Below, in pieces: positions 1 through 64,000 of a DNA stretch of 64,000 bases. The translations under genes were made by a program, and so were the position numbers. Under the pieces are notes generated by a model. It had not been told where the DNA came from. It saw only the letters and a list, made by a program, of their open reading frames with translations, and made no database searches. The stretch comes from Lepiota brunneoincarnata. Lineage: Eukaryota; Basidiomycota; Agaricomycetes; Agaricales; Agaricaceae. The stretch lies in NCBI GenBank assembly GCA_023014365.1, contig JAEBUN010000054.1:170936-234935 (forward strand), read 5' to 3'. Within the stretch, counting starts at the first letter, position 1, and each line of letters opens with the position of its first letter.

Positions 1-52
1 TATCTAATCTGAGAGAAGCCTTTTATAAAACCTGTCATATTCACACCAAACC

Positions 53-374
53 TGTTAGGGGAAGTTAAGAGTGCTGGAACCAAGTTGATATTTGGGTGGC
101 AAATACAATCGACACCCACACTACTTATATACATAGTGGTCTGTGCACAGACCAGATAGCCAAACACTATGTAGCTACTAGAATATAACATATGCAAACA
201 ATACACAAACAATGTCAGTTGTATGTGGATCGGACTTGGGGATGGGGGTGGCCAAAGGTTGAGGCTGGGCTTAGGCATTGGGCATCGGCTAGAGAGGCCA
301 AGCCCAGACACCCAACCACAGACCCTTAGACATACCTTGTGTAAGGGGGTGCACAAGGCGCTCGTCCCCTTACA
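53..374. repeat. Solo LTR, copy 1 (TGTTAGGGG family)
   Basis: A 322-bp block starts TGTTAGGGGA and ends TCCCCTTACA, the TG...CA form of LTR ends. It is flanked by the perfect 5-bp direct repeat AAACC (48-52 and 375-379), as Ty3/gypsy integrases leave. Two relatives lie in the window, at 2899-3239 and, 5'-truncated, at 13560-13816. Shared inner landmarks are a stretch rich in GTGCACAGACC about 90 bp in and a GATGGGGGTGGCC motif. No internal coding region is attached, so recombination between two LTRs most likely removed it. A MITE is the alternative, but TG/CA ends with a 5-bp duplication favour a solo LTR. Confidence 0.85.
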
Positions 375-379
375 AAACC

Positions 380-2065
380 ATACAAGGTAGGTAGGAATTT
401 GAGGTCAAGAGTTCTCTGCCCTTTTTGTCAAACCCACTGGTAATTTATAGTACAAAGTGATAAATACTGAGAAATATACAAAAATATGGAGAAACATATT
501 CAATTATGGGAACTTGAAAGACTTATAGGTGCTGGTCCTCCTGTCGGTGGATTAACTACCCTGTATCTGCATTCTCAAGTTCATCATTGACATCTGCTCC
601 ATATCATGGGGTGCTAGTCTCCATTATTTCCGAAAACCAGTCCCAATCTATTTTTAGTTCCATTCTGGACCCTCATAGTAACATTCCAGGGTACTGGTGG
701 ACTTTGTAAGTTTGTATCTCTTTGTATAAGTGTTCATCTGTGTGTCCATGGCTTTTGGACTCCCTGTGTTATCTCGTCAAGCACCTGGATGACCTCTAAA
801 GGAAAACTTGGTTCAAATCTAGAGTCAAAGTCACAGTTTCATGGGTTCCTGTTATAGTAATCAGGCAACAAGTAATGTAACTATCGCCCAACAGGTATCT
901 GCATGTTCTCGAATCTCTTATATTCCGGAGTTTCAATAGATAATTGAGTATAGCGGAACAAATACTCATAGTGAGACCATCGAGAGTCCTGAGGTTCTAA
1001 CAAGGATAGTTACCAACGAAAAATGAGGCTTGTATCGCCCATAGTCATGGCTACTAACAAATATACCCTGTTACTAGTTGCATCAAGGGACCTTACAAGC
1101 AGTTTTCTGATGAACTCGGATTTGTTTGAACCCAAAGAATGTACATAGTGGCTGCCACAGGTGTATCACACCTATAATGAGCCCAATAATGATGACTGGA
1201 CCATGGAACAGAACGTCCAACATTTGGGAGGCAACACCTGATGCCCAAAACCCTAGAAATATCAAAGACTCATAATTAACAAGTGCTTTGTGGGTCCCAG
1301 CACCTTGGCATACTGCCTAACTGAGAATAATTACAACAGATCAAGGGATTGTCCATCTGCTATACATTCTGATCATAATTGATCCGGAGGCTTAACACAC
1401 TTGCATGGATGCAGAATAAGCAGACAAGCACAGAACATGTCTGGCTGGATTGCCATTTGTCAATCAGAGAAAAACCCATAACCCAGGGCAAGGTAGAAAT
1501 GCTGCCAAACCTTCCAAAATATTCTGCAGTACCTGTAACAATTAAGCTTATTGTTTTCTATTTCATATTTACTATCTCTCATATGTATCTAAGCAATATA
1601 AATATGGTCACACTTGTTCATGGAGAAGCAAGAGGTCTCACTCCCGCTTCCACATACAAGTCTGTGAGCTGTGATCAAGAACAGCTTCAGAGGACTATTT
1701 AGTGTGCATAGTTAAGTGTGATTTCTTTGGTCGTCGGCCAACCCAGAGACAGAGACAGAGAACAGAGTTCAGAGACCAGAGACCAGAGACTAGAGACCCT
1801 GCACTTTGAATTGACAGGGATTGTCCTTTCATTGTTGCACTGTACAGCTAAGATAACTTCAACAGTTGTTCGTTAACCTCTAAAACACTACTCTCTTGAA
1901 TTTTTGCTGTTAGAATGCACCCCCAGAACACCCCAAAAGATGAAACTGTTCATTATCTATCTCATACCACTTGTATAAGCTTAAGCTTATCGAATTTCAG
2001 CTAAGCTTAGTGAAAACAAGCCCTCTATCTATATTAAAATCCATGAACGTTTCCACCTTTTCACT
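380..2065. other. No gene recognised; AT-rich decayed sequence
   Basis: Only short open frames without recognisable domains occur here. Visible structure is limited to an imperfect AGAGAC/CAGAGA tract at about 1745-1800 and a perfect 16-bp palindrome at 1975-1990 (ATAAGCTTAAGCTTAT). The 5' half of the decayed retroelement that begins at about 2066 (gag, protease, N-terminal RT, 5' LTR) would be expected here, but I cannot find it. It is either deleted or too mutated to see. Confidence 0.5.
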
Positions 2066-4477
2066 GGGGCCTCTTTGAACCTCTTGTCATGTTCTTTGGC
2101 CTCACTAATAGTCCGGCTACCTTCCGGATGATGATGAACGATATCTTTCATGAACTTATAATGGAAGGGGTTGTGGTCATCTACCTAAATAACATTCTCA
2201 TCTTCACCCAGACTTTGGAGCAGTACAGGGACATCATTAGGCATGTTATGGAGATCCTCCAATGGCACAAACTCTACTTACAGCCAGAAAAGTGAGTTTG
2301 AACATACTCACATCAAGTACCTAGGACTTATTATCTCAGAAAACTCCATTGAGATGGATCCAGTCAAAGTTGCAGGAGTCAAGGAGTGGCCAACCCCCAA
2401 GGATAAATTAGGACTCCAATCCCTCCTAGGTTCCACCAACTTCTACTGTTGCTTTATCCAAGACTTCTCCCACATAGCATGACCCCTCTTTGACCTCACC
2501 TGAAACAGTGCTGCATGGCAGTGGAATTTGGAACAACAGGCAGCATTTGACAGCTTGAAGGCAGCTATCACTGCAGCTCCAGTTCTGGCTTCTCCAGACA
2601 ACAAGGCACCCTTCCAAGTAGAAGCCGACAGTTCAGACTTTGCAACTGGGGCAGTACTCTCTCAGCTCTCAGGAGATGATGGGAAGTGGCATCTGGTAGC
2701 ACTTTACTCTAAGGCTTTATCTCCAGTAGAGCATAACTATGAAATCCATGATAAGGAGATGCTGGCCATTATCCAGGCATTGGAGGAGTGGAGACACTTC
2801 CTTGAAGGAGCACATGAAAAGTTTGAAATCTAGATGGACCACAAAAATCTGGAGTACTTCATGACTGCTCAGAAGCTGAATTGCCAACAGGCATGCTGTG
2901 TTAGGGGAGTAAAGGGCACCGAAACCAAATTGATATTCAGGTGGCAATTACAATCGCCACCCACACTACATATATACATAGCGGCCTGTGCACAGACCGG
3001 GCAACTAAACACTACAGTAGCTACCAGAAATAATATGCACAAACAATATACAAACAACTACAAGATGGTGAAGTTGTCCGTGGATCAGGCTTGGGGATGG
3101 GGGTGGCCGAAGGCCGAGACTGGGCTTGGGCATCAGGCATCAGCTAAGGAGGCCAAGCCCAGACATCCAACTGCAAGTCCCTAGACGTACCTTGCGTAAG
3201 GGGGAGCGTAACGCGGAGCACGATGCCAGTCCCCTTACATGCTGGTCCCTGTACCTTTCCTGGTTTTATTTCTCCCTTCACTACTGCCCTGGTCATAGTA
3301 TGGGAAAGTCTGATGCCTTGTCCCAGAGATCCGATCATGGCTCAGGAGCGCATGATAATGCTGATATTACACTTCTCTCAGCATCTCTCTTTGCAGTATG
3401 GGCTGTGGACAGGATTTCCCTCCAAGGGGAAGAGCAGGCCCTTCTCTGAAATATCTGTTCCAGAAACCAAGGAGGCAAACAAGAGGAAACAGTGGCCAGG
3501 GCAGCCCAGGAACTCCAAAAGTCTGCAACATGCTCAGTGCACAGTGCTGAATGGTCTGAGCTGGATGGTCTGCTTCTTTTCCAAGGCAAGATATATGTTC
3601 CAGATGATGCAATGCTCCACCAATGCATTGTAGCCCTTCACCATGACTCTCAGATCGGGGGGCATGCTAGCTGATGGAAAACTCTAGAACTGGTCTCCTG
3701 AAACTACTGGTGGCCCAATATGTCTCATTTTGTAGTGGAACTCCCAGAGTCCAACAGGTATGATGCTGTCATGACAGTGGTTGACTCTGTCTCCAAGCAT
3801 GCTCATTTCATCCCAACACACACCACTCTTACAGCAGACAGAGCAGCATGGCTATTCCTCTATCATGTATGGAAACTACATGGACTTCCACAATAAGTGG
3901 TCTCAGATCAAGGTCCTCAGTTCATTGCATCATTCACCAAGGAACTCTACCACTTACTTGGAATCAAAAGTGCTTCTTCTACAGCATGGCATCCCCAATC
4001 TGATGGGCAGACAGAATGGATCAACCAGGAATTGGACCAATACCTCCAGATTTTTGTCAATGAGTGGCAGAATGATTGGCATGACCTCCTTCCCCTAGTA
4101 GAATTCCAGCATAACAATCACATCCATGCCTCCACTCAACACTCACCATTTGTGCTAGACACCAGCCAAAACCTGAGAATGGGGTTTGAACCTTGCCAAT
4201 GACCATCTCAGCTGAAAATAGTCAACAAGTTCAAATCCCAGATGAAATCAGCATTGGAGGAGGCAAGATCAGCACTCACAAAGTCCAAAGACAATATGGC
4301 AAGGTACTACAACCAACAGCAAACCCCAACTCTGGAGTTCAAAACTGGAGATAAGGTCTTTCTGGATGCGTCAGATATACAAATCACACAACCATCCAAG
4401 AAACTCTCACATTGCCAGTTGGGACCTTATGCAATTGACAAACAGATCAGCCCCAATGCATACTGACTGAAGTTGCC
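2066..4477 (+). pseudogene. pol: Ty3/gypsy pol remnant, part 1 (RT, RNase H, integrase)
   Basis: RT begins near 2066 with a FFGLTNSPATF block. The catalytic box at about 2178-2192 reads YLNN instead of Y(M/L)DD, so both catalytic aspartates are lost. A frame change near 2295 leads into the RT thumb (KYLGLIIS), and RNase H follows at 2528-2833 with EADSSDFATGAVL. After the solo LTR the frame resumes with GHSMGKSDALSQR. The integrase zinc region stops at GHAS near 3670 and jumps to VELPES, so about 35-40 residues including the CxxC pair and the first catalytic Asp are missing. VSDQGPQF and GQTEWINQE, with the second Asp and the Glu, remain at about 3897-4040. At least four stops break the reading. 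Confidence 0.85.
2899..3239. repeat. Solo LTR, copy 2, inside the RNase H / integrase linker
   Basis: A 341-bp insert, TGTTAGGGGAG...TCCCCTTACA, with a perfect 5-bp target duplication TGCTG at 2894-2898 and 3240-3244. Removing the insert and one TGCTG restores a continuous frame across the join between CQQAC and WSLYLSWF, where an RRQARW-type motif is usual in this family. It is clearly the same family as 53-374. Confidence 0.9.
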
Positions 4478-5175
4478 TGTTAAGATCCGTGCTCCTTCTG
4501 TATCCGAGGATAACTGGAGACGGCCTTCAATCACTCTACAAGGTGTCCGAGACGGTTGGCCTTATAGAGCTTAGTGGATCGCGCTCAATGAGATAACGAG
4601 GGAAGACGCCAAGTTAAGGCAGAGAGGTAAACGACCGCTGTTAACAAGATTAAAGCTTAGGGCTTTAATCTCTACTTGTACAGGCCTTATATACCTATGA
4701 GGTGCTATATACTCGTTATAGGTTACTTGGCTGTTCTACTGGTCGTCCGCAGTCCTGACCATGATGCACATCCTGGCTGATGGCATCCTAGTATTATTTA
4801 TATTACAATGAGTCAGTACTCTCGCTACTGCTGTGCGATGTTCCATCGCTTTCCTCTGACTCATAATCTCCTTCTCCCGATTGTATCTCCATGGGGTCCT
4901 CTCCGTTCTCGCTCTCCATTCTCTCAGTGCTTCCATCCGTATCGGAGGTTGGATCGGTTGATCCATGGTTATCTTCTTCGTCCTCGGGGTATTCCAATAT
5001 ATCCTCCAAGGTTACCTCCATTCCTGCTTCTCTCGCCAGGTCCTGCATGGCGGTGTAGTATTCCCCTTCCTCGTCTTCGTATTCTTGTGCCCGTAGTTGG
5101 TCTGTAGTCTCCTGTACCCATCTTGTAAAGTCGAACAGTAATTCTTGTTCCTCCCGGTCTGGACTGTTCATAACA
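4478..5175 (-). repeat. 3' LTR of the young chromovirus
   Basis: 698 bp; on the - strand it starts TGTTATGAAC and ends ATCTTAACA. The polypurine tract abuts its start. On the - strand U3 runs from 5175 to about 4659, with a TATATAA box at 4693-4687. If the transcript starts in the second arm of the hairpin just downstream, R plus U5 are about 180 nt. Most of U3 (5175-4803) is an open, strongly acidic reading frame continuous with ORF3b. Confidence 0.93.
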
Positions 5176-6374
5176 TTATCCCCTTCGTAAGGTCTGATGT
5201 CCTCATCAGACATATCCTCAGTATAGTCCGACAGGCTCTCCTGTAATGTTTGATTCGGCGATGGGGTCCCAGTCGAAGTATGGGTCGGGTTCTGGGGAGT
5301 CGCTTCGGTAACTTGGTGGTCTGGGGATGGCGGGTCTTGGGTGAGGTCGATGACGATGGGTTCTCTGGAGTGAATGGTGGCGGGTGTGCCGAAGGATCGA
5401 TTCAGGAAGTCGGTGGCTTCCACTAGCAGATGTGGTGGTGGCGTTGGTGGTCGGAATGACGACGGGGGCATTTTGAATTCGGGTGCGGAGGGGTCTGGCT
5501 GAAGCGGGGCGCTGCTCGGTGCTTGCAACAATGTGTCGAATATTGTTGTTTGTGGTTTCGCGTGTGAGGGATCGAGCTCTGCTTGGTATTCCTCGTGGGC
5601 GGCGATACAGGCCAGGTACCATACTTGCGGGTTGATGCTGGTAAGGGTTTCTCTCGCAGTGCTTCTCGTAATGGCCTGGGGCAATCTTTCGACAATATCG
5701 ACATTGGTAGCGCGGGCATCCTGCTTTGATATGGCCGAATCGACGGCAGCAATTGCAGCGAGTTCGGGTGGTGGATAAGTGAGTGGTGGTAGTCCCGACG
5801 GGGGCGTCATTAGAAGCAGATATAGCTTGTACAACACTTGATGGTTGGTTACTCGTATCCACCATGGGAGGGTTGGAAGGTTGGGTGGTGGTCCCGATAG
5901 GTAGGATAGGGCGGTCCTGACTTCCGCTTCCATTGCTCGGGCTTGGGATCGGACTCTCGAACGGGAATTCGGTGAGAGCGGTTGATAGCATGGCAGAAAT
6001 GGTGTTGCGGTCCTGTTCCTCTGTTGCGCTAGAAAGAATAGTGGCGCATAGTTCTTCGAATTCTGTTGTTCGGTCGTGGACGAGGCGCTTGTGATACAGA
6101 AGAGCAGTAAATGTCTTCCAGCAGGTGTCGACCAGGGGTACCATCGCTGGACTGCGTTTAAGACGGGTTCCGGTAATATGAAAGGGAACTTCGTGTAGAA
6201 GGATGGATCGTATCTCGGGTTGGTTGGAGGGAAGGAAGGTATGCCGGATGATATAAGGACTGTTGGTCCTGTCTGGTTGGTCGTCAGCGGTATCGGTGGC
6301 AGGGTTAGGTTGGCTATTTCCTTCGACGCGGTTCGCCAGGGATATGATTCTTTCCCGGATGAGAAGGCGTCCAT
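4803..6374 (-). CDS. ORF3b: 523-codon frame after pol, running into U3 of the 3' LTR
   Basis: This frame is -1 relative to pol and overlaps its last 61 bases. The first half is proline-rich and lies over ORF3a in another frame. At about 5341-5370 it has a SUMO-interaction-like core, IVIDLTQD. From about 5220 it becomes very acidic (Glu/Asp/Ser), passes through the polypurine tract and continues for 124 codons inside U3, stopping at 4803 well before the TATA box. I know no named domain for it. Either ORF3a or ORF3b may be the real protein here, both may be translated, or splicing may join them. A 1.57-kb open frame over another long ORF is unlikely by chance in sequence without strong codon bias, but I cannot measure that here. 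Confidence 0.5.
   Translation of the reverse strand: MDAFSSGKESYPWRTASKEIANLTLPPIPLTTNQTGPTVLISSGIPSFPPTNPRYDPSFYTKFPFILPEPVLNAVQRWYPWSTPAGRHLLLFCITSASSTTEQQNSKNYAPLFFLAQQRNRTATPFLPCYQPLSPNSRSRVRSQARAMEAEVRTALSYLSGPPPNLPTLPWWIRVTNHQVLYKLYLLLMTPPSGLPPLTYPPPELAAIAAVDSAISKQDARATNVDIVERLPQAITRSTARETLTSINPQVWYLACIAAHEEYQAELDPSHAKPQTTIFDTLLQAPSSAPLQPDPSAPEFKMPPSSFRPPTPPPHLLVEATDFLNRSFGTPATIHSREPIVIDLTQDPPSPDHQVTEATPQNPTHTSTGTPSPNQTLQESLSDYTEDMSDEDIRPYEGDNVMNSPDREEQELLFDFTRWVQETTDQLRAQEYEDEEGEYYTAMQDLAREAGMEVTLEDILEYPEDEEDNHGSTDPTSDTDGSTERMESENGEDPMEIQSGEGDYESEESDGTSHSSSESTDSL
5176..5188 (-). promoter_or_regulatory. Polypurine tract (plus-strand primer)
   Basis: On the - strand the bases before the 3' LTR read ACGAAGGGGATAA and then TGTTATG. 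A purine run at this exact position is the expected primer for second-strand DNA synthesis in LTR retrotransposons. It is only moderately pure (GAAGGGGA then TAA). It lies inside the ORF3b coding frame. Confidence 0.75.
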
Positions 6375-6432
6375 CGTTGTCTGGCTCTGGGAGGTCTGGA
6401 GTGGTTGCTCGAGTGTTGGGTGGTTGGGTCAT
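5218..6432 (-). CDS. ORF3a: 404-aa accessory protein with double zinc knuckle
   Basis: The ORF starts at an ATG inside the 3' end of pol (119-bp overlap, different frame) and stops before the polypurine tract. Residues 226-239 fit CX2CX4HX4C (CNCCRRFGHIKAGC), and 244-259 fit CX2CX6HX4C, so two zinc-binding units sit side by side, as in nucleic-acid-binding Gag-like proteins. The N-terminal about 160 residues include a possibly folded part (LVDTCWKTFTALLYHK). The C-terminus is basic and proline-rich and ends in a short acidic/aromatic tail with NITGEP. From memory, tails of this kind occur in mushroom-genome proteins of similar layout, but I cannot confirm it. The env position suggests an accessory function. 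No signal peptide or membrane segment is seen, so it is not an envelope protein. Confidence 0.6.
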   Translation of the reverse strand: MTQPPNTRATTPDLPEPDNDGRLLIRERIISLANRVEGNSQPNPATDTADDQPDRTNSPYIIRHTFLPSNQPEIRSILLHEVPFHITGTRLKRSPAMVPLVDTCWKTFTALLYHKRLVHDRTTEFEELCATILSSATEEQDRNTISAMLSTALTEFPFESPIPSPSNGSGSQDRPILPIGTTTQPSNPPMVDTSNQPSSVVQAISASNDAPVGTTTTHLSTTRTRCNCCRRFGHIKAGCPRYQCRYCRKIAPGHYEKHCERNPYQHQPASMVPGLYRRPRGIPSRARSLTRETTNNNIRHIVASTEQRPASARPLRTRIQNAPVVIPTTNATTTSASGSHRLPESILRHTRHHSLQRTHRHRPHPRPAIPRPPSYRSDSPEPDPYFDWDPIAESNITGEPVGLY

Positions 6433-9400
6433 TGGTGGGGTTGTCTAGTTTGTGGGCCCTTTTATATTCTTCAATGACTTCCTTGGCGTTCTCCAGGTTT
6501 GCTTCTGGTTCCCAGGAATCCTCGGTGGGAAGGTATCCTTTCCATCTGACTAGGAATTGATACTTGTTCCGGAATTTTCTGTGGCGCAGTATTGACTCGA
6601 CCTCGTATTCTTCTTCTCCATTTACAAGGTCGGGTGGTGGGGCTGTGTTGTATTCCCCATGTGTGTCGTTCTCTTCTGCAGGCATTAGGAGGCTCGCATG
6701 AAACTTGTTGTGGATCTTCCATTTGATGGGTAATTTTAGTTCGTAGGTTACAGGTCCGAGTTTTCTTGTTATGGTGAAGGGACCTTCTCGGCGTTGGGCC
6801 AGTTTCTTTGAGGCGTACTGAATTGGGAGGTTGCGGTTGTCGAGCCAAACCTTCTGTCCAACTTTTAGATTGATATCTGGCCGGTTATATCTTGCAGCCA
6901 TTTTTAGTCTGGCTTGTTCATGCGCAGCTTGGGCTTCTTGGCGTATCTTGGCGAGGTATTTAAACTTCTCTCCTATTGCTGGAATGTTCGTTGGCTCCTC
7001 GGAGGTCGGAAATCCTTTGGGGCTTGATCCATAGAGGAGTTCAAATGGGGTATGTTGGTGTTCGGCATGTGTTTTCGAGTTGTGGACGTATTCCAGGAGT
7101 GGGAGTGCCTTTACCCATTTGTTCGGGTTCGATGAGCAATAGATGCCAAGGTAGAGTTCTATTTCTTGATTGAATCGCTCTGTTTGTCCGTCTGTCTGGG
7201 GGTGGTAGGCGGTAGAGAGTGCTTGTTCGATTCCGAGTTGTTTGTAGAATTCTTTCATGGATTTGGCAGCGAATCTGGGGTCGCGATCACTGAGAACTTT
7301 CTCGGGAAGGCCAAATCTAGAGAATAGCCGTTTGATAAGAATTTCGGCGATCTTGTCCGCGTTGGCTGTTTTCGCAGTAGGTTCTAGAATTATCCCCTTC
7401 GTAAGCTGGTCGACCACGACCAGTATAGAATCATGGGGTCCATCCGGGGGTAGGTCTGTGATAAGATCCATCGAGATGTTCGAGAATGGACGGGTAGAAC
7501 GGGGTCCAGGGATAGGTTGAAGCGGTGGTTTTAGGGGGTGGCGATTGATCTTGTATTGTTGGCAAGCGCCACATCCTTTGACGTAGTTTTTGACAAATGA
7601 TCGCATCCCGGGCCAGTAGGCGTATTCCTGGAGTTTTCTAGTTGTTTCTGCGATTCCAGGGTGTCCTGCGGTGGGTGAGTCATGTACTCTTTGCAGTAAG
7701 CGGCGTCTGAGGTGTAGATCTTGTGGTATAAATAGCTTTCCTTGAACGCGTGGGTGTCCTGAGTCATCTTCTTGGGCGATGTCGGTTTGTTTCTTTTTCT
7801 TCCACAGCTCTTTTATTTCCTTTTTAGTGTTTTCGTCGATAATATGGATATGCTGTGGCTGTTCTGGGGTGAAGAATTTGTCAGGGAGTGCAACGACCTG
7901 TTTATTGTCTCTTGTCTTGGGTTCATGATCGGGTCGTCTGGAAAGGGCATCTGCTGGTCCATTTTTCTTTCCAGGGATATGTCGGATTTCGATGTCGAAT
8001 CGTTGCATGTAGGCAATCCATCGGGCTTGTCTTCTGCTGAGGTCTTCAGGTTTTCTCCAGCGGCGAAGGTTGTCGTGATCTGACCATACGATGGTCTTGT
8101 GTGATGATCCTTCTATGTGGTGGCGCCATTCTTTGAGTGCTCGGATAATGGCGAAGAGTTCCTGTTCGGAGCAATGATAGTTGCGTTCTGCTGGTGAGAA
8201 TCCTTTTGAGAAGTATGCGACTGGGTGTTTAACTCCATTGTTGTCGCGTTGGAGTAGGACTGCTCCTGATGCAAATAGTGATGCGTCGCATTCGATTTCG
8301 AAGGGTCTGTCTCGGTCGGGGACCATTAATACCGGTTCGCTTTGGAATTTTCTTTTGAGAGTATCGAAGGCGTTCTGGCATTCTTCTGTCCATTCGAATT
8401 TCTTGGTTTTGGACATTAGGGCATTGAGAGGTTTTGCCCATGTGGCGTATTGGTGTATGAATTTTCGATAGAAGTTGCAAAATCCTATGAATTTTCGTAC
8501 GTCGCGCGGGGTAGTTGGTGTTGGCCATTCAGCGATGCCTTTGAGCTTTGCTGGGTCCATCGAAACTGAGTCGGGAGTGATAATAACTCCTAGATATTCA
8601 AGTCGTTGTCGTTCGAATTCGCATTTCTCGGTCTTGAGGTATAGATCGTTGTCCTTGAGTATCTTGAGTACTTCTCTTGTGAGGCGTCGGAGTTCTTGTT
8701 TTGTTTTTGCGTGGATGAGGATGTCGTCCATGTAAACGATTACTCCTCCATTATCGATGAGTTTTCGAAATAATGAGTCCATCATGGTTTGGAATGTTGC
8801 TGGGGAGTTACACATTCCGAAGAACATAACCGTGGGTTCGAATAATCCTCGGGGTGTCCTGAAGGCTCCTTTCCATTCATCTCCTTTGCGTATGCGGATG
8901 TTGTTGTATCCTGCTCGTACGTCGAGTTTGGTAAAGTATTTTGATCCTCGGAGTTTGTCGAGAATATGAGAGATGAGGGGGAGGTTGTACGCATTTTTGA
9001 CGGTATGCTCGTTGAGGTACCTGTAGTCTTGACAGGGGCGTAGTTTTCCATCTTTCTTTCCTACGAAGAAGAAAGGTGATGCCATTGGTGATTCGGATGG
9101 TCGAATGTATCCCTTTTGAAGGTTTTCTTCTAGGAACGTGTCGAGTTCCTTTTCTTCATTGAGGGAGAGTCGGTAGGACTTCATGGCAATTGGTTTGAAT
9201 GATTCTTTGAGTTCAATTTTGTGATCCCATGGTCGTTGTGGGGGGAATCGTTCGGCTTGTTTCTTGCTAAATACTGGGAGGTATTCGTGGAATTCCGTGG
9301 GTACGACCTTTCTTGGGTCGTCGTTTTTCTTTTCTCCGTGTTGTACGGCAAGGAATTGTGATGCTGAGGCTTTGAAGTTGATTTCTTCGAAGCTTGTGGG

Positions 9401-9982
9401 CTCTAGTGTGGAGATGTGGTTGAGTTGGTCGTTGTAGATCCAATCGGGTTCCATGGATTGGATAAGTTCTCGGAATATAGTGTTGTCCCAACGTTCGTTT
9501 CTCCAGCGTAATTGTTTGGCATCCCAGTCGATGTCTGGGTTGTGTTCTGCAAGCCAAGGGAATCCAAGGATGAGTCTTGGGCTTCCGAGGGAGACTACTT
9601 TTGGTTTGATCTCCATATTCTTTCCGTTAACCGTTAGGTTGAGGGTCGTGTAGTGGGTGGCTGTTCCATTTTCGTTAACAGATCCGTCGGCATTTCGTAC
9701 TTCGATGGGTCGATCGAGGGGTGTCGTTTTGAATGAATGTTGTTTGACCATTCCGGGGTCAATGAAGTTTCCTGCTGCTCCTGAGTCGAGTAGGGCGAGT
9801 AGTTCCACGCTTTCGGGTCCTTCCTTAGTGAACTTGTGTTTTCGGATTCGACAGGGTAGATGTATTACGCGTGCTGACGATTCCTGTAACTTTACGACAT
9901 TAATATCATTTTGTGAATAGGAAAGGGAAGGAGGTCTTTGTGGAGGGCTAGACGTGGTGGCTAGTCTCCTTAGGCAAAATCC
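6314..9982 (-). CDS. pol: Pol polyprotein: protease, RT, RNase H, integrase, chromodomain
   Basis: The frame opens at 9982, just after a stop, and has no ATG near its start, so it is probably entered from gag by a -1 frameshift (TTTT at 9976-9979). Counting from a GTG at 9808, the protease motif LLDSGA is at residues 6-11, the RT box YMDD at 359-362, and RNase H shows IECDASLFASGAVL. The integrase zinc domain has GHPGIAETTRKL...CGACQ, and the DDE core shows SMDLITDLP, SDRDPRF and GQTERFNQE. A chromodomain (VESILRHRKF...FLVRWKGY...DSWEP) lies at about 1065-1115. All catalytic residues I can place are present, and the length is normal for a chromovirus. The chromodomain is known in this family to steer integration toward modified histones. 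Confidence 0.95.
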   Translation of the reverse strand, partial: GFCLRRLATTSSPPQRPPSLSYSQNDINVVKLQESSARVIHLPCRIRKHKFTKEGPESVELLALLDSGAAGNFIDPGMVKQHSFKTTPLDRPIEVRNADGSVNENGTATHYTTLNLTVNGKNMEIKPKVVSLGSPRLILGFPWLAEHNPDIDWDAKQLRWRNERWDNTIFRELIQSMEPDWIYNDQLNHISTLEPTSFEEINFKASASQFLAVQHGEKKNDDPRKVVPTEFHEYLPVFSKKQAERFPPQRPWDHKIELKESFKPIAMKSYRLSLNEEKELDTFLEENLQKGYIRPSESPMASPFFFVGKKDGKLRPCQDYRYLNEHTVKNAYNLPLISHILDKLRGSKYFTKLDVRAGYNNIRIRKGDEWKGAFRTPRGLFEPTVMFFGMCNSPATFQTMMDSLFRKLIDNGGVIVYMDDILIHAKTKQELRRLTREVLKILKDNDLYLKTEKCEFERQRLEYLGVIITPDSVSMDPAKLKGIAEWPTPTTPRDVRKFIGFCNFYRKFIHQYATWAKPLNALMSKTKKFEWTEECQNAFDTLKRKFQSEPVLMVPDRDRPFEIECDASLFASGAVLLQRDNNGVKHPVAYFSKGFSPAERNYHCSEQELFAIIRALKEWRHHIEGSSHKTIVWSDHDNLRRWRKPEDLSRRQARWIAYMQRFDIEIRHIPGKKNGPADALSRRPDHEPKTRDNKQVVALPDKFFTPEQPQHIHIIDENTKKEIKELWKKKKQTDIAQEDDSGHPRVQGKLFIPQDLHLRRRLLQRVHDSPTAGHPGIAETTRKLQEYAYWPGMRSFVKNYVKGCGACQQYKINRHPLKPPLQPIPGPRSTRPFSNISMDLITDLPPDGPHDSILVVVDQLTKGIILEPTAKTANADKIAEILIKRLFSRFGLPEKVLSDRDPRFAAKSMKEFYKQLGIEQALSTAYHPQTDGQTERFNQEIELYLGIYCSSNPNKWVKALPLLEYVHNSKTHAEHQHTPFELLYGSSPKGFPTSEEPTNIPAIGEKFKYLAKIRQEAQAAHEQARLKMAARYNRPDINLKVGQKVWLDNRNLPIQYASKKLAQRREGPFTITRKLGPVTYELKLPIKWKIHNKFHASLLMPAEENDTHGEYNTAPPPDLVNGEEEYEVESILRHRKFRNKYQFLVRWKGYLPTEDSWEPEANLENAKEVIEEYKRAHKLDNPTNDPTTQHSSNHSRPPRARQRWTPSHPGKNHIPGEPRRRK

Positions 9983-11094
9983 TTAACCAGAGGGGCATCT
10001 GGGTGGTTGGATTCGTTTGCAAAATGTTCGTAGATGTCCTCGACTTCCTCGTCGGTTGCATCTTCTAGTATGTTGTATAGGGAATTCTTCTTCCTATAAC
10101 TTGCTTGTCTTCTTCTGGATATCGCATTTGACCGGTTTCTGGCATCCAAATTGCGGGGTAATTCGGATCGGCGATATATTGTCTTCTTGGTGGGGCATTC
10201 GCGGGCGAAGTGTCCAGTCTTGCGGCAGTTGAAGCATCTCTTTTCTTTGAGATCCTTTCTTTGGGCGTCCGTGAGGATTGCATTGAGGGCTTCACGGGTG
10301 CGTTCTTGTACCAACTGGTGGAGTCTGTCTTCTTCGATCTCCTCGTCTTCATCAGCTTCCTCGGCGAGTAGATCTGGCTCGTCCTCAAAGTCGAGGTTGT
10401 AGACTGCTTCGGCGAGTTGGTCAATATCCATTGCGTTAGGGTCTGTTGCTTGATAGGGCAGTGGGACACGGCGCGTAAAAGCATTTCTTTTCCCTTTAAA
10501 TGGGCGAGTGCGCGAAGTCGTTGGAAACGAGGGAGTTCCTCGAGTTTGCATATAGTCGCGTTGAGTTTGTAGTATTTGATATGCTGTTCGAGCTTGCTTG
10601 AACCAGTCGCTGAGTTTGTTTCCTGGATTGAGGCTAATTGTCTTGATTGCGACGGGGCGATCCAGCCCGTTCTTGAAATAGTTGACCGCCGCCACTCCAT
10701 CTCCAAGGTCGGCCTGATAGGCAAGTATCTGGAACTGGGATATGTAATCATCGATATATCGTCCATTCTGTTTGAGGTGGCGGATTCTGTCCATTGCATC
10801 GGCGGGGACATTGTTTGGGGCGAAGGATGTATCGAGTCCTTCGAGAAATTTCTTCCATGTCGGAAGGGTCTGGCTTCCATCAAGTTCTTTGTTTGATTCC
10901 AAGAATGCTCCTCTCCATGTTGCGGCGGGGCCGGTGGACATGTATGAAAGGGCGAATTGTATCTTGGTCTTGTCATCGGAAAAGGCTCCTGGCTTTGCAT
11001 CGATGTATAGTTGTACTGCATCCTTCCAGAGGCGGAAGTAGTCGGTCTCTCCATTAAAGGTTGGGGGTGTGTTAATTTTTGCGGAGGAGGCCAT
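9970..11094 (-). CDS. gag: Gag capsid/nucleocapsid protein
   Basis: 374 aa from the first ATG in frame. Residues 1-180 have the retrotransposon-gag capsid look (PPTFNGE, WKDAVQLYIDAK, YISQFQILAYQ, YFKNGLD). An acidic segment at about 236-256 precedes a CCHC zinc knuckle CFNCRKTGHFAREC at residues 287-300. The same frame stays open upstream without any ATG to about 11592, in a serine/proline-rich stretch typical of disordered Gag N-termini. The true protein is therefore probably longer and begins in the frame of ORF-N (ATG at 11831). The stop TAA at 9972-9970 overlaps the start of the pol frame by 13 nt. Confidence 0.9.
   Translation of the reverse strand: MASSAKINTPPTFNGETDYFRLWKDAVQLYIDAKPGAFSDDKTKIQFALSYMSTGPAATWRGAFLESNKELDGSQTLPTWKKFLEGLDTSFAPNNVPADAMDRIRHLKQNGRYIDDYISQFQILAYQADLGDGVAAVNYFKNGLDRPVAIKTISLNPGNKLSDWFKQARTAYQILQTQRDYMQTRGTPSFPTTSRTRPFKGKRNAFTRRVPLPYQATDPNAMDIDQLAEAVYNLDFEDEPDLLAEEADEDEEIEEDRLHQLVQERTREALNAILTDAQRKDLKEKRCFNCRKTGHFARECPTKKTIYRRSELPRNLDARNRSNAISRRRQASYRKKNSLYNILEDATDEEVEDIYEHFANESNHPDAPLVKDFA
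9976..9979 (-). promoter_or_regulatory. Candidate -1 ribosomal frameshift site, gag to pol
   Basis: On the - strand the zero frame reads GAT TTT GCC TAA. A Phe-tRNA on TTT can slip back one base and still pair with TTT, because GAT supplies the fourth T; reading then goes on as TGC CTA in the pol frame. The gag and pol frames are both open for only 13 nt (9982-9970), so any slip must occur here. It is not a canonical X XXY YYZ heptamer. -1 gag-pol overlaps are known in fungal elements of this group. Confidence 0.65.
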
Positions 11095-11540
11095 ATTGTT
11101 AATGTCAGAGGTTGTGGATTCCTCGTCGGAAGTGTGAATAGACCCGGTAGTGGGGCTAACTTCGGATGGTTCGGATTGTACAGGGGAACTGGATCGAGGC
11201 GGTGAGTGTACCGGTGATCCAAGTGGTGATGCGAGGGGTGAGAATGTTCTTGGGGGTTTCTGTTGCGAAGTGTTGTCGCTAGTTCTTGTACTTGTTGAGG
11301 GTTGAGGACCGGAGGATGGGGTAGATGTTCTATGAATCGGCTCCCCGAGCTTTGAGCGGGTAGAGGTGGCAGTTCTTTCAGGTGGTGGTTGTTTAGGTAG
11401 GGATTGAAGAACTGATGCTGGGGGTGCTGGGTATCCTGGGTCTTCTGTTCGACGTTGAACTCTCTCGGTAGGTTGTGTAGGGTACGGTGCGGAACCAGAG
11501 GGTGAACGAGTGAGGGGTATAGGTTTTGTTTTCTTTTTAG

Positions 11541-11831
11541 GGTCCGTGGTGGAGGGGGTGTGAAGTCGGGTTCGGAGTCGGTTGTCGACCAGTCAGAACT
11601 GTTGGATTCTTCGTAGTCGGTGGCAAGGGGGTCGTTTCGGTTTGTAGACAGGGTGAAGAGGGAAGAAGTCGAAGGTGAGGGTGAGGGTGAATAAACAACG
11701 CTTGCGGGTGCGTTATCCCAATCGACGCTTGAAGGTGCGGATGACCTGTATACAACGCTTACGGGTGCGTTATCCCAATCAACACTTAAAGGTGTGGATG
11801 ACCTATCAACGCTTTCGGTGCGTCTGACCAA
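11541..11831 (-). CDS. ORF-N: putative start of Gag, in the frame one step before gag
   Basis: A clean ATG at 11831, about 190 nt downstream of the 5' LTR, opens a frame rich in Ser/Thr/Pro. It contains a 57-bp direct repeat (two units between about 11700 and 11810) that encodes VDWDNAP(V/A)SVVY twice. Its sense-looking part ends near 11541-11560 at a C-rich run, where the gag frame is already open (to 11592). Passing from ORF-N to gag needs a -1 shift, a short intron, or an extra base lost in this copy. The ORF-N frame stays open to 10065, but that part lies antiphase over gag and looks like a shadow. Confidence 0.55.
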
Positions 11832-11881
11832 GGGTGCAGAGGGTATGGTGGCCTGCTCTACGGGGGTGTATCACCGGACAG

Positions 11882-11972
11882 CGACAAGGCGTGTCGTCAG
11901 ATACGGTTGGCACTCGGATAGCGATAAAGCGTATCGTCTGCCGGTGTGGAAGGGTAGCGACAAGGCGTACCG
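11882..11972 (-). other. Three tandem covarying hairpins in the leader RNA
   Basis: Three 15-nt units lie at 11882-11896, 11922-11936 and 11958-11972. On the - strand they read CGACA-CGCCT-TGTCG, CGATA-CGCTT-TATCG and CGGTA-CGCCT-TGTCG. Each folds into a 5-bp stem (the third through two G-U pairs) with loop CGCYU. The first two stems differ by a compensatory change, and the third keeps pairing through wobbles. The hairpin at 11958-11972 extends outward to about 10 bp with one mismatch. They lie between the priming site and the ORF-N start, where packaging or dimerisation signals are found in retroelements. The function is inferred. Confidence 0.6.
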
Positions 11973-12007
11973 ATACCACGGGGTGTACGATGGAGGTTGT
12001 CCAAAGG

Positions 12008-12019
12008 AAGCTTTAATCT
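12008..12019 (-). promoter_or_regulatory. Self-priming primer-binding site
   Basis: Two bases inside the 5' LTR boundary the - strand reads AGATTAAAGCTT. This is the perfect reverse complement of AAGCTTTAATCT inside the LTR (12202-12191 on the - strand), about 35 nt downstream of the TATA box. I see no tRNA-like TGG start at the LTR edge. In Tf1/sushi-group elements the first 11 or so bases of the RNA fold back onto such a site and are cut by RNase H to make the primer. The arrangement here matches that. Confidence 0.75.
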
Positions 12020-12021
12020 AA

Positions 12022-12719
12022 TGTTAAGATCCGTGCTCCTTCTGTATCCGAGGATAACTGGAGACGGCCTTCAATCACTCTACAAGGTGTCCGAGACGGT
12101 TGGCCTTATAGAGCTTAGTGGATCGCGCTCAATGAGATAACGAGGGAAGACGCCAAGTTAAGGCAGAGAGGTAAACGACCGCTGTTAACAAGATTAAAGC
12201 TTAGGGCTTTAATCTCTACTTGTACAGGCCTTATATACCTATGAGGTGCTATATACTCGTTATAGGTTACTTGGCTGTTCTACTGGTCGTCCGCAGTCCT
12301 GACCATGATGCACATCCTGGCTGATGGCATCCTAGTATTATTTATATTACAATGAGTCAGTACTCTCGCTACTGCTGTGCGATGTTCCATCGCTTTCCTC
12401 TGACTCATAATCTCCTTCTCCCGATTGTATCTCCATGGGGTCCTCTCCGTTCTCGCTCTCCATTCTCTCAGTGCTTCCATCCGTATCGGAGGTTGGATCG
12501 GTTGATCCATGGTTATCTTCTTCGTCCTCGGGGTATTCCAATATATCCTCCAAGGTTACCTCCATTCCTGCTTCTCTCGCCAGGTCCTGCATGGCGGTGT
12601 AGTATTCCCCTTCCTCGTCTTCGTATTCTTGTGCCCGTAGTTGGTCTGTAGTCTCCTGTACCCATCTTGTAAAGTCGAACAGTAATTCTTGTTCCTCCCG
12701 GTCTGGACTGTTCATAACA
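12022..12719 (-). repeat. 5' LTR of the young chromovirus
   Basis: 698 bp and, by eye, identical to the LTR at 4478-5175. It contains a perfect 10-bp inverted repeat with a 5-nt spacer (12191-12200 and 12206-12215). Read on the - strand the arms are AGATTAAAGC and GCTTTAATCT. The second arm is the predicted RNA 5' end that pairs with the priming site at 12008-12019. The boundary with the flanking TTGCC duplication is exact. Confidence 0.95.
12231..12237 (-). promoter_or_regulatory. TATA box of the 5' LTR promoter
   Basis: On the - strand this reads TATATAA. Position 12202, where the self-complementary 12-mer begins, is 35 nt downstream of its first T, a plausible TATA-to-start distance. A second, weaker GTATATAG lies about 18 bp upstream. 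The same box occurs in the 3' LTR at 4687-4693. The transcription start itself is inferred. Confidence 0.65.
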
Positions 12720-13111
12720 TTGCCAAAATCTATGAGATGCCTCCATCCAGTCTTCAACATGGTAAAGCTCACACCCACTCCCATAGACCCTATTCCTGGA
12801 TGCCATCCCAAGCCACCACCAACATCCATCATCATTGAGGACAAAGAAGAGTGGGTAGTTGAGGAAATTCTAGACAGCCACATCCACCAGAGGAGACTCC
12901 AGCTCCTAGTAAAATGGAAAGACTTCAGGATTGAAGAAAACTCCTGGGAATCGGCTGACAACATCCATGCCCCCGACTGTGTAATGGAATTCTATCAACA
13001 GCACCTGGGAGCTCCAAGACAGATCAGAAGTCTCACATTTGGCTCAATCCCTTTCTGTGCCCTTGACCCACCCATTGTGCCAAGTCATCACAACCTTGAA
13101 GGGGGGGTAGA
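12720..13111 (+). pseudogene. pol: Decayed Ty3/gypsy pol remnant, part 2 (chromodomain)
   Basis: This continues the pol remnant that stops at 4477. The integrase tail (HPVFNMVKLTPTPIDPIPG) is followed by a chromodomain at about 12840-13000 with EEWVVEEILD, LLVKWKDF and ENSWESADNI, then LEGGV just before the LTR. The frame stays open through the polypurine tract and 98 codons into the LTR, ending at 13406. The chromodomain's aromatic positions look preserved, although the rest of pol is broken. Confidence 0.85.
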
Positions 13112-13559
13112 TGTAAGGGGAACTTCAGGTCACTGCTCACAACCTCAAATTCAGAAATCCAATTCCCTGCCTCTCTATGTTCGGAAACCCAATCCCCAGC
13201 TTCCCTATGCTCAGATATCCAATTCCCTGCCTTCCTGCATTTGGAAATCTCATCCCCAGCCCCCTTCAGCCTGGAATTCAGTCCTCCAGCACTCCAGTAC
13301 TCAGAGTTCCTTCCTATGCCCCTCCAATGCAGATGTGAACCCTCACTGGCGCATGCAACCCTGTCCCGAGCCCATTCCTGACCATACCCACTTTAGACAT
13401 CCCTGACACCTCACAGCCATTTATGTAGAGTAGATTACTTAACTTGGACTTATGGCAAGTAGTATAAGTAATGTAGGTGAGCTCAGAGAAACCTTACTTA
13501 ATTCTCTAAGGTTTCCCCCTGCTCAGTCGACATGACACGACAACCAGGTTGCCCTTACA
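13112..13559 (+). repeat. 3' LTR of the decayed element, with 30-bp tandem repeats
   Basis: 448 bp from TGTAAGGGGAAC to TTGCCCTTACA, directly after a polypurine run. Inside, 13151-13300 consists of five consecutive 30-bp units (each resembling TCAGAAATCCAATTCCCTGC plus 10 bases), diverged in sequence but not in length. Its terminal motif TGTAAGGGG/CCCTTACA resembles the ends of the solo LTRs at 53, 2899 and 31894, so these families are probably related. Confidence 0.75.
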
Positions 13560-13816
13560 TGTACTACTTAAGTACAGCAACAGTCCATGCACAGACTGGG
13601 TAACCAAACACTATGTAGACTACCAGACATAACATGTGCAAACAACATACAACAATTAGATTGTATGTGGGATCAGGCTCAGGGATGGGGGTGGCCAAAG
13701 GATGAGGCCAGGTTTGGCATTGGGCATCAGCTAGGATGGCCCAACCCAGACACTTTACCACAAACCCCTAGACATACCTTACGTAAGGGGGGGCGAACAA
13801 TGCCAGTCCCCTTACA
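13560..13816. repeat. Solo LTR, copy 3, 5'-truncated
   Basis: The sequence matches the inner and 3' parts of 53-374 and 2899-3239 (CATGCACAGACTGGG, GATGGGGGTGGCC, end AGTCCCCTTACA). It lacks the TGTTAGGGG start and the first about 90 bp, and begins exactly where the 3' LTR at 13112-13559 ends. No target duplication is visible. It may mark a deletion between neighbouring LTRs. Confidence 0.75.
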
Positions 13817-14234
13817 CAAAGTTCAGTTCTGTTTTGTTCAGCACCTCCTGGGCCTGAACCTGAACTGCTGTCTTGCAGATGTCAGCCCTCTCCACCTGAC
13901 AGACAGTCATTCATCCATGTACAGGACAACTATGTGTTCCTGGGTCATCTTCAAAGGGGTACCAACCACAGTATCTGCAATTCCCGGACCGTATTGCCAT
14001 TTTCAGCCTGATCCGGAATTTGCTGCCGACCGGTGAATGTGGTCTCTCTACGGTTTTGACTGGCACATTTGAGTAGTCAATCTCGGGTAGAAACATATCT
14101 TCTATGTAATCTATAGGATACGGGTGGTGCCCGCGCCATAATATACATTGGCATGGCTAAACCATAATCTGATATTATACAGATGCGGACACAAAAAGCA
14201 AGAGTCTGGCTCTCAAGGGCCTCATGCCACATGT
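13817..14234. other. 3' flank of the G-alpha gene; no gene assigned
   Basis: Short frames exist on both strands (for example 13911-14096 on the - strand, with a Cys pair and His/Cys near its end), but none has a start, splice context or motif I recognise. The region probably holds the 3' UTR of the G-alpha gene and decayed transposon flank. Confidence 0.4.
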
Positions 14235-16603
14235 TCAAGCCAAGTTGCAGTTGGCAAGATTCTGGCGCATTAACATATCCTTCACTAATGACAGATAATC
14301 AGTACGCGGGAAAGAACAAGATATAAGGCTCTCGGATCGCACGCACAATTGGTAAGGATATACATAGTTGACTTCGTGTCCTAGGTGGATTGCTCAGCGT
14401 CGAATGAAACGCTTCGACCTCAAAAAGTAACATACAGTAACGGTTGTGAGGTGGCAATAAAACACCCTATGCGATTTGGATTGCGATTTCATGATCCCCG
14501 CTAGGAAGCAAGTTAAGTTAGGGCAAATCCGAGCATAAGGGGGGGGGGGGGGCTGGGACGAGGACCGGGGTATGAAAGGATAAACCAGAACATACCGAAC
14601 TTGTTCCGCAGATCTGTCAGCCACCGTCAGTCACTTGTCAAAGGTAACGAGCAATGCATCATGCAGGCCAGCACTCCATAACAGGTACTCACAACGTGAT
14701 GAGCTCTCGAAGTTATTGGGTCGATCTCCATATGAAGTGACATAGTCTGCCAATCGGATTCCGGCCTCTAATTTCGCGCGAAAAATATCGATCTTGTTGA
14801 GGAATAGAATAATGTTAGTGTGCCTCAGGTGTTCGTTCGAAACAATTTCCTTCCAGAGTTGAACCGAGTCTTGCTGTTATAGAAGGATGATCGATAGCTA
14901 GTAAGGCAACGACTTGGAGAAAGACCAACCAGTCTGTTCAATTTTGGGTCTTCTTCGAGCATTTGATCAAAGGCACTGCGAGCGTGATCAATCATCACAA
15001 AACAAAACGTCGAACATCACCCCCTCACCTGATAGGAGCCAGGAAGATGATAGCATCCATATGATCAAAGTAGGGGATCCATGCCGCTGGAATGATAGTT
15101 GGATTTATATCAGTCAGACACCGCTTAAGAGTCACACATCCGAAAGTTTACCTCTCTGGGGGAATGTTAGTAATGAGGCCCTAGAACGAAACGGGGACTA
15201 ACCTGTGACCGCTGACCACCAACATCGTAAATGCGCCAGTCCTTGCCAAATCCCGTATCTTGAACAAATCCTATAGCAAGGTTGGGTCGTCGAACGAGCG
15301 CTACACACCATTGCGCATCCTAAAATGATGCTCCGTTACCCCTAGGGATCCAGAGTGGGTATCTTCGATAGACCAAAATGCTGATGGACATACCCATGGT
15401 CTTGAGGCGCGCCCGAAGAATATCATCTGAAGAATTGTTAGCTAACGAAGAAAAAATACCTGGATCCAGGAACAGTTTTCACCATCAGTTGGAAGGTATC
15501 GCAGTGCGGTCACACGTTCCAGAGAGTCGAGGAAGCTGGGGGGTGGTCATCCGTGAGTTTCGGGACATTCCGGAATCTATTTCTAACCGAAACGCACAAG
15601 CCCGCCTGTTCCTGCATCCGTAATTTCAATTTCCCCAGCAGCTGTTGAATGACAGGGTCATTCCATAGTCGAATCATGTCCTCAGAGCAAGCGTGCAAGA
15701 CTCTTCCAGGATCATTCGGATTATCCCAATCCACTGCGGTCTCACTGTCAAAACTATCTCGTTCGCTCTTGACCAGCCTCCCAAAACACTCTTTCCATGT
15801 AGTGGCCGAGTTGACCGCAACCTCCTTCAGGGATAGCCTGTGGCTGTTCGGGGAGCCTACGCATCTAGAGCTGACAGGCGAGAGTTGACGGATCAAGGTA
15901 TTTTCTATCTCCAGGAGGGGCAACAGACGCTGTTTGATTTTCAGCTGTTCCGTTGTTATTTTTGGGATGTCTTTAGGGGAATGTAATCCTTCTGCATCTT
16001 TGGCTGCGCTTCGTTGGGCTTGAGTCATGGCTTCCATGATGAAGTGGAATGATTGTACGACGTTGAGCTGTATTATTGCCCTCCATTGTGCCCTTTCTCT
16101 ACGAAACGCCTGAAGAGTAGGCTTTTAGCGGCCGCAGGTAGTCAGATCAAAATTGGTGACCTTAGGCTCATACAAAAGCTGGAAGTCTAAAAGTTTGATG
16201 ATGACTACAGGGACAATATTGAATTCGGTAATTGAGACTCACTCTTGAGTGTCGTCGACTTCCCTGTGGCAAGACGTAAAGCATCAACTTCCGGAGCGCC
16301 TCTCCTTCATAAGTATTTAACCCACCAGATTCACTCTGACCTATCACCAAAAACCCTCATTCGAACGTCCATTCCAGGAACCCGAACATTCGTCGACTCA
16401 CCAAGAAGTAGGATCTTCACCGGCTTTTCTGCCCTCCTCTCCCTATCTAATTCCTCGTCAATCGCATCAGACACATACTTGGCTTCTTTCTCCCGCTCCA
16501 GTCTCTTCTGACACTCTTCGGCCGTCTCAAATGGCGGAGGTGCGAGTACCTCGGCAAGCGGGTCCTTGGACAGGTCGACGTTCACCACTGTCTTCACTGG
16601 CAT
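14235..16603 (-). CDS. Heterotrimeric G-protein alpha subunit, 16 exons, about 461 aa
   Basis: A GTPase that relays receptor signals at the plasma membrane. Exons by coordinates: 16402-16603, 16326-16340, 16243-16263, 16161-16186, 15598-16109, 15483-15535, 15394-15426, 15203-15270, 15152-15155 (4 nt), 15029-15086, 14930-14975, 14693-14873, 14596-14613, 14436-14500, 14347-14380, 14235-14284. All joins keep frame and have GT-AG ends, apart from doubt over the acceptor before 15270. Motifs: P-loop GQSESGKST (residues 68-76), switch I RARLKT (281-286), switch II DVGGQRS (about 303-309), FLNKID (370-375), TTVTD (431-435), C-terminal CNLA with Cys at -4. There is no MGxxxS myristoylation start. The helical domain carries an insertion of about 100 residues, as in divergent basidiomycete G-alphas. 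The gene appears intact. Confidence 0.92.
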
Positions 16604-18750
16604 ACCACTCCCCTAGCTACCGATGATGATGATAAACACTGGTCAAAAGGGTGCCAAGCAACGGACAGAGAAGGGACAAAGAAGCGAAGGAGAAGAAGAA
16701 GAAAGTCAAACAGCTCCCAAGATGCTGGAGAGAGATATATGTAGTGGTACACAAGGGAGCCCACGTCACTTTTATTCCCATAGGGTATCTGATCACCAGG
16801 GGGTGACGACTTATGAGGAAAAAGAAGCTCATGTTGTGGAAGCGGTTTTATATATATAAAAAGTTACCGGGATGCTGTCTGGAGATAACTGCATGCCAGT
16901 CACAAAAATGGATGCTGTAGCGGTTGAAAAGAGAGGGAGAGACAATTCCTCAGCCGCATTGGAGGCAAACAATGAAGGATAAGCATCTCCCCGGCGGTCA
17001 AACATTGGGAGTGGCGTCCTGTTCCCGGCCCCAGGTCAGAAGCACACACACACAACACACTTCGCGCGTGACCGAGCGTATCCAAGTTCACGTCTCCTAC
17101 CTGCCACCGCGGCAGAACTTGATTTTTCATCAGGATAGTTTCCTGTATGAGAAAATTCTCCAAGATGGGGTCTATCTTTGTTGGCTCCAGTGAATTGGAT
17201 TCATAGGGGGGAGGGCGCTTCGTAAGCGGCTCCCACAGGAGTCTGCATCCGCGTAACAGTATCGAACACCTGCACCGGTACCCAAACGAGCCTCGTTTCC
17301 GAAAATGCTGCGCTGATGATATAGGTGTCAATATCACCGCATCGATTTGATTGGACGTAGTATATCAAGAACCACAAGGTGCTGCGGACATCTTATTAAA
17401 CATTCAGTCCAGGCTATAACAACCATATGAAATCTTGCTCATTCTTAAGACGCATGGAAATAATCGCAATTTCCCGCATCTAGCGCCCTGCTATCTGCGG
17501 CTTATCACCAATGACGATGACGGCCTTTGATACCGTTCCCTGGTACTGATGGATCGTACTTCCCATGGGGGTTCCCCTGATGCCGAACGATGCCCATTTG
17601 AAGCGACGACCTTCTATCCTTTAGCATCCAACATAGACCTAATTGGCAGTAAGTAAGAGAGACCGTTCGTTCCCAGATGGGTCCTCAGTTGGATAATGTT
17701 CTGCAGGCGGGAGGGGGGGGGGGAATATTTATTTAGCCGAAGAATAAGGGGTAACTGCCTAAACCAGGAGTCACAGTCCTTAGTCCACAAGGAAGACCAT
17801 ATCCGTAAAGCGAGCAATCAGGTTTCGCAACAATAACTGACTCCTCCTATCTTTTTACCGCGGAGACCACACATAAAACATACCAATATGATGAAAAAAA
17901 GAAGGATACCCCTAGCGCAACCACCAGGGGGTGAATGTTCCCACGTTGTTGTCAAGCATGGTTTTTAAGAATATCTCCGAAGTTAAAAAGACACGAAAAA
18001 GAGGGACCCTGCAGGAATGTCTACACGGCCACAATCCAGAATAGCCTAGAACAGGGTCAAACTGAGGGTGATGATCTACAGGATGGGGGGGGGGAACCCT
18101 GCAGGCAAGGAGTCGGACAGAAAACCCGCCTTGGAGTACATAGATACATAGAGAACAATGAGATAAGTCACCTTTTTTTACATCAGAAAGTCGAAAGACT
18201 GGCAATCGACACCCGTGCCAAATAAAATGTCCCTGGATCACCCCAGCTATTTGGCTCTTATTACTTTGCGTCCCTGCCAGTTTCCCTATCGCAGGGAGGG
18301 GGAGGGGAACACGGGCGTTTATTTGACTCCACCCCACGTCCAGTGGCTCTCTCTCTCTCTCTCTCTCTCGACATTAATGAAAAATGTATTCTCTCCGAGA
18401 ACACCGTTGCTTCGACAGAGAACCTGATGTATCATATCGCTTCCAACATTGGTTTCAAATTATGCGTTATTTTATTCAGTGGGGATGCGGTCGGCATGAC
18501 ATCCGAAGAGAGAACAATATCCAGAGATGTTGCGCTACTACTGAAACCAAAATAAATAACTAAAAACACATGTGTTCAACCGCTGGTCATGAGTTCGCAA
18601 CGAGGGCGTCCGACATCTGACACCAACCTTTGCCCCGGCCCCCGACCCGACATTTATTTTCCCACTTCCGTTAAGCATTTATAAATAGAGCTCGCAAAAA
18701 GAGAAACAGACATAGCAACGGACAACAAGAAACTTTAGGGGTGTGTGTGT

Positions 18751-18769
18751 GGGGGGGGGGGGGGGGGGG
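18751..18769 (+). repeat. Poly-G tract (19 nt) after a GT repeat
   Basis: A TGTGTGTGTG stretch runs directly into 19 consecutive G. Such tracts can form G-quadruplexes and are prone to length errors in replication and sequencing. Confidence 0.9.
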
Positions 18770-21570
18770 TCCAACGTGCTTACGCACTTGTGAGGATCTT
18801 TTGGTGCTGCTTTTCTGTTACGTATGTACATGGGAGCTCATCAAAAGGCAGAGAGAGCCCCCGCTACCTTCCGTTGCCACTTCTTTTTTTTTTTGACACG
18901 TAGAAGAAGAACCCCTTTGTCCCCCGTGTGGGTGTGTCAAACGTCGATGCAATTCCTTCCCAATTTCATCCCCTAACCCGCAAAGTCCGACTCTTAACAG
19001 CCCGTGGACTCTTAATTATCCCGGGTCAAGGTACTGCGGCTTTCTTTGTTCCAGACATGGAAGCCCCCTCAAAGGAAGATAATTGTGACCGGCTCAAGCT
19101 ATCTCGCTGTAAAGCAGAGCCCGATCCCATCAGAATCCCTTCTCGCTCTGTTTTTATACCTGTCTACAATTCGCTGGAACACTTGATTGCCCAGGGTGGC
19201 TTGATGGGAGAAGATGATGAATGCTGTGCTGGTGAGCCATACGCATTTGCAACTCCAACAAAAATGAACCCGGTAGGCCGGGACCCGCTTACCTCTCGGT
19301 TTGGGGGCGTACGGAAATGAAGGAAGCTTCTGTCCGTTAGCATAAGGGGTTATGCGTGGTGGTGTCGAAATGAGGAGAGGGGGTGGGGTTGATGGGGAGG
19401 GAAACGGCGTGGGATAAATCACAAGGGCAGCGGGAGCGCCCAAAGGTCGACCCTATGGGGATTTAGAGATCTACCTTCCCCCTCCACCTCAACCCCACTA
19501 TACATTCGGGCGCTATTTTTCACATGTGGCCACTCGATCACCCTCGCTTGGTGGGTGGTGATAAACTCAAAAGGAGACCTCTCAGTTACACACACAACAC
19601 GAGATCCGAAGACGAAGACTCGCAAGTCTATCTGATTATAGCCTCGGCGGCAGCCTCACTCCTTCCTTCCGCATGGTTCGGGCTATTAAGGGCCCTTCCA
19701 ATGTTCTTATCCAATGGCACATAGCCAACAACAACAACAATCCGTCCCCCGTATCACGATAGCACACAAACAAAAAAAGCGGGTTGTTTGTTCATTTGAT
19801 GAATTCCTTGCTAATGATTAATGACCCCTATGGCAGTGCCATAAAACTATTTTTAATTTTCTGAGTTTGTACTTTCACACTCGCAACATTCCGAAAGGGC
19901 GGTGGTTCCGACAATACCCCAACTCACTGCCACAATGAAAACCGCGCCCCCTCTACCAACAAAAGTGTCTGTGTCTGTGCTCAGGTGCCAATGGCTATGT
20001 ATGTTGATTGTCAGGATAACCATTGATGGTCCTTTCCCTTCCCGGCGAGTAGTTTGTATTCGGATGCTTACAGCCCAACCCACCTCCAGCGCCCGTTGTG
20101 CCATTTCAGACAGCTGATGACTGGCGGCTGACAGGGGGGGGGGATGAACTCGGGATATGATTCAACTACTAGGTAACGAGGATACCCATCACACGTATTT
20201 TCTCCAGAACCCTCGGAACCATGAATGATGACTGGTGTAGTGCAATGTTGTAGCATGAGCGCCCGGCATATTTTAGTCAGCTAAATCAATCGTGAGAGTA
20301 ATTGAACAAGTGTCAAGAAACTTCTCCGAACTGCTGCTGTTGGCTATCGAGTGTGTCCATATAGAGCATGGTCCGAGTCCGTATACGTCGCAACCAAAAA
20401 AAAAAAAAAAACCTTGAGTCAAGGGGGCACTTCTCGCCGCGAAGTAGGTTAACACGACTAGCTGTCAATACAACAAACCTGGGGAGACGAAACGTGTAGT
20501 TGAAGATCATGATCAGCGCACTAAGGCTGGGGGAGCGGTTTGGTGGTGTGCGGGGAGGGGGTTTAACACTGATCGTTGGGCGTTGAACGCGGACCGCTCA
20601 TGTTGCGGGGGGGGAAGGGGTATGATCCATCCCATCCCATCTATCCGTCAACTTTGGCGTCTACGGTTCCTTGACCTTAAAGGAACGGTCAATATGCGAG
20701 GCTAGGATCACCTCCAGGGCATTGACGGCGTGCTATGTCCTTGCAGTAATGATATTCCTACGAGAACGGCGGAAACCGGCGCTTGTGGTTTCCGCAACCA
20801 AGGCGTGAGAAACCCTTAAATGGTAGTTTAGTACCCCGTCCACAGCCCCCAGCAGCGGTCACCGCCCCCTGCACTGACTTTGCTTGGTTGAGTACCGACA
20901 ACTCTCCGTGCCCCAGCACATGCTTGGCCAAATACTCGCTGCATGGCGATGCGACGATAACTGGTCTGCGAAGGCTCTGGTATGTACGTCGAGCCCTATT
21001 CTTGACTCTCGCGCGCGTCATTAGTAACTACCCCGGGCTTATGTATCACACTGACAAAGTGAGCATCGCTACCCAGTTATATGCTTTCGGCGGCGATAAG
21101 GCACACATCCGGGTGTGTGGTTCTGCAAACCCGTTAAAAGTCTATCCTCTGTTTGTACTAGCAACTGTGGAATCGAAGGCTGTCAATGATCACCCGCATT
21201 GGAGAGGAAGAACTGTTGTTGGTCAGAAGTGCCTGGGGCTTTGGTCAATCTATTTTCGACAACTGATCAAAGACTTCGCGGAGCTTCTCCACTTGCGGGA
21301 GTCTGAGGAGAAGCAAAGAAGCAGAAGTGCTCGTCGGAATTTACTCTATCCACCGACGTCACTAGACGCCCATATACGAATACAACGGTCACCAATCAAA
21401 GACAGCAAGCAATTGTTCTTGCATTATCTTTGCAAGTCCTGGGGGGGGAGGGAGATTCGCTTATGCCGAGGCCCAAGTAAAGTAACAGAGACAGATTCGA
21501 AATCCAAGGATCACCGAGGGCGGGGAGCTTTTTTTTGCGTAATTGTACATACATCATTAACCCAGCTCCG

Positions 21571-21600
<30 letters not shown>
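21571..21600 (+). repeat. Poly-C tract (30 nt)
   Basis: Thirty consecutive C, the longest homopolymer in the window. It gives a spurious polyproline end to the open frame at 20783-21616 and a polyglycine run on the other strand. Confidence 0.9.
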
Positions 21601-21601
<1 letters not shown>

Positions 21602-24123
21602 ACGCTTCCGAGGTAGCGCACATATTAGTGTGATCCGAGCCGAGAGAGAGAGAGAGAGGACGTTAATTGCAGGGGGATGCTCGACGGGGATGTGCAAATA
21701 CCTGGGGGGGGGATAAATTACCCTTACTTATTTACAAGCGGGCGGCTGTTCCTCCGCAGCATCCGAATCAGCTGATTGCGCTTTTGTGTTTCGGTCTGGG
21801 ACTTGTGTGCCCCCCCACTAGCTAGGGGCGTACAACTCCGGAACATAGTTATCGGATACGGGTATAACAATTATGTGTGTGATACCTCCTCCTTCTCCGT
21901 TTTTTACGCCACTAGATATCTGTATCAAACCCCTGCAGTAAAATGGTGTGTGTGCGCGGCCTGCGAGGAATGCGGAATACACCTCTCGGTGTTCGTGGTC
22001 ATTTTTTTTTACGACCATCTATGACTTTCTATGACTACGTTTGCATTACAAAACGATCCCCTCTCGTTATTTGTCAATGCGAGGAATGCGGAAACATATT
22101 TTCAATAGGAACTACTGTACTCAGCGAGAGTTATGCCGTCTTCAAAACATCGAGACAAAAATCACAAGCGTTCTCTACGCGTCATCTCGACACACTTTTT
22201 GTTTCTTTCATCCCGGCCTCCTCGTCGTCCGTTCTTAATGACATGAAACCCGAAACGGAACGAGGACGACAGTTTCAATTGAGAAATGAACGCCTTTAAA
22301 GAGACCCTAGCAACGGAGCAACCAAAACAAAACCCAACTCGGCACCAGTCATCGCGACGCTTGTGTGGCTAGAACGACCCCCCTCCGCGGACTAATGTAG
22401 TTCGCTACAGTATGCCCTCGCTTCAGGTCTTACATTTAACACACACACACACACACACACACCCCACTCCCGCCGAATCCCAAGCGGACAAGCCATATCC
22501 CCTACCGCAGACCATCAAGATTAGTTCAAAACTTCATAACATGTTTTGGCTAACGGGAGGGAGGGAGTAATGATCCTAAAGGCAAGGCCAAGACAAATAA
22601 AGACTCAAGTCAAGGTGTCAATTAAACTCTGTGGGCTTGGCATACACTTGAGGGGTGGAGAGGGAATGGGGGGGGGGGGGGAAAGGATGGGTGGGGAAAG
22701 GACGACCCGGATACCGGATGGACGTAATTGAGAGTTTGTGATCAAGGACGGCACCATCTGCGCTGGCCCCCGTGAATAGCATTTGATTAGGACCGTAGTT
22801 AATCTCTACCGAGAGCGAGCGAGAGCATGTGTAAAGCTATCATCATCATCACCATCATCGGCTTTTTTAGCCCCGAGCAGCAACTTCCGGCATGTGGCTC
22901 CCTCCCTCCTCTTCCCATTGGCGGGAAAAGCTTGTGGAATGGGGGTAAGGGATGTGTATGTGTGTGCTACTTTCTGATGATACTTTCGGAATAACGGGTC
23001 TGAAGGGGTTGTTAACGAGTTAAGTGAATACGAGAATAGACCATGACTTTTTTGCCAAAAGAAACTTTTACGCCACAAGATCATCGACAGACTAGCAGAA
23101 AAGGAAGAAATCGAACGGAGGGGATAAGTGAAGTGGGCGGAGGGGGTTACTTCTCGGCCGCGTGCCAAGAGCCGACGCAAAAGATTTTCCGTCTGCGACT
23201 CTGCAGGTGGGGGGGGGGGGGGGGCTTCTGGGCAGGTCGAAGCCCAGCTAAGACCTTCTAGGCGGGGGGGGGGCTATTATGTGCATGGATATGATGGAAT
23301 GAGACGCGGAACAACAAGATGGCAATAATTGGTTCGGATGCTTTCCGCCGAGGGCGGAATATGGACAGGATCATTCGACATATAGATGTTTAACGGTGCA
23401 TGTGTGTTGTGTACAGGTGTAACAACCAATGGGCTGGGAAATTACGCTCGCAGTGTGTGTCTGTTGATGGAGGGGTGTTGATGTGTCGAACGGTTGATGT
23501 TTCGTGTGAGGGATCTGTTTGATTTGATGCGCCTTGTGGTGGAGCGTCAAAGAAGCTCATAGGTGGGGGAAACAGTTTGGTGTTCCATGCATGCTGTTAA
23601 AACAAATTTACGATCGCAGGGACAATCATCAGTTGAATTATCAGGGCGAGGTCCTGCAAACGCGGAGGGAACGTTAAGATGTGATGCGCCGCCCCTCTCG
23701 TTGTGAGAGGCCGCGCAGGCCGCGTAGTCATGCTGTCATTGGGCGCACCAGGGGGGGCTGTTTGTTGATGGCTATTACACGTGGATTGGGGGGGGGGGGT
23801 TACCGAGGGTGTCGGGTTATTTGGCGCCGGAGAGGCATAGGCGATATCACTCGAGACAGTTGCGGGAGTGGGCTGTTCCGAAAGTAATAATTCTGACCGG
23901 GTGATGAGGATGCGGTTGCGAGGGGAGGGGCGTTGGAGGGAGGGATGGCCGAGGGAGGGGATGCGGAGAGGACGGGTACAGCATATTACCAAACAGACGC
24001 AAACAGGACTATTTTTGAATGTTTTTTGGAAATGGCCGATGAGGTCGAATCGAAGACGTCGGAAGATCGATCGGTTCGTTAAATACAAGATTCTCTCTTC
24101 ACAGAAACACCATCAGCATCATC

Positions 24124-25640
24124 ATGTCCTCCTGGCAATCTCTTCCTACAGAGCTCAAGCTTTCCGTCATCGCCGCCCTTCATCCTGCAGACGTCCACGC
24201 CCTCGCCAACACTGACCAGGCCACCTACCAGGCCTGCGTCCCTGCCCGCTTTAGAGTATGTCTCTCTTTCCTGCCTCTTCGCTCCGTCCTTACCTCCTTC
24301 CCTAGTCCATTAAACTCAACGACTTCGGCGCTCTCCAGCGCTTTCTCCAAAATGTCCCTCGCAGCTACTACCCAAACATCATCGACCTCGAGCTTGCCAC
24401 CCACGACGAGGATCTCTTCGCCCCCTCCCCCATCTCCCTCGCAGAGCGCTCAGAAGCAGTCATCTCCCTCCTCTCCGCCTGCCCACGCTTGACTTCTCTC
24501 GCCCTCCGCGTCGCCGGCTCTCTCGACAAGAGCGTCATCGCCCCCTTTCCCTTCCTCTCCAATCTCAAGCAACTCTCTGTTGCCAACATCGGAAGCGAGG
24601 ACTGTGCTCCTTTGTAAGTTTTTTTTTTTTTTGGAGAGGTGCCCTTTGCTCCACCCCGCCAACTTGCTCACTCCTTTTTGCTTCTTAGGAGCGAGCGCCT
24701 CGTTGTCGCCATCGCTGCCTCGTGCTCCAACCTCCAAGAGCTCTCACTCGACCGCATCACCCGCTCCGAATTGCACGCACCAGAGCTCGTTGGCGTGCCC
24801 TACATCCCCTTGGTTCGAGGCGATGAAGATGTTCCGGATCACCCTCTCCTCGGATCAGCTCTTTGTCTCCCTTCCCTACTCCGGATCCCCACCCTTCGAA
24901 AACTCACTATCCGAGATACCCATCTCGGAGACGAGCAATGGGCCACTACCCCCATCGCTTGTCGCTTACAAGTCCTCGATCTCGGCAGCTGCTACCACGA
25001 GAACGAGGATTTTAACCGATCCTGTACCGAAAGGATCATGGCCGCCGTAGGTCCCACCGTCGACGAGTTCTCGCTCACCACGGCCGTCTCCAATGACAGC
25101 CTCTTCGCCAAGCCCTCTGAAACTCCGCTTCAAAAACTCCGCAAGCTGCACATCACCCCTTTCTTCCCCGTCGACAGCGTCGTCGAAACCATTTCCAACC
25201 TCGCTGGATCACCCATCGAGTCGCTATCCATGCAGTGCTACGAGGACGATGTCGTCGATGTTTGTACTGCTTTGGAGGATTTTCTCACTCTCAAGCTTGA
25301 GCGGGGCTCTGAATTTTACAAGAGGCTTGCAAGGATCGATGTTTCCGTCACCGCTGCCGGGTATGCTCCGACGGAAGAAGAGGTGGAGGAACGGATGAGG
25401 GCTGCAAAGAAGTTGCAGGACTTTTGCAGGCAATTAAGGCTGTCGAGTGCTGTGGGCAGCTATGGCTTCGACCAGCGACCTGTTGCGAGCTCGAGGAGGG
25501 CGAGCATGTCGTTTGCGGTCGAGGCGGGTGTTGGTATTGGCAAGGGCGTTGGCGGCGGCCCGAGCTTTTCAACTGCTGCCGCTACTACTACTACTACTTC
25601 TAGACCCGTTGGAAAAGCTAGGTCGATGACGATCTACTAG
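24124..25640 (+). CDS. F-box / leucine-rich-repeat-like protein, 3 exons, 463 aa
   Basis: Probably a substrate adaptor of an SCF-type ubiquitin ligase. Exons 24124-24255, 24306-24613 and 24689-25640 join in frame with GT-AG introns of 50 and 75 nt. Residues 4-44 form a short F-box-like helix set (LPTELKLSVIAALHPADVHALANT). The middle has irregular leucine-rich repeats (LTSLALRVAG, LKQLSVANIG, LQELSLDRI, LRKLTIRDT, LQVLDLGSC). The C-terminus is a helical region (EEEVEERMRAAKKLQDF) followed by a Gly/Ala/Thr-rich tail with a poly-Thr run. The start ATG follows CATCATC and is the first in the exon. Basidiomycete genomes carry large families of such proteins. It looks intact; the substrate is unknown. 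Confidence 0.88.
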
Positions 25641-26041
25641 GCGCTTTGGTTGGGACTATATACTTTGGTTGTTCCGATTGGGTTTTTTTGGACGCTTTTT
25701 TTTTTTACATTATGCACCCCTTTATCATAACTTATCCATTACGTTTTCCAATCCTCCGTCAGACGTTTTTCCCCTCTTTTACGACGCAACCATGACCCAT
25801 GGCAGGTTTAGATGCATCTGCTTAACTTTATGTTGTAATATATTGTATTCAATGCCTTGACACTTGATTAAGCCGTGATAACGATCAGCAAGGGGGGGGG
25901 GGGCTGAGCAGCGAACAAAAGCCGGAGTCGAAGGGACCCGGAGCGGGGAAGAGGGGGTGGAACCCAGGGAAGATGCGAGAGCACCGGTCGAGCATGTGTT
26001 CCGTGAAATTGCCCATGTGCTGTTAGGACCTCGGGCTTTCT
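25641..26041. other. 3' flank of the F-box gene and a poly-G run
   Basis: The first about 200 bp are AT-rich and are the likely 3' UTR. A run of 12 G lies at about 25892-25903. From about 25960 the sequence resembles the approach to the repeat array (GCCCATGTGCTGT, matched again at about 28432). Confidence 0.5.
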
Positions 26042-27415
26042 TGTTAGAAGTGATTATCTGTTTTGTTTTGTTTGTTTATTTGTTTATTTTTTGTTCGGGT
26101 GGGGGGCGGTTGTTGGTTCAAGATCTGAGTGGAGGGATCAGAAGTGAATTTACAAGCTACTTGCGGCCCTGCTACATGCGTTTCGTAGGTTTGTGATTGA
26201 TTATACATTGGCCACTCTGGATCTGAGTCTCCCCAATGTCCCATTGAATGGGTTATTGAAGAAATGAGAAAGTGCTTCCCAAGTGGAAGAGGAGGGGCGG
26301 ATCATATCCTGTGTGGGTGTTGTAAGATACTCTTCCTCATTCAGATAATTTCCTGCACCATTGTCTCCTATTGTTTTTTTAATGGGAAGAAACTCCTGGG
26401 GTTTATCGAATAGAAATATCAAAATAAAACTACAAACTGGGGGATAGGTTTGTCGGTTGGTTCTGAGGGTAAGACTTTTTCCTGCTGGCACGCGTCCTAC
26501 TCAATGCTTCTCGTGGGGTAGGGTCGAGCGGTGCGGCGTTTTGCAGTGCGGCTTCTTCATATCCCCTGGCCCATGCTATGTTTTTTGCTGTTTTTGCTGT
26601 TGGCGTGCCTACTACTGTTGCCTGTAGTGCTTCTACATATCGTCGTGCTACAGCTGCTGTCTTCTGCGCTGATTTTCTTGCTGCCACTGTTTCTTCTTCA
26701 TATTGTCGTGCTATATCTGCTGCCCTTTGCTCTGATTCTCCTTGTGCCTTTATTTCTCGTCGGTGTTGTTCTGCCGCTCTTTTTGCGATAATTCTGTTTT
26801 TTGCTGCGATATTTGCCCCTCGCTGTTGCTTTACTTTTAACCTTTCCTCTTCTCGTAACCTTCGCGTCGGAGCGTGTTTCTTGCGGTACATTTCCCTTCG
26901 TTTACTGGTGTTGTCTGTTTTATTGTCCGCTTTTGTGGGAGGTGCTTTGTCTCCCTCTGGTAGCTGCATTGTCTGGCCGCTCTAGGCGTTGGTCAACAGA
27001 TCAATGAACAAATGAGGTTCAGTCATACCATGGGTTCAGATTGTTTACTAATATTTGTTGGATAATCCATACACCAACTCATTATAGGATGGTCAAATTA
27101 TGGACAGTGTTTGGGAAGAGGCAAGAGAGTGCTGGTTATTTCTGCGTTTATAGTTCCTCGTTTTCTCAATAGCCGAGGGTTTATATGCCATCGACACGTA
27201 TTGTCCGGAACCGCGATTTTATTGGGTGCTCCGGCGTTTGCAATTATACAACCTAAAATGATTTGTGAACTTCAATTGTTATCACAAATGGGGACGCGCC
27301 AATAAGTGGGCACTGAAACTGACCCTGGGTCTAGGCCCAATCCGGCATATTGTGTGCACCTGGCCCACTTGACTTTAGCGGTTGTTTGCATTGAAGAGCA
27401 AACGACTCTTCAGCA
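26042..27415 (-). repeat. Repeat array, unit I (about 1.4 kb)
   Basis: The first of three related units. Shared blocks in order are: an AT-rich TTGTTCGGGTGGGGGC start; CCCAATGTCCCATTGAATGG; a - strand coiled-coil-like ORF; a block around GGTCATACCATGGGTTCGAA and GGTTTATATACCATTGACCC; and ACCCTGGGTC...GTGCACCTGG. The same blocks occur in the same order at 28520-30180 and 30480-31890. This unit is cut short at about 27415. I find no terminal repeats, RT or transposase. Confidence 0.75.
26430..26969 (-). CDS. Repeat-borne charged coiled-coil-like protein (unit I), 179 aa
   Basis: An uninterrupted 179-aa frame from an ATG, rich in Ala, Arg, Lys, Glu and Gln with no Cys. Stretches such as KRAAEQHRREIKAQGESEQR and ARQYEEETVAARKSAQK look helical. 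The end ARGYEEAALQNAAPLDPTPREALSR resembles the end of the unit III ORF (VEEYERTLQEAAPFDFAAQRAW), which shows common descent at protein level. No known domain is recognised. It may be a small gene amplified with its flank, or a codon-biased shadow. Confidence 0.45.
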   Translation of the reverse strand: MQLPEGDKAPPTKADNKTDNTSKRREMYRKKHAPTRRLREEERLKVKQQRGANIAAKNRIIAKRAAEQHRREIKAQGESEQRAADIARQYEEETVAARKSAQKTAAVARRYVEALQATVVGTPTAKTAKNIAWARGYEEAALQNAAPLDPTPREALSRTRASRKKSYPQNQPTNLSPSL

Positions 27416-28069
27416 CGTGAAAGGCGCCGAAACGAGACCGAAACAAATCCGAAACAGCGCTAACACGAACAAACAAAGGGGCGAGTTTGGTTGGCGAAAC
27501 AACCACTGGGCTTCGAAAACCGGGAAAGATGAGATATTCGAGAGAGAGAGAGAGAAAGAGAGAGGGAGTTTTTGGGTCGTAGATTGACTGCCCAGCTCGT
27601 AAGTGAGCTCGGAACTTTATATACAAGCGAAATATTGTACTGACTATGTTTTCTGTACCGAAACAGACCAAAAAATTTAGATATAGTTATGCTAGGACGA
27701 ATCTGGGGATAGCGAAGGTGAAACAGGGGAAGAATGAGATGTTTTCGTGGCTACGAGAACAGATATAAGGGAAGTTGAAGGGAGCCAATGAACAGGGTGG
27801 TATGCGAGGCTCAGAAAGATCTAAATAGGAGAGAAAAACTTATGCTAAGGTTCATGTCCAGGGGGAAAGAATAGAGATGTTCTGGAAACTTATTTATTTG
27901 AAAATGTAAGAGACTTCGAGCGAAATGGATATGTCGTGAAATGATATCGGCTCCGTTTGGCTGGGCGCTCCAAGCTCCTTGATCCGGGGTTCGATCCGGG
28001 TTCAGGTTCCGAACGGTACCAGAGGTGGCATGGGGCAGTCACGTATAGCCGCATGCCTACCTCTACAGC
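27416..28069. other. Spacer within the repeat array
   Basis: This includes a GA-rich tract at about 27541-27568 and no gene. At about 27982 GGGTTCGATCCGGG resembles the B box of an RNA polymerase III promoter, but no matching tRNA fold was found. Confidence 0.4.
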
Positions 28070-28420
28070 ATGTCCGAGCACTCAATTTGCTTAGTTATAT
28101 TCAATATCCGGCCTCACGAGAGTCTACAGGATCGAAGTTATGTTGAAATGCAAGTTTCAGCTCGCCATCTATTGTCCCTTTTCATGCATTACTTATTCCG
28201 TATTCTGCATGGACACTGTAGGTACTCAAGAATGATCTCTGTGATCTTCTAGATAGCATCGAGTGTGGGCGCCAAAATTGACCCTGGGTCTGGGCCCAAT
28301 CCGGCGTATTTTGTGCACCTGGCTCACTTGGCTTTAGTGGTTGTTTGCGTGTCCGAGCACTCAACTTGCTCAGGCATATTCAATATCCAGTCTCATGAGA
28401 GTCTACAGGATCGAAGTTCT
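28070..28420 (-). repeat. Two partial copies of the array's terminal block
   Basis: 28070-28258 and 28266-28420 both carry the GTCCGAGCACTCAA...GTCTACAGGATCGAAG block that ends units II and III. The first copy extends to GTAGGTACTCAAGAATG and CTAGATAGCA. The second starts at GTGGGCGCC and stops after GATCGAAGTTCTTG. They therefore sit head to tail, as expected from unequal exchange in an array. Confidence 0.7.
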
Positions 28421-28519
28421 TGCCGTGGGATTGCTCATGTGCTGTCAGGGGGGGGTTGGTGGTGGTGGTGGTGGTGGTGGCCAAGGGGACCCCCTCGGGC
28501 TTGCTCTCCCTAGCCCTGG

Positions 28520-30180
28520 GCTTTTCTTGTTCGAAGTGATTATCTGTTTTGTTTTGTTTGTTTCATCATTTCCTGATGCTCCATGACCCTTCGTTTGTTT
28601 GTTTTATTTTTTGTTCGGGTGGGGGCAGTGTTGTTTCAAGATCCGAGTGGGGATCATAAGTGAATTTAAAAACTACCTGTGGCCCTGCTACGTGTGTTTC
28701 ATAGGTTTGTGAGTTGTGACTATAACATTGGCCACTCTGGACTTGAGCCTCCCCAATGTCCCATTGAATGGGTTGTTGAAGAAATGAGAATGTGCTTCCC
28801 GAGTGGAAGAGGAGGGGCAAAAATCATATCCTGTGTGGGCATTGTAAAATACTCCTCTTCCTCGTTCAGATAATTTCCTGCACTGTTGTCTCCTGTATCC
28901 ATTTTATGTGTGTGTGTGTGCGTCTCTCTCTCTCTCTCTTTGTGGACTGGTTCGTAAACACAGGCTTCGTCCGGGCTACTTTGACTGGTAAGGCAGAGCT
29001 GTGGCAACAAATTACATGACCCAAACCCATGGTTGAGAGTTTGAGAGGTTGGCTGGCATGTGGGACAGTGGGGAGACTAATCTATCAGTTCTGTCCATTT
29101 GTTGTTCATAGGGTTTCTTTTAATGGGAAGAAACTCCTGGGGTTTATAAATAGAAATATCCAAAGAAAACTATGGTTTGGGGTATGGGTTTTTCTGTCAC
29201 CTCCGCAACGCATAACGGCTCATCATAATTAAAACTCGCTTTGAGTGACGGTTTGACTCCATGGTTGCTTCCAATTCTGCGAGGCGTGCTTCAACCCATG
29301 CTTCTTCCTTGACTCGTGCTGCTTCCCGTGCTTCTTTTAATGCTATTTCCTCTTGTGCCTGTCGTGCCTCTTGTGTCTCTTGGCTTGGTTTTTGTACTGT
29401 TTGTCATCCCCCTCTTGCTTTTTGTCATGCCCTTTCTCCTTGTACCATTTGTGCCCCGTCCCCCCGTCCCCCCGTCCCCCCGTCCCCCCCGTGCCCGTCG
29501 CAGCACTGCCCCAGACGCCCCCGGTGTCTGTACTTGCTTGCCGCTCTACTGTTGGCATCGACCAGCAGATCAATGGACGAATGAGATTCGGTCATACCAT
29601 GGGTTCGAATTTTTTATCAACGCTTGTTGGATAATCTCTACACAAACTCGCTATAGAATGATCAAGTTATGGACAGGGCTTTGGAAGAGGTAAGAGAGTA
29701 CCGGAGCTTTTTGCTTCGGCAATTCCCCTGTTTCCTCATTAGGCCGAGGGTTTATATACCATTGACCCATATTGTCTGGAACTGCGATTTTATTGGGTGC
29801 TCAGACATTTGCAATTATGCACATGCGACCTAGAATGATTTGTGTGCTTCAATTGTTATCACAAATGGCGATGCGATTTTTTTGCTGTTGTCTCAATAAG
29901 TGGGCACCGAAACTGACCCTGGGTCTAGGCCGAATGCGGCGTATTTTGTGCACCTGGCTCACTTGGCTCTAGCGGTTGTTTGCGTGTCCGAGCACTCAAC
30001 TTGTTCAGGCATATTCAATATCCAGTCTCATGAGAGTCTACAGGATCGAAGTTCTTGTTGAAACGCGAGTTTCAGCTCGCCATTTATTGTCCTTTTCATG
30101 TCACTTATTTCATATTCTGCATGGACAATGTAGGTACTCAAGAATGATCTTTGTGATCCTCTAGATAGCAACGAGTTCGC
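28520..30180 (-). repeat. Repeat array, unit II (about 1.7 kb)
   Basis: The most complete unit. Its first block matches 26042-26440 closely up to about 28900. It is then interrupted by about 200 bp (about 28903-29104), which holds a GT run, a CT run and unrelated sequence, and resumes at TTAATGGGAAGAAACTCCTGG. A GGT microsatellite lies just before the unit (28451-28480) and a CCCCCGT minisatellite of about four units inside it (29456-29496). Confidence 0.75.
29219..29420 (-). pseudogene. Coiled-coil-like ORF remnant (unit II)
   Basis: On the - strand, the frame with QETQEARQAQEEIALKEA and AARVKEEAWVEARLAELEAT corresponds to the coiled-coil ORFs of units I and III. It lacks the expected full length, and its upstream half has turned into a G-rich minisatellite in another frame. 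The shared QETQEAR...AQ and EAARVKE strings with unit III are the main evidence of homology. Confidence 0.5.
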
Positions 30181-31893
30181 GCTCCATTCCTATGTAAATA
30201 GTGGTACATAGTCCCCGCCATACCCAGGCAGAGAGCTACTCGACTAGGATCCGGTTCTTCTGTTTGGATCCTAGGTGCGTAACGTACTCACTCGCTGTCT
30301 CTGGTAGACACTACTAATTCTTCTGTTTGGATCCTAGTGATCCGTTATACACATCCTTGTCTCGACGTGATACTCTACGTAAATATTCTTGCTAAGTTTA
30401 CGAGGCGTAGAGAAATGGATTTATCAAAATGTATCATCGGGCATGGAGCACTATCCGCTTTAAATTGCTCTCTCCCTCTTGTTTGGAGTGATCATCTATT
30501 TTGTTTGAATTGATCGCTTTTTTTTTTTTTGGAGGAGAGAGGTCGTTCAAGATCCGAGTGGGGATCATCAGTGAGTTTAAAAACTACTTGTGCCCTGCTG
30601 CATGCGTTGCATAGGTTTGTGACTATACGTTGGCCATTCTGGACTCGAGCCCCAATGTCCTTGAACAGTTGTTGAAGTAGCTGCAAAGCGCTCCTTAAAT
30701 GGAGGGGGTGTAGTCCCTGCACCCAAGGTAACTGCCGTGCGGCGCTTGCAAGTCTATCCACTAAGCGCGTCGAGTCTCTGACAGTGGGTGAGGGACGGTT
30801 TTGATTTCTGATTTCTGTGGCGCACTAGCGCTCCAAATATCCAAATAAAACTATGTGGGGTATGGGTTTTGTTGTCGTTTTTTTGAGTTATATTTTATTT
30901 TGTTGGTTTGAATTGCACTCCATGCTCTTTGTGCGGCAAAGTCGAACGGTGCGGCTTCTTGCAATGTTCTTTCGTATTCTTCGACTCGTTTCACTTCCTT
31001 GACTCGTGCTGCTTCTTGTGCTATTGCCCTTTGTGCCTTAAGTGCTTCTGCTGCCCCCTTTGCTTCTGCTGCCCCCTTTGCTTCTTCAATTCGTCGTGCC
31101 CTTCCACCCGTGCTCAGTCTTTGTGCCTGTCGTGCCGTTCGTGCCTCTTGTGTCTCTCCTCTTGGTTTTCGTACTGTTTGTCGTCCCCTCCTTGCTCTGT
31201 GTTGCGCCCTTTCTCCTTGTACCATTTGCGCCCCGTTGTCCCCCGATTTTCCTTGTGCCCGTCGTAGCGCTGTCCCCGATGCCTCCAGTGTCTGTACTGG
31301 CTTGCCGCTCTGCTGTTGGCATCGATCAGCAGATCAATGGATGAATGAGATTCGGTCATACCATGGGTTCGAATTTTTTATCAACGTTTGTTGGATAATC
31401 TCTACACAAACTCGCTGTAGAATGGTCAAGTTATGGACAGGGCTTTGGAAAGAGGTAAGAGAGTACCGGAGCTTTTCGCTTTTGTAATTCCCCTGTTTCC
31501 TCAATAGCCGAGGGTTTATATACCATTGACCCATATTGTCTGGAACTGCGATTTTATTGGGTGCTCAGACATTTGCAATTATGCACATGCGACCTAGAAT
31601 GATTTGTGTGCTTCAATTGTTATCACAAATGGGGACGCGATTTTTTTGTTGTTGTCGTCAATAAGTGGGCGCCGAAATTGACCCTGGGTCCGGGCCCAAT
31701 CCGACGTATTTTGTGCACCTGGCTCACTTGGCTTTAGCGGTTGTTTGCGTGTCCGAGCACTCAATTTGCTCAGGCAGATTCAATATCCAGTCTCACGAGA
31801 GTCTACAGGATCGATCGAAGTTCTTGTTGAAACGCGAGTTTCAGCTCGCCGTTTATTGTCCTTTTCATGTCACTTATTTCATATTCTGCATGG
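30181..31893 (-). repeat. Repeat array, unit III with long leader block
   Basis: This begins with a block (30181-30480) found again only at about 32300-32600, holding two copies of TTCTTCTGTTTGGATCCTAG. It then continues with the common unit: start block, - strand ORF, GGTTTATATACC block and terminal block. The stretch 30118-30840 is repeated almost exactly at 32249-32950, so unit III is bracketed by direct repeats of about 700 bp. Confidence 0.75.
30851..31225 (-). CDS. Repeat-borne charged coiled-coil-like protein (unit III), 124 aa
   Basis: A 124-aa frame from an ATG: Arg-rich N-terminus, then Ala/Glu/Lys heptad-like sequence including a perfect EAKGAA duplication, then VEEYERTLQEAAPFDFAAQ. 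It is related to the unit I and II frames, most clearly in the last 40 residues. No domain is recognised. That three units keep a similar reading despite strong divergence favours past coding, but these frames are GC-skewed and low in complexity. Confidence 0.45.
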   Translation of the reverse strand: MVQGERAQHRARRGRQTVRKPRGETQEARTARQAQRLSTGGRARRIEEAKGAAEAKGAAEALKAQRAIAQEAARVKEVKRVEEYERTLQEAAPFDFAAQRAWSAIQTNKIKYNSKKRQQNPYPT

Positions 31894-32248
31894 TGTAAGG
31901 GAGGAAACTCGCCTACGTGCAGAATCCGTCCCTGCATCATTTTTTTCATTTAGGTATCTAAGTAGCACATTTGTACTTAGATACCTTAGCTCCCAACGAC
32001 GAGGATGTCTCCGCTGCCATAAGACCTCCGATAGGCTACAGCGTAATCAGCCTGAAGTTTCTTTCCCTCAGTTTCGCTCTCTCTCTGTCTCTCTTTCTCT
32101 CGCTCTCTCAAGTTTCCCTACGATCCCTCACTCAACTGGAGTTATACTTGTACCCAGTTTCACGAGGTCGGGAAGACGAGCCCGTGGTCGTTTCGCCAAT
32201 CACACCTCGCCCTTACAATTGTCTTGGAGGATGATTCTCTTTCCTACA
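31894..32248. repeat. Solo LTR with internal hairpin (another TGTAAGGG family)
   Basis: A 355-bp insert from TGTAAGGGAGG to TTTCCTACA, flanked by ATGG at 31890-31893 and 32249-32252. The empty site is seen in the sister units (CTGCATGGACAATGTAGG at about 30117), so the insertion is certain. At 31952-31986 there is a perfect 13-bp inverted repeat (AGGTATCTAAGTA) around a 9-nt loop. A CT-rich stretch follows. A MITE is possible, but the TG...CA ends favour a solo LTR. Confidence 0.8.
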
Positions 32249-32960
32249 ATGGACACTGTAGGTACTCAAGAATGATCTCTGTGATCCTCTAGATAGCAAC
32301 AAGATCGCGCTCCGTTCCTATGTAAATAGTGGTACATAGTCCCCGCCATACCCAGGCAGAGAGCTACTCGACTAGGATCCGGTTCTTCTGTTTGGATCCT
32401 AGGTGCGTAACGTACTCACTCGCTGTCTCTGGTAGACACTACTAATTCTTCTGTTTGGATCCTAGTGATCCGTTATACATATTCTTGTCTCGACGTGACA
32501 TTCTACGTAAATATTCTTGCTAAGTTTACGGGGCGTGGGGAAATGGATTTATCAAAATATATCATCAGGCATGGAGTACTATCCGCTTTCAATTGCTCTC
32601 CCTCTCTTGTTTGGAGTGATCATCTGTTTTGTTTGAATTGATCGCTTTTTTTTTTTGGAGGAGAGAGGTCGTTCAAGATCCGAGTGGGGATCATCAGTGA
32701 GTTTAAAACCTACTTGTGCCCTGCTGCGTGCGTTGCATAGGTTTGTGACTATACATTGGCCATTCTGGACTCGAACCCCAATGTCCTTGAACAGTTGTTG
32801 AAGTAGCTGCAAAGCGCTCCTTAAATGGAGGGGGTGTAGTCCCTGCACCCCAGGTAACCGCTGCGCGGCGCTTGCAAGTCTATCCACTAAGCGCGTCGAG
32901 TCTCTGACTGTGGGTGAGGGACACCTTTGTTTCTGATTTCTGTGGCGCACTAGCGCTCCA
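32249..32960 (-). repeat. Repeat array, partial unit IV
   Basis: A direct repeat of 30118-30840 (terminal block, TTCTTCTGTTTGGATCCTAG block and start block), breaking off before the coiled-coil ORF. At about 32820-32900 (and 30700-30775) the - strand reads CGCGCTTAGTGGATAGACTT, which faintly recalls a tRNA-derived A box. Confidence 0.7.
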
Positions 32961-35900
32961 TTATGCCCAAGGGAGTGGTCATCGGTGCCATCTATGCCGT
33001 TGGCACCACATCTAACCACCCGTTCCGCGCACTCCCTTCCATTCACGTATGTGTAGCCCGGCGGGCCGAGTTCCCGTAGATACTTGGAGGTGATGGGTGT
33101 CCTCGACTCCAATCGAAACTCTTTGAGTTCTGGAAGTTAACATTACTTCAAGATTGAAAATGCAGAATCTTGACAAGTTTATTTTTTGGACGTCGAGCAC
33201 GCGGAGGGGTTTGCGTATATCTTATCAAATGATACTGAACTTCCTGGCTGGGTTCTCATCCTGTCTATTTGTTGTGTGTCAGATGCCTTCGATGCCTAGG
33301 TGCTAAACCACAATTGGCAGCCGGCGAATCTCGTGAGCAGTCTGTATCGTGTTTGTGAGTACATTCTTGTCAGTCCCTGTCATGCGTAACAGCCACCGGA
33401 TTGTCAGTTTTTGGGCAGTGGGATACTGCACTTTTCGGTTTAGCTTATAAGTACCTCTTTTCTTTTTCCTCTTTCAAGCGATCCACGGAGGTACTCGTAC
33501 CATGCACGTATCGGAATGGTCCCGAAACTGGCTTAGCGGCCGAAGTGAGGCTGTCTTGGTCTTGGCTGTGTTAGGTTTTTGTTATTGCCCCCCCAAGACG
33601 GCGATGGTTAGTACCGATGGACGTGGGGGACTCCTGTGTGTAGTACCCTTGCAGTGGTTCCTTCTCTCCCTTTCCTAACGTGGCACAAAGGGAGAGTGAC
33701 GAACAAAGCCACATGGGGGGAAGGGAGTTTACAACCTTCCACAATATTGGCTATCATGTAATTGTTTAGTCTAGTGATTGATACGCCTGCCTGTGGCTAC
33801 CAGTAGCAACGAGTTTACGACTAGTAGCTGCTATTACGATGAATAGACCCGGAGTCCTATTAGGCTATGATTTGTGAACAGCTTAGCACCGCCAGACTTT
33901 GATGGCAGGTCAAAGATCAATAATCACAAGATCAAGTAGCATTTGCTGGATCGTGGCTCTGAGAGCTATTTTAGATGGTAAACAACGATTGTTGTTCTCG
34001 ACCGAAGTCTCCTAGCTAAGGTTAATCTGGCACGCGGTGTGATTTGCCAGGCCAGCTCCGTGCTAGGCCCTTTCGGGTTTTATTATGTCTTGGTGTCGAC
34101 GGTTATCAGTGACATTCTGATGACTGCCTCGTGGAGCCGGATCTGCGAGGAGATACTCAACGGTGGCTAGCGAACATCCGTGGAGCGCACAGAAAGGCTA
34201 TTTTCCCTGATTGTAACATTGCCGACTCATCGACTAAGCGCAGGCGAAGCCACCCCCCTCCCCTCCCCCTATCAATCCATCGCTTCTGGTATCGTTCCGC
34301 GGGTTTGAAAGGTATGGAGGCACAAGCTAGGGCACATTGCCCTGCTCCATTGTATAATATGATCTTGGCTACGGGTTGCAAATGAATCTATGGTTTATGT
34401 TAGAATGGGAAGCGTTTGCCAGTGATGCATGGGCCAGGAACTCTGTCATGGCTGAAACGAAACCAGAAATGAATTGATTCTGACAAGATATGAGACCGCA
34501 TTGTTTCCTGTAATAAATAGTATCTCAGTCACACGAGATACACGCGAGAAGTGTGTTTACTTACCTTTCTTAAAGTTTCACATGTTTTGTAGGTGAGGCA
34601 TTATTCATCTGAGTATACATAGTGATTGAGTTGTATACTTGGATAAATGGAGATTTTCCAGGGAGGTGAATCCAGAATCAGCGACTTGGACAAGAAGCAA
34701 CTGAAAAAGCTTATCAGGTCCAGTTATCCGTCCCCTTATCAGAGCTGTTTGATGATGGCTAGCATGCGTGTACAGGATCCAAGTACTTAGTCGGGCTGGC
34801 AGTGCAATTGACTGTGCCACTGGGATGGTGTGGCGATTGGAGCCAATAACTTATTCTCCTGCAGATGCTTAGACTTCTAGGCACCTTACCATCCTAGCGC
34901 CCCAGCTATCTATCCGGTAATTGCCAAGCTACTTGGGGAAGCTTCTTTCAAGTTGTTCCAGATGATTGGACTTTGAACATGCTGGAGTCTATCTGCAAGC
35001 CTACTACCCAAGACTTCCAACCTGGTTTAACACTTGTAATTTGTGCTAAAATGCCACCAAATATTCACCTCTAACCGGGTGTTCTGGAGTATGTAATTGG
35101 ATATTGGAGATCTGCCTTGTTGCTCGTATCTGCAAAACATTGATTGGTGCAAAAAACACCAAAACTATAGGAGTGCTTAAGTTTTCTCCATGAAGGCCAA
35201 GGATCCAGTGATTAGTCTACCGCCCAGCTGTTTGAGGTCCCAAGCTGGTTCAGGTCGGTAAACGTAAAAAAAAATCCCCACTGCCTCCAACGAACTGCAA
35301 GACACAACGCTCCCAGTGGCATGTCCAATAGATGGATTTTGATGAGCCGGTTCAATTAATCGTATGTAAAATGATGTATGTATTAATACCCGGTCTTACT
35401 AGGGAATGAACGATCAGCTAGACTATAATGAACGTAAGAGTTTCCTCTTGCCTTTCGTTCGTCTATCATCCTAGGATTTACACGCCCAATGTGTGACTAG
35501 GTGCCTAAGTTAAATCCCTCTCTAGCACATATTTCTGGGAGCAGATGCCGTTTACAGAGCCCACACAACGAGAATGGGCATCTCACTCTGCTATGTGCCA
35601 GTTATTAGAAATAGCCCCCAACGGTGGTACTGTTGGCAAATGATCAAGTCCTTCAGGGCAACGGAGTGTACCGGTAGCTAAGACGGGGTACGGGAACTTA
35701 TACCGAAATCAATGCCGCACAAGTAACCCTTAGTTCCCCAAGCTTCAGGGCAGATAAGATATCGAGTACATAAAGGCCAAGCAGATGTTGGGACCATCAA
35801 GGATCATCAGTACCTTAAGGGCCCCAACGTAATTCTCCAACACGTATCTCTGTGTGAGTGTGACCCCAAGGTCGCTGCATTATCAAGCCAGGCTCACTCA

Positions 35901-36068
35901 GACTCTGCTTGACAGAGAAAACTGAAAGTCATTTGATGTTCGTGGGAAGCCCGGACTACACTTGAGGTCATGGAATATAGCGAAGGAAAATAAATATGTA
36001 CTCCCGAAGCATTCATCAGCCCCACGTGTCTAATATCCAACTTACTGTTCTCCGGTGTCCATAAGCTT
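32961..36068. other. 3.1 kb without a recognisable gene
   Basis: Only short frames without motifs occur here, and I see no long repeat shared with the rest of the window. The region separates the repeat array from the duplication cluster. The longest frame (34131-34385, + strand) has no recognised feature. Confidence 0.5.
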
Positions 36069-37142
36069 TTAGTTCGAGTCTACCAAAAGCGCGTGTCTGA
36101 TGTCTTCAACAGTCGGAACGATTTTTTGGTCCTGAGAGAAAATATCTTGCAACAGTCTCCATAAACCATCGCTCATGCCTTGTGGTCTGGGAAGTATTTT
36201 ATGACCATAATTAGCGATGCTGGTAACGGCCTGGTGCGTTCCCCATGGCTCCGCTTCATTGTAGACCTGTTAGGAAGTGTTCTAACAAACGCAGTCCGAG
36301 CAACATATAAATGCCACACACCGTCCATATACAGACAGCCAGGGCAAACAAGTCATCATACTTGCTGGGTGGAGCATTTCCTCCATAGTTTTCAACCGAG
36401 CTCGCTGTCTTACAAGTCACGGTGTCGGGTATGTCAGAGCAGTCACATAAGTGTTGCATGATGAGGTTATACACTCCTGTATCGGTCAGGCACGCCGAGC
36501 CATCATCCGTAACCATGATGTTTCTCTGTCCAACATATTCAGCAGTCTGAAGTGAGGAGATCGCGCCATAAAATGACATACAACATGAATGTTTCCGTGC
36601 AGGACTTTGTTTTTATGAAGATGCGTGATAGCCTCACACACTTGCGCCAACTACAAGAAACGACAACATCAGTCAATGACCCCTGGTACACCCAGAACTG
36701 CTCTCACCCAGACATTTTTCCGGGCCTTGGTTGCACCTGGGCATGAATCGAGGATGCTGCCCTTATCGTAAAACCGCGTGACGAGGACCACCGCTGCTCT
36801 ACCCGTGAATGGGTCAATAAGATCTTCAACCACCGCGAATCTTGCTTCGGCTACGTGTGGATGTCCCTGGACCTGATACCACGCTGTTCCAACTATGTTC
36901 TGGAGCTAGACGGAGAAACGAATTAGCCAAGTTCACATTGTAGTGTGGTAGTCGTATACAGGATGCAGGCTTTTACTGGCCGCAGTCCCGGAGTGCCCAG
37001 GAACTCTCAATGCCCGTATATTCAGAGGGCCTGGGTGCGCATCGTTGCTAATGTAATGCTCCGAGCGATTGTAGGGTGTTACCCACTCGGGATTGTTGTG
37101 AGTAGGAAGGGAAACAACGGTGGGAAGAGGACGACGACTCAT
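36069..37142 (-). CDS. Kinase-like protein A (probable pseudokinase), 5 exons, 283 aa
   Basis: Exons 36960-37142, 36708-36905, 36582-36650, 36322-36525 and 36069-36266 join in frame with GT-AG introns. The first three have exactly the lengths of copy B (183, 198, 69 nt). It has a protein-kinase-like layout: a beta-3 region NIRALR without a clear Lys; a helix with YQVQGHPHVA; the catalytic loop LHGNIHVRNIMV, where HGN stands for HRD; LTDTGVYN in place of DFG; and an activation-loop CKT motif. The C-lobe contains EPWGTHQAV and MSDGLWRLLQDIFSQD. The loss of the catalytic Asp suggests a binding or scaffold role. It is more diverged from B than D is, so it is the older paralogue. Confidence 0.8.
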
Positions 37143-40100
37143 CCTCCTTGTGGGGGGCCGCGGCTGACAGCAGACTCCACTCAGAATGCAAGCATTTTAT
37201 AGAGTATGCCATGACTCGGTGGGCCCGTCGATTGAGGCCATTCAAAGGGACTAGAGGACAGACGGAAGATGAGAGGATCGGTGGATAGTTGTCCCGGTGG
37301 TGAAATGATCACTTCCTCGTGCTTTAGATGCTGTAGAGAAACCCGTTTTTGACGTGAAAACATAGCATTAAAGCTATTGAGTTGTGGTATAATTTTGGAG
37401 TAGGCAAATCATAAACTTGCCGTACAAACTGCCGAGTGTCTTTTTACGTACCATAGTGCTGTAGAGCGCAAACTATTGTCACGCGTCTGTCCTCGCCCAA
37501 GCGATACCTGTAACCTCCCCTCCAGGGTATTATTATCGGAGAACAACCGCTGTCACCGACGAACGCTGGATGTAAGCTAGTATGATGCATCTGGATGCGC
37601 GGCACCTTTAAGTACCGCGTATCACAGTACTTACCAAAGTATGAGCATTATAATGGTGACGTCCCGAAAGAACCTTTACGGCCTAATGGCCCAAGGGCAG
37701 CGGGTTCAACAGCGGAGATGGCCTTTCCCACCACCGCCTGTCACCGTCGGTTTCTGTTCCCCCGGAATCTATCCACAGGAGTTTGTTTCACAATGCTCCT
37801 CTCCCTTCTCCCGAGTTTCGACGCCCAATAGCTTCTCGAGAAGTTTGATCTCTTGGGCGGTCCTCTGCCCTGCTAGCTCTGGATTTGATGCCTCTTTCGA
37901 TAACACGAAATACGTAGTGTGTGTGTTGAGTCGGAGTCCTGGGATATTCGACATCGAAACGCATTCCCCGGGTAAAACGGCCAATCCGTCATTTCTCCAT
38001 CATGAAACACACGTATCAAGGCGTACGCATGATGTTCTCGAACCCATCAATCAATTACGAGTCTTGTCGCTGGGGTCCATTTGTTCGCTTGCTGTGGGAA
38101 AGTTCTAAGGAGATGCTCCTTGACTCATCCACGTCATTGATATTAGCCAGGATCGATGATGCCATTCCACCGGAAAGAGATACTTATATTGCAGAACCTA
38201 GCGACGAGTCCAGACTATAGAGGCACGAGCCTTTGGAGGGACCAGAACAGCACCGACGATGAGACACTTTGCTCGACCGGAACAATCTACAGTAAGCGGT
38301 CCGGAGTTTGCCCCTCGACTTGGGCAACTATCTCAAACCTTTTTGCCGTCTCCCTGAGGCCATGCACCGGCACGTTATGTGCTTGGCATCCCACAGCTAT
38401 CCATTTCAGGGCGATAGAAATACTTAGGGTTCAACTTCAGGGGCCAGGAAGTCTGTACACTTATCCCGGACGGGGGTTTTGTGAGTGACGATGAACGCTC
38501 CAGATCGTAACACGAGACAAATCATAGAAAAAATGACAAGTGTCAGCCTCCTGTGGTCGTATTTACTTGGCTAGTCAATCCACCGAATACTCACTTGTTG
38601 TCTTGAGCTAGACGCATGCTCCCTGTCGAGATCCAATCGCTTTCCCACAGGCAACCAGCTGTCGGATTGTGTAAGCATATGAATGTATTTGAACGTAAGA
38701 CCCGCTACAAGCTGCTACGCGCGGTCGGGGTGGACCAATGACAGGTGCTGACCCTCGACTCTTGGACAAGATTATCTCAGGTCTCCCAGTATGGGTTATG
38801 AGGGAGCGTACCACAAACGTAGTCCTCAGCTCCGTGCTCAGGCAATCATGCATACAGAGGGCTTTCATCCGAGCAGATAGTGGTCCTTCACAGTGGCGGC
38901 AATAGCTGTAAAGTAGATCAGGTGCTTCTCCATAGCTGTCAGCGGGTCATCCCAAAGGGATCGCCTATAGAGACCTCCAAGCCAGTGACCAGACACCGTA
39001 TTCGAGGCGCTCCAACGCTTGAGTACACTATCAGCCTGCGTCTTGCACAACGCCGAGAGATATCGAAGAGCGCAGGTATTGTCCTCCAATGCACGTGTCC
39101 CGGAACAGTAAGGCAGTGTTCCCAAAGCACATCGTCTGCGATCACAGGAGCTGATATCGTCTATGGCAGGGTCGCAACGGATACCATGGAAAGCTCAAGG
39201 ACCGAGGCCTAGTTGTACGTGGTAGACCCGAACAACACTGACTTGGTATAGCGAGCAGCAGGTCATTGGGAGCGAAACTAGGCTTTGTACGTCGGAGATA
39301 TTGGTTGTAGCGTCGGGTGCCGGGGCTGAGTTCAGTGGAACTGTCGGTGAAGTACGACGAGCGCCTGAGTTGACGTGGGTTAGCTAGGTATGAGCTGCCT
39401 CGACGCGTTTGGTGATGAACAGTTAGAGCGGGGTATTGATGGGCATCGGGTACTCGCTATCAACAGTGAACGAGGCCACCGAGTCGCGGACGTTGGCCAG
39501 TGTCGTCGAAAGCACCTGTGCATTGGGCGCTTGATACCGTATGCGGGCATTTGCTCGACTGAAATACTGATAATGGTGGCGTGATAGGTGTGAATCTATA
39601 GGAGTGACCTCAGCAATATCACCAAGTAACATGAAGAATCAATACTTGAACAAGGAATAGAACATCAGTGCAAGTGACACCGCATGCATAACCCAAACAC
39701 AAAAAGGCCAAACGAACGACTGCTCAACAGCAGCAAGACCAAGATCGCCACAACCAGCATCGACAGTGGTGTGCTTGGCCGGGCGGAGTGCGGCACCTAG
39801 TCAGAGGGTGGAGCAGAAGGCCGAGGAGGATGGCGACCGCTTAAACGGCATTTCCATGCTGGACTGTCTGGAGAGCAAGCACCGGGGGTGCGCCTCATGT
39901 AGAGTAAAGTGATATCATAGTGCACTTCTCAACAGGTAATAGAGGTGCGTCCGTCATGAGTAGCTTTCGGGACGTTAAGATGAAAACAAAAAATAAAAAA
40001 ATCAATACTTGCTAGGATGGCAGAGGAATGGGAGAGGGCTCGTAGCGTCTATCCAGCACGAAAACGATTTCTGTGGGGACCAACTGCCCCCCTGCCCTGT

Positions 40101-41586
40101 TAACGTTACTGGTGTCATCATCCAAGGGTGGGTAGCCGCTATGTTACGGTTGGCGACACGCAGAGAGCGGTGATCGTGTGGATGCGGCAGGTGGAGCAAG
40201 TAGCGCAATCGCATGGGCAAAGTGCAGGTTCGTCGCAACGAAGGACGGTGAGGGCAAAGGACGGAACTGGAATGAACATCGATCTATGGGTCTAGAGGGG
40301 GTTATCACAAGTGGGAGGTCTGCCGACGCTGGGTTTGTGAGATGCCGGTGCAGCACCCGAGAACTGGGTGAGAGCTCTGCAGCCACCGTGATTTGAGCGG
40401 ATGGGACCAAAGCCTTAGAAGACTAGACAAATAAAGGGGTTTAAAGGAACCATTTTTACGCCAAATTTGAGGTATTCCAGTCTGGAATTGTTTGGTTTAC
40501 AGTGTTAGTGTGTTGTGTTGTATTGCTTGTGAAATTATATGCATTACCAGGACAAGGAATGAATCATGAATAAGATGAAGGAACTAATAACTTTGAAAGG
40601 ATATGAGTAAGAGGTAAGGGCAGGAGCGGAGAGCAAGAGCAGGGGTAGGAACAGGGGGAAGGAGAGGATGAGGATGAGAAGGATAGGAAGGAATGGAATA
40701 GAGCTTGAGGTTACGGCCACTCGGGAATTGCCACCGCACAGACCTTCAACCACCCCGCAATTCGCCGTGCCCGCCATCTCCCTTCACCACCCCCCACCCC
40801 CCCTCAGAAAGCCCTACATATCGTGTGGTATCAACTTCTCATCTTGTAGATCTCCGAGACGAGGAACGGTGGTGGGTCACTACATAAAGACACTGACACG
40901 TAAACATTATGTCAGCAAATCTTGAAAGGCACAACACAGGGACACGCCAGGTTTATGCACCTGGCGCTGACCCTACCTAGAAGATCGCCTGCCATAGTAT
41001 ACACGCACCTGGGCACTATAAAGCCGGATGGTGAGCATCCCAGGGGTTGCGCAGGTGCCTACGGCTTGACCGCGATCTACACACACTCAGAGTCTGATGA
41101 ATGCTGATAGCTGCCGTTAGAGGACAAGTATTTTTAGACCTTAAGTTTCCCTTCATTTCTTACTTCTGCTGTCCATAATGTTCAATTTCCTGAGGATGGA
41201 AATTGCCGAATATGGAGGAGGGGGCATTTACTCGCAACACACTGTATGATGGTACTGGAACAGGTCATGTATCTAAGTTGACCATGCCCTGCTATATTTA
41301 GTCGGGCGCTCTACCCACAAGATCACATGACAAATCAGACCCTAATTAGTCAGCAATTGTCAGAGTCCAATAGGAACATGATATCAGATATGTTGGAGGC
41401 ATAGAATTGATAGCGAGCGGTGACGATGCAGACTATTCACTCGAGGTAGTCGTCTAGAGCAACAGCGACGGCTTATTGGATTACATATACCACTTGCCTA
41501 GTTTTTCACATGCAAACCCTCCTCAATCGACGTCCATTCTATTGTACACAGCGCTTTGAGATATTCGGCATGCTTAGAAGCATATA
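37143..41586. repeat. Duplicated block of gene fragments (left copy)
   Basis: The stretches at about 37600-38490, 38600-38870, 38880-39230 and 39990-40400 recur in inverted orientation and the same order at about 57900-57540, 57420-57100, 57000-56760 and 56300-55950. Peptides from matched frames are clearly related, for example WHPTAIHFRAIEIL with WHPTAIYFKVIEIL, and ILSKSRGSAPV in both. I do not recognise the genes they came from, apart from the DUF6699-like end. About 40400-41586 holds no gene I can see; a polypurine-like G/A run lies at about 40610-40705. Confidence 0.6.
40110..40396 (+). pseudogene. DUF6699-like gene, 3' fragment (left copy)
   Basis: The translated end matches the intact copy at 55967-56656: YVTVGDTQRAVIVWMRQVEQ followed by AQSHGQSAGS and MNIDLWV. 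It has an in-frame TAG where the right copy has a Trp codon (DLWV, stop, RGLSQV). The upstream two thirds are missing or unrecognisable. Confidence 0.7.
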
Positions 41587-44500
41587 ATGGCTGCCTTCTC
41601 AAGATCACTGCCTCTCACTTTCTGAAACATCCTCCCTCAAGAAGAGCGATATATCGTACTCGGAACTGCACTGCTTCTATGTGCCCTTCCCGGAAGGATC
41701 CTGCATTCGGCGCTCAGCATATCCTCAACTCATGGGAAAGGAAAGGGTAAAGATGATCAACTAACGCAGGCGCTACAACAATTTCACGAGGATAAACATG
41801 GCGAGCTTTCCTTGCCCGTTTCATGCGAAGGAGGTATACAGAAGCCCCGAAACCTGCTGGCACCTCTTACTGGGGGGGGGAGCCAGGTCGCACCCGAGTA
41901 ATCAGCGAGGTGCACTCCGTGCGACATAGAACCAGTTGACAGCCTGCGGCTCGATGCAGGGTTTGCCCCACACCCTACTGTTCGCCGGCACGAAAGGCCT
42001 GACACGAAATGACATTCTATCCACCGGCTTGGATCCTGAATTGTCGAAGCCTACCTCCGCTTGACAGGACCCTCTTCCGGCTCCATCCGCACATCCGACA
42101 GACAAGTTGGCTTCCCCCCTCTTTCCGCAAGTACCCAGACCAAGCCAAACCTCGATACCGCCTTCCTGCGGCAACTGCGGACCATCTTATTCCACATCCC
42201 CCCCCCTCGCGAAACATTATGGCGCAACAAAGAACCAGGCATAGTCGGAACAGCGCTCAACGCCATGGTGGCCCGACCCGACGGCCGAACAATGCACGAC
42301 CCGGTACGAACACACCCCGCCGCAGTGATCCAATCTCTCAAACTCTCTCACAGGTGAAAGCAGACGGCAAGGCTCTCATAACCGGCCTTTTTCTTTGGTC
42401 CTTGCTCGCAATTCCGAACACATACATCAGCTCCATGGTACGTTTACCCTGACCCTACAACTAGCCCCAGCGAGTACATCCTCCTTTCCGGGACCGAAAC
42501 CATCCAGTATGGGCACGTTTATTGTACACCACAAGAACGCGCCCATATGTCCCTATTTGACTGGCTAGCTCGGTGCACACCCCATGTTCTCATCGGCTCA
42601 TTCATTCCAGATTCGCCACTTGCATTCTGTGTTTCATTCACGTCCCCGAACCCGCCTCACGCACTACACCCACCATTTTTGCTTTTTATCGTATCCAGAA
42701 GCACGGTACTACTGGGTTGGAATGGGAGGCAAGTTGGAGGGCGTTGGTCAATATATCACTGCGGATGTAGGCGCGTGGGCAGGAAGTTTTAGTGAGTCTT
42801 TCCCGATCGAAATTTATTTCATAGGCACCACCTGCCCTTGCCTTCGGACCATCAACTTTCTATCCACACCATATCTTATATAATCTTTGAAGACCGAAAC
42901 TCAATACTGATGACACCTGATATTGTGTAGCAGCAACCTCAAACCATCATTTGATGTTATTCTCCACTCCCAAATATCCAGGCCTTTGGGAGTGCGAGGC
43001 ATGCTCCCCTTGTTCCTGAACTACCACGCCACGATCTGGATCCTGCGGCGAGTTGGGCTTGTTCAGCGTCAGACGATGAGGCGCGCTAAGCTTGGCTCTA
43101 GGGCTGTGACACCCGCTTTTGGACGGCTCGCAGCAGGAGAGGCGCGGCTTGGATGTGAATACAGAAGAGGCGTTGGCCGTGTTGAGAGAGAAAGCGAAGA
43201 GGTGGCGCCAGTGCTTTGTATTTGGCTTCCCTTGTTTTTGCCTCCTAAAACGGGTGTTATTCTATGGGTTCTACGATGGTGGCAGGCGCGGGAGGGACAT
43301 CCTCACCGGTGCTTATTTACGTCTTGTTAAACATGTGAACTCCATCTACAAGGCACGTCGCCCTTTTACCATTCCACCTTCACCCGCTAATAGCTGCCAT
43401 TTCAGATCCGCATCGCTTACGAGTGGACTGAAGATTATGTTATCAAGTATCTTTGGTCCGCTGCAGGATATGCTTTGATCGCTGTTCCGTTCTTGTTCAC
43501 GCGAAAAAAGCGATTACTTGGTATCCGAGCAGATTCTCTCGAGCGCGAGAGCAAAATTATGCAGAAGCGGGCAGGACTGAAGATATGTAACTTTCTTATC
43601 CCTTTCGCCTCCTCAGATATCTGATCCTTGGGACTTTGCGTATATCTCCGATCGCGGACTGCTCTTGTCTTTTCCCGATGCTGGTGGATGCTTGGTGTAG
43701 ACCTACAAGGACCTGCTGGAGCCCGTAGGGACTGGCAACACGCGTCTACACCCTTATTTCTACCCTTCACAATCTCCCGAGGGCGCCAGAAGGAGAACCT
43801 AGGCCAGAAGGAGCCATCGGGATAAGAAGCGTCAATATAGCGATACCGAAAAATGGTGAGTCCAACCATCCGTACAGATTTCTTTTTCCTCGTTGTGACT
43901 TCCTTTTCTGATTTACCTTGACGCTCATGTGATGAATGTGCAGGCAATGCACCAACCCCTGTCTGTGACTTACCCCTCACCATCAGGAAGTGTGAGCTGA
44001 TCATAGGCTCAAACGGGGTTGGCAAGTCCAGTATTGCGCGTGTTCTTGCAGGATTGTGGGCGCCCTCAGGGCCATTAGCGTCCCTGCGCAGTCCTCACAC
44101 ACACATCCATCCGTGTTTGTGGTGCCTCAGCGCGCGTATATGACGACAGGAGCAGCCTCCCGAATCAGGTCGCCTACCCCCAGACCTACGCCGAATTCAT
44201 AAAAATCCGGCCGGACCTTGGAGGAACTTGAAGATATTTTAGGAAAAGTCTCCTGAAGTGTTCACCTGATAGGGAGGATGATGCACTTGCAAAGAATGGC
44301 GAGATGTTCTGAGCGGTGGGGAGAAACAACTGGTCAATGCGAATTATCTGATCCCAATATTTCCACTCAGCTGATGCTCGATGAGTCTGGCGCTTGTGTT
44401 ATCAGGTATCTATTTCACCCAGAACCGAGCTCAATCATATGACTGAGTTGACACTGTGACACGGTCAGGTGATTATTATATCGTGCAATTAATTATAATG

Positions 44501-45204
44501 CCTGCCTAATTGGGACAACCCATGATATTTGTCTAATAGCTCTAGGTAGAGGGTATAAGTAAAATTGAGATATGATAATTCCCCACAAATCTGTTGTTTA
44601 AATCTTTCCTAGAGCAAGTGTCTGCAGACGGCATAAGGGAATTTCGGTCTACTTCCCACCAAAGAGTCACACGGTGTCACGCTCTGATCATGTGATTGAG
44701 CGGGGCCAGACTACCATCCCAAGTATGCCATCCTCGACGAGTGGGCAAGCACCGTATCCAGCGCTGGGGAAGGAAGGATATGGATGACTTCCTCAAGAGG
44801 CTCAGTGTCTCTCCGAGTAAGATTTCTCTTCGGTGGGTTTGGACTGTTTACCACCTGCAGTTTTGGCGCCGTTCAACTGATCGCAAGAGCCCTTCTACAC
44901 AACCCTTCGCTGAGCAAATACCATAAGTGGCTCCTTACCCTTAATCTTGGACCAGATGAATCTGCGTGGTGGACTTTGTCCCGAGTCGACACTGCGGAGG
45001 AGAGAATGGAAATTGACCCGGAGATCAAATCTCTTGAGATGGGACTCGCGGACATTGCAATGGGGGGGGCGTGTCAGAGGGCTGGAGATATTGTTGGGCG
45101 CAGGAGGTATCAAAGCCGCCGATAATGATGAAAGCGCAGGAACGGGTGGTAGTGAGGAGGAAGGTGGATCGGGTGTCGTTTCTGTGGATGAAGCTACTTT
45201 TTAG
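41587..45204 (+). pseudogene. Peroxisomal ABCD-type half-transporter, left copy, broken
   Basis: Relative of the Pxa1/ABCD family, which imports very-long-chain acyl-CoA into peroxisomes. The start MAAFSRSLPLTF runs into TGA within 13 codons, yet the following VLGTALLL and SSTHGKGKGK match the right copy. Membrane-domain exons can be followed (CEYRRGVGRVERESEEVA, YDGGRRGRDILTGAYLRLVKHVNSIYK). The NBD has Walker A GSNGVGKSS at about 44000. The signature region is damaged (LSGGEKQ near 44310 followed by a stop). An insert of about 300 bp with terminal inverted repeats sits between the signature and Walker B (about 44401-44710). Several frameshifts add to this. It is not functional as it stands. 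Confidence 0.85.
44401..44710. mobile_element. MITE-like insert in the left transporter copy
   Basis: The right copy reads straight through this point (about 60995), so this is an insertion. Its ends carry an inverted repeat: GCTCAATCATATGA at 44429-44442 and TCATGTGATTGAGC at 44688-44701 (one mismatch). A weaker inverted match extends about 25 bp further inward around GACACTGTGACACGG / CACGGTGTCACG. It is AT-rich with no coding capacity. I cannot define the target duplication because of sequence changes at the edges. Confidence 0.65.
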
Positions 45205-45850
45205 AGCCTACTACGTTCTGATAGTAGGATCTCGTCGCATAGTTGATGACCGTACGTCTCGCTTATCAGGTGCAACTACTACGCTAGGTCCATAGATTTC
45301 GTTGGGGAACCATTAGGGCATCATGCGTCACACAACTTCCCTCGGAATCAGCGGCCCGGCGACTTTGAGGGTTTGGGTATAGGAGAGGGAAATGACGACA
45401 CACTGTGAGGTGCCCACAGACAGTCGAGACTGGACGTACCCTGACACCGTGGCTTTTAGGCATTACATCCATGTGCCCAGCGCAAATTACGAGTAGAGTG
45501 ACGATAGGCACTGCGTAAGAACCAGTGCCTGTAGGATTTGTGTGCTCTGCGGGGTTTGGCCAGCTTGGAGCTTGGAGGGACTGAATAGCGCTGATGTTTT
45601 GTTTTATTTTCATTCCAATTGTGGACCCTGTTTATTAAACACCACCAACTCAACAGCATTCGGAACAGTTGGGAAATGACACCGCAGCGTTTCTGCGTTC
45701 CCTCGCCCGTCTTTCTGTTCCTTCCTACCCCTTTGTCGAACTTCAGTATATGGCCTCGCCTCCTCGTGGCCCCTCGCTATATAATGACCACATTTCCGGC
45801 TGCCGTCCCTCCAATCCAACAAGAGTCCCCGAGACCGTAAATCACACACA
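45205..45850 (+). other. Spacer between transporter and kinase genes (left block)
   Basis: This matches about 60420-59910 in inverted orientation (for example GTCTCGACTGTCTGTGGGCACCTC, cut to shared pieces). It holds the presumed kinase B promoter and no gene of its own. Confidence 0.6.
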
Positions 45851-46985
45851 ATGGATATTTCCCCCACTATCGTCCTCTCCCTATCCTCTCCTCATGAGCC
45901 CGAGTGGTCCACAGCGTACAATTCCTCGGAATATCACGTCATCCGTGACCACCCCCGGGGCCATCTGAGGGTCAAGCTATTGAGAAACCCGGCTGTGTGC
46001 CCTGCGGCTCGTGCTAGCAGAGGCTTGGATCAGGTTCGAACCCCTCTCTACTTCATCAACTCAGCTAATTCTTGTCTCTTCAGCTTCGAGGGTTCCTTAC
46101 ACAAGAATGGCACCAAGTACAAGACCATCCTAACATATCCCGAGTCGAGTTTGCCATAGTCGCAAACCTCATCGACCCCCGTACTAATGAACCAACCGTG
46201 GCCCTTGTCACACCTTATTACGAACGGCACGACTTCCTCGCGCAGTGCTCGAGTGCAACGATGGCGGAGAAGACTGCCTGGGTGAGAACCTTGTTTGGGC
46301 GACTTGCAACACATAACTGATATCCTCGTCGTAGCTGGCCCAAGTTTGTACTGCCGTTCAACACCTGCACGACCACCAAATCTTCCATGGAAATGTCCAC
46401 TTTGTGCGTTACATTACCTTGTGCCCCCATAGTTGAAGAATGCTGAAGACTTGCACAGAGGAACATTATGATCAAGGACGACGGGTCTGCCTGCCTGACC
46501 GATGTGGGTCTGTATGACCTGGTCACGCGCTACATCAGGGACTCTCATGAACTACCAAAAACCATCACTTGCAAGACAACTCAAGCTGTCCAATTACTGT
46601 GCTGCGGTGAACAGGCCTGTGTACCAAACATGGATGAAGACGTCTTCGCATTGGCCAGTACCATATACACGGTGTGTACCACTCAAACCTCGGTCATGGT
46701 GTGGTCAGATAGCTTACCTCCGATCAGATATATAACGGAGCGGAGCCATGGCGCGGATGGCAGGCCGCTATGAAAATCCTCGGGTATGGACATCGAATGC
46801 TGGAAAAGCCAGAGGGCATGAGCGACGGGTTATGGACACTCCTACACGACGTCTTCTCGCAGGACCAGCGACCTGTTCCAACAGCTCGCCAGATCAAACG
46901 TGAACTCTTACCAAATGTACCTGCTGGTGGCCTGATTTCGAGGGTGTTTCGTGCTTTCAGATGCGGGTCCCCCGACTTCGACTGA
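45851..46985 (+). CDS. Kinase-like protein B (probable pseudokinase), 5 exons, 306 aa
   Basis: Exons 45851-46033, 46084-46281, 46335-46403, 46459-46671 and 46728-46985; introns of 50-56 nt; all joins in phase 0. The N-lobe has HLRVKLLR (a possible beta-3 Lys) and QEWHQVQDHPNISRV. The catalytic loop reads FHGNVHFRNIMI: the HRD Asp is Asn, while the later metal-binding Asn (RN) is kept. The DFG position is TDVG (LTDVGLYD). The C-lobe has EDVFALASTIYT and MSDGLWTLLHDVFSQDQRPVPT. It lies downstream of the left transporter in the same direction, as copy D does on the right. All frames are open and the gene looks expressed-competent, but catalysis is doubtful. Confidence 0.85.
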
Positions 46986-47880
46986 TGGTTTTTGTTCCCC
47001 TCCCCCTCCCACTGACATTTTCTGTTCAACTCATGCCAGAGCGCTGGGCTTTGCTCGGTTACCTCAGGATCTCGATCGGAGGTTTTAGTGACTGTGGCCC
47101 TGCTGGGCGTTCTATACTCTCAGACTTGGAATATCGTTCATTTCTCGGATACCATCGCTGACTCGCATCGTTGTTCCATTTGTGCTGCATGTAACAGTTG
47201 GCCCTTGTATGACCTGGTTTTTTTCTGCCTCGAATGTTGTAGAGTATATAGTCTTTTAGTTGTCGACTTGAGAGCATTTGTGTATCCTGTATGCAATATG
47301 GATTTTTGGTTCCCCGTCTCCGTCGTAAGTGTATTCTGGTCCATGCAGACACTTTTATTCCTTGTGTTTACAATGTTTAGTGACATTGTAAGAGTTTGAG
47401 CGCCCAAAATCTGTAGATCCGCTCCAAACGCGGAAAGCTTCCGCCCCTTATGAAACAGACGAGGAACGAGCGCGAGGGGACGCGAGAACCAACTCGGTCA
47501 GACCTTGAGTACCCCCGCGACTGGAAATCCCCTAGGGTTTTCCGCTCCAAGTGCCAGTGACCCGGTGGCCACTTGCTAGTCCTTTCCTATCTAACTTCTC
47601 TGGACGCCCCACTCTAGCTCCTCAGGTGCCTTCTACTAGTCCACGCGGTTGTCAAGAATCAATGTCGATAATACGTTTCTGTTGGGGCTGCATGACCCCA
47701 CCCTGGGTGACAGATTACTACGAGGGTGGGTTTAAATGAGCTGTTCCCTCCTCCAAAGAGACTGAAAGCATTCCCACAGCAAACGAACGAGGCTCTCGGT
47801 GATAACTCCGGGCTGGCGGCCGACGGTAGTCTCGTAAGCGACTAACCAGATTTGGGAACCTCAAACAAAATGGCGGATTA
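46986..47880. repeat. Block-end sequence shared by three copies (left)
   Basis: This follows kinase B and recurs inverted at about 50460-51350 (behind copy C) and 57960-58785 (behind copy D). Landmarks are GGGTTTAAATGAGC, AACGAGGCTCTCGGTGATAACTCCG and GCTTTGCTCGGTTACC. It probably holds the 3' UTR of the kinase gene followed by non-coding sequence; no independent gene was seen. Confidence 0.7.
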
Positions 47881-48990
47881 CCCTTTGTACTCGGGAAATA
47901 CTTCGCCTCAGGTTTACCCTATGCACTACATCCCACAGCGACCCAGTCGCCCTTCATCAGTAGCTGTGTGCCGGTACTCATCGATCTCATAGTAGGAGCG
48001 CTGGTTATCAAGTTCGTTGGACCTGACAATGTGCCCCCATTCGGTTGCCAGGGAATGGCCCAAGCAGGTAGAGCCTTCCACTGGAGCTTTGCGCTGACCG
48101 GCATACGAGTTCTCACCGGGCATTCAGATGTTTGGATCGTCTACATTGGTGGGCTCGGCTACAGCCGGCTGATAGCGCGGAATACCCAATTTTCTCTTGG
48201 ATCCGAGGGATGCTAGTGCCCCGGATGGCAAACGTACTCAGAGTGGGATGGTTTGGCGAACATTGCGGTAGCACAGAGAGGGACCCCACGGCACTTGGTC
48301 AGTTTGTCCGATACGCTTTTTCCCGCCCAACTGCATCGGGGAGATTCTATCCATGAATAGGCGGGGGCTTCTCTGCAACTTGAAGAACCGTTCTCGTCCA
48401 TGCCTGCTGGAATGCACTGAGGAGCGGCCATGTATCTAGATCTCGAAAGACTCGCACCTGAGGACGGAGGAACGGTCGGTGGGCTATATGCAGTGTGTTT
48501 TCTTTCTTTGATCCAACTGTCGTCTAGCTGATAAGAGAGGCTTAGAAACTACAGCCGCCCGAGACACATAACTATGAAATTTGAGGCCCTTACTTCGCGG
48601 GATATGATTATCTTCCGTTTTCCCGTATATACTCTACAATAATATTCCCTGGCTCCTCAGTCCATCAATCCGCGCATCCCTCCTCTCAACCCTTTTCCTG
48701 CATGAACTCTCTCGATCTATATCGCAACTGGTACTGCCAACTTCGACCAGCGAAGCTTCCTATCCACGAAGAGTATCTCAGATCAAGGCGCAGCTGGAAC
48801 GACGGGAAAATGACAGCACTGTGAATTGTCCGCTGATGCTCGGGACTGGATGTACCCTGACACTCCGGCCCTCGGACCTTCATCCATGCATCCAACAAGT
48901 TGCGCGATGAATCGCCCTGTAAGAATTGACCCTTGGAACACATGTCGCGGTAGTACCCGTTCAAGTGGGAAATTAAACTTAACTACCTCG
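47881..48990 (+). repeat. Direct repeat V, copy 1 (unknown gene fragment)
   Basis: This is repeated in the same orientation at about 52740-53840. Shared strings include CAGCGACC...GTCGCCCTTCATCAGTAGC, GCGCTGGTTATCAAGTTCGT and CAGTTTGTCCGATACGCTTTT. A start MADYPLYSGNTSPQVYPMHY opens at 47871 and ends after about 42 codons. Later frames shift often, so it looks like a decayed gene that I cannot name. Confidence 0.6.
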
Positions 48991-49049
48991 TGTTGATGAT
49001 TTTTTGCTTAATGTTTTTCTACCTGTTTGTCGCCAACGTTCAACTGACA

Positions 49050-49385
49050 ATAGGTCGATTGGCAGTCTGCAGCCCGTACTCGGCAGAGATTTGGATCAGG
49101 TCCAAATCTCCACTCTTTCCTAGGCCCTCATCAACTCAGCTAATTACTGTTTCTTCAGCTTCAAGGCCTGCTTGGACAACAATGGCACCAAGTTCGGGAG
49201 CGTCCTAACATGTTCACGGTAGGCTTCATCGGGTTCAAAATATTCTCGGCCTTCAAGCAGACGCACCAACGGCGGACCTTGTCGCGCATTATTACGAACA
49301 GACCAACCTCGCGTAGTTCGGGAACGCAACGATGGTGGAGAAAAAAAAAATCGATTGGGTTAGAACGTTGTTTATGTGACACTTG
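49050..49385 (+). pseudogene. Kinase-like fragment E (exon 2 and its intron)
   Basis: The sequence around GATTTGGATCAG, followed by a degraded intron 1 ending TTTCTTCAG, matches the exon 1/intron 1/exon 2 junction of copy B. The following frame (LQGLLGQQWHQVRERPN) parallels LRGFLTQEWHQVQDHPN, then loses frame. A poly-A run near 49343 marks further decay. Nothing of the catalytic loop remains. Confidence 0.7.
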
Positions 49386-50459
49386 CCCATATATATTTAA
49401 CATTAGTAACAATGAATTCTGGTATCCCCTCTGCATGGGGGCCACCTGTTTTCTAATTCTGAGCTGATTTCATAGGTTTGTATTATATTCAGCTATCATT
49501 GCTATCGGAAGAAGGACCTTTTCTCCTGGGGTGCACGTGGGCAGCGCGAAAGCTCGCGCTGATGGCAACTGAGTGGTGGCCGGGTAATTTATCGGTGATA
49601 AGCAAAGTTCTTTCACCTAATTCACAGTCGCGCGCCTCGCAATCAGCTGGAACGGGTTGCGACACAAATGGCTTTGGTGTGCAAATACTTGTGGCCATCT
49701 CCGGCGCCGGATGAGTGCAGGGCGTGGTCAGCCTGGCTGCACGACCTATTTACTATCACGTAGAGCGTTACGAGCAAAGTCCCTTCCTATCAGGCGACCA
49801 TGTGCAAATACAATCAGCATAGACCTAGTCTTCATTCAAGGAAGTGAACGAATGGGACCATGAAGGGAAATCTGACGTGTACAAACAATTGTCCCTTGAC
49901 AAGTAGGCAAAAAGGAAGACGTGGTCCGGTCTTGTCGGTTCATTCAAGATATATGTCATGATATTATGTTCCTGTGTACTGCAATGCGGGTGACGTCTTA
50001 GGGTCCTTTTTGCAACCTAATAAGGCATGTTCGAAACCACATAGACGTCACTGGCGGGACCCTCTCCCACCACTACATATTTTCGTCACTGGTCCGATTT
50101 TCCTCCCAAGCGCATCGAACACACGAGCTCCACGAGGCCCGAGCCCTCCTTCCGGGTTTCAGCATCAAAGAAAATTTCTTCCTCGAGAGAATGACTTATC
50201 GGCCGACTCCTCTGCCCGACCGGTTCTGATCCAAGCCATCAAACGGTTGCCCTTGTTAAGTCAAGCATGATGCTTGCATCGCCACTTGTGCCAGCATGTA
50301 CTACAGCCCAGATGAACGGCGGCCTGGTGGTTGGTGAATGACTTTATAACTCCTTCACGCGAGGCCTGAAGCCCTCGGCGCTGGACTTCCGAGTGCATGT
50401 ATTTCCCGAGCAAAAAAGAAGAGGAATCCATCATTTTGTCCGAGGTCCCCAAATGTATT
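49386..50459. other. Unassigned sequence within the duplication cluster
   Basis: About 49640-49870 is repeated directly at about 55010-55290 (CAATCAGCATAGACCTAGTC, GAAGTGAACRAATGGGACCATGAAGG). The rest has only short frames without motifs. No gene is supported. Confidence 0.5.
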
Positions 50460-51350
50460 GAATCACTTGCGAGACTACTATCTGCCGCCAGCCCGGAGTT
50501 ATCACCAAGAAGCTCGTTCGTTTGTTTGCTGTGGGAATACTAGCAGTATCTTTGGAGGAGGGAACAGCTCATTTAAACCCACCCTCGTAGTAATCTGTCA
50601 CCCAGGGTGAGTGTATACAGCCCCAACAGAAGTGCATCGTCGAAATTGATTCGTGACAACCACGTGGACTAGTAGAAGACGCTTGAGAAGCTAGAGTGAT
50701 GCATCCATAAAAGTTAGATGGGGAAAAGATTAGCCAGTGGGTTGGCACATGGAGCGGAAGACCCTAGGGGACTTCCGGTCTCGGAGATACCAAGTGCTGA
50801 CCGAGTTGATTCTCGCATCCTCCTCACGCTCGTTTCTCCTTCTCTTTCATAAGGGTAGAAGCTCTCCGTATTTGGAACGGATCTACATGCTATAAGTGCT
50901 CGAACTCTTACAGTGTTACTAAAAGTTATAAACACAAGGAATAAAGGCGTCTGCATGGACTAGAATACACCCACGACAGAGCCGGGGAACAAACAAACCT
51001 TATTACATACAGGATACAAAAATCCTCTCAAGTCGACAACTAAAAGACTACATATTCTACAATATTCAAGGCAGAAAAAAACCCCCAAGTCATACAAGCA
51101 CCGAATATTACACACAGCACAAATGGCACAGCGGTGGAAGTCAGCAATGGTATTCGAGAAATGAAGGATATTCCAAGTCCGAGAGTATAGGACACCCAGC
51201 AGAGACACAGTCACTAAAACCTCCGATCGAGATCCTGGGGTAACCGAGCAAAGTCCAGCGCTCTGGCATGAGTTGAACAGAAAAACCCCGGGGGGGGGGG
51301 GGGGGGGGGGGGGGGGGAAAGGGAAGCGGGACGCCTGCGTCTGACGGTTC
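50460..51350 (-). repeat. Block-end sequence, copy behind kinase C
   Basis: Inverted relative to 46986-47880 and parallel to 57960-58785. It ends in a 28-nt poly-G tract (51290-51317) lying where copies B and D have a short G-rich stretch after the kinase stop codon. Confidence 0.7.
51290..51317 (+). repeat. Poly-G tract (28 nt)
   Basis: Twenty-eight consecutive G between the kinase C remnant and its tail. Paralogous sites in copies B and D have only short G/C runs (CCCCTCCCCCTCCC and GGAAGGGGGGAGGG), so this is a recent expansion. Confidence 0.85.
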
Positions 51351-51770
51351 AAAACAACCCTCGGGAATAGGTCGCTGATCCCTGCGAGAAGAGATCGTGT
51401 AGGAGTGTCCACAACCCGTCGCTCATGCCCTCTGGCTTTTCGAGCACTCGATGTCCATACCCAAGGATTTTTGTAGCAGCTTGCCGCTTGTGTCATGGCT
51501 CCACTCTATTATATATCTGATCGGAGGTGAGCTATCTGCCCCCCATATGCCGATGTTCGAGTGGTACACCCCGTGTATATGGTACTTGCCAATGCGAAGA
51601 CGTCTTCATACATGTTGGGTACAGGGGCCTGTTCACCGCTGTATAGTAATTGAACAGCTTGTGTTGTCTTGCAAGTGATGGTTTTGTTCATGGGAGCCCT
51701 TGGGCTGGCGTGTGACCAAGTCATACAGACCCACCTGAAGAAACAAGAATTAACCGAGTTGATCAAGTAG
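51351..51770 (-). pseudogene. Kinase-like remnant C (exons 4-5, internal deletion)
   Basis: On the - strand the 3' end of intron 1 (CTTGTTTCTTCAG) is fused directly to mid-exon 4 (GTGGGTCTGTATGACTTGG), so exons 2, 3 and the start of exon 4, including the catalytic loop, are deleted. Further on, KTITCKTTQAVQLL, EDVFALASTIYT and MSDGLWTLLHD match copy B. The end is lost near the poly-G tract. Confidence 0.8.
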
Positions 51771-52739
51771 TGGACGTTCGAAGCGTGTGCGATGTTGCTT
51801 GGGAGGAACTGAGCCGGTGACAAAAATACATAGGAACTGTAGCATGTGCATATAAGCTCATAGCTGACAAGAGGTCTCACCTCAGTCACTCGGCACATTG
51901 GCGAGTACTGGGGAGACCTAAATCTACTTATTACCATGGTAACTAGGTACACCCCGTCAGATGCCGGCAGCGACCTTGCTTGCGAAGTTTATTCGGATTG
52001 AGCCATAGACCCATTTCACGCCCAAGACACTGGCATTTCCAAGCAAGACTTCAGGCATGGTACTGTCGAATCAGTTAGTGCAACATATTGAATCAGGCTT
52101 CTTGCCATCAGGAGAACTACAGTTCAATGTACTGTCCAAAGACAGCAATTTCCAATAATCCCGGCATATGCCATCACGGACCGTACAAAGGGATGGTTTG
52201 CGACAACTGCTGAACGTTTAGGCCTAGTATGTGTTGTCATCGGACCAGACATGATGCGTGATGCTTGAGACCGATGCACATACAGGGATCCTAAGCATGG
52301 GACAAGTAGGCATGAAACAGTATTACCCTGAATGGCGTTGTGTATCCTATCACAATTGACTTGAGGCGGCTCCTGGCGGCCCTTAACTTGCTACGAATTG
52401 TAACTTTCCCACGTCCTGAATTATGACATTCCGGGGGACCCTGCAAGCAAGGTAATAATCACTCAGTGTCAACAAAGGAATGCCAAACAAATGGCGCGAC
52501 AATGGCGAACAAGCGCCGAATGACGGCTATCGGTGAATAAGCAATGAAGTGTCCGTGAGCCTGATAGGAACGGGTGGTGGTAAAAGGAGAGAGTCCAGCC
52601 AATGACGTCCGGTTTCGAAAACGCCCGAGCCGTCGTCCTGCTGACAAATCTTTTACCTGCAAATGGACCACAAGCACGTTCCTCTCTTTTCCTCGTGTTC
52701 TTCATCGCTTCCACTTTGAACGAGATGTCTCGATCTCAG
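51771..52739. other. Unassigned sequence
   Basis: No gene recognised. Only short frames without motifs, and no clear match to the other blocks. Confidence 0.45.
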
Positions 52740-53840
52740 TACCCTGTCTCTCGGGTCGTTGTCTCTTCGCCTCAGGTTTACCCTCCAGCTCTCGATGTAC
52801 AATCCTATGCACCACATCTCACAGCGACCTGGTCGCCCTTCATCAGTAGCCATGTACCAGTGTACTGACTCATCGACCTCATCGTTGGAGCGCTGGTTAT
52901 CAAGTTCGTCGGACCCGACAATGTGTCCCCACTCGGTTGCCAGGGGGTGACCTAAGCAGGTAGAGTCTGCCACTGGAGTTTCGCGCTGACCGGCATACGG
53001 GTTTTTACCGGGCATTCAGGTGTTTGGATCGTCTACATTGGCGGACTCGGCTGCAGTCGGCTGATAGCGCAGAACGTCCGATTTTCTCTTGAATCCAGGG
53101 GAAGCGAGGGCCCCGGATAGCAAACGAACTTAGGGTGGGATGGTTTGGCAAGCATTACGGTTTGAGTCGTTTGGGGTGGCACTGAGAGGGAATCCCATGA
53201 CATTTGGTCAGTTTGTCCGATACGCTTTTCTCGCCCAACTGCATCAGGGAAATTCCAATAGAACTGGAGCCCCAAAGGAAACTCTATCCAGGGACAGGCG
53301 GAGCTTCCTCGCAACTTGAAGAACCGTTCTCGTCCACACTTGCTGGAACTGAGGAGCGGTCATGTATCTGTATCCCGGAACGATCGCATGTGAGGAGGGG
53401 GGAACGGTCGGCGGGTTATATGCAGTGCGTTTTCTTTCTTTGACCCTATTCTTGTCTACTGATAAGAGAGACTTGGACAATTACTGCTACCGCTCGAGAG
53501 CCATGACCATGAAATTTTATGCCCTTACCCCGCGGGATATGACTATCTTCCTATACTCCTTAGTCCATCAATCCACGCATCCCTCCTCTCAACCTTTTTC
53601 CTACATGGACTCTCGATCTATATCGCAACTGGCACCGTCAACTCTGACCAGTGAGACTTCCTGTCCACGAACAGCTTCTGTAATCCAGGCGCAACCGGAC
53701 GTACCCTGGACATATTCCGGCCTTCAAGCATCCATTCATGCATCTAACAAATTACGGAATGAATCGCCCTGTAAAAATAGGTTCTTGGAACACATGTCGC
53801 TCTGCCAGGGGCCCGTTCAAACGGGAAATTTTACTTAACT
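52740..53840 (+). repeat. Direct repeat V, copy 2
   Basis: Same orientation as 47881-48990. It includes the shared stretch ending TCTCAACC(C/T)TTTTCCT near 53600. Reading frames are broken in both copies at different places. The two copies differ in their spacing to the neighbouring kinase fragments, so the repeat was copied separately from the kinase block. Confidence 0.6.
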
Positions 53841-53881
53841 CACGTTGATGATTTGTTTTCTCACTCACCACAGGGCTGACC

Positions 53882-54490
53882 TCGTGCTCAAATAGGGTTA
53901 TGCGTCGTTGTTGCAGGTGGACACTGGATTACACATGAGGCAGCGCAGCCGGGCCTTCATTGTAGCCGATGCTTCGAAACCCCAAAATGGGATTGTTTTC
54001 ATCAATGCTGGTATGTTCTCCCTCGAATCCAAACTTGGGCACCCCCCTCGGGAAGTCAACATCGATGGGCGAACTTATGCGGGGGCGATTGAATCAATAC
54101 CAACTGATTCTCTCTCGAATCAGATATTGCTATGGGTGACACTGATGTCCAAAGGTCCATCGCTTCCCAGCTGTCTACTCAATTCCCGGGCTATACACCA
54201 ATGATAACATTGCCTTCGTTAGCACCTACCAGCATTCTGGTGTGGGCGGTTACCTCGAGAACCTGCTTCCCCAGGTTACTCCTCTCGGATACGTCAAGCA
54301 AACCGCGGATGCCATTGTCTCCGGTATCGTTTGTGCCGTGCAACGTGCCCACTCCAGCCTTGCTCCTGGATAACTGAGGCTTGGAGATACGACCGTTCCC
54401 CATGCTAATATCAATAGGTCCCCCACAGCTTACTTGGCCAATCCCGCATCCGAACGGGCCCGCTGCTCGAACACGAGGACCTGGTGTACC
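53882..54490 (+). pseudogene. Neutral ceramidase gene fragment
   Basis: The family hydrolyses ceramide to sphingosine and fatty acid. Visible blocks are GYASLLQVDTGLHMRQRSRA followed by FIVADA, then AMGDTDVQRS, NDNIAFVSTYQHSGVGGY with LENLLPQVT, and INRSPTAYLANPASERA. They are in the right order for the N-terminal catalytic domain. The HSGxGGY block (family motif with a zinc-ligand His) is kept. In-frame TAG and TAA stops (before GYASLL and after SSLAPG), a frameshift in FPGLYTNDN and the absence of both ends show it is a relic. It may hold a degraded intron near 54010-54120. Confidence 0.85.
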
Positions 54491-55966
54491 CGATGCATTC
54501 CATATTGCTTTGATTAACTTGTCTTTTTTCCTTTATCCTAATATCCTTATGGTCGCCAAGCCACGACAGTCAATCCCACGTGACACAGTTATAAATACAA
54601 ACAAGTTTCGATGTGAACAACCGTCATGTCGTAAACTGCGAGGTGTTGCAACCGTACGCTCAAATTACCTACATCGGTCCCCAGTAATTGCAGGTAAAGT
54701 GAGTGATGAGGTCGAAGTCCTTTGAGAATTTGTGCAGAACCTCTTGTTCCATATTTTGGTGCTGTTTTCGAATTTGGATCCGAATCTCAAGGGGATCTAC
54801 ACCAATCAGCGCTTGTTTGTGACACTGGGGAGTTCCCCATTTAAGCCATTTGGGGACTTGGCTGAGCTGAACAGTAACCGGTAAAATAAGATATCGTCAA
54901 CGTCTACTTCACTAGGGAGGTCAAGATCAACCTTAAGCTGATCGCTCTTACAAGGCCGCAAACGTAAATATCATCGCATCTTGCCGGCCAAACCGGCTCA
55001 TTTCGCACAAGTCTCGGGAGGAATGCTTTCCCAAATTCAGTTCCCCTCTCGTTTTGTAAGAATAGTTTGGCCACTTCTGGCACCGGACGAGCGCAGGGCA
55101 TGGGTAAAACTTGGCCACGCGACCTTTTATGGCATCAAGCAGAGCGTTGTGAGCAAATGCCCTCCCTATTGAAGGGCAAAGTCCTTCTACATTTCAATGC
55201 CTCACTGGATATGCGCCCATGTGCTTTACCGAATGCAATCAGCATAGACCTAGTCCTCATTCAAGGAAGTGAACAAATGGGACCATGAAGGGAAATCACC
55301 GGTCCAAAGATACTTGTCCATAGCTGTTAACATATACATAAGTATACATGGTCTGCTATGGTCAGTTGCCCCCCATTGTTCGCTGACATAATGTTGAAAG
55401 AGGTCCACCGTATATTCAAGTTTCTCATCCCGGAGATCTAACAGGATGAGAAATAGACACCACACGATATGTGGGCTCGCTGAGGGGGGATTGGAGGGGG
55501 AGTTGAAGAGCGCAACGAACTGAGGGGTGGCATGTTGCAGGTTGGTGCGGTGGCAATTCCCGAGGTGCCTTGGATTGCACCTGTGGCTGGCTTTCCTTTC
55601 CTTTCCTTCTGTTCCCATCCTTCTCTTCTTCCTCCTCCTCTTCCTCCTCCTCCTCCTCCTCCCCCCCTCCCGCCTCCACCCTCCCGCCTCCATCTCTCAC
55701 TTATATCCTCTCAAAGTTACATATTCCCTCATCCTATCCCTCTTCTCCTGGTAATGCATATAAATTCACAAACAACACAATACACTAACACTCAAATGTA
55801 CAGCAAACAATTTTGGACTGAGATACTTGGTACAACAAAAATGGCGTAAAATTGGTTCTTTCGACCCTCTTTATTTTTCTGGTCTTCTAGGGCTTTGGTC
55901 AGATCCGCTCAAATCACAGTAGCTGCAGAGCTCTTTACCTAGTTCTCGGGTGCTACACCGGCATTC
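54491..55966. other. Unassigned sequence with a pyrimidine-rich tract
   Basis: About 55010-55290 repeats 49640-49870. At about 55600-55700 there is a long CT-rich tract (CCTCCTCCTC). Frames on both strands (55250-55700) are low-complexity products of this tract. It is the inverted counterpart of the G/A-rich run at about 40610-40705. Confidence 0.5.
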
Positions 55967-56656
55967 TCACAACTCCAGCGTCAGCAGATCCACCCTGGTT
56001 CCCACCTGCGACAACCCCCTCCAGACCCATAGGTCGACATTCATTCGCGTGCCGTCCCTTGCCCTCACCGCCCCTCGTCGCGACAAACCTGCACTTTGCC
56101 CATGCGATTGCGCTATCTGCTCCACCTGCCGCATCCACACGATCACCGCCCTCTGCGTGTCGCCGACCGTAACGTAGCGGCTACCCACCCTTGGATCGAC
56201 CACGATAGTCTCACCGAACCCCGTTATGATCGTCAGCCTCGCCACTGGAGGGTTTGTCGCTGGCCTCGCAATGTCCGCAAAATGCACCGTTCGGCCATTA
56301 CGAGCGCCCCAGACATCCTCGCTCGCTGCTCCCCACAAGTGTCCCTCGTACGCTGGCATGTCGCTTACTACGGGTTCCGCAACCGGCCGCAGTGCCTCTC
56401 GGTGATCCAAGGTAAAGTCGATGACCCATGGCATCTCTTGAAGAAGCACGCCCGGCGACGTCTGGTTGCTATGATTCTCAGTGGCTGCCCTTTGAGCAAT
56501 GCTGGGAGAGGTGCCGCCCGTGGCCGGTAATGGCATCGGTAACATTAATGGGGCAGGGGGGCAGTCGGTCCCCCCACCGGATTCGCCTTCGTACCGGATA
56601 GACATGGCGGGCCCTCTTCTATTCCTCTGCCATCCATGGAAGTATTGATTATCCAT
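55967..56656 (-). CDS. DUF6699-like protein, 229 aa
   Basis: The reading is open from an ATG at 56656 (MDNQYFHGWQ) to the stop; an earlier ATG at 56749 is in frame but its leader looks non-coding. The domain lies in residues about 90-229. It opens with WVIDFTLD, followed by a loop, then ADIARPATNPPVARLTIITG, IVVDPRVGSRYVTVGDTQRA and the C-terminal WRGLSQV. This alternation of a short strand, PPV.L.I and VTVGD is the pattern I associate with the basidiomycete DUF6699 family, whose function is unknown. The N-terminus is Gly/Pro/Ser-rich. The assignment rests on memory of the pattern. Confidence 0.6.
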   Translation of the reverse strand: MDNQYFHGWQRNRRGPAMSIRYEGESGGGTDCPPAPLMLPMPLPATGGTSPSIAQRAATENHSNQTSPGVLLQEMPWVIDFTLDHREALRPVAEPVVSDMPAYEGHLWGAASEDVWGARNGRTVHFADIARPATNPPVARLTIITGFGETIVVDPRVGSRYVTVGDTQRAVIVWMRQVEQIAQSHGQSAGLSRRGAVRARDGTRMNVDLWVWRGLSQVGTRVDLLTLEL

Positions 56657-56749
56657 GTTACTCGTTGATATTGTTGATGTCACTCCTATAGATTCACACC
56701 TATCATTATCAGTGTTTTGGTTGAGCACAACTGCTCCAACTGCCCTCAT

Positions 56750-57959
56750 ACAGTATTAAGCGCTCACCATACACGTGTTGTCGGACGATACTGGTCAATG
56801 TTCGCGACTTTATGCCCCCAGTATCCGTTTGCGACTCTGCAATAGATGATATCAGTTCCTATGATCGCCAGCGATGTGCTTTGGGAACGTTGCCTTACCG
56901 TCCCTGGATGCGTGCGCTCGGGGGTCAATACCTGCACTCTTCGATATCTCTCGGTGTCGTGCAAGTTGTAGGCTGGTGGCGTAATCCGGCGTTGAAGCAC
57001 CCCGAATATGGTGTCTGTTCACTGGCTAGGGTCTCTATAGGCAATCCCTTGGGCCCACTGGTGAAGACTGCAAACTGGATGGATGGCCCGTCGGACAGCT
57101 ATAGAAAGAGCACGTGATCTGCTTTCTGCCTATTGCTATGAAGGACCACTATCTACTCGGGTGAAAACCCTCTGTATGCACGATTTCCTATGCACGGAGC
57201 TGAGGATTACGTTTTTAGTGCGCTCTCTCATAGTCCCCAGCGGGAGATCTGAGATAATCTTGTCCAAGAGTCGAGGGTCAGCGCCTGTCGTTGGTCTGCC
57301 CCGACCACGCGTAGCAGCTTGTAGCTGGTCTTACATTCCAATACATTCGTATGCTTACACAATCTGGTAACCAGTTGTCTGTGAGAAAGCGATTGGATCT
57401 CGACAAGGAGCATGCGTCTAGCCTAAGACAATAAGTGAATATTTGATGGATTGATTAGCCAGGTGAATACGACCACGGGAGGCTGATACTTGTCATTTTT
57501 TTCTACGATTTGTCTTGCGTTACCGTCTGTGGAGCGTTCATCATCACTCGCAAAGCCCCCGTCCGGGATCAGTGTACAGACTTCCCGGCTCCTGAAGTTG
57601 AATCATAAGTATCTCTATCACTTTAAAATAGATAGCTGTAGGATGCCAAACGTATAATGTGCTAGTACATGTCCTCGGGAAGACATAGCAAAAAAATCTC
57701 GAGTTTGAGATGGTTACCCAAGTCGAGGGGAAAACTCTGAATCGCTCGCTGTGGATTATTCCGGTCGAGTAAAGTGTCTCGTTCTTCGGTGCTATTCTGG
57801 TCCCTCTGAAGGCTCTCATCCGTTCCTACATCTCTACAGTTAATACTCACTGCTAGGTCTCCTGCCATATACACACTACACATCTCTTTCCGATGGAATT
57901 GCATCATCGATTCTCGCTAATATTCCCTGACGTAGATAAGTAAAGCTGTGTGGTCACTT
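56750..57959. repeat. Duplicated block of gene fragments (right copy)
   Basis: Inverted relative to the left block at 37600-39500, with conserved order. Frames in both copies shift often, so no coding gene can be drawn. In the left copy this block precedes the transporter; here it follows the kinase tail, which implies that an original tandem arrangement was cut at different points. Confidence 0.6.
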
Positions 57960-58785
57960 ATGAGACTACTATCGGCCGCCAGCCGGAGTTATCACCGAGA
58001 AGCTTGTTCGTTTGCTGTGGGAATATTTCTCGGTGTCTTTGGGAGGAGGGAAAAGCTCATTTAAACCCACCCTCATGGTAATTTGCCATCCAAGATAGGG
58101 TCACTGTGCATTCTTGACAACCGTGTAGACCGGTAGAAGACGCTTGAGGAGCTAGAGTGGTGCATCCATAAAGATTAGATGGAGAAAGGACTAGCCAGTG
58201 GGCCACCACATGGAACGGAAGATCCCAGGGAAGCTCCCAGTCACGGAGGTAGCAAGATCTGGACCGAGTTGATTCTCGCATCCCCCTCAGGCCCGTATCT
58301 CCTGTTTCATCAAGGCAGAAGCTTTCCGCATTTGGAATGAATCTATAGACCATGGGCGCTAGAACCCTTGCAATATCACTCAACATTGGAAACACAAGGA
58401 ATAGAAGCGTCTGCATGGACAAGGATACACCTACGACAGAGACGGGGGTTAACCAATAAAACCATACTGTATACAGGATACACGAAAACTCTCAAGTCGA
58501 CCAGTTAAAGTCTACACACTCTACAATATTCAAGAGAGAGAAAAACCAAGTCATACAAGAGCCAGATACTACAAGCAACATAAATAGAACAACGGTGGAA
58601 GTCAGCGATGGTATCCGAGAAATGAAAGATATTTTAAGTTTGAGAATATAGAACGTCCAGCAGGGCCATAGTCACTAAAACCTCCGATCAAGATCCTGGG
58701 GTAACCGAGCAAAAACCAGCGCTCTGGCATGAGTTGAACAGAAAACATCGGCCGGAAGGGGGGAGGGTTACACCACGAACCATCA
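57960..58785 (-). repeat. Block-end sequence, copy behind kinase D
   Basis: Corresponds to 46986-47880 (inverted) and 50460-51350. Shared landmarks are GAGACTACTATCGGCCGCCAGC (as shorter pieces), TTTGCTGTGGGAAT and AGCTCATTTAAACCCACCCTC. No gene. Confidence 0.7.
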
Positions 58786-59906
58786 TCAGTCGGAGTCGGG
58801 GGACCTGCGTCTGATGGCACGAAACATCCTCGGAAACAGGCCACCAGGAGGCACACTTGGTAAGAGCTCACGTTTGATCTGGTGAGCCGTTGGAACAGGT
58901 CGCTGGTCCTGGGAGAAGAGATCGTGTAGGAGTGCCCACAACCCGTCGCTCATGCTCTCTGGCTTTTCCAGCACTCGATGTCCATAACCAAGGATTTTCG
59001 TAACGGCTTGCCGTTCGCGCCATGGCTCTGCCCCATTAAAGATCTGATCGGAATTAGCTATCTGACCACACCATGACCGATGTTTGAGTGGTACCCACCG
59101 TGTATATGGTACTGGCCAATGCGAAGACGTCTTCATGCATGTTGGGTTCACGAGGCTGTTCACCGCGGCAATGTAATCGAACAGCTTTGGTTGTTTTGCA
59201 AGTGATGGTTTTTGGTAGTTCATGGGAGTCCCTGATGTAGCGCGTGACCAGGTCATACAGACCCACATCGGTCAGGCAGGCAGACCCGTCGTCCTTGATC
59301 ATGATGTTTCTCTGTGCAAGTCTTCAGTATTATTCAGCGACGGAGCCATAAGTAACGTACAAAGTGGATATTTCCATGGAAGATTTGGTGGTCGTGAAGG
59401 TGTTGAACGGCAGTACAAACTTGGGCCAGCTACGACGAGGATATCAGTTATGTGTTGCAAGTCGCCCAAACAAGGTTCTCACCCAGACAGTCTTCTCCGC
59501 CATCGTTGCGCTCGAGCACTGCGCGAGGAAGTCGTGCCGTTCGTAATAAGGTGTGACAAGGGGCCACGGTTGGTAGGTTAGTATGGGGGTTGATGAGGTT
59601 TGCGACTATGGCGAACTCGGCTCGGGATATGTTAGGATGGTCTTGTACTTGGTGCCATTCTCGTGTAAGCAACCCTAGAAGCTGAAGAAACAAGAATTAG
59701 CTGAGTTGATGAAGTAGCGGAGGTTCGAACCTGATCCAAGCCTCTGCGAGTCGCAGGGCACACGGCCGGGTTTTTCGATAGCTTGACCCTCAGATGGCCC
59801 CGGGGTTGGTCACGGACGACGTGATATTCCGAGGAATTGTACGCTGTGGACCACTCGGGCTCATGAGGAGAGGGTAGGGAGACAACAGTAGTGAGGGAAC
59901 ATTCAT
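58786..59906 (-). pseudogene. Kinase-like copy D, frameshifted
   Basis: Same five-exon layout as copy B and very similar. Exon 1 is one base short of B before the conserved CTCATGAGCCCGAGTGG, so the ATG at 59906 is out of frame. In exon 2 a run of four C (three in B) shifts the frame after PTVA. The catalytic loop region reads HGNIHF, and exons 4 and 5 are open (KTITCKTTKAV, MSDGLWALLHDLFSQDQRP). With B and A it shows that HGN predates the duplications. Two single-base changes could be sequence errors, so a functional gene is not excluded. Confidence 0.8.
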
Positions 59907-60422
59907 TGTGTGAGATATGTGGTTTCGGGGACTCTTGTTGGATTGGAGGGACTGCAAGCGGAAGATGTGGCCATTATATAGCGAGGGGCCATGAGGAGGC
60001 GAGGCCAGCCTCTGGGGCTCGATAAAGGGATAGGAAAGAACGAACGAGAGCCGGGGGAACGCAGAAACGCTGCAGTATCATTTCCTAACTATTTGGGAAC
60101 GCTGTTGAACTGGTGGTGTTTAATAAAAGGGTCCGGAGTTAGAAAGAAAATAACACAAAACATCAACTCCAACCTAGCCAAACCCCAGGGCGGATAAATC
60201 CTGCAGGGGCCGGTTCTTACGGGGTGCCTATCGGTATTCTACTCGTAATCTGCGCTGGATGCATGAATGTAACACCCAAAAGCCACGGTCTCGGGGTGCG
60301 TCCAGTCTCGACTGTCTGTGGGCACCTCGCAGTATGTCGCCACTTCCCTCTCCTGTACCCAAGCCTCCAAGGTCGCCGAAGCGCTGATCCCCCACCAAAT
60401 CCGTGGATTTAGCGTAGAAGTT

Positions 60423-63400
60423 GTACCCGACAAGCGAGGCGTACCGTCATCAACTAAGCGACGAAGTACTACTATCAGGACCTAAGAAAGAGTTTTCATC
60501 CACAGAAATGACACTTAATTCCCCTTCATCCTCACTGCCACCCATTCCTGCGCTTTCATCATCATCGGCGGCTTTGATACCTCCTGCGCCCAACAATGTC
60601 TCCAGCTCCTTAACACGCTTCTCCCAAGTTGCAATGTCCGCGAGTTTCATCTCAAGAGATTTGATCTCCCTGTCGATTTCCATCCTCTCCTCCGCAGTGC
60701 CGACTCGGGACAAAGTCCACTGTGCAGATCCATCTGGACCAAGATTAAGGGTAAGGAGCTGCTTGTGATACTTGCTCAGCGAAGGGCTGCGTAGAAGAGC
60801 TCTCGTGATCAGCCGAACGGCGCCAAAACTGCAGATAGTCAAACAGCCCAAACCTACCGAAGGGAAATTGTAATCAAAGTAACATTGATCGCCTTGAGGG
60901 ACTCATACATCCTTCCTTCCACATCGCCGGATACAGCGCTTGTACACTCGTCGAGGATGGCATACTTGGGATGATGGTAAAAACACACGCGCCAGACTCA
61001 TCTAACATCAATTGAGTGGAAGTCTTTGGATTAGATAATTCGCACTGACTCGTTGTTTCTCGCCACCGCTCAGAACATCTCGCCATTCTTTGCGAGTAAA
61101 CCAGCCCCCCTCCCGCTCAGGCAAATACTTCAGGAAGACCTTTTCTAAAATATCTTCAAGTTCCTCCAAGGTCCGGCCGGATTTATGAACTCGGCATAGG
61201 TTTGTGGGTAGATGACTTGATCTAGGAGGCTGCCTGTCGTCATATACGCGCGCTGAGGCACCACAAACACGGATGGATGTGCGTGTGAGTGAGCATCCTG
61301 GGGACTGCGCAGGGGACGCTAATGGCCCCGGAGGGCGCCCACAATCCTGCAAGAACACGCGCAATGCTGGTCTTGCCAACGCCGTTGGAGCCTGTAATCA
61401 TTAGATGCTCGCCCTCCCTGATGGTGAGAGACAAGTCCCGGACAAGAGCTGGTGCATTGCCTGCACATTCATCATACGATCGGTCAAGATAGATCAGAAA
61501 AGGAAAATCACAACGAAGGAAAAAAAATTGCACGGGTAGTTGGACTCAACCGTTTTTTTGGTATCACTACATCAACATTTTTATCTCAATGGCTCCTTCT
61601 GGACTAGAATCTCCTTCTGGCGCCCTCGGGAGGTTGGTGAAGGGTAGAGATGAGGTGTAGAGACGCTTGTCAGCCCTGCAAGCTCCAGCAGGGTCTTTGT
61701 AGGCATACATCAAGCGTCCGCCAGCATCGCCAAAGATAAGAGTAGTCGACGATTGGAGATTACCGCTAAGTTCCAAGGTTCAGATGTTTGGGGAGGCGAA
61801 AGAGATAAGAAAGTCATATACTTTCAGTCCTGCCTGCTACGGGCATCGTCTCTGATTTTGCTCTCTCGTGTTCACTCGGATCTGCTTGGATACCGAGTGA
61901 TCGCTTTGTTCGGGTGAACAAGAACGGAACAGCGATCAAGCATATCCTGCAGCGGACCAAAGATACTTGATAACATAGTCTTCAGTCCCTCATAGGCGAT
62001 GCGGATCTGAAAAGCGCAGCTGTTAGCAGGCGGAGGCGGAATGGCGATGGGGCAGCGTGCCTTGTAGATGGAGTCACATGTTTTAATAAGACGTAAATAA
62101 GCACTGGTGAGGATGGCTTTTTCGCGCCCGCCACCATCGTAGAATCTATGGAATAAGACCCATTGTAGCAAGCAAGAACAAGGGATACCAAATACAATGC
62201 ACTGACTGCCACCTCTCGCTTTCTCTCTCTCCAATACGGCCAACGCCTCTTCTTGTATTCACCTTCAAGACGCGCCTCTACTGCTGCGAGCCGTCCAAAA
62301 GCGGGTGTTACAGCCTAGAGCCAAATTTAGCGCGCCTCATCGTCTGACGCCGAACAAGCCAACTCCACCGCAGGATTCGGACCGTTGCATAGTAATTCAA
62401 GAACAAGAGGAGCGTACCTCGCACTCCCAAAGACCTAGATAATTGGGAAGTGAAGAGAATAATATCCAATGATGGTTTGAGCAGGTTGCCGCTACACAAT
62501 ACCGGGTATCATCAGTATTGAGTTCGGTCTTCAAGAAGATGGCATAAGATGCGGTGCAGATGAAAAGCCGATGGCCATAAGGCAAGGGCACGTAATGCCT
62601 ATGAGATGAAATTCGATCAGGAGAAACTCACTAAAGGCCGCTTAAACTTCCTGCCCATGCGTCCACATCCGCAGTGATATATTGGTCAACACCCTCCAAC
62701 TTGCCTTCGAGTCCGACTTGGTAGTACCGGGCCTCTGGATATGATGAAAAGTAGAGATCGTGGATGTAGCGTGTGAGGCAAGTTCGAAGACGTAAATGAA
62801 GCACGGAATGCAAGTGGCGAATCTGGAATGAATGAAATGATGAGAACATGGAGTATACACCGAGCTAACCAGTCAAATAGGGACATATGGGCGCGTTCTT
62901 CTGGTGCACAATAAACATGCCCATACGGGATGATTTCGGTCCCGAGAATGGAGATGTCCTTGCTGGGTCTATGCCAGCTGCAGGGCCGGCGCAAACGTAC
63001 CATCGAATTGGTGTATGTACTCGGAATTGCGAGTAAAAACCAAAGAACAAGGCCGGTTATAAAACCCTTGCCGTCCGCTTTCACCTGTGCGAGAGTTTGA
63101 GAGATCAGAGTACTGCGGCGGGGTATGTTCGTACCAGGTCGCGTACTATTCGGCCGTCAAGTCGGGCCACCATGACGCTGAGCACTGTTCTCAGGACTAG
63201 GAAGCCCGAGTGCATTATAACTATGCCTAGTTCTTTGTTGCGCCATAGTGTTGCAGAGGGGAAGAGAATACGAAACAAGATGGCCCGCAGTTGCCGCAGG
63301 AAGGCGGTATCAAGGTTTGGCTTGGTCTGAGTACTTGCAGAAAGAGGGGGGAAAGCCAACTTGTCTGTCGGATGTGCGGATGGAGCCGGAAGAGGGTCCT

Positions 63401-63901
63401 GTCAAGCGGAGGTAAGGTTCGACAATTCAAGATCCAAGCCGGTAGATGGAATGCCATTTCGTGCCAGGCGTTTCGTGCCGGCCAACAGTTGGGTATGGGC
63501 AAACCCTGCATCGAGCCACAGGCTGTCAACTGGTTTCTATGGCGCACAGAGGGCACCTCGTTGATTACTCGGGCCAAACCGGGCTTCCCTCTAGTGGGGG
63601 GTAAAAGTAGGTTTGGGTGTGGGCTCACCTTCTGTATACCTCCTTCGTATGGAACGAGCAAGAAGAGCCGGCCCCGTTCATCCTCCTCGTAGATTTGTTG
63701 TAACGCCTGTGTTAGTTGATCTTCAGAAAGCTCTTTCCCCTTTCCCTTCCCATGAGTTGAGGATTTGCTGAGCGCCGAACGCAAGATCCTGCCAGGAAGG
63801 GCGCGTAGAAGCAATGCAGTTCCGAGTACGATAAGCACAGTTCTCCTTGAGGGAGGATGGTTGGTGAAAGTGAGAGGCAATGGTCTTGAGAAGGCAGCCA
63901 T
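60423..63901 (-). pseudogene. Peroxisomal ABCD-type half-transporter, right copy, nearly complete
   Basis: Starts MAAFSRPLPLTF with a hydrophobic segment VLIVLGTALLLRAL. The membrane domain follows in exons with FLRQLRAILFRILFPSATLW, VLRTVLSVMVARLDGRIVRD, TGLVLWFLLAIPSTYTNSM, EGKLEGVDQYITADVDAW and LLKPSLD; the EAA-like loop matches ABCD proteins. NBD: Walker A GSNGVGKTS (about 61380), VVPQRAYMTTG, signature LSGGEKQR (about 61070), Walker [14 protein letters not shown] (about 60945), then a Ser/Asp/Glu-rich tail ending SSTSSLS. Single-base shifts break it: AAA where the frame needs AAAA near 61188, and TTTTT where it needs TTTT near 60990. Less damaged than the left copy. If these are sequence errors it could be functional. 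Confidence 0.85.
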
Positions 63902-64000
63902 GATATGCTACTAAGCTTGCTGACTCCCTCAGGGCGTTGTGGAGGAGAGAAGGAGATGGACGTCGATGAAGGCGAGTTTGCATGTGAAAGACTGGACATG

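Follow-up and report, generated by a model that had tools for sequence, protein, structure and literature searches.

Support for dual-frame coding after pol, and for coding in U3, in a young Ty3/gypsy chromovirus of Lepiota brunneoincarnata

As usually described, a fungal chromovirus has one or two ORFs, gag and pol. Most full-length elements in a fungal survey have one or two ORFs, and one figure legend of that survey marks an 'add. ORF' of unknown function (PMC2864245). The main text of another fungal survey contains none of the terms 'additional ORF', 'third ORF' or 'three ORF' (PMC3248453). Coding within an LTR is already known for chromoviruses, and in the plant CRM clade the gag-pol frame, with its chromodomain, crosses the polypurine tract (PPT) into the 3' LTR (PMC3605345). 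LTR retrotransposons of bdelloid rotifers carry a third ORF after pol, typically expressed through spliced messages (PMC5408684), and plant LTR retrotransposons can have additional ORFs between pol and the 3' LTR (PMC11963269). The kinds reported there are esterase, exonuclease, transmembrane, coiled-coil or env-like, with antisense ORFs in plants; two extra genes that overlap in different frames are not described in the excerpts of these two papers considered here (PMC5408684, PMC11963269).

The chromovirus studied here lies on the reverse strand of a 64,000-nt stretch of genomic DNA (the window). As in the plant CRM clade, coding crosses the PPT into the 3' LTR; unlike in that clade, a separate accessory frame enters U3 and pol itself ends before the LTR (PMC3605345). 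The first-pass annotation knew of no described chromovirus with such a layout, and in a literature that was mainly open-licence we likewise found none with two overprinted ORFs after pol.

The element is a Ty3/gypsy chromovirus (Table 1), as judged from Pfam domains that follow the order protease, reverse transcriptase, RNase H, integrase with a chromodomain at the C-terminus; the protease (RVP_2) lies barely above the Pfam cut-off, at 21.0 versus 20.3 bits. A target-site duplication (TTGCC) borders it, and its LTRs, of the TG..CA type, are 698 bp long (TGTTA..TAACA). Together with two matching flank bases they are identical at 700 of 700 positions (from the 4478 end, compared with 12022-12721). 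Its pol has 4,265 matches in the protein database. Among the matches listed, the closest full-length proteins are 59-60% identical (e.g., Agaricus bisporus var. burnettii, 60%), and the other named relatives among the best 120 of the 4,265 are organisms that we take to be Agaricomycetes. Basidiomycete chromoviruses have the same pol domain set, including the chromodomain and SH3_Tf2-1. These relatives were compared as proteins alone; in the same database, the one match to the ORF3 proteins is a 99% identical copy. Viral contigs searched with ORF3a and with pol gave no relatives for either.

Two long ORFs on the reverse strand had been reported to overlap by about 1.16 kb after pol; their coordinates and frames were verified, and the overlap measures 1,157 nt. 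Pol, whose stop codon is at 6314, 1.1 kb short of the LTR, also reads ORF3b over its first 61 nt (6374-6314). The motifs named by the first-pass annotation are present as well. In ORF3a, C226/C229/H234/C239 form a CX2CX4HX4C knuckle and C244/C247/H254/C259 a CX2CX6HX4C knuckle, with the ligand codons at 5757-5656. ORF3b has its IVIDLT at residue 340 (window position 5357), and its frame passes the PPT and enters U3, where about 123 codons encode an acidic tail (pI 4.05). Lentiviral nef and MMTV sag are accessory frames that reach U3, and nef spans the PPT. The suggested resemblance to nef holds for position, as ORF3b also crosses the PPT into U3, but not for sequence: ORF3b begins MDAFSSGKESYP (MDAF...), with no glycine at position 2, and no solved chain matches it at E ≤ 1.

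Table 1. Features of the element in window coordinates, with the basis of each assignment
Feature	Position	Strand	Basis
Ty3/gypsy chromovirus, LTR to LTR	4478..12719	-	LTR pair, target-site duplication TTGCC on both sides, Pfam domains
5' LTR	12022..12719	-	LTR pair comparison
3' LTR	4478..5175	-	LTR pair comparison
gag: Ty3-type capsid and one CCHC knuckle	9970..11094	-	Pfam
pol: protease, reverse transcriptase, RNase H, integrase, SH3_Tf2-1, chromodomain	6314..9808 (frame open from 9982)	-	Pfam
ORF3a, 404 aa, two CCHC zinc knuckles, basic C-terminal part	5218..6432	-	ORF calls, motif positions, selection counts
ORF3b, 523 aa, pI 4.4, SUMO-interaction-like IVIDLT, acidic tail	4803..6374	-	ORF calls, motif, selection counts
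Dual-frame overlap, 1,157 nt	5218..6374	-	ORF3b codon position 1 = ORF3a codon position 2
ORF3b tail inside U3, ~123 codons	4803..5175	-	LTR border and variant counts
Polypurine tract GAAGGGGATAA within ORF3b	5176..5186	-	Position within the ORF3b frame
Open frame of 601 codons across gag (first ATG at 11054)	10068..11870	-	No constraint; negative control
AUG-free leader, 1,108 nt, putative transcript start to gag ATG	11095..12202	-	ATG count versus shuffles
Candidate self-primer site AGATTAAAGCTT	12008..12019	-	Exact complement of AAGCTTTAATCT at 12202-12191

None of 10,000 shuffles that kept the ORF3a protein and permuted its synonymous codons over the overlap left the ORF3b frame open (mean 7.0 stops); the converse shuffles, in which the ORF3b protein was kept, left the ORF3a frame open in 3 of 10,000 (mean 6.9 stops). 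We reject openness as proof of coding here, because an equally improbable frame over gag in the same element shows no amino-acid constraint. That frame is open across 342 gag codons, and in a similar test, which scored the longest stop-free run, none of 2,000 synonymous shuffles equalled it. Among 11 copies plus the window copy, with singletons and shared variants pooled, it carries 51 nonsynonymous variants versus 42.4 expected. In the same copies gag itself has 21 altering variants versus 41.8 expected, and the variants fall mostly at third positions of gag codons (13/9/42 for positions 1/2/3). Genome-wide, gag copies are listed at 98-100% identity and the frame that overlaps gag at 95-100%. 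The failure of this frame in the selection test is a direct check, within one element, on the trust that long open frames deserve. Codon usage relative to pol gives no clear ranking of the frames: over the overlap it scores 0.039 per codon for ORF3a, -0.005 for ORF3b and -0.052 for the third frame, compared with 0.068 for gag, and the ORF3b tail departs from pol usage (-0.134).

The evidence for coding comes from copies of the element, all within one genome assembly (55.6 Mb, 95 contigs). A 62-residue knuckle query, for which 150 of 606 candidates were scored, retrieved at least 138 near-identical copies and at least 12 older ones. Both numbers are lower bounds, the former comprising 136 copies by cut-off and two that are rearranged or cut (L071 and L072). 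The chromovirus family is young, high-copy and recently active; the first 30 copies compared are 98.2-100% identical to the window copy over ~3.4 kb. The older subfamily has diverged by 10-12%; its 12 members show 81-87% identity in the knuckle fragment and 87.5-92% in DNA. So many near-identical copies form a natural data set for measuring selection on two frames simultaneously, and we used 89 young copies plus the window copy (90 of the 136 listed) together with the 12 older copies.

Most young copies are open in both frames, with stops in ORF3a in 11 of 89 and in ORF3b in 7 of 89, all of them TGA; the older copies have stops in both frames, chiefly of the CpG-decay type. The ATG of ORF3a is kept in 84 of 89 young copies (the remaining five are cut at its first base) and that of ORF3b in 89 of 89, and both are kept in 12 of 12 older copies. 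The knuckle ligands of ORF3a are each present in 88-89 of the 89 young copies and in 11-12 of the 12 older ones. At least 86 of the 89 young copies have an unaltered IVIDLT, and the older copies have LIIDLT, LVIDLT, LVINLT or IVIDLT at this site, where one copy is missing.

Because position 1 of ORF3b codons is position 2 of ORF3a codons, nearly every change in the overlap alters at least one protein. We counted variants in 6313-5221, which leaves out the part read by pol, and took as shared those found in at least two of the 90 copies, with CpG variants excluded. Expectations were calculated per mutation type with equal rates assumed within a type; several tests were made, and insertions in the copies were left out of account. 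Variants found in several copies have probably mostly spread by transposition, and singletons presumably reflect mostly later decay. Singletons are biased for ORF3b too (P=0.002) and therefore are not a pure neutral class.

Of the 38 shared non-CpG variants, only 2 alter both proteins, against 14.6 expected, and 6 alter neither, against 0.4 expected; 16 change ORF3a only (11.2 expected) and 14 ORF3b only (11.8 expected). None creates a stop. Variants that change ORF3b are silent in ORF3a in 14 of 16 cases (45% expected, P=0.0005), and those that change ORF3a are silent in ORF3b in 16 of 18 (44% expected, P=0.00009). Counted per site, non-CpG transitions occur at 6/9 sites where they are silent in both frames, 16/241 where they alter ORF3a only, 13/264 where they alter ORF3b only and 1/284 where they alter both. 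These rates are near multiplicative, about what two independent constraints would give. The distribution of variants among the copies points to selection that maintains both proteins. Sister copies had been proposed as the test, stops together with neutral third positions being expected in a frame open by chance; examined in this way, neither frame was refuted. The third frame of the overlap, used as a control, showed no constraint.

The result stays when the 29 copies with the top ORF3a scores are removed (9/10, P=0.004, and 15/16, P=0.00003), in a reduced set of 60 copies of which 20 come from ranks 31-50 of the ORF3a-score list. It is also seen in a matched control with the 11 copies used for gag, in which all shared variants of the ORF3 pair give 10/11 in each direction (P=0.005 and P=0.006). 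In 40 copies from the knuckle list, the non-CpG tests give 4/4 for ORF3a (P=0.053) and 10/10 for ORF3b (P=0.0004); with CpG variants kept, they give 23/37 for ORF3a (P=0.17) and P=0.006 for ORF3b. When CpG variants are kept in the 90 copies, the marginal count for ORF3a by itself shows no clear deficit (P=0.13 when variants in at least four copies are taken, 0.30 when all are). Recurrent CpG variants blur the ORF3a signal. Among the 46 differences in the overlap that are fixed between older and younger copies, double changes number 12 versus 15.7 expected (P=0.05), and neither conditional test reaches significance (15/27 with P=0.16; 18/30 with P=0.06). The older subfamily points weakly toward dual-frame constraint.

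Constraint is uneven along the overlap, with ORF3b more strongly constrained in 6313-5776 and ORF3a in 5775-5221 (Fisher P=0.0008). Shared non-CpG variants include 11 that change ORF3a only and 1 that changes ORF3b only in the first half, and 5 and 13, respectively, in the second. Each of the two conditional tests reaches significance in a single half (the one for ORF3b misses it in the second, with 5/7 and P=0.10), and constraint on ORF3a in the first half rests on five doubly silent variants, the nonsynonymous marginal there having P=0.60. Such a switch of sides could mean that only one frame is used at a time, ORF3b in the first half and the U3 tail and ORF3a from the knuckles on, with the remainder open by accident or joined in a frame-switched or spliced chimera. 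We consider this doubtful, although it accounts for the one-half significance of the conditional tests. Double changes are fewer than expected in each half (0 versus 5.9, P=0.0008, in the first; 2 versus 8.9, P=0.00085, in the second), doubly silent sites carry more variants in the first half than expected (5 versus 0.4, P=0.0001), and both start codons are kept in young and older copies.

It is less probable still that one gene is real and the other frame is open by chance. The coding strand of the overlap is C-rich and T-poor (36% C, 18% T), the family is young, with its first 30 copies nearly identical, and the frame over gag fails the selection test, all of which would suit an accidental frame. 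However, the reciprocal conditional tests reject neutrality of either frame given the other, and neither the third frame nor the frame over gag, tested alike, has such constraint. The best explanation, to which we give moderate credence, is that ORF3a and ORF3b are genuine overprinted accessory genes in different frames, both under purifying selection during multiplication of the element. The copies support coding in two frames after pol as well as coding within U3.

Within U3, variants present in at least 4 of 90 copies include 17 that are silent in the ORF3b tail versus 7.1 expected and 4 that alter it versus 13.8 expected. Eight of 22 fixed differences are nonsynonymous (P=0.0004), one of which scores as a stop if taken site by site. 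The ORF3b tail in U3 is under constraint, and this part of the earlier proposal stands; the forced co-evolution of promoter and protein that went with it needs qualifying, as ORF3b need not collide with the core promoter. TATA-like sites occur at 4802, 4711 and 4693, and the TATATA at 4693 is taken as the probable TATA box. The ORF3b stop at 4803 precedes this TATATA by ~110 nt and the probable start of transcription, at 4658, by 145 nt, so that ORF3b coding would sit upstream of the core promoter.

No relatives of the two proteins were retrieved from other species. For ORF3a, the single match among 3,250 candidates in the protein database is a 99% identical copy over 76%; for ORF3b there were 0 matches among 7,996 scored, and no Pfam family matches either protein. 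AlphaFold models of ORF3a and ORF3b were unusable (mean pLDDT 44.5 and 40.9). The C-terminal 184 residues of ORF3a (221-404) have a pI of 10.8, and ORF3a is most likely an extra nucleic-acid-binding protein, as its motifs and charge suggest. ORF3b, with a single IVIDLT (a pattern of this type arises in 0.4% of shuffled ORF3b sequences), is probably an acidic partner, perhaps nuclear and SUMO-binding.

Air1 and Air2 belong to the TRAMP complex, and Air2 has further knuckles. The ORF3a knuckles align with Air2 (E=0.00047 for the 62-aa fragment, over 38 residues; 0.0092 for the whole protein), which is the sole solved chain below E=0.001 for the knuckle fragment. ORF3a could therefore be a captured host gene, derived from an Air1/Air2-type RNA-surveillance protein and hindering decay of the element RNA, with ORF3b overprinted later. 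We regard such an origin as quite improbable, given that the likeness is limited to 38 residues of a common motif and that ORF3a belongs to no Pfam family. ORF3a differs from Air2 in the spacing of the second knuckle, which is off by one residue, and in having two knuckles and a long basic tail. Capture of this kind would be compatible with two overprinted accessory genes.

An env-like or retrovirus-like glycoprotein gene, which the location after pol and a single RLKR at residue 90 of ORF3a might recall, is very improbable and was rejected, since the highest 19-residue hydropathy values (0.85 in ORF3a, 0.94 in ORF3b) fall far under the transmembrane threshold of usually 1.6 and ORF3b has three cysteines and no RX[KR]R site. 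The locus suggests that retrotransposons which lack an envelope can nonetheless evolve accessory genes like those of retroviruses.

If both accessory genes are expressed, ORF3a would bind nucleic acid through its two zinc knuckles and basic tail, and ORF3b would be its acidic partner, with a tail encoded in U3. A subgenomic RNA could be made by splicing part of the AUG-free leader to a point just before ORF3a. Spliced RNA is the likeliest route, because ribosomes scanning the full RNA would hardly reach ORF3a or ORF3b. The leader has a donor-like site at 11762, and a CTAG that resembles an acceptor ends at 6445; the stretch 6640-6375 contains no branch-point consensus CTRAY. This absence and the CpG-inclusive tests weigh against parts of the best explanation. 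On such an RNA, ribosomes would presumably reach the ORF3a AUG first and then the ORF3b AUG by leaky scanning. The context of the ORF3a AUG is weak, with C at -3 and A at +4; that of the ORF3b AUG, 58 nt after it with no AUG between, is strong, with A at -3 and G at +4. A bolder version, which we hold to be rather unlikely, envisages an accessory region like that of complex retroviruses, in which a zinc-knuckle RNA-binding protein and an acidic SUMO-binding protein, both translated through leaky scanning of a single spliced RNA whose AUG-free leader is under selection, would counter host RNA surveillance or silencing.

The leader itself fits scanning ribosomes, with 0 ATG versus a mean of 10.7 in mononucleotide shuffles (ATG-free in 0 of 5,000). 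Its start, the probable 5' end of the RNA, was placed at 12202 because this position lies 35 nt after a TATATA, begins a 12-nt complementarity and opens an AUG-free stretch to gag. Tf1-type elements self-prime with an RNA 5' end that is complementary to the primer site. In this element, the putative RNA 5' end is complementary, at 12 of 12 nt, to a candidate primer site that adjoins the 5' LTR.

The chromovirus has a 1,108-nt leader, reaching from the point where its RNA is inferred to begin up to gag, and this leader is AUG-free where 10.7 ATG would be expected. It carries a tandem pair of 56-nt repeats, and the sole donor-like site (CCC|GTAAGC at 11762) falls inside this pair. The inferred RNA 5' end is complementary over 12 nt to a site beside the 5' LTR, a sequence match that makes Tf1-type self-priming a candidate mechanism.

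Features in and around the chromovirus
Feature	Position	Strand	Basis
12-nt complementary pair: site adjoining 5' LTR / inferred RNA 5' end	12008-12019 / 12191-12202	-	complementarity
Stop-free 601-codon frame overlapping gag	10068-11870	-	synonymous shuffling, variants among copies
AUG-free leader, inferred RNA start to gag	12202-11095	-	ATG count
Tandem 56-nt repeat pair in leader	11692-11804	-	repeat comparison, 89%
RNase H- and integrase-like peptides, one side of element	2528-4202	+	by eye
Chromodomain-like peptide, other side	12720-13406	+	by eye

Synonymous shuffling indicates that the openness of the 601-codon frame over gag is very improbable, and its ATG-started part has no stop listed in 115 of the 122 copies scored. 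Despite this improbable openness, no amino-acid constraint was seen on the frame.

In the older subfamily of the element (L059-L070; identity 87.5-92%), CpG transitions account for most of the decay, and this pattern suggests that Lepiota brunneoincarnata methylates cytosines in its repeats.

The chromovirus (4478-12719) was apparently inserted into another retroelement, represented by the two flanking regions. The peptides recognized by eye there all lie on the + strand, accompanied by dispersed 144-nt and 36-nt repeats.
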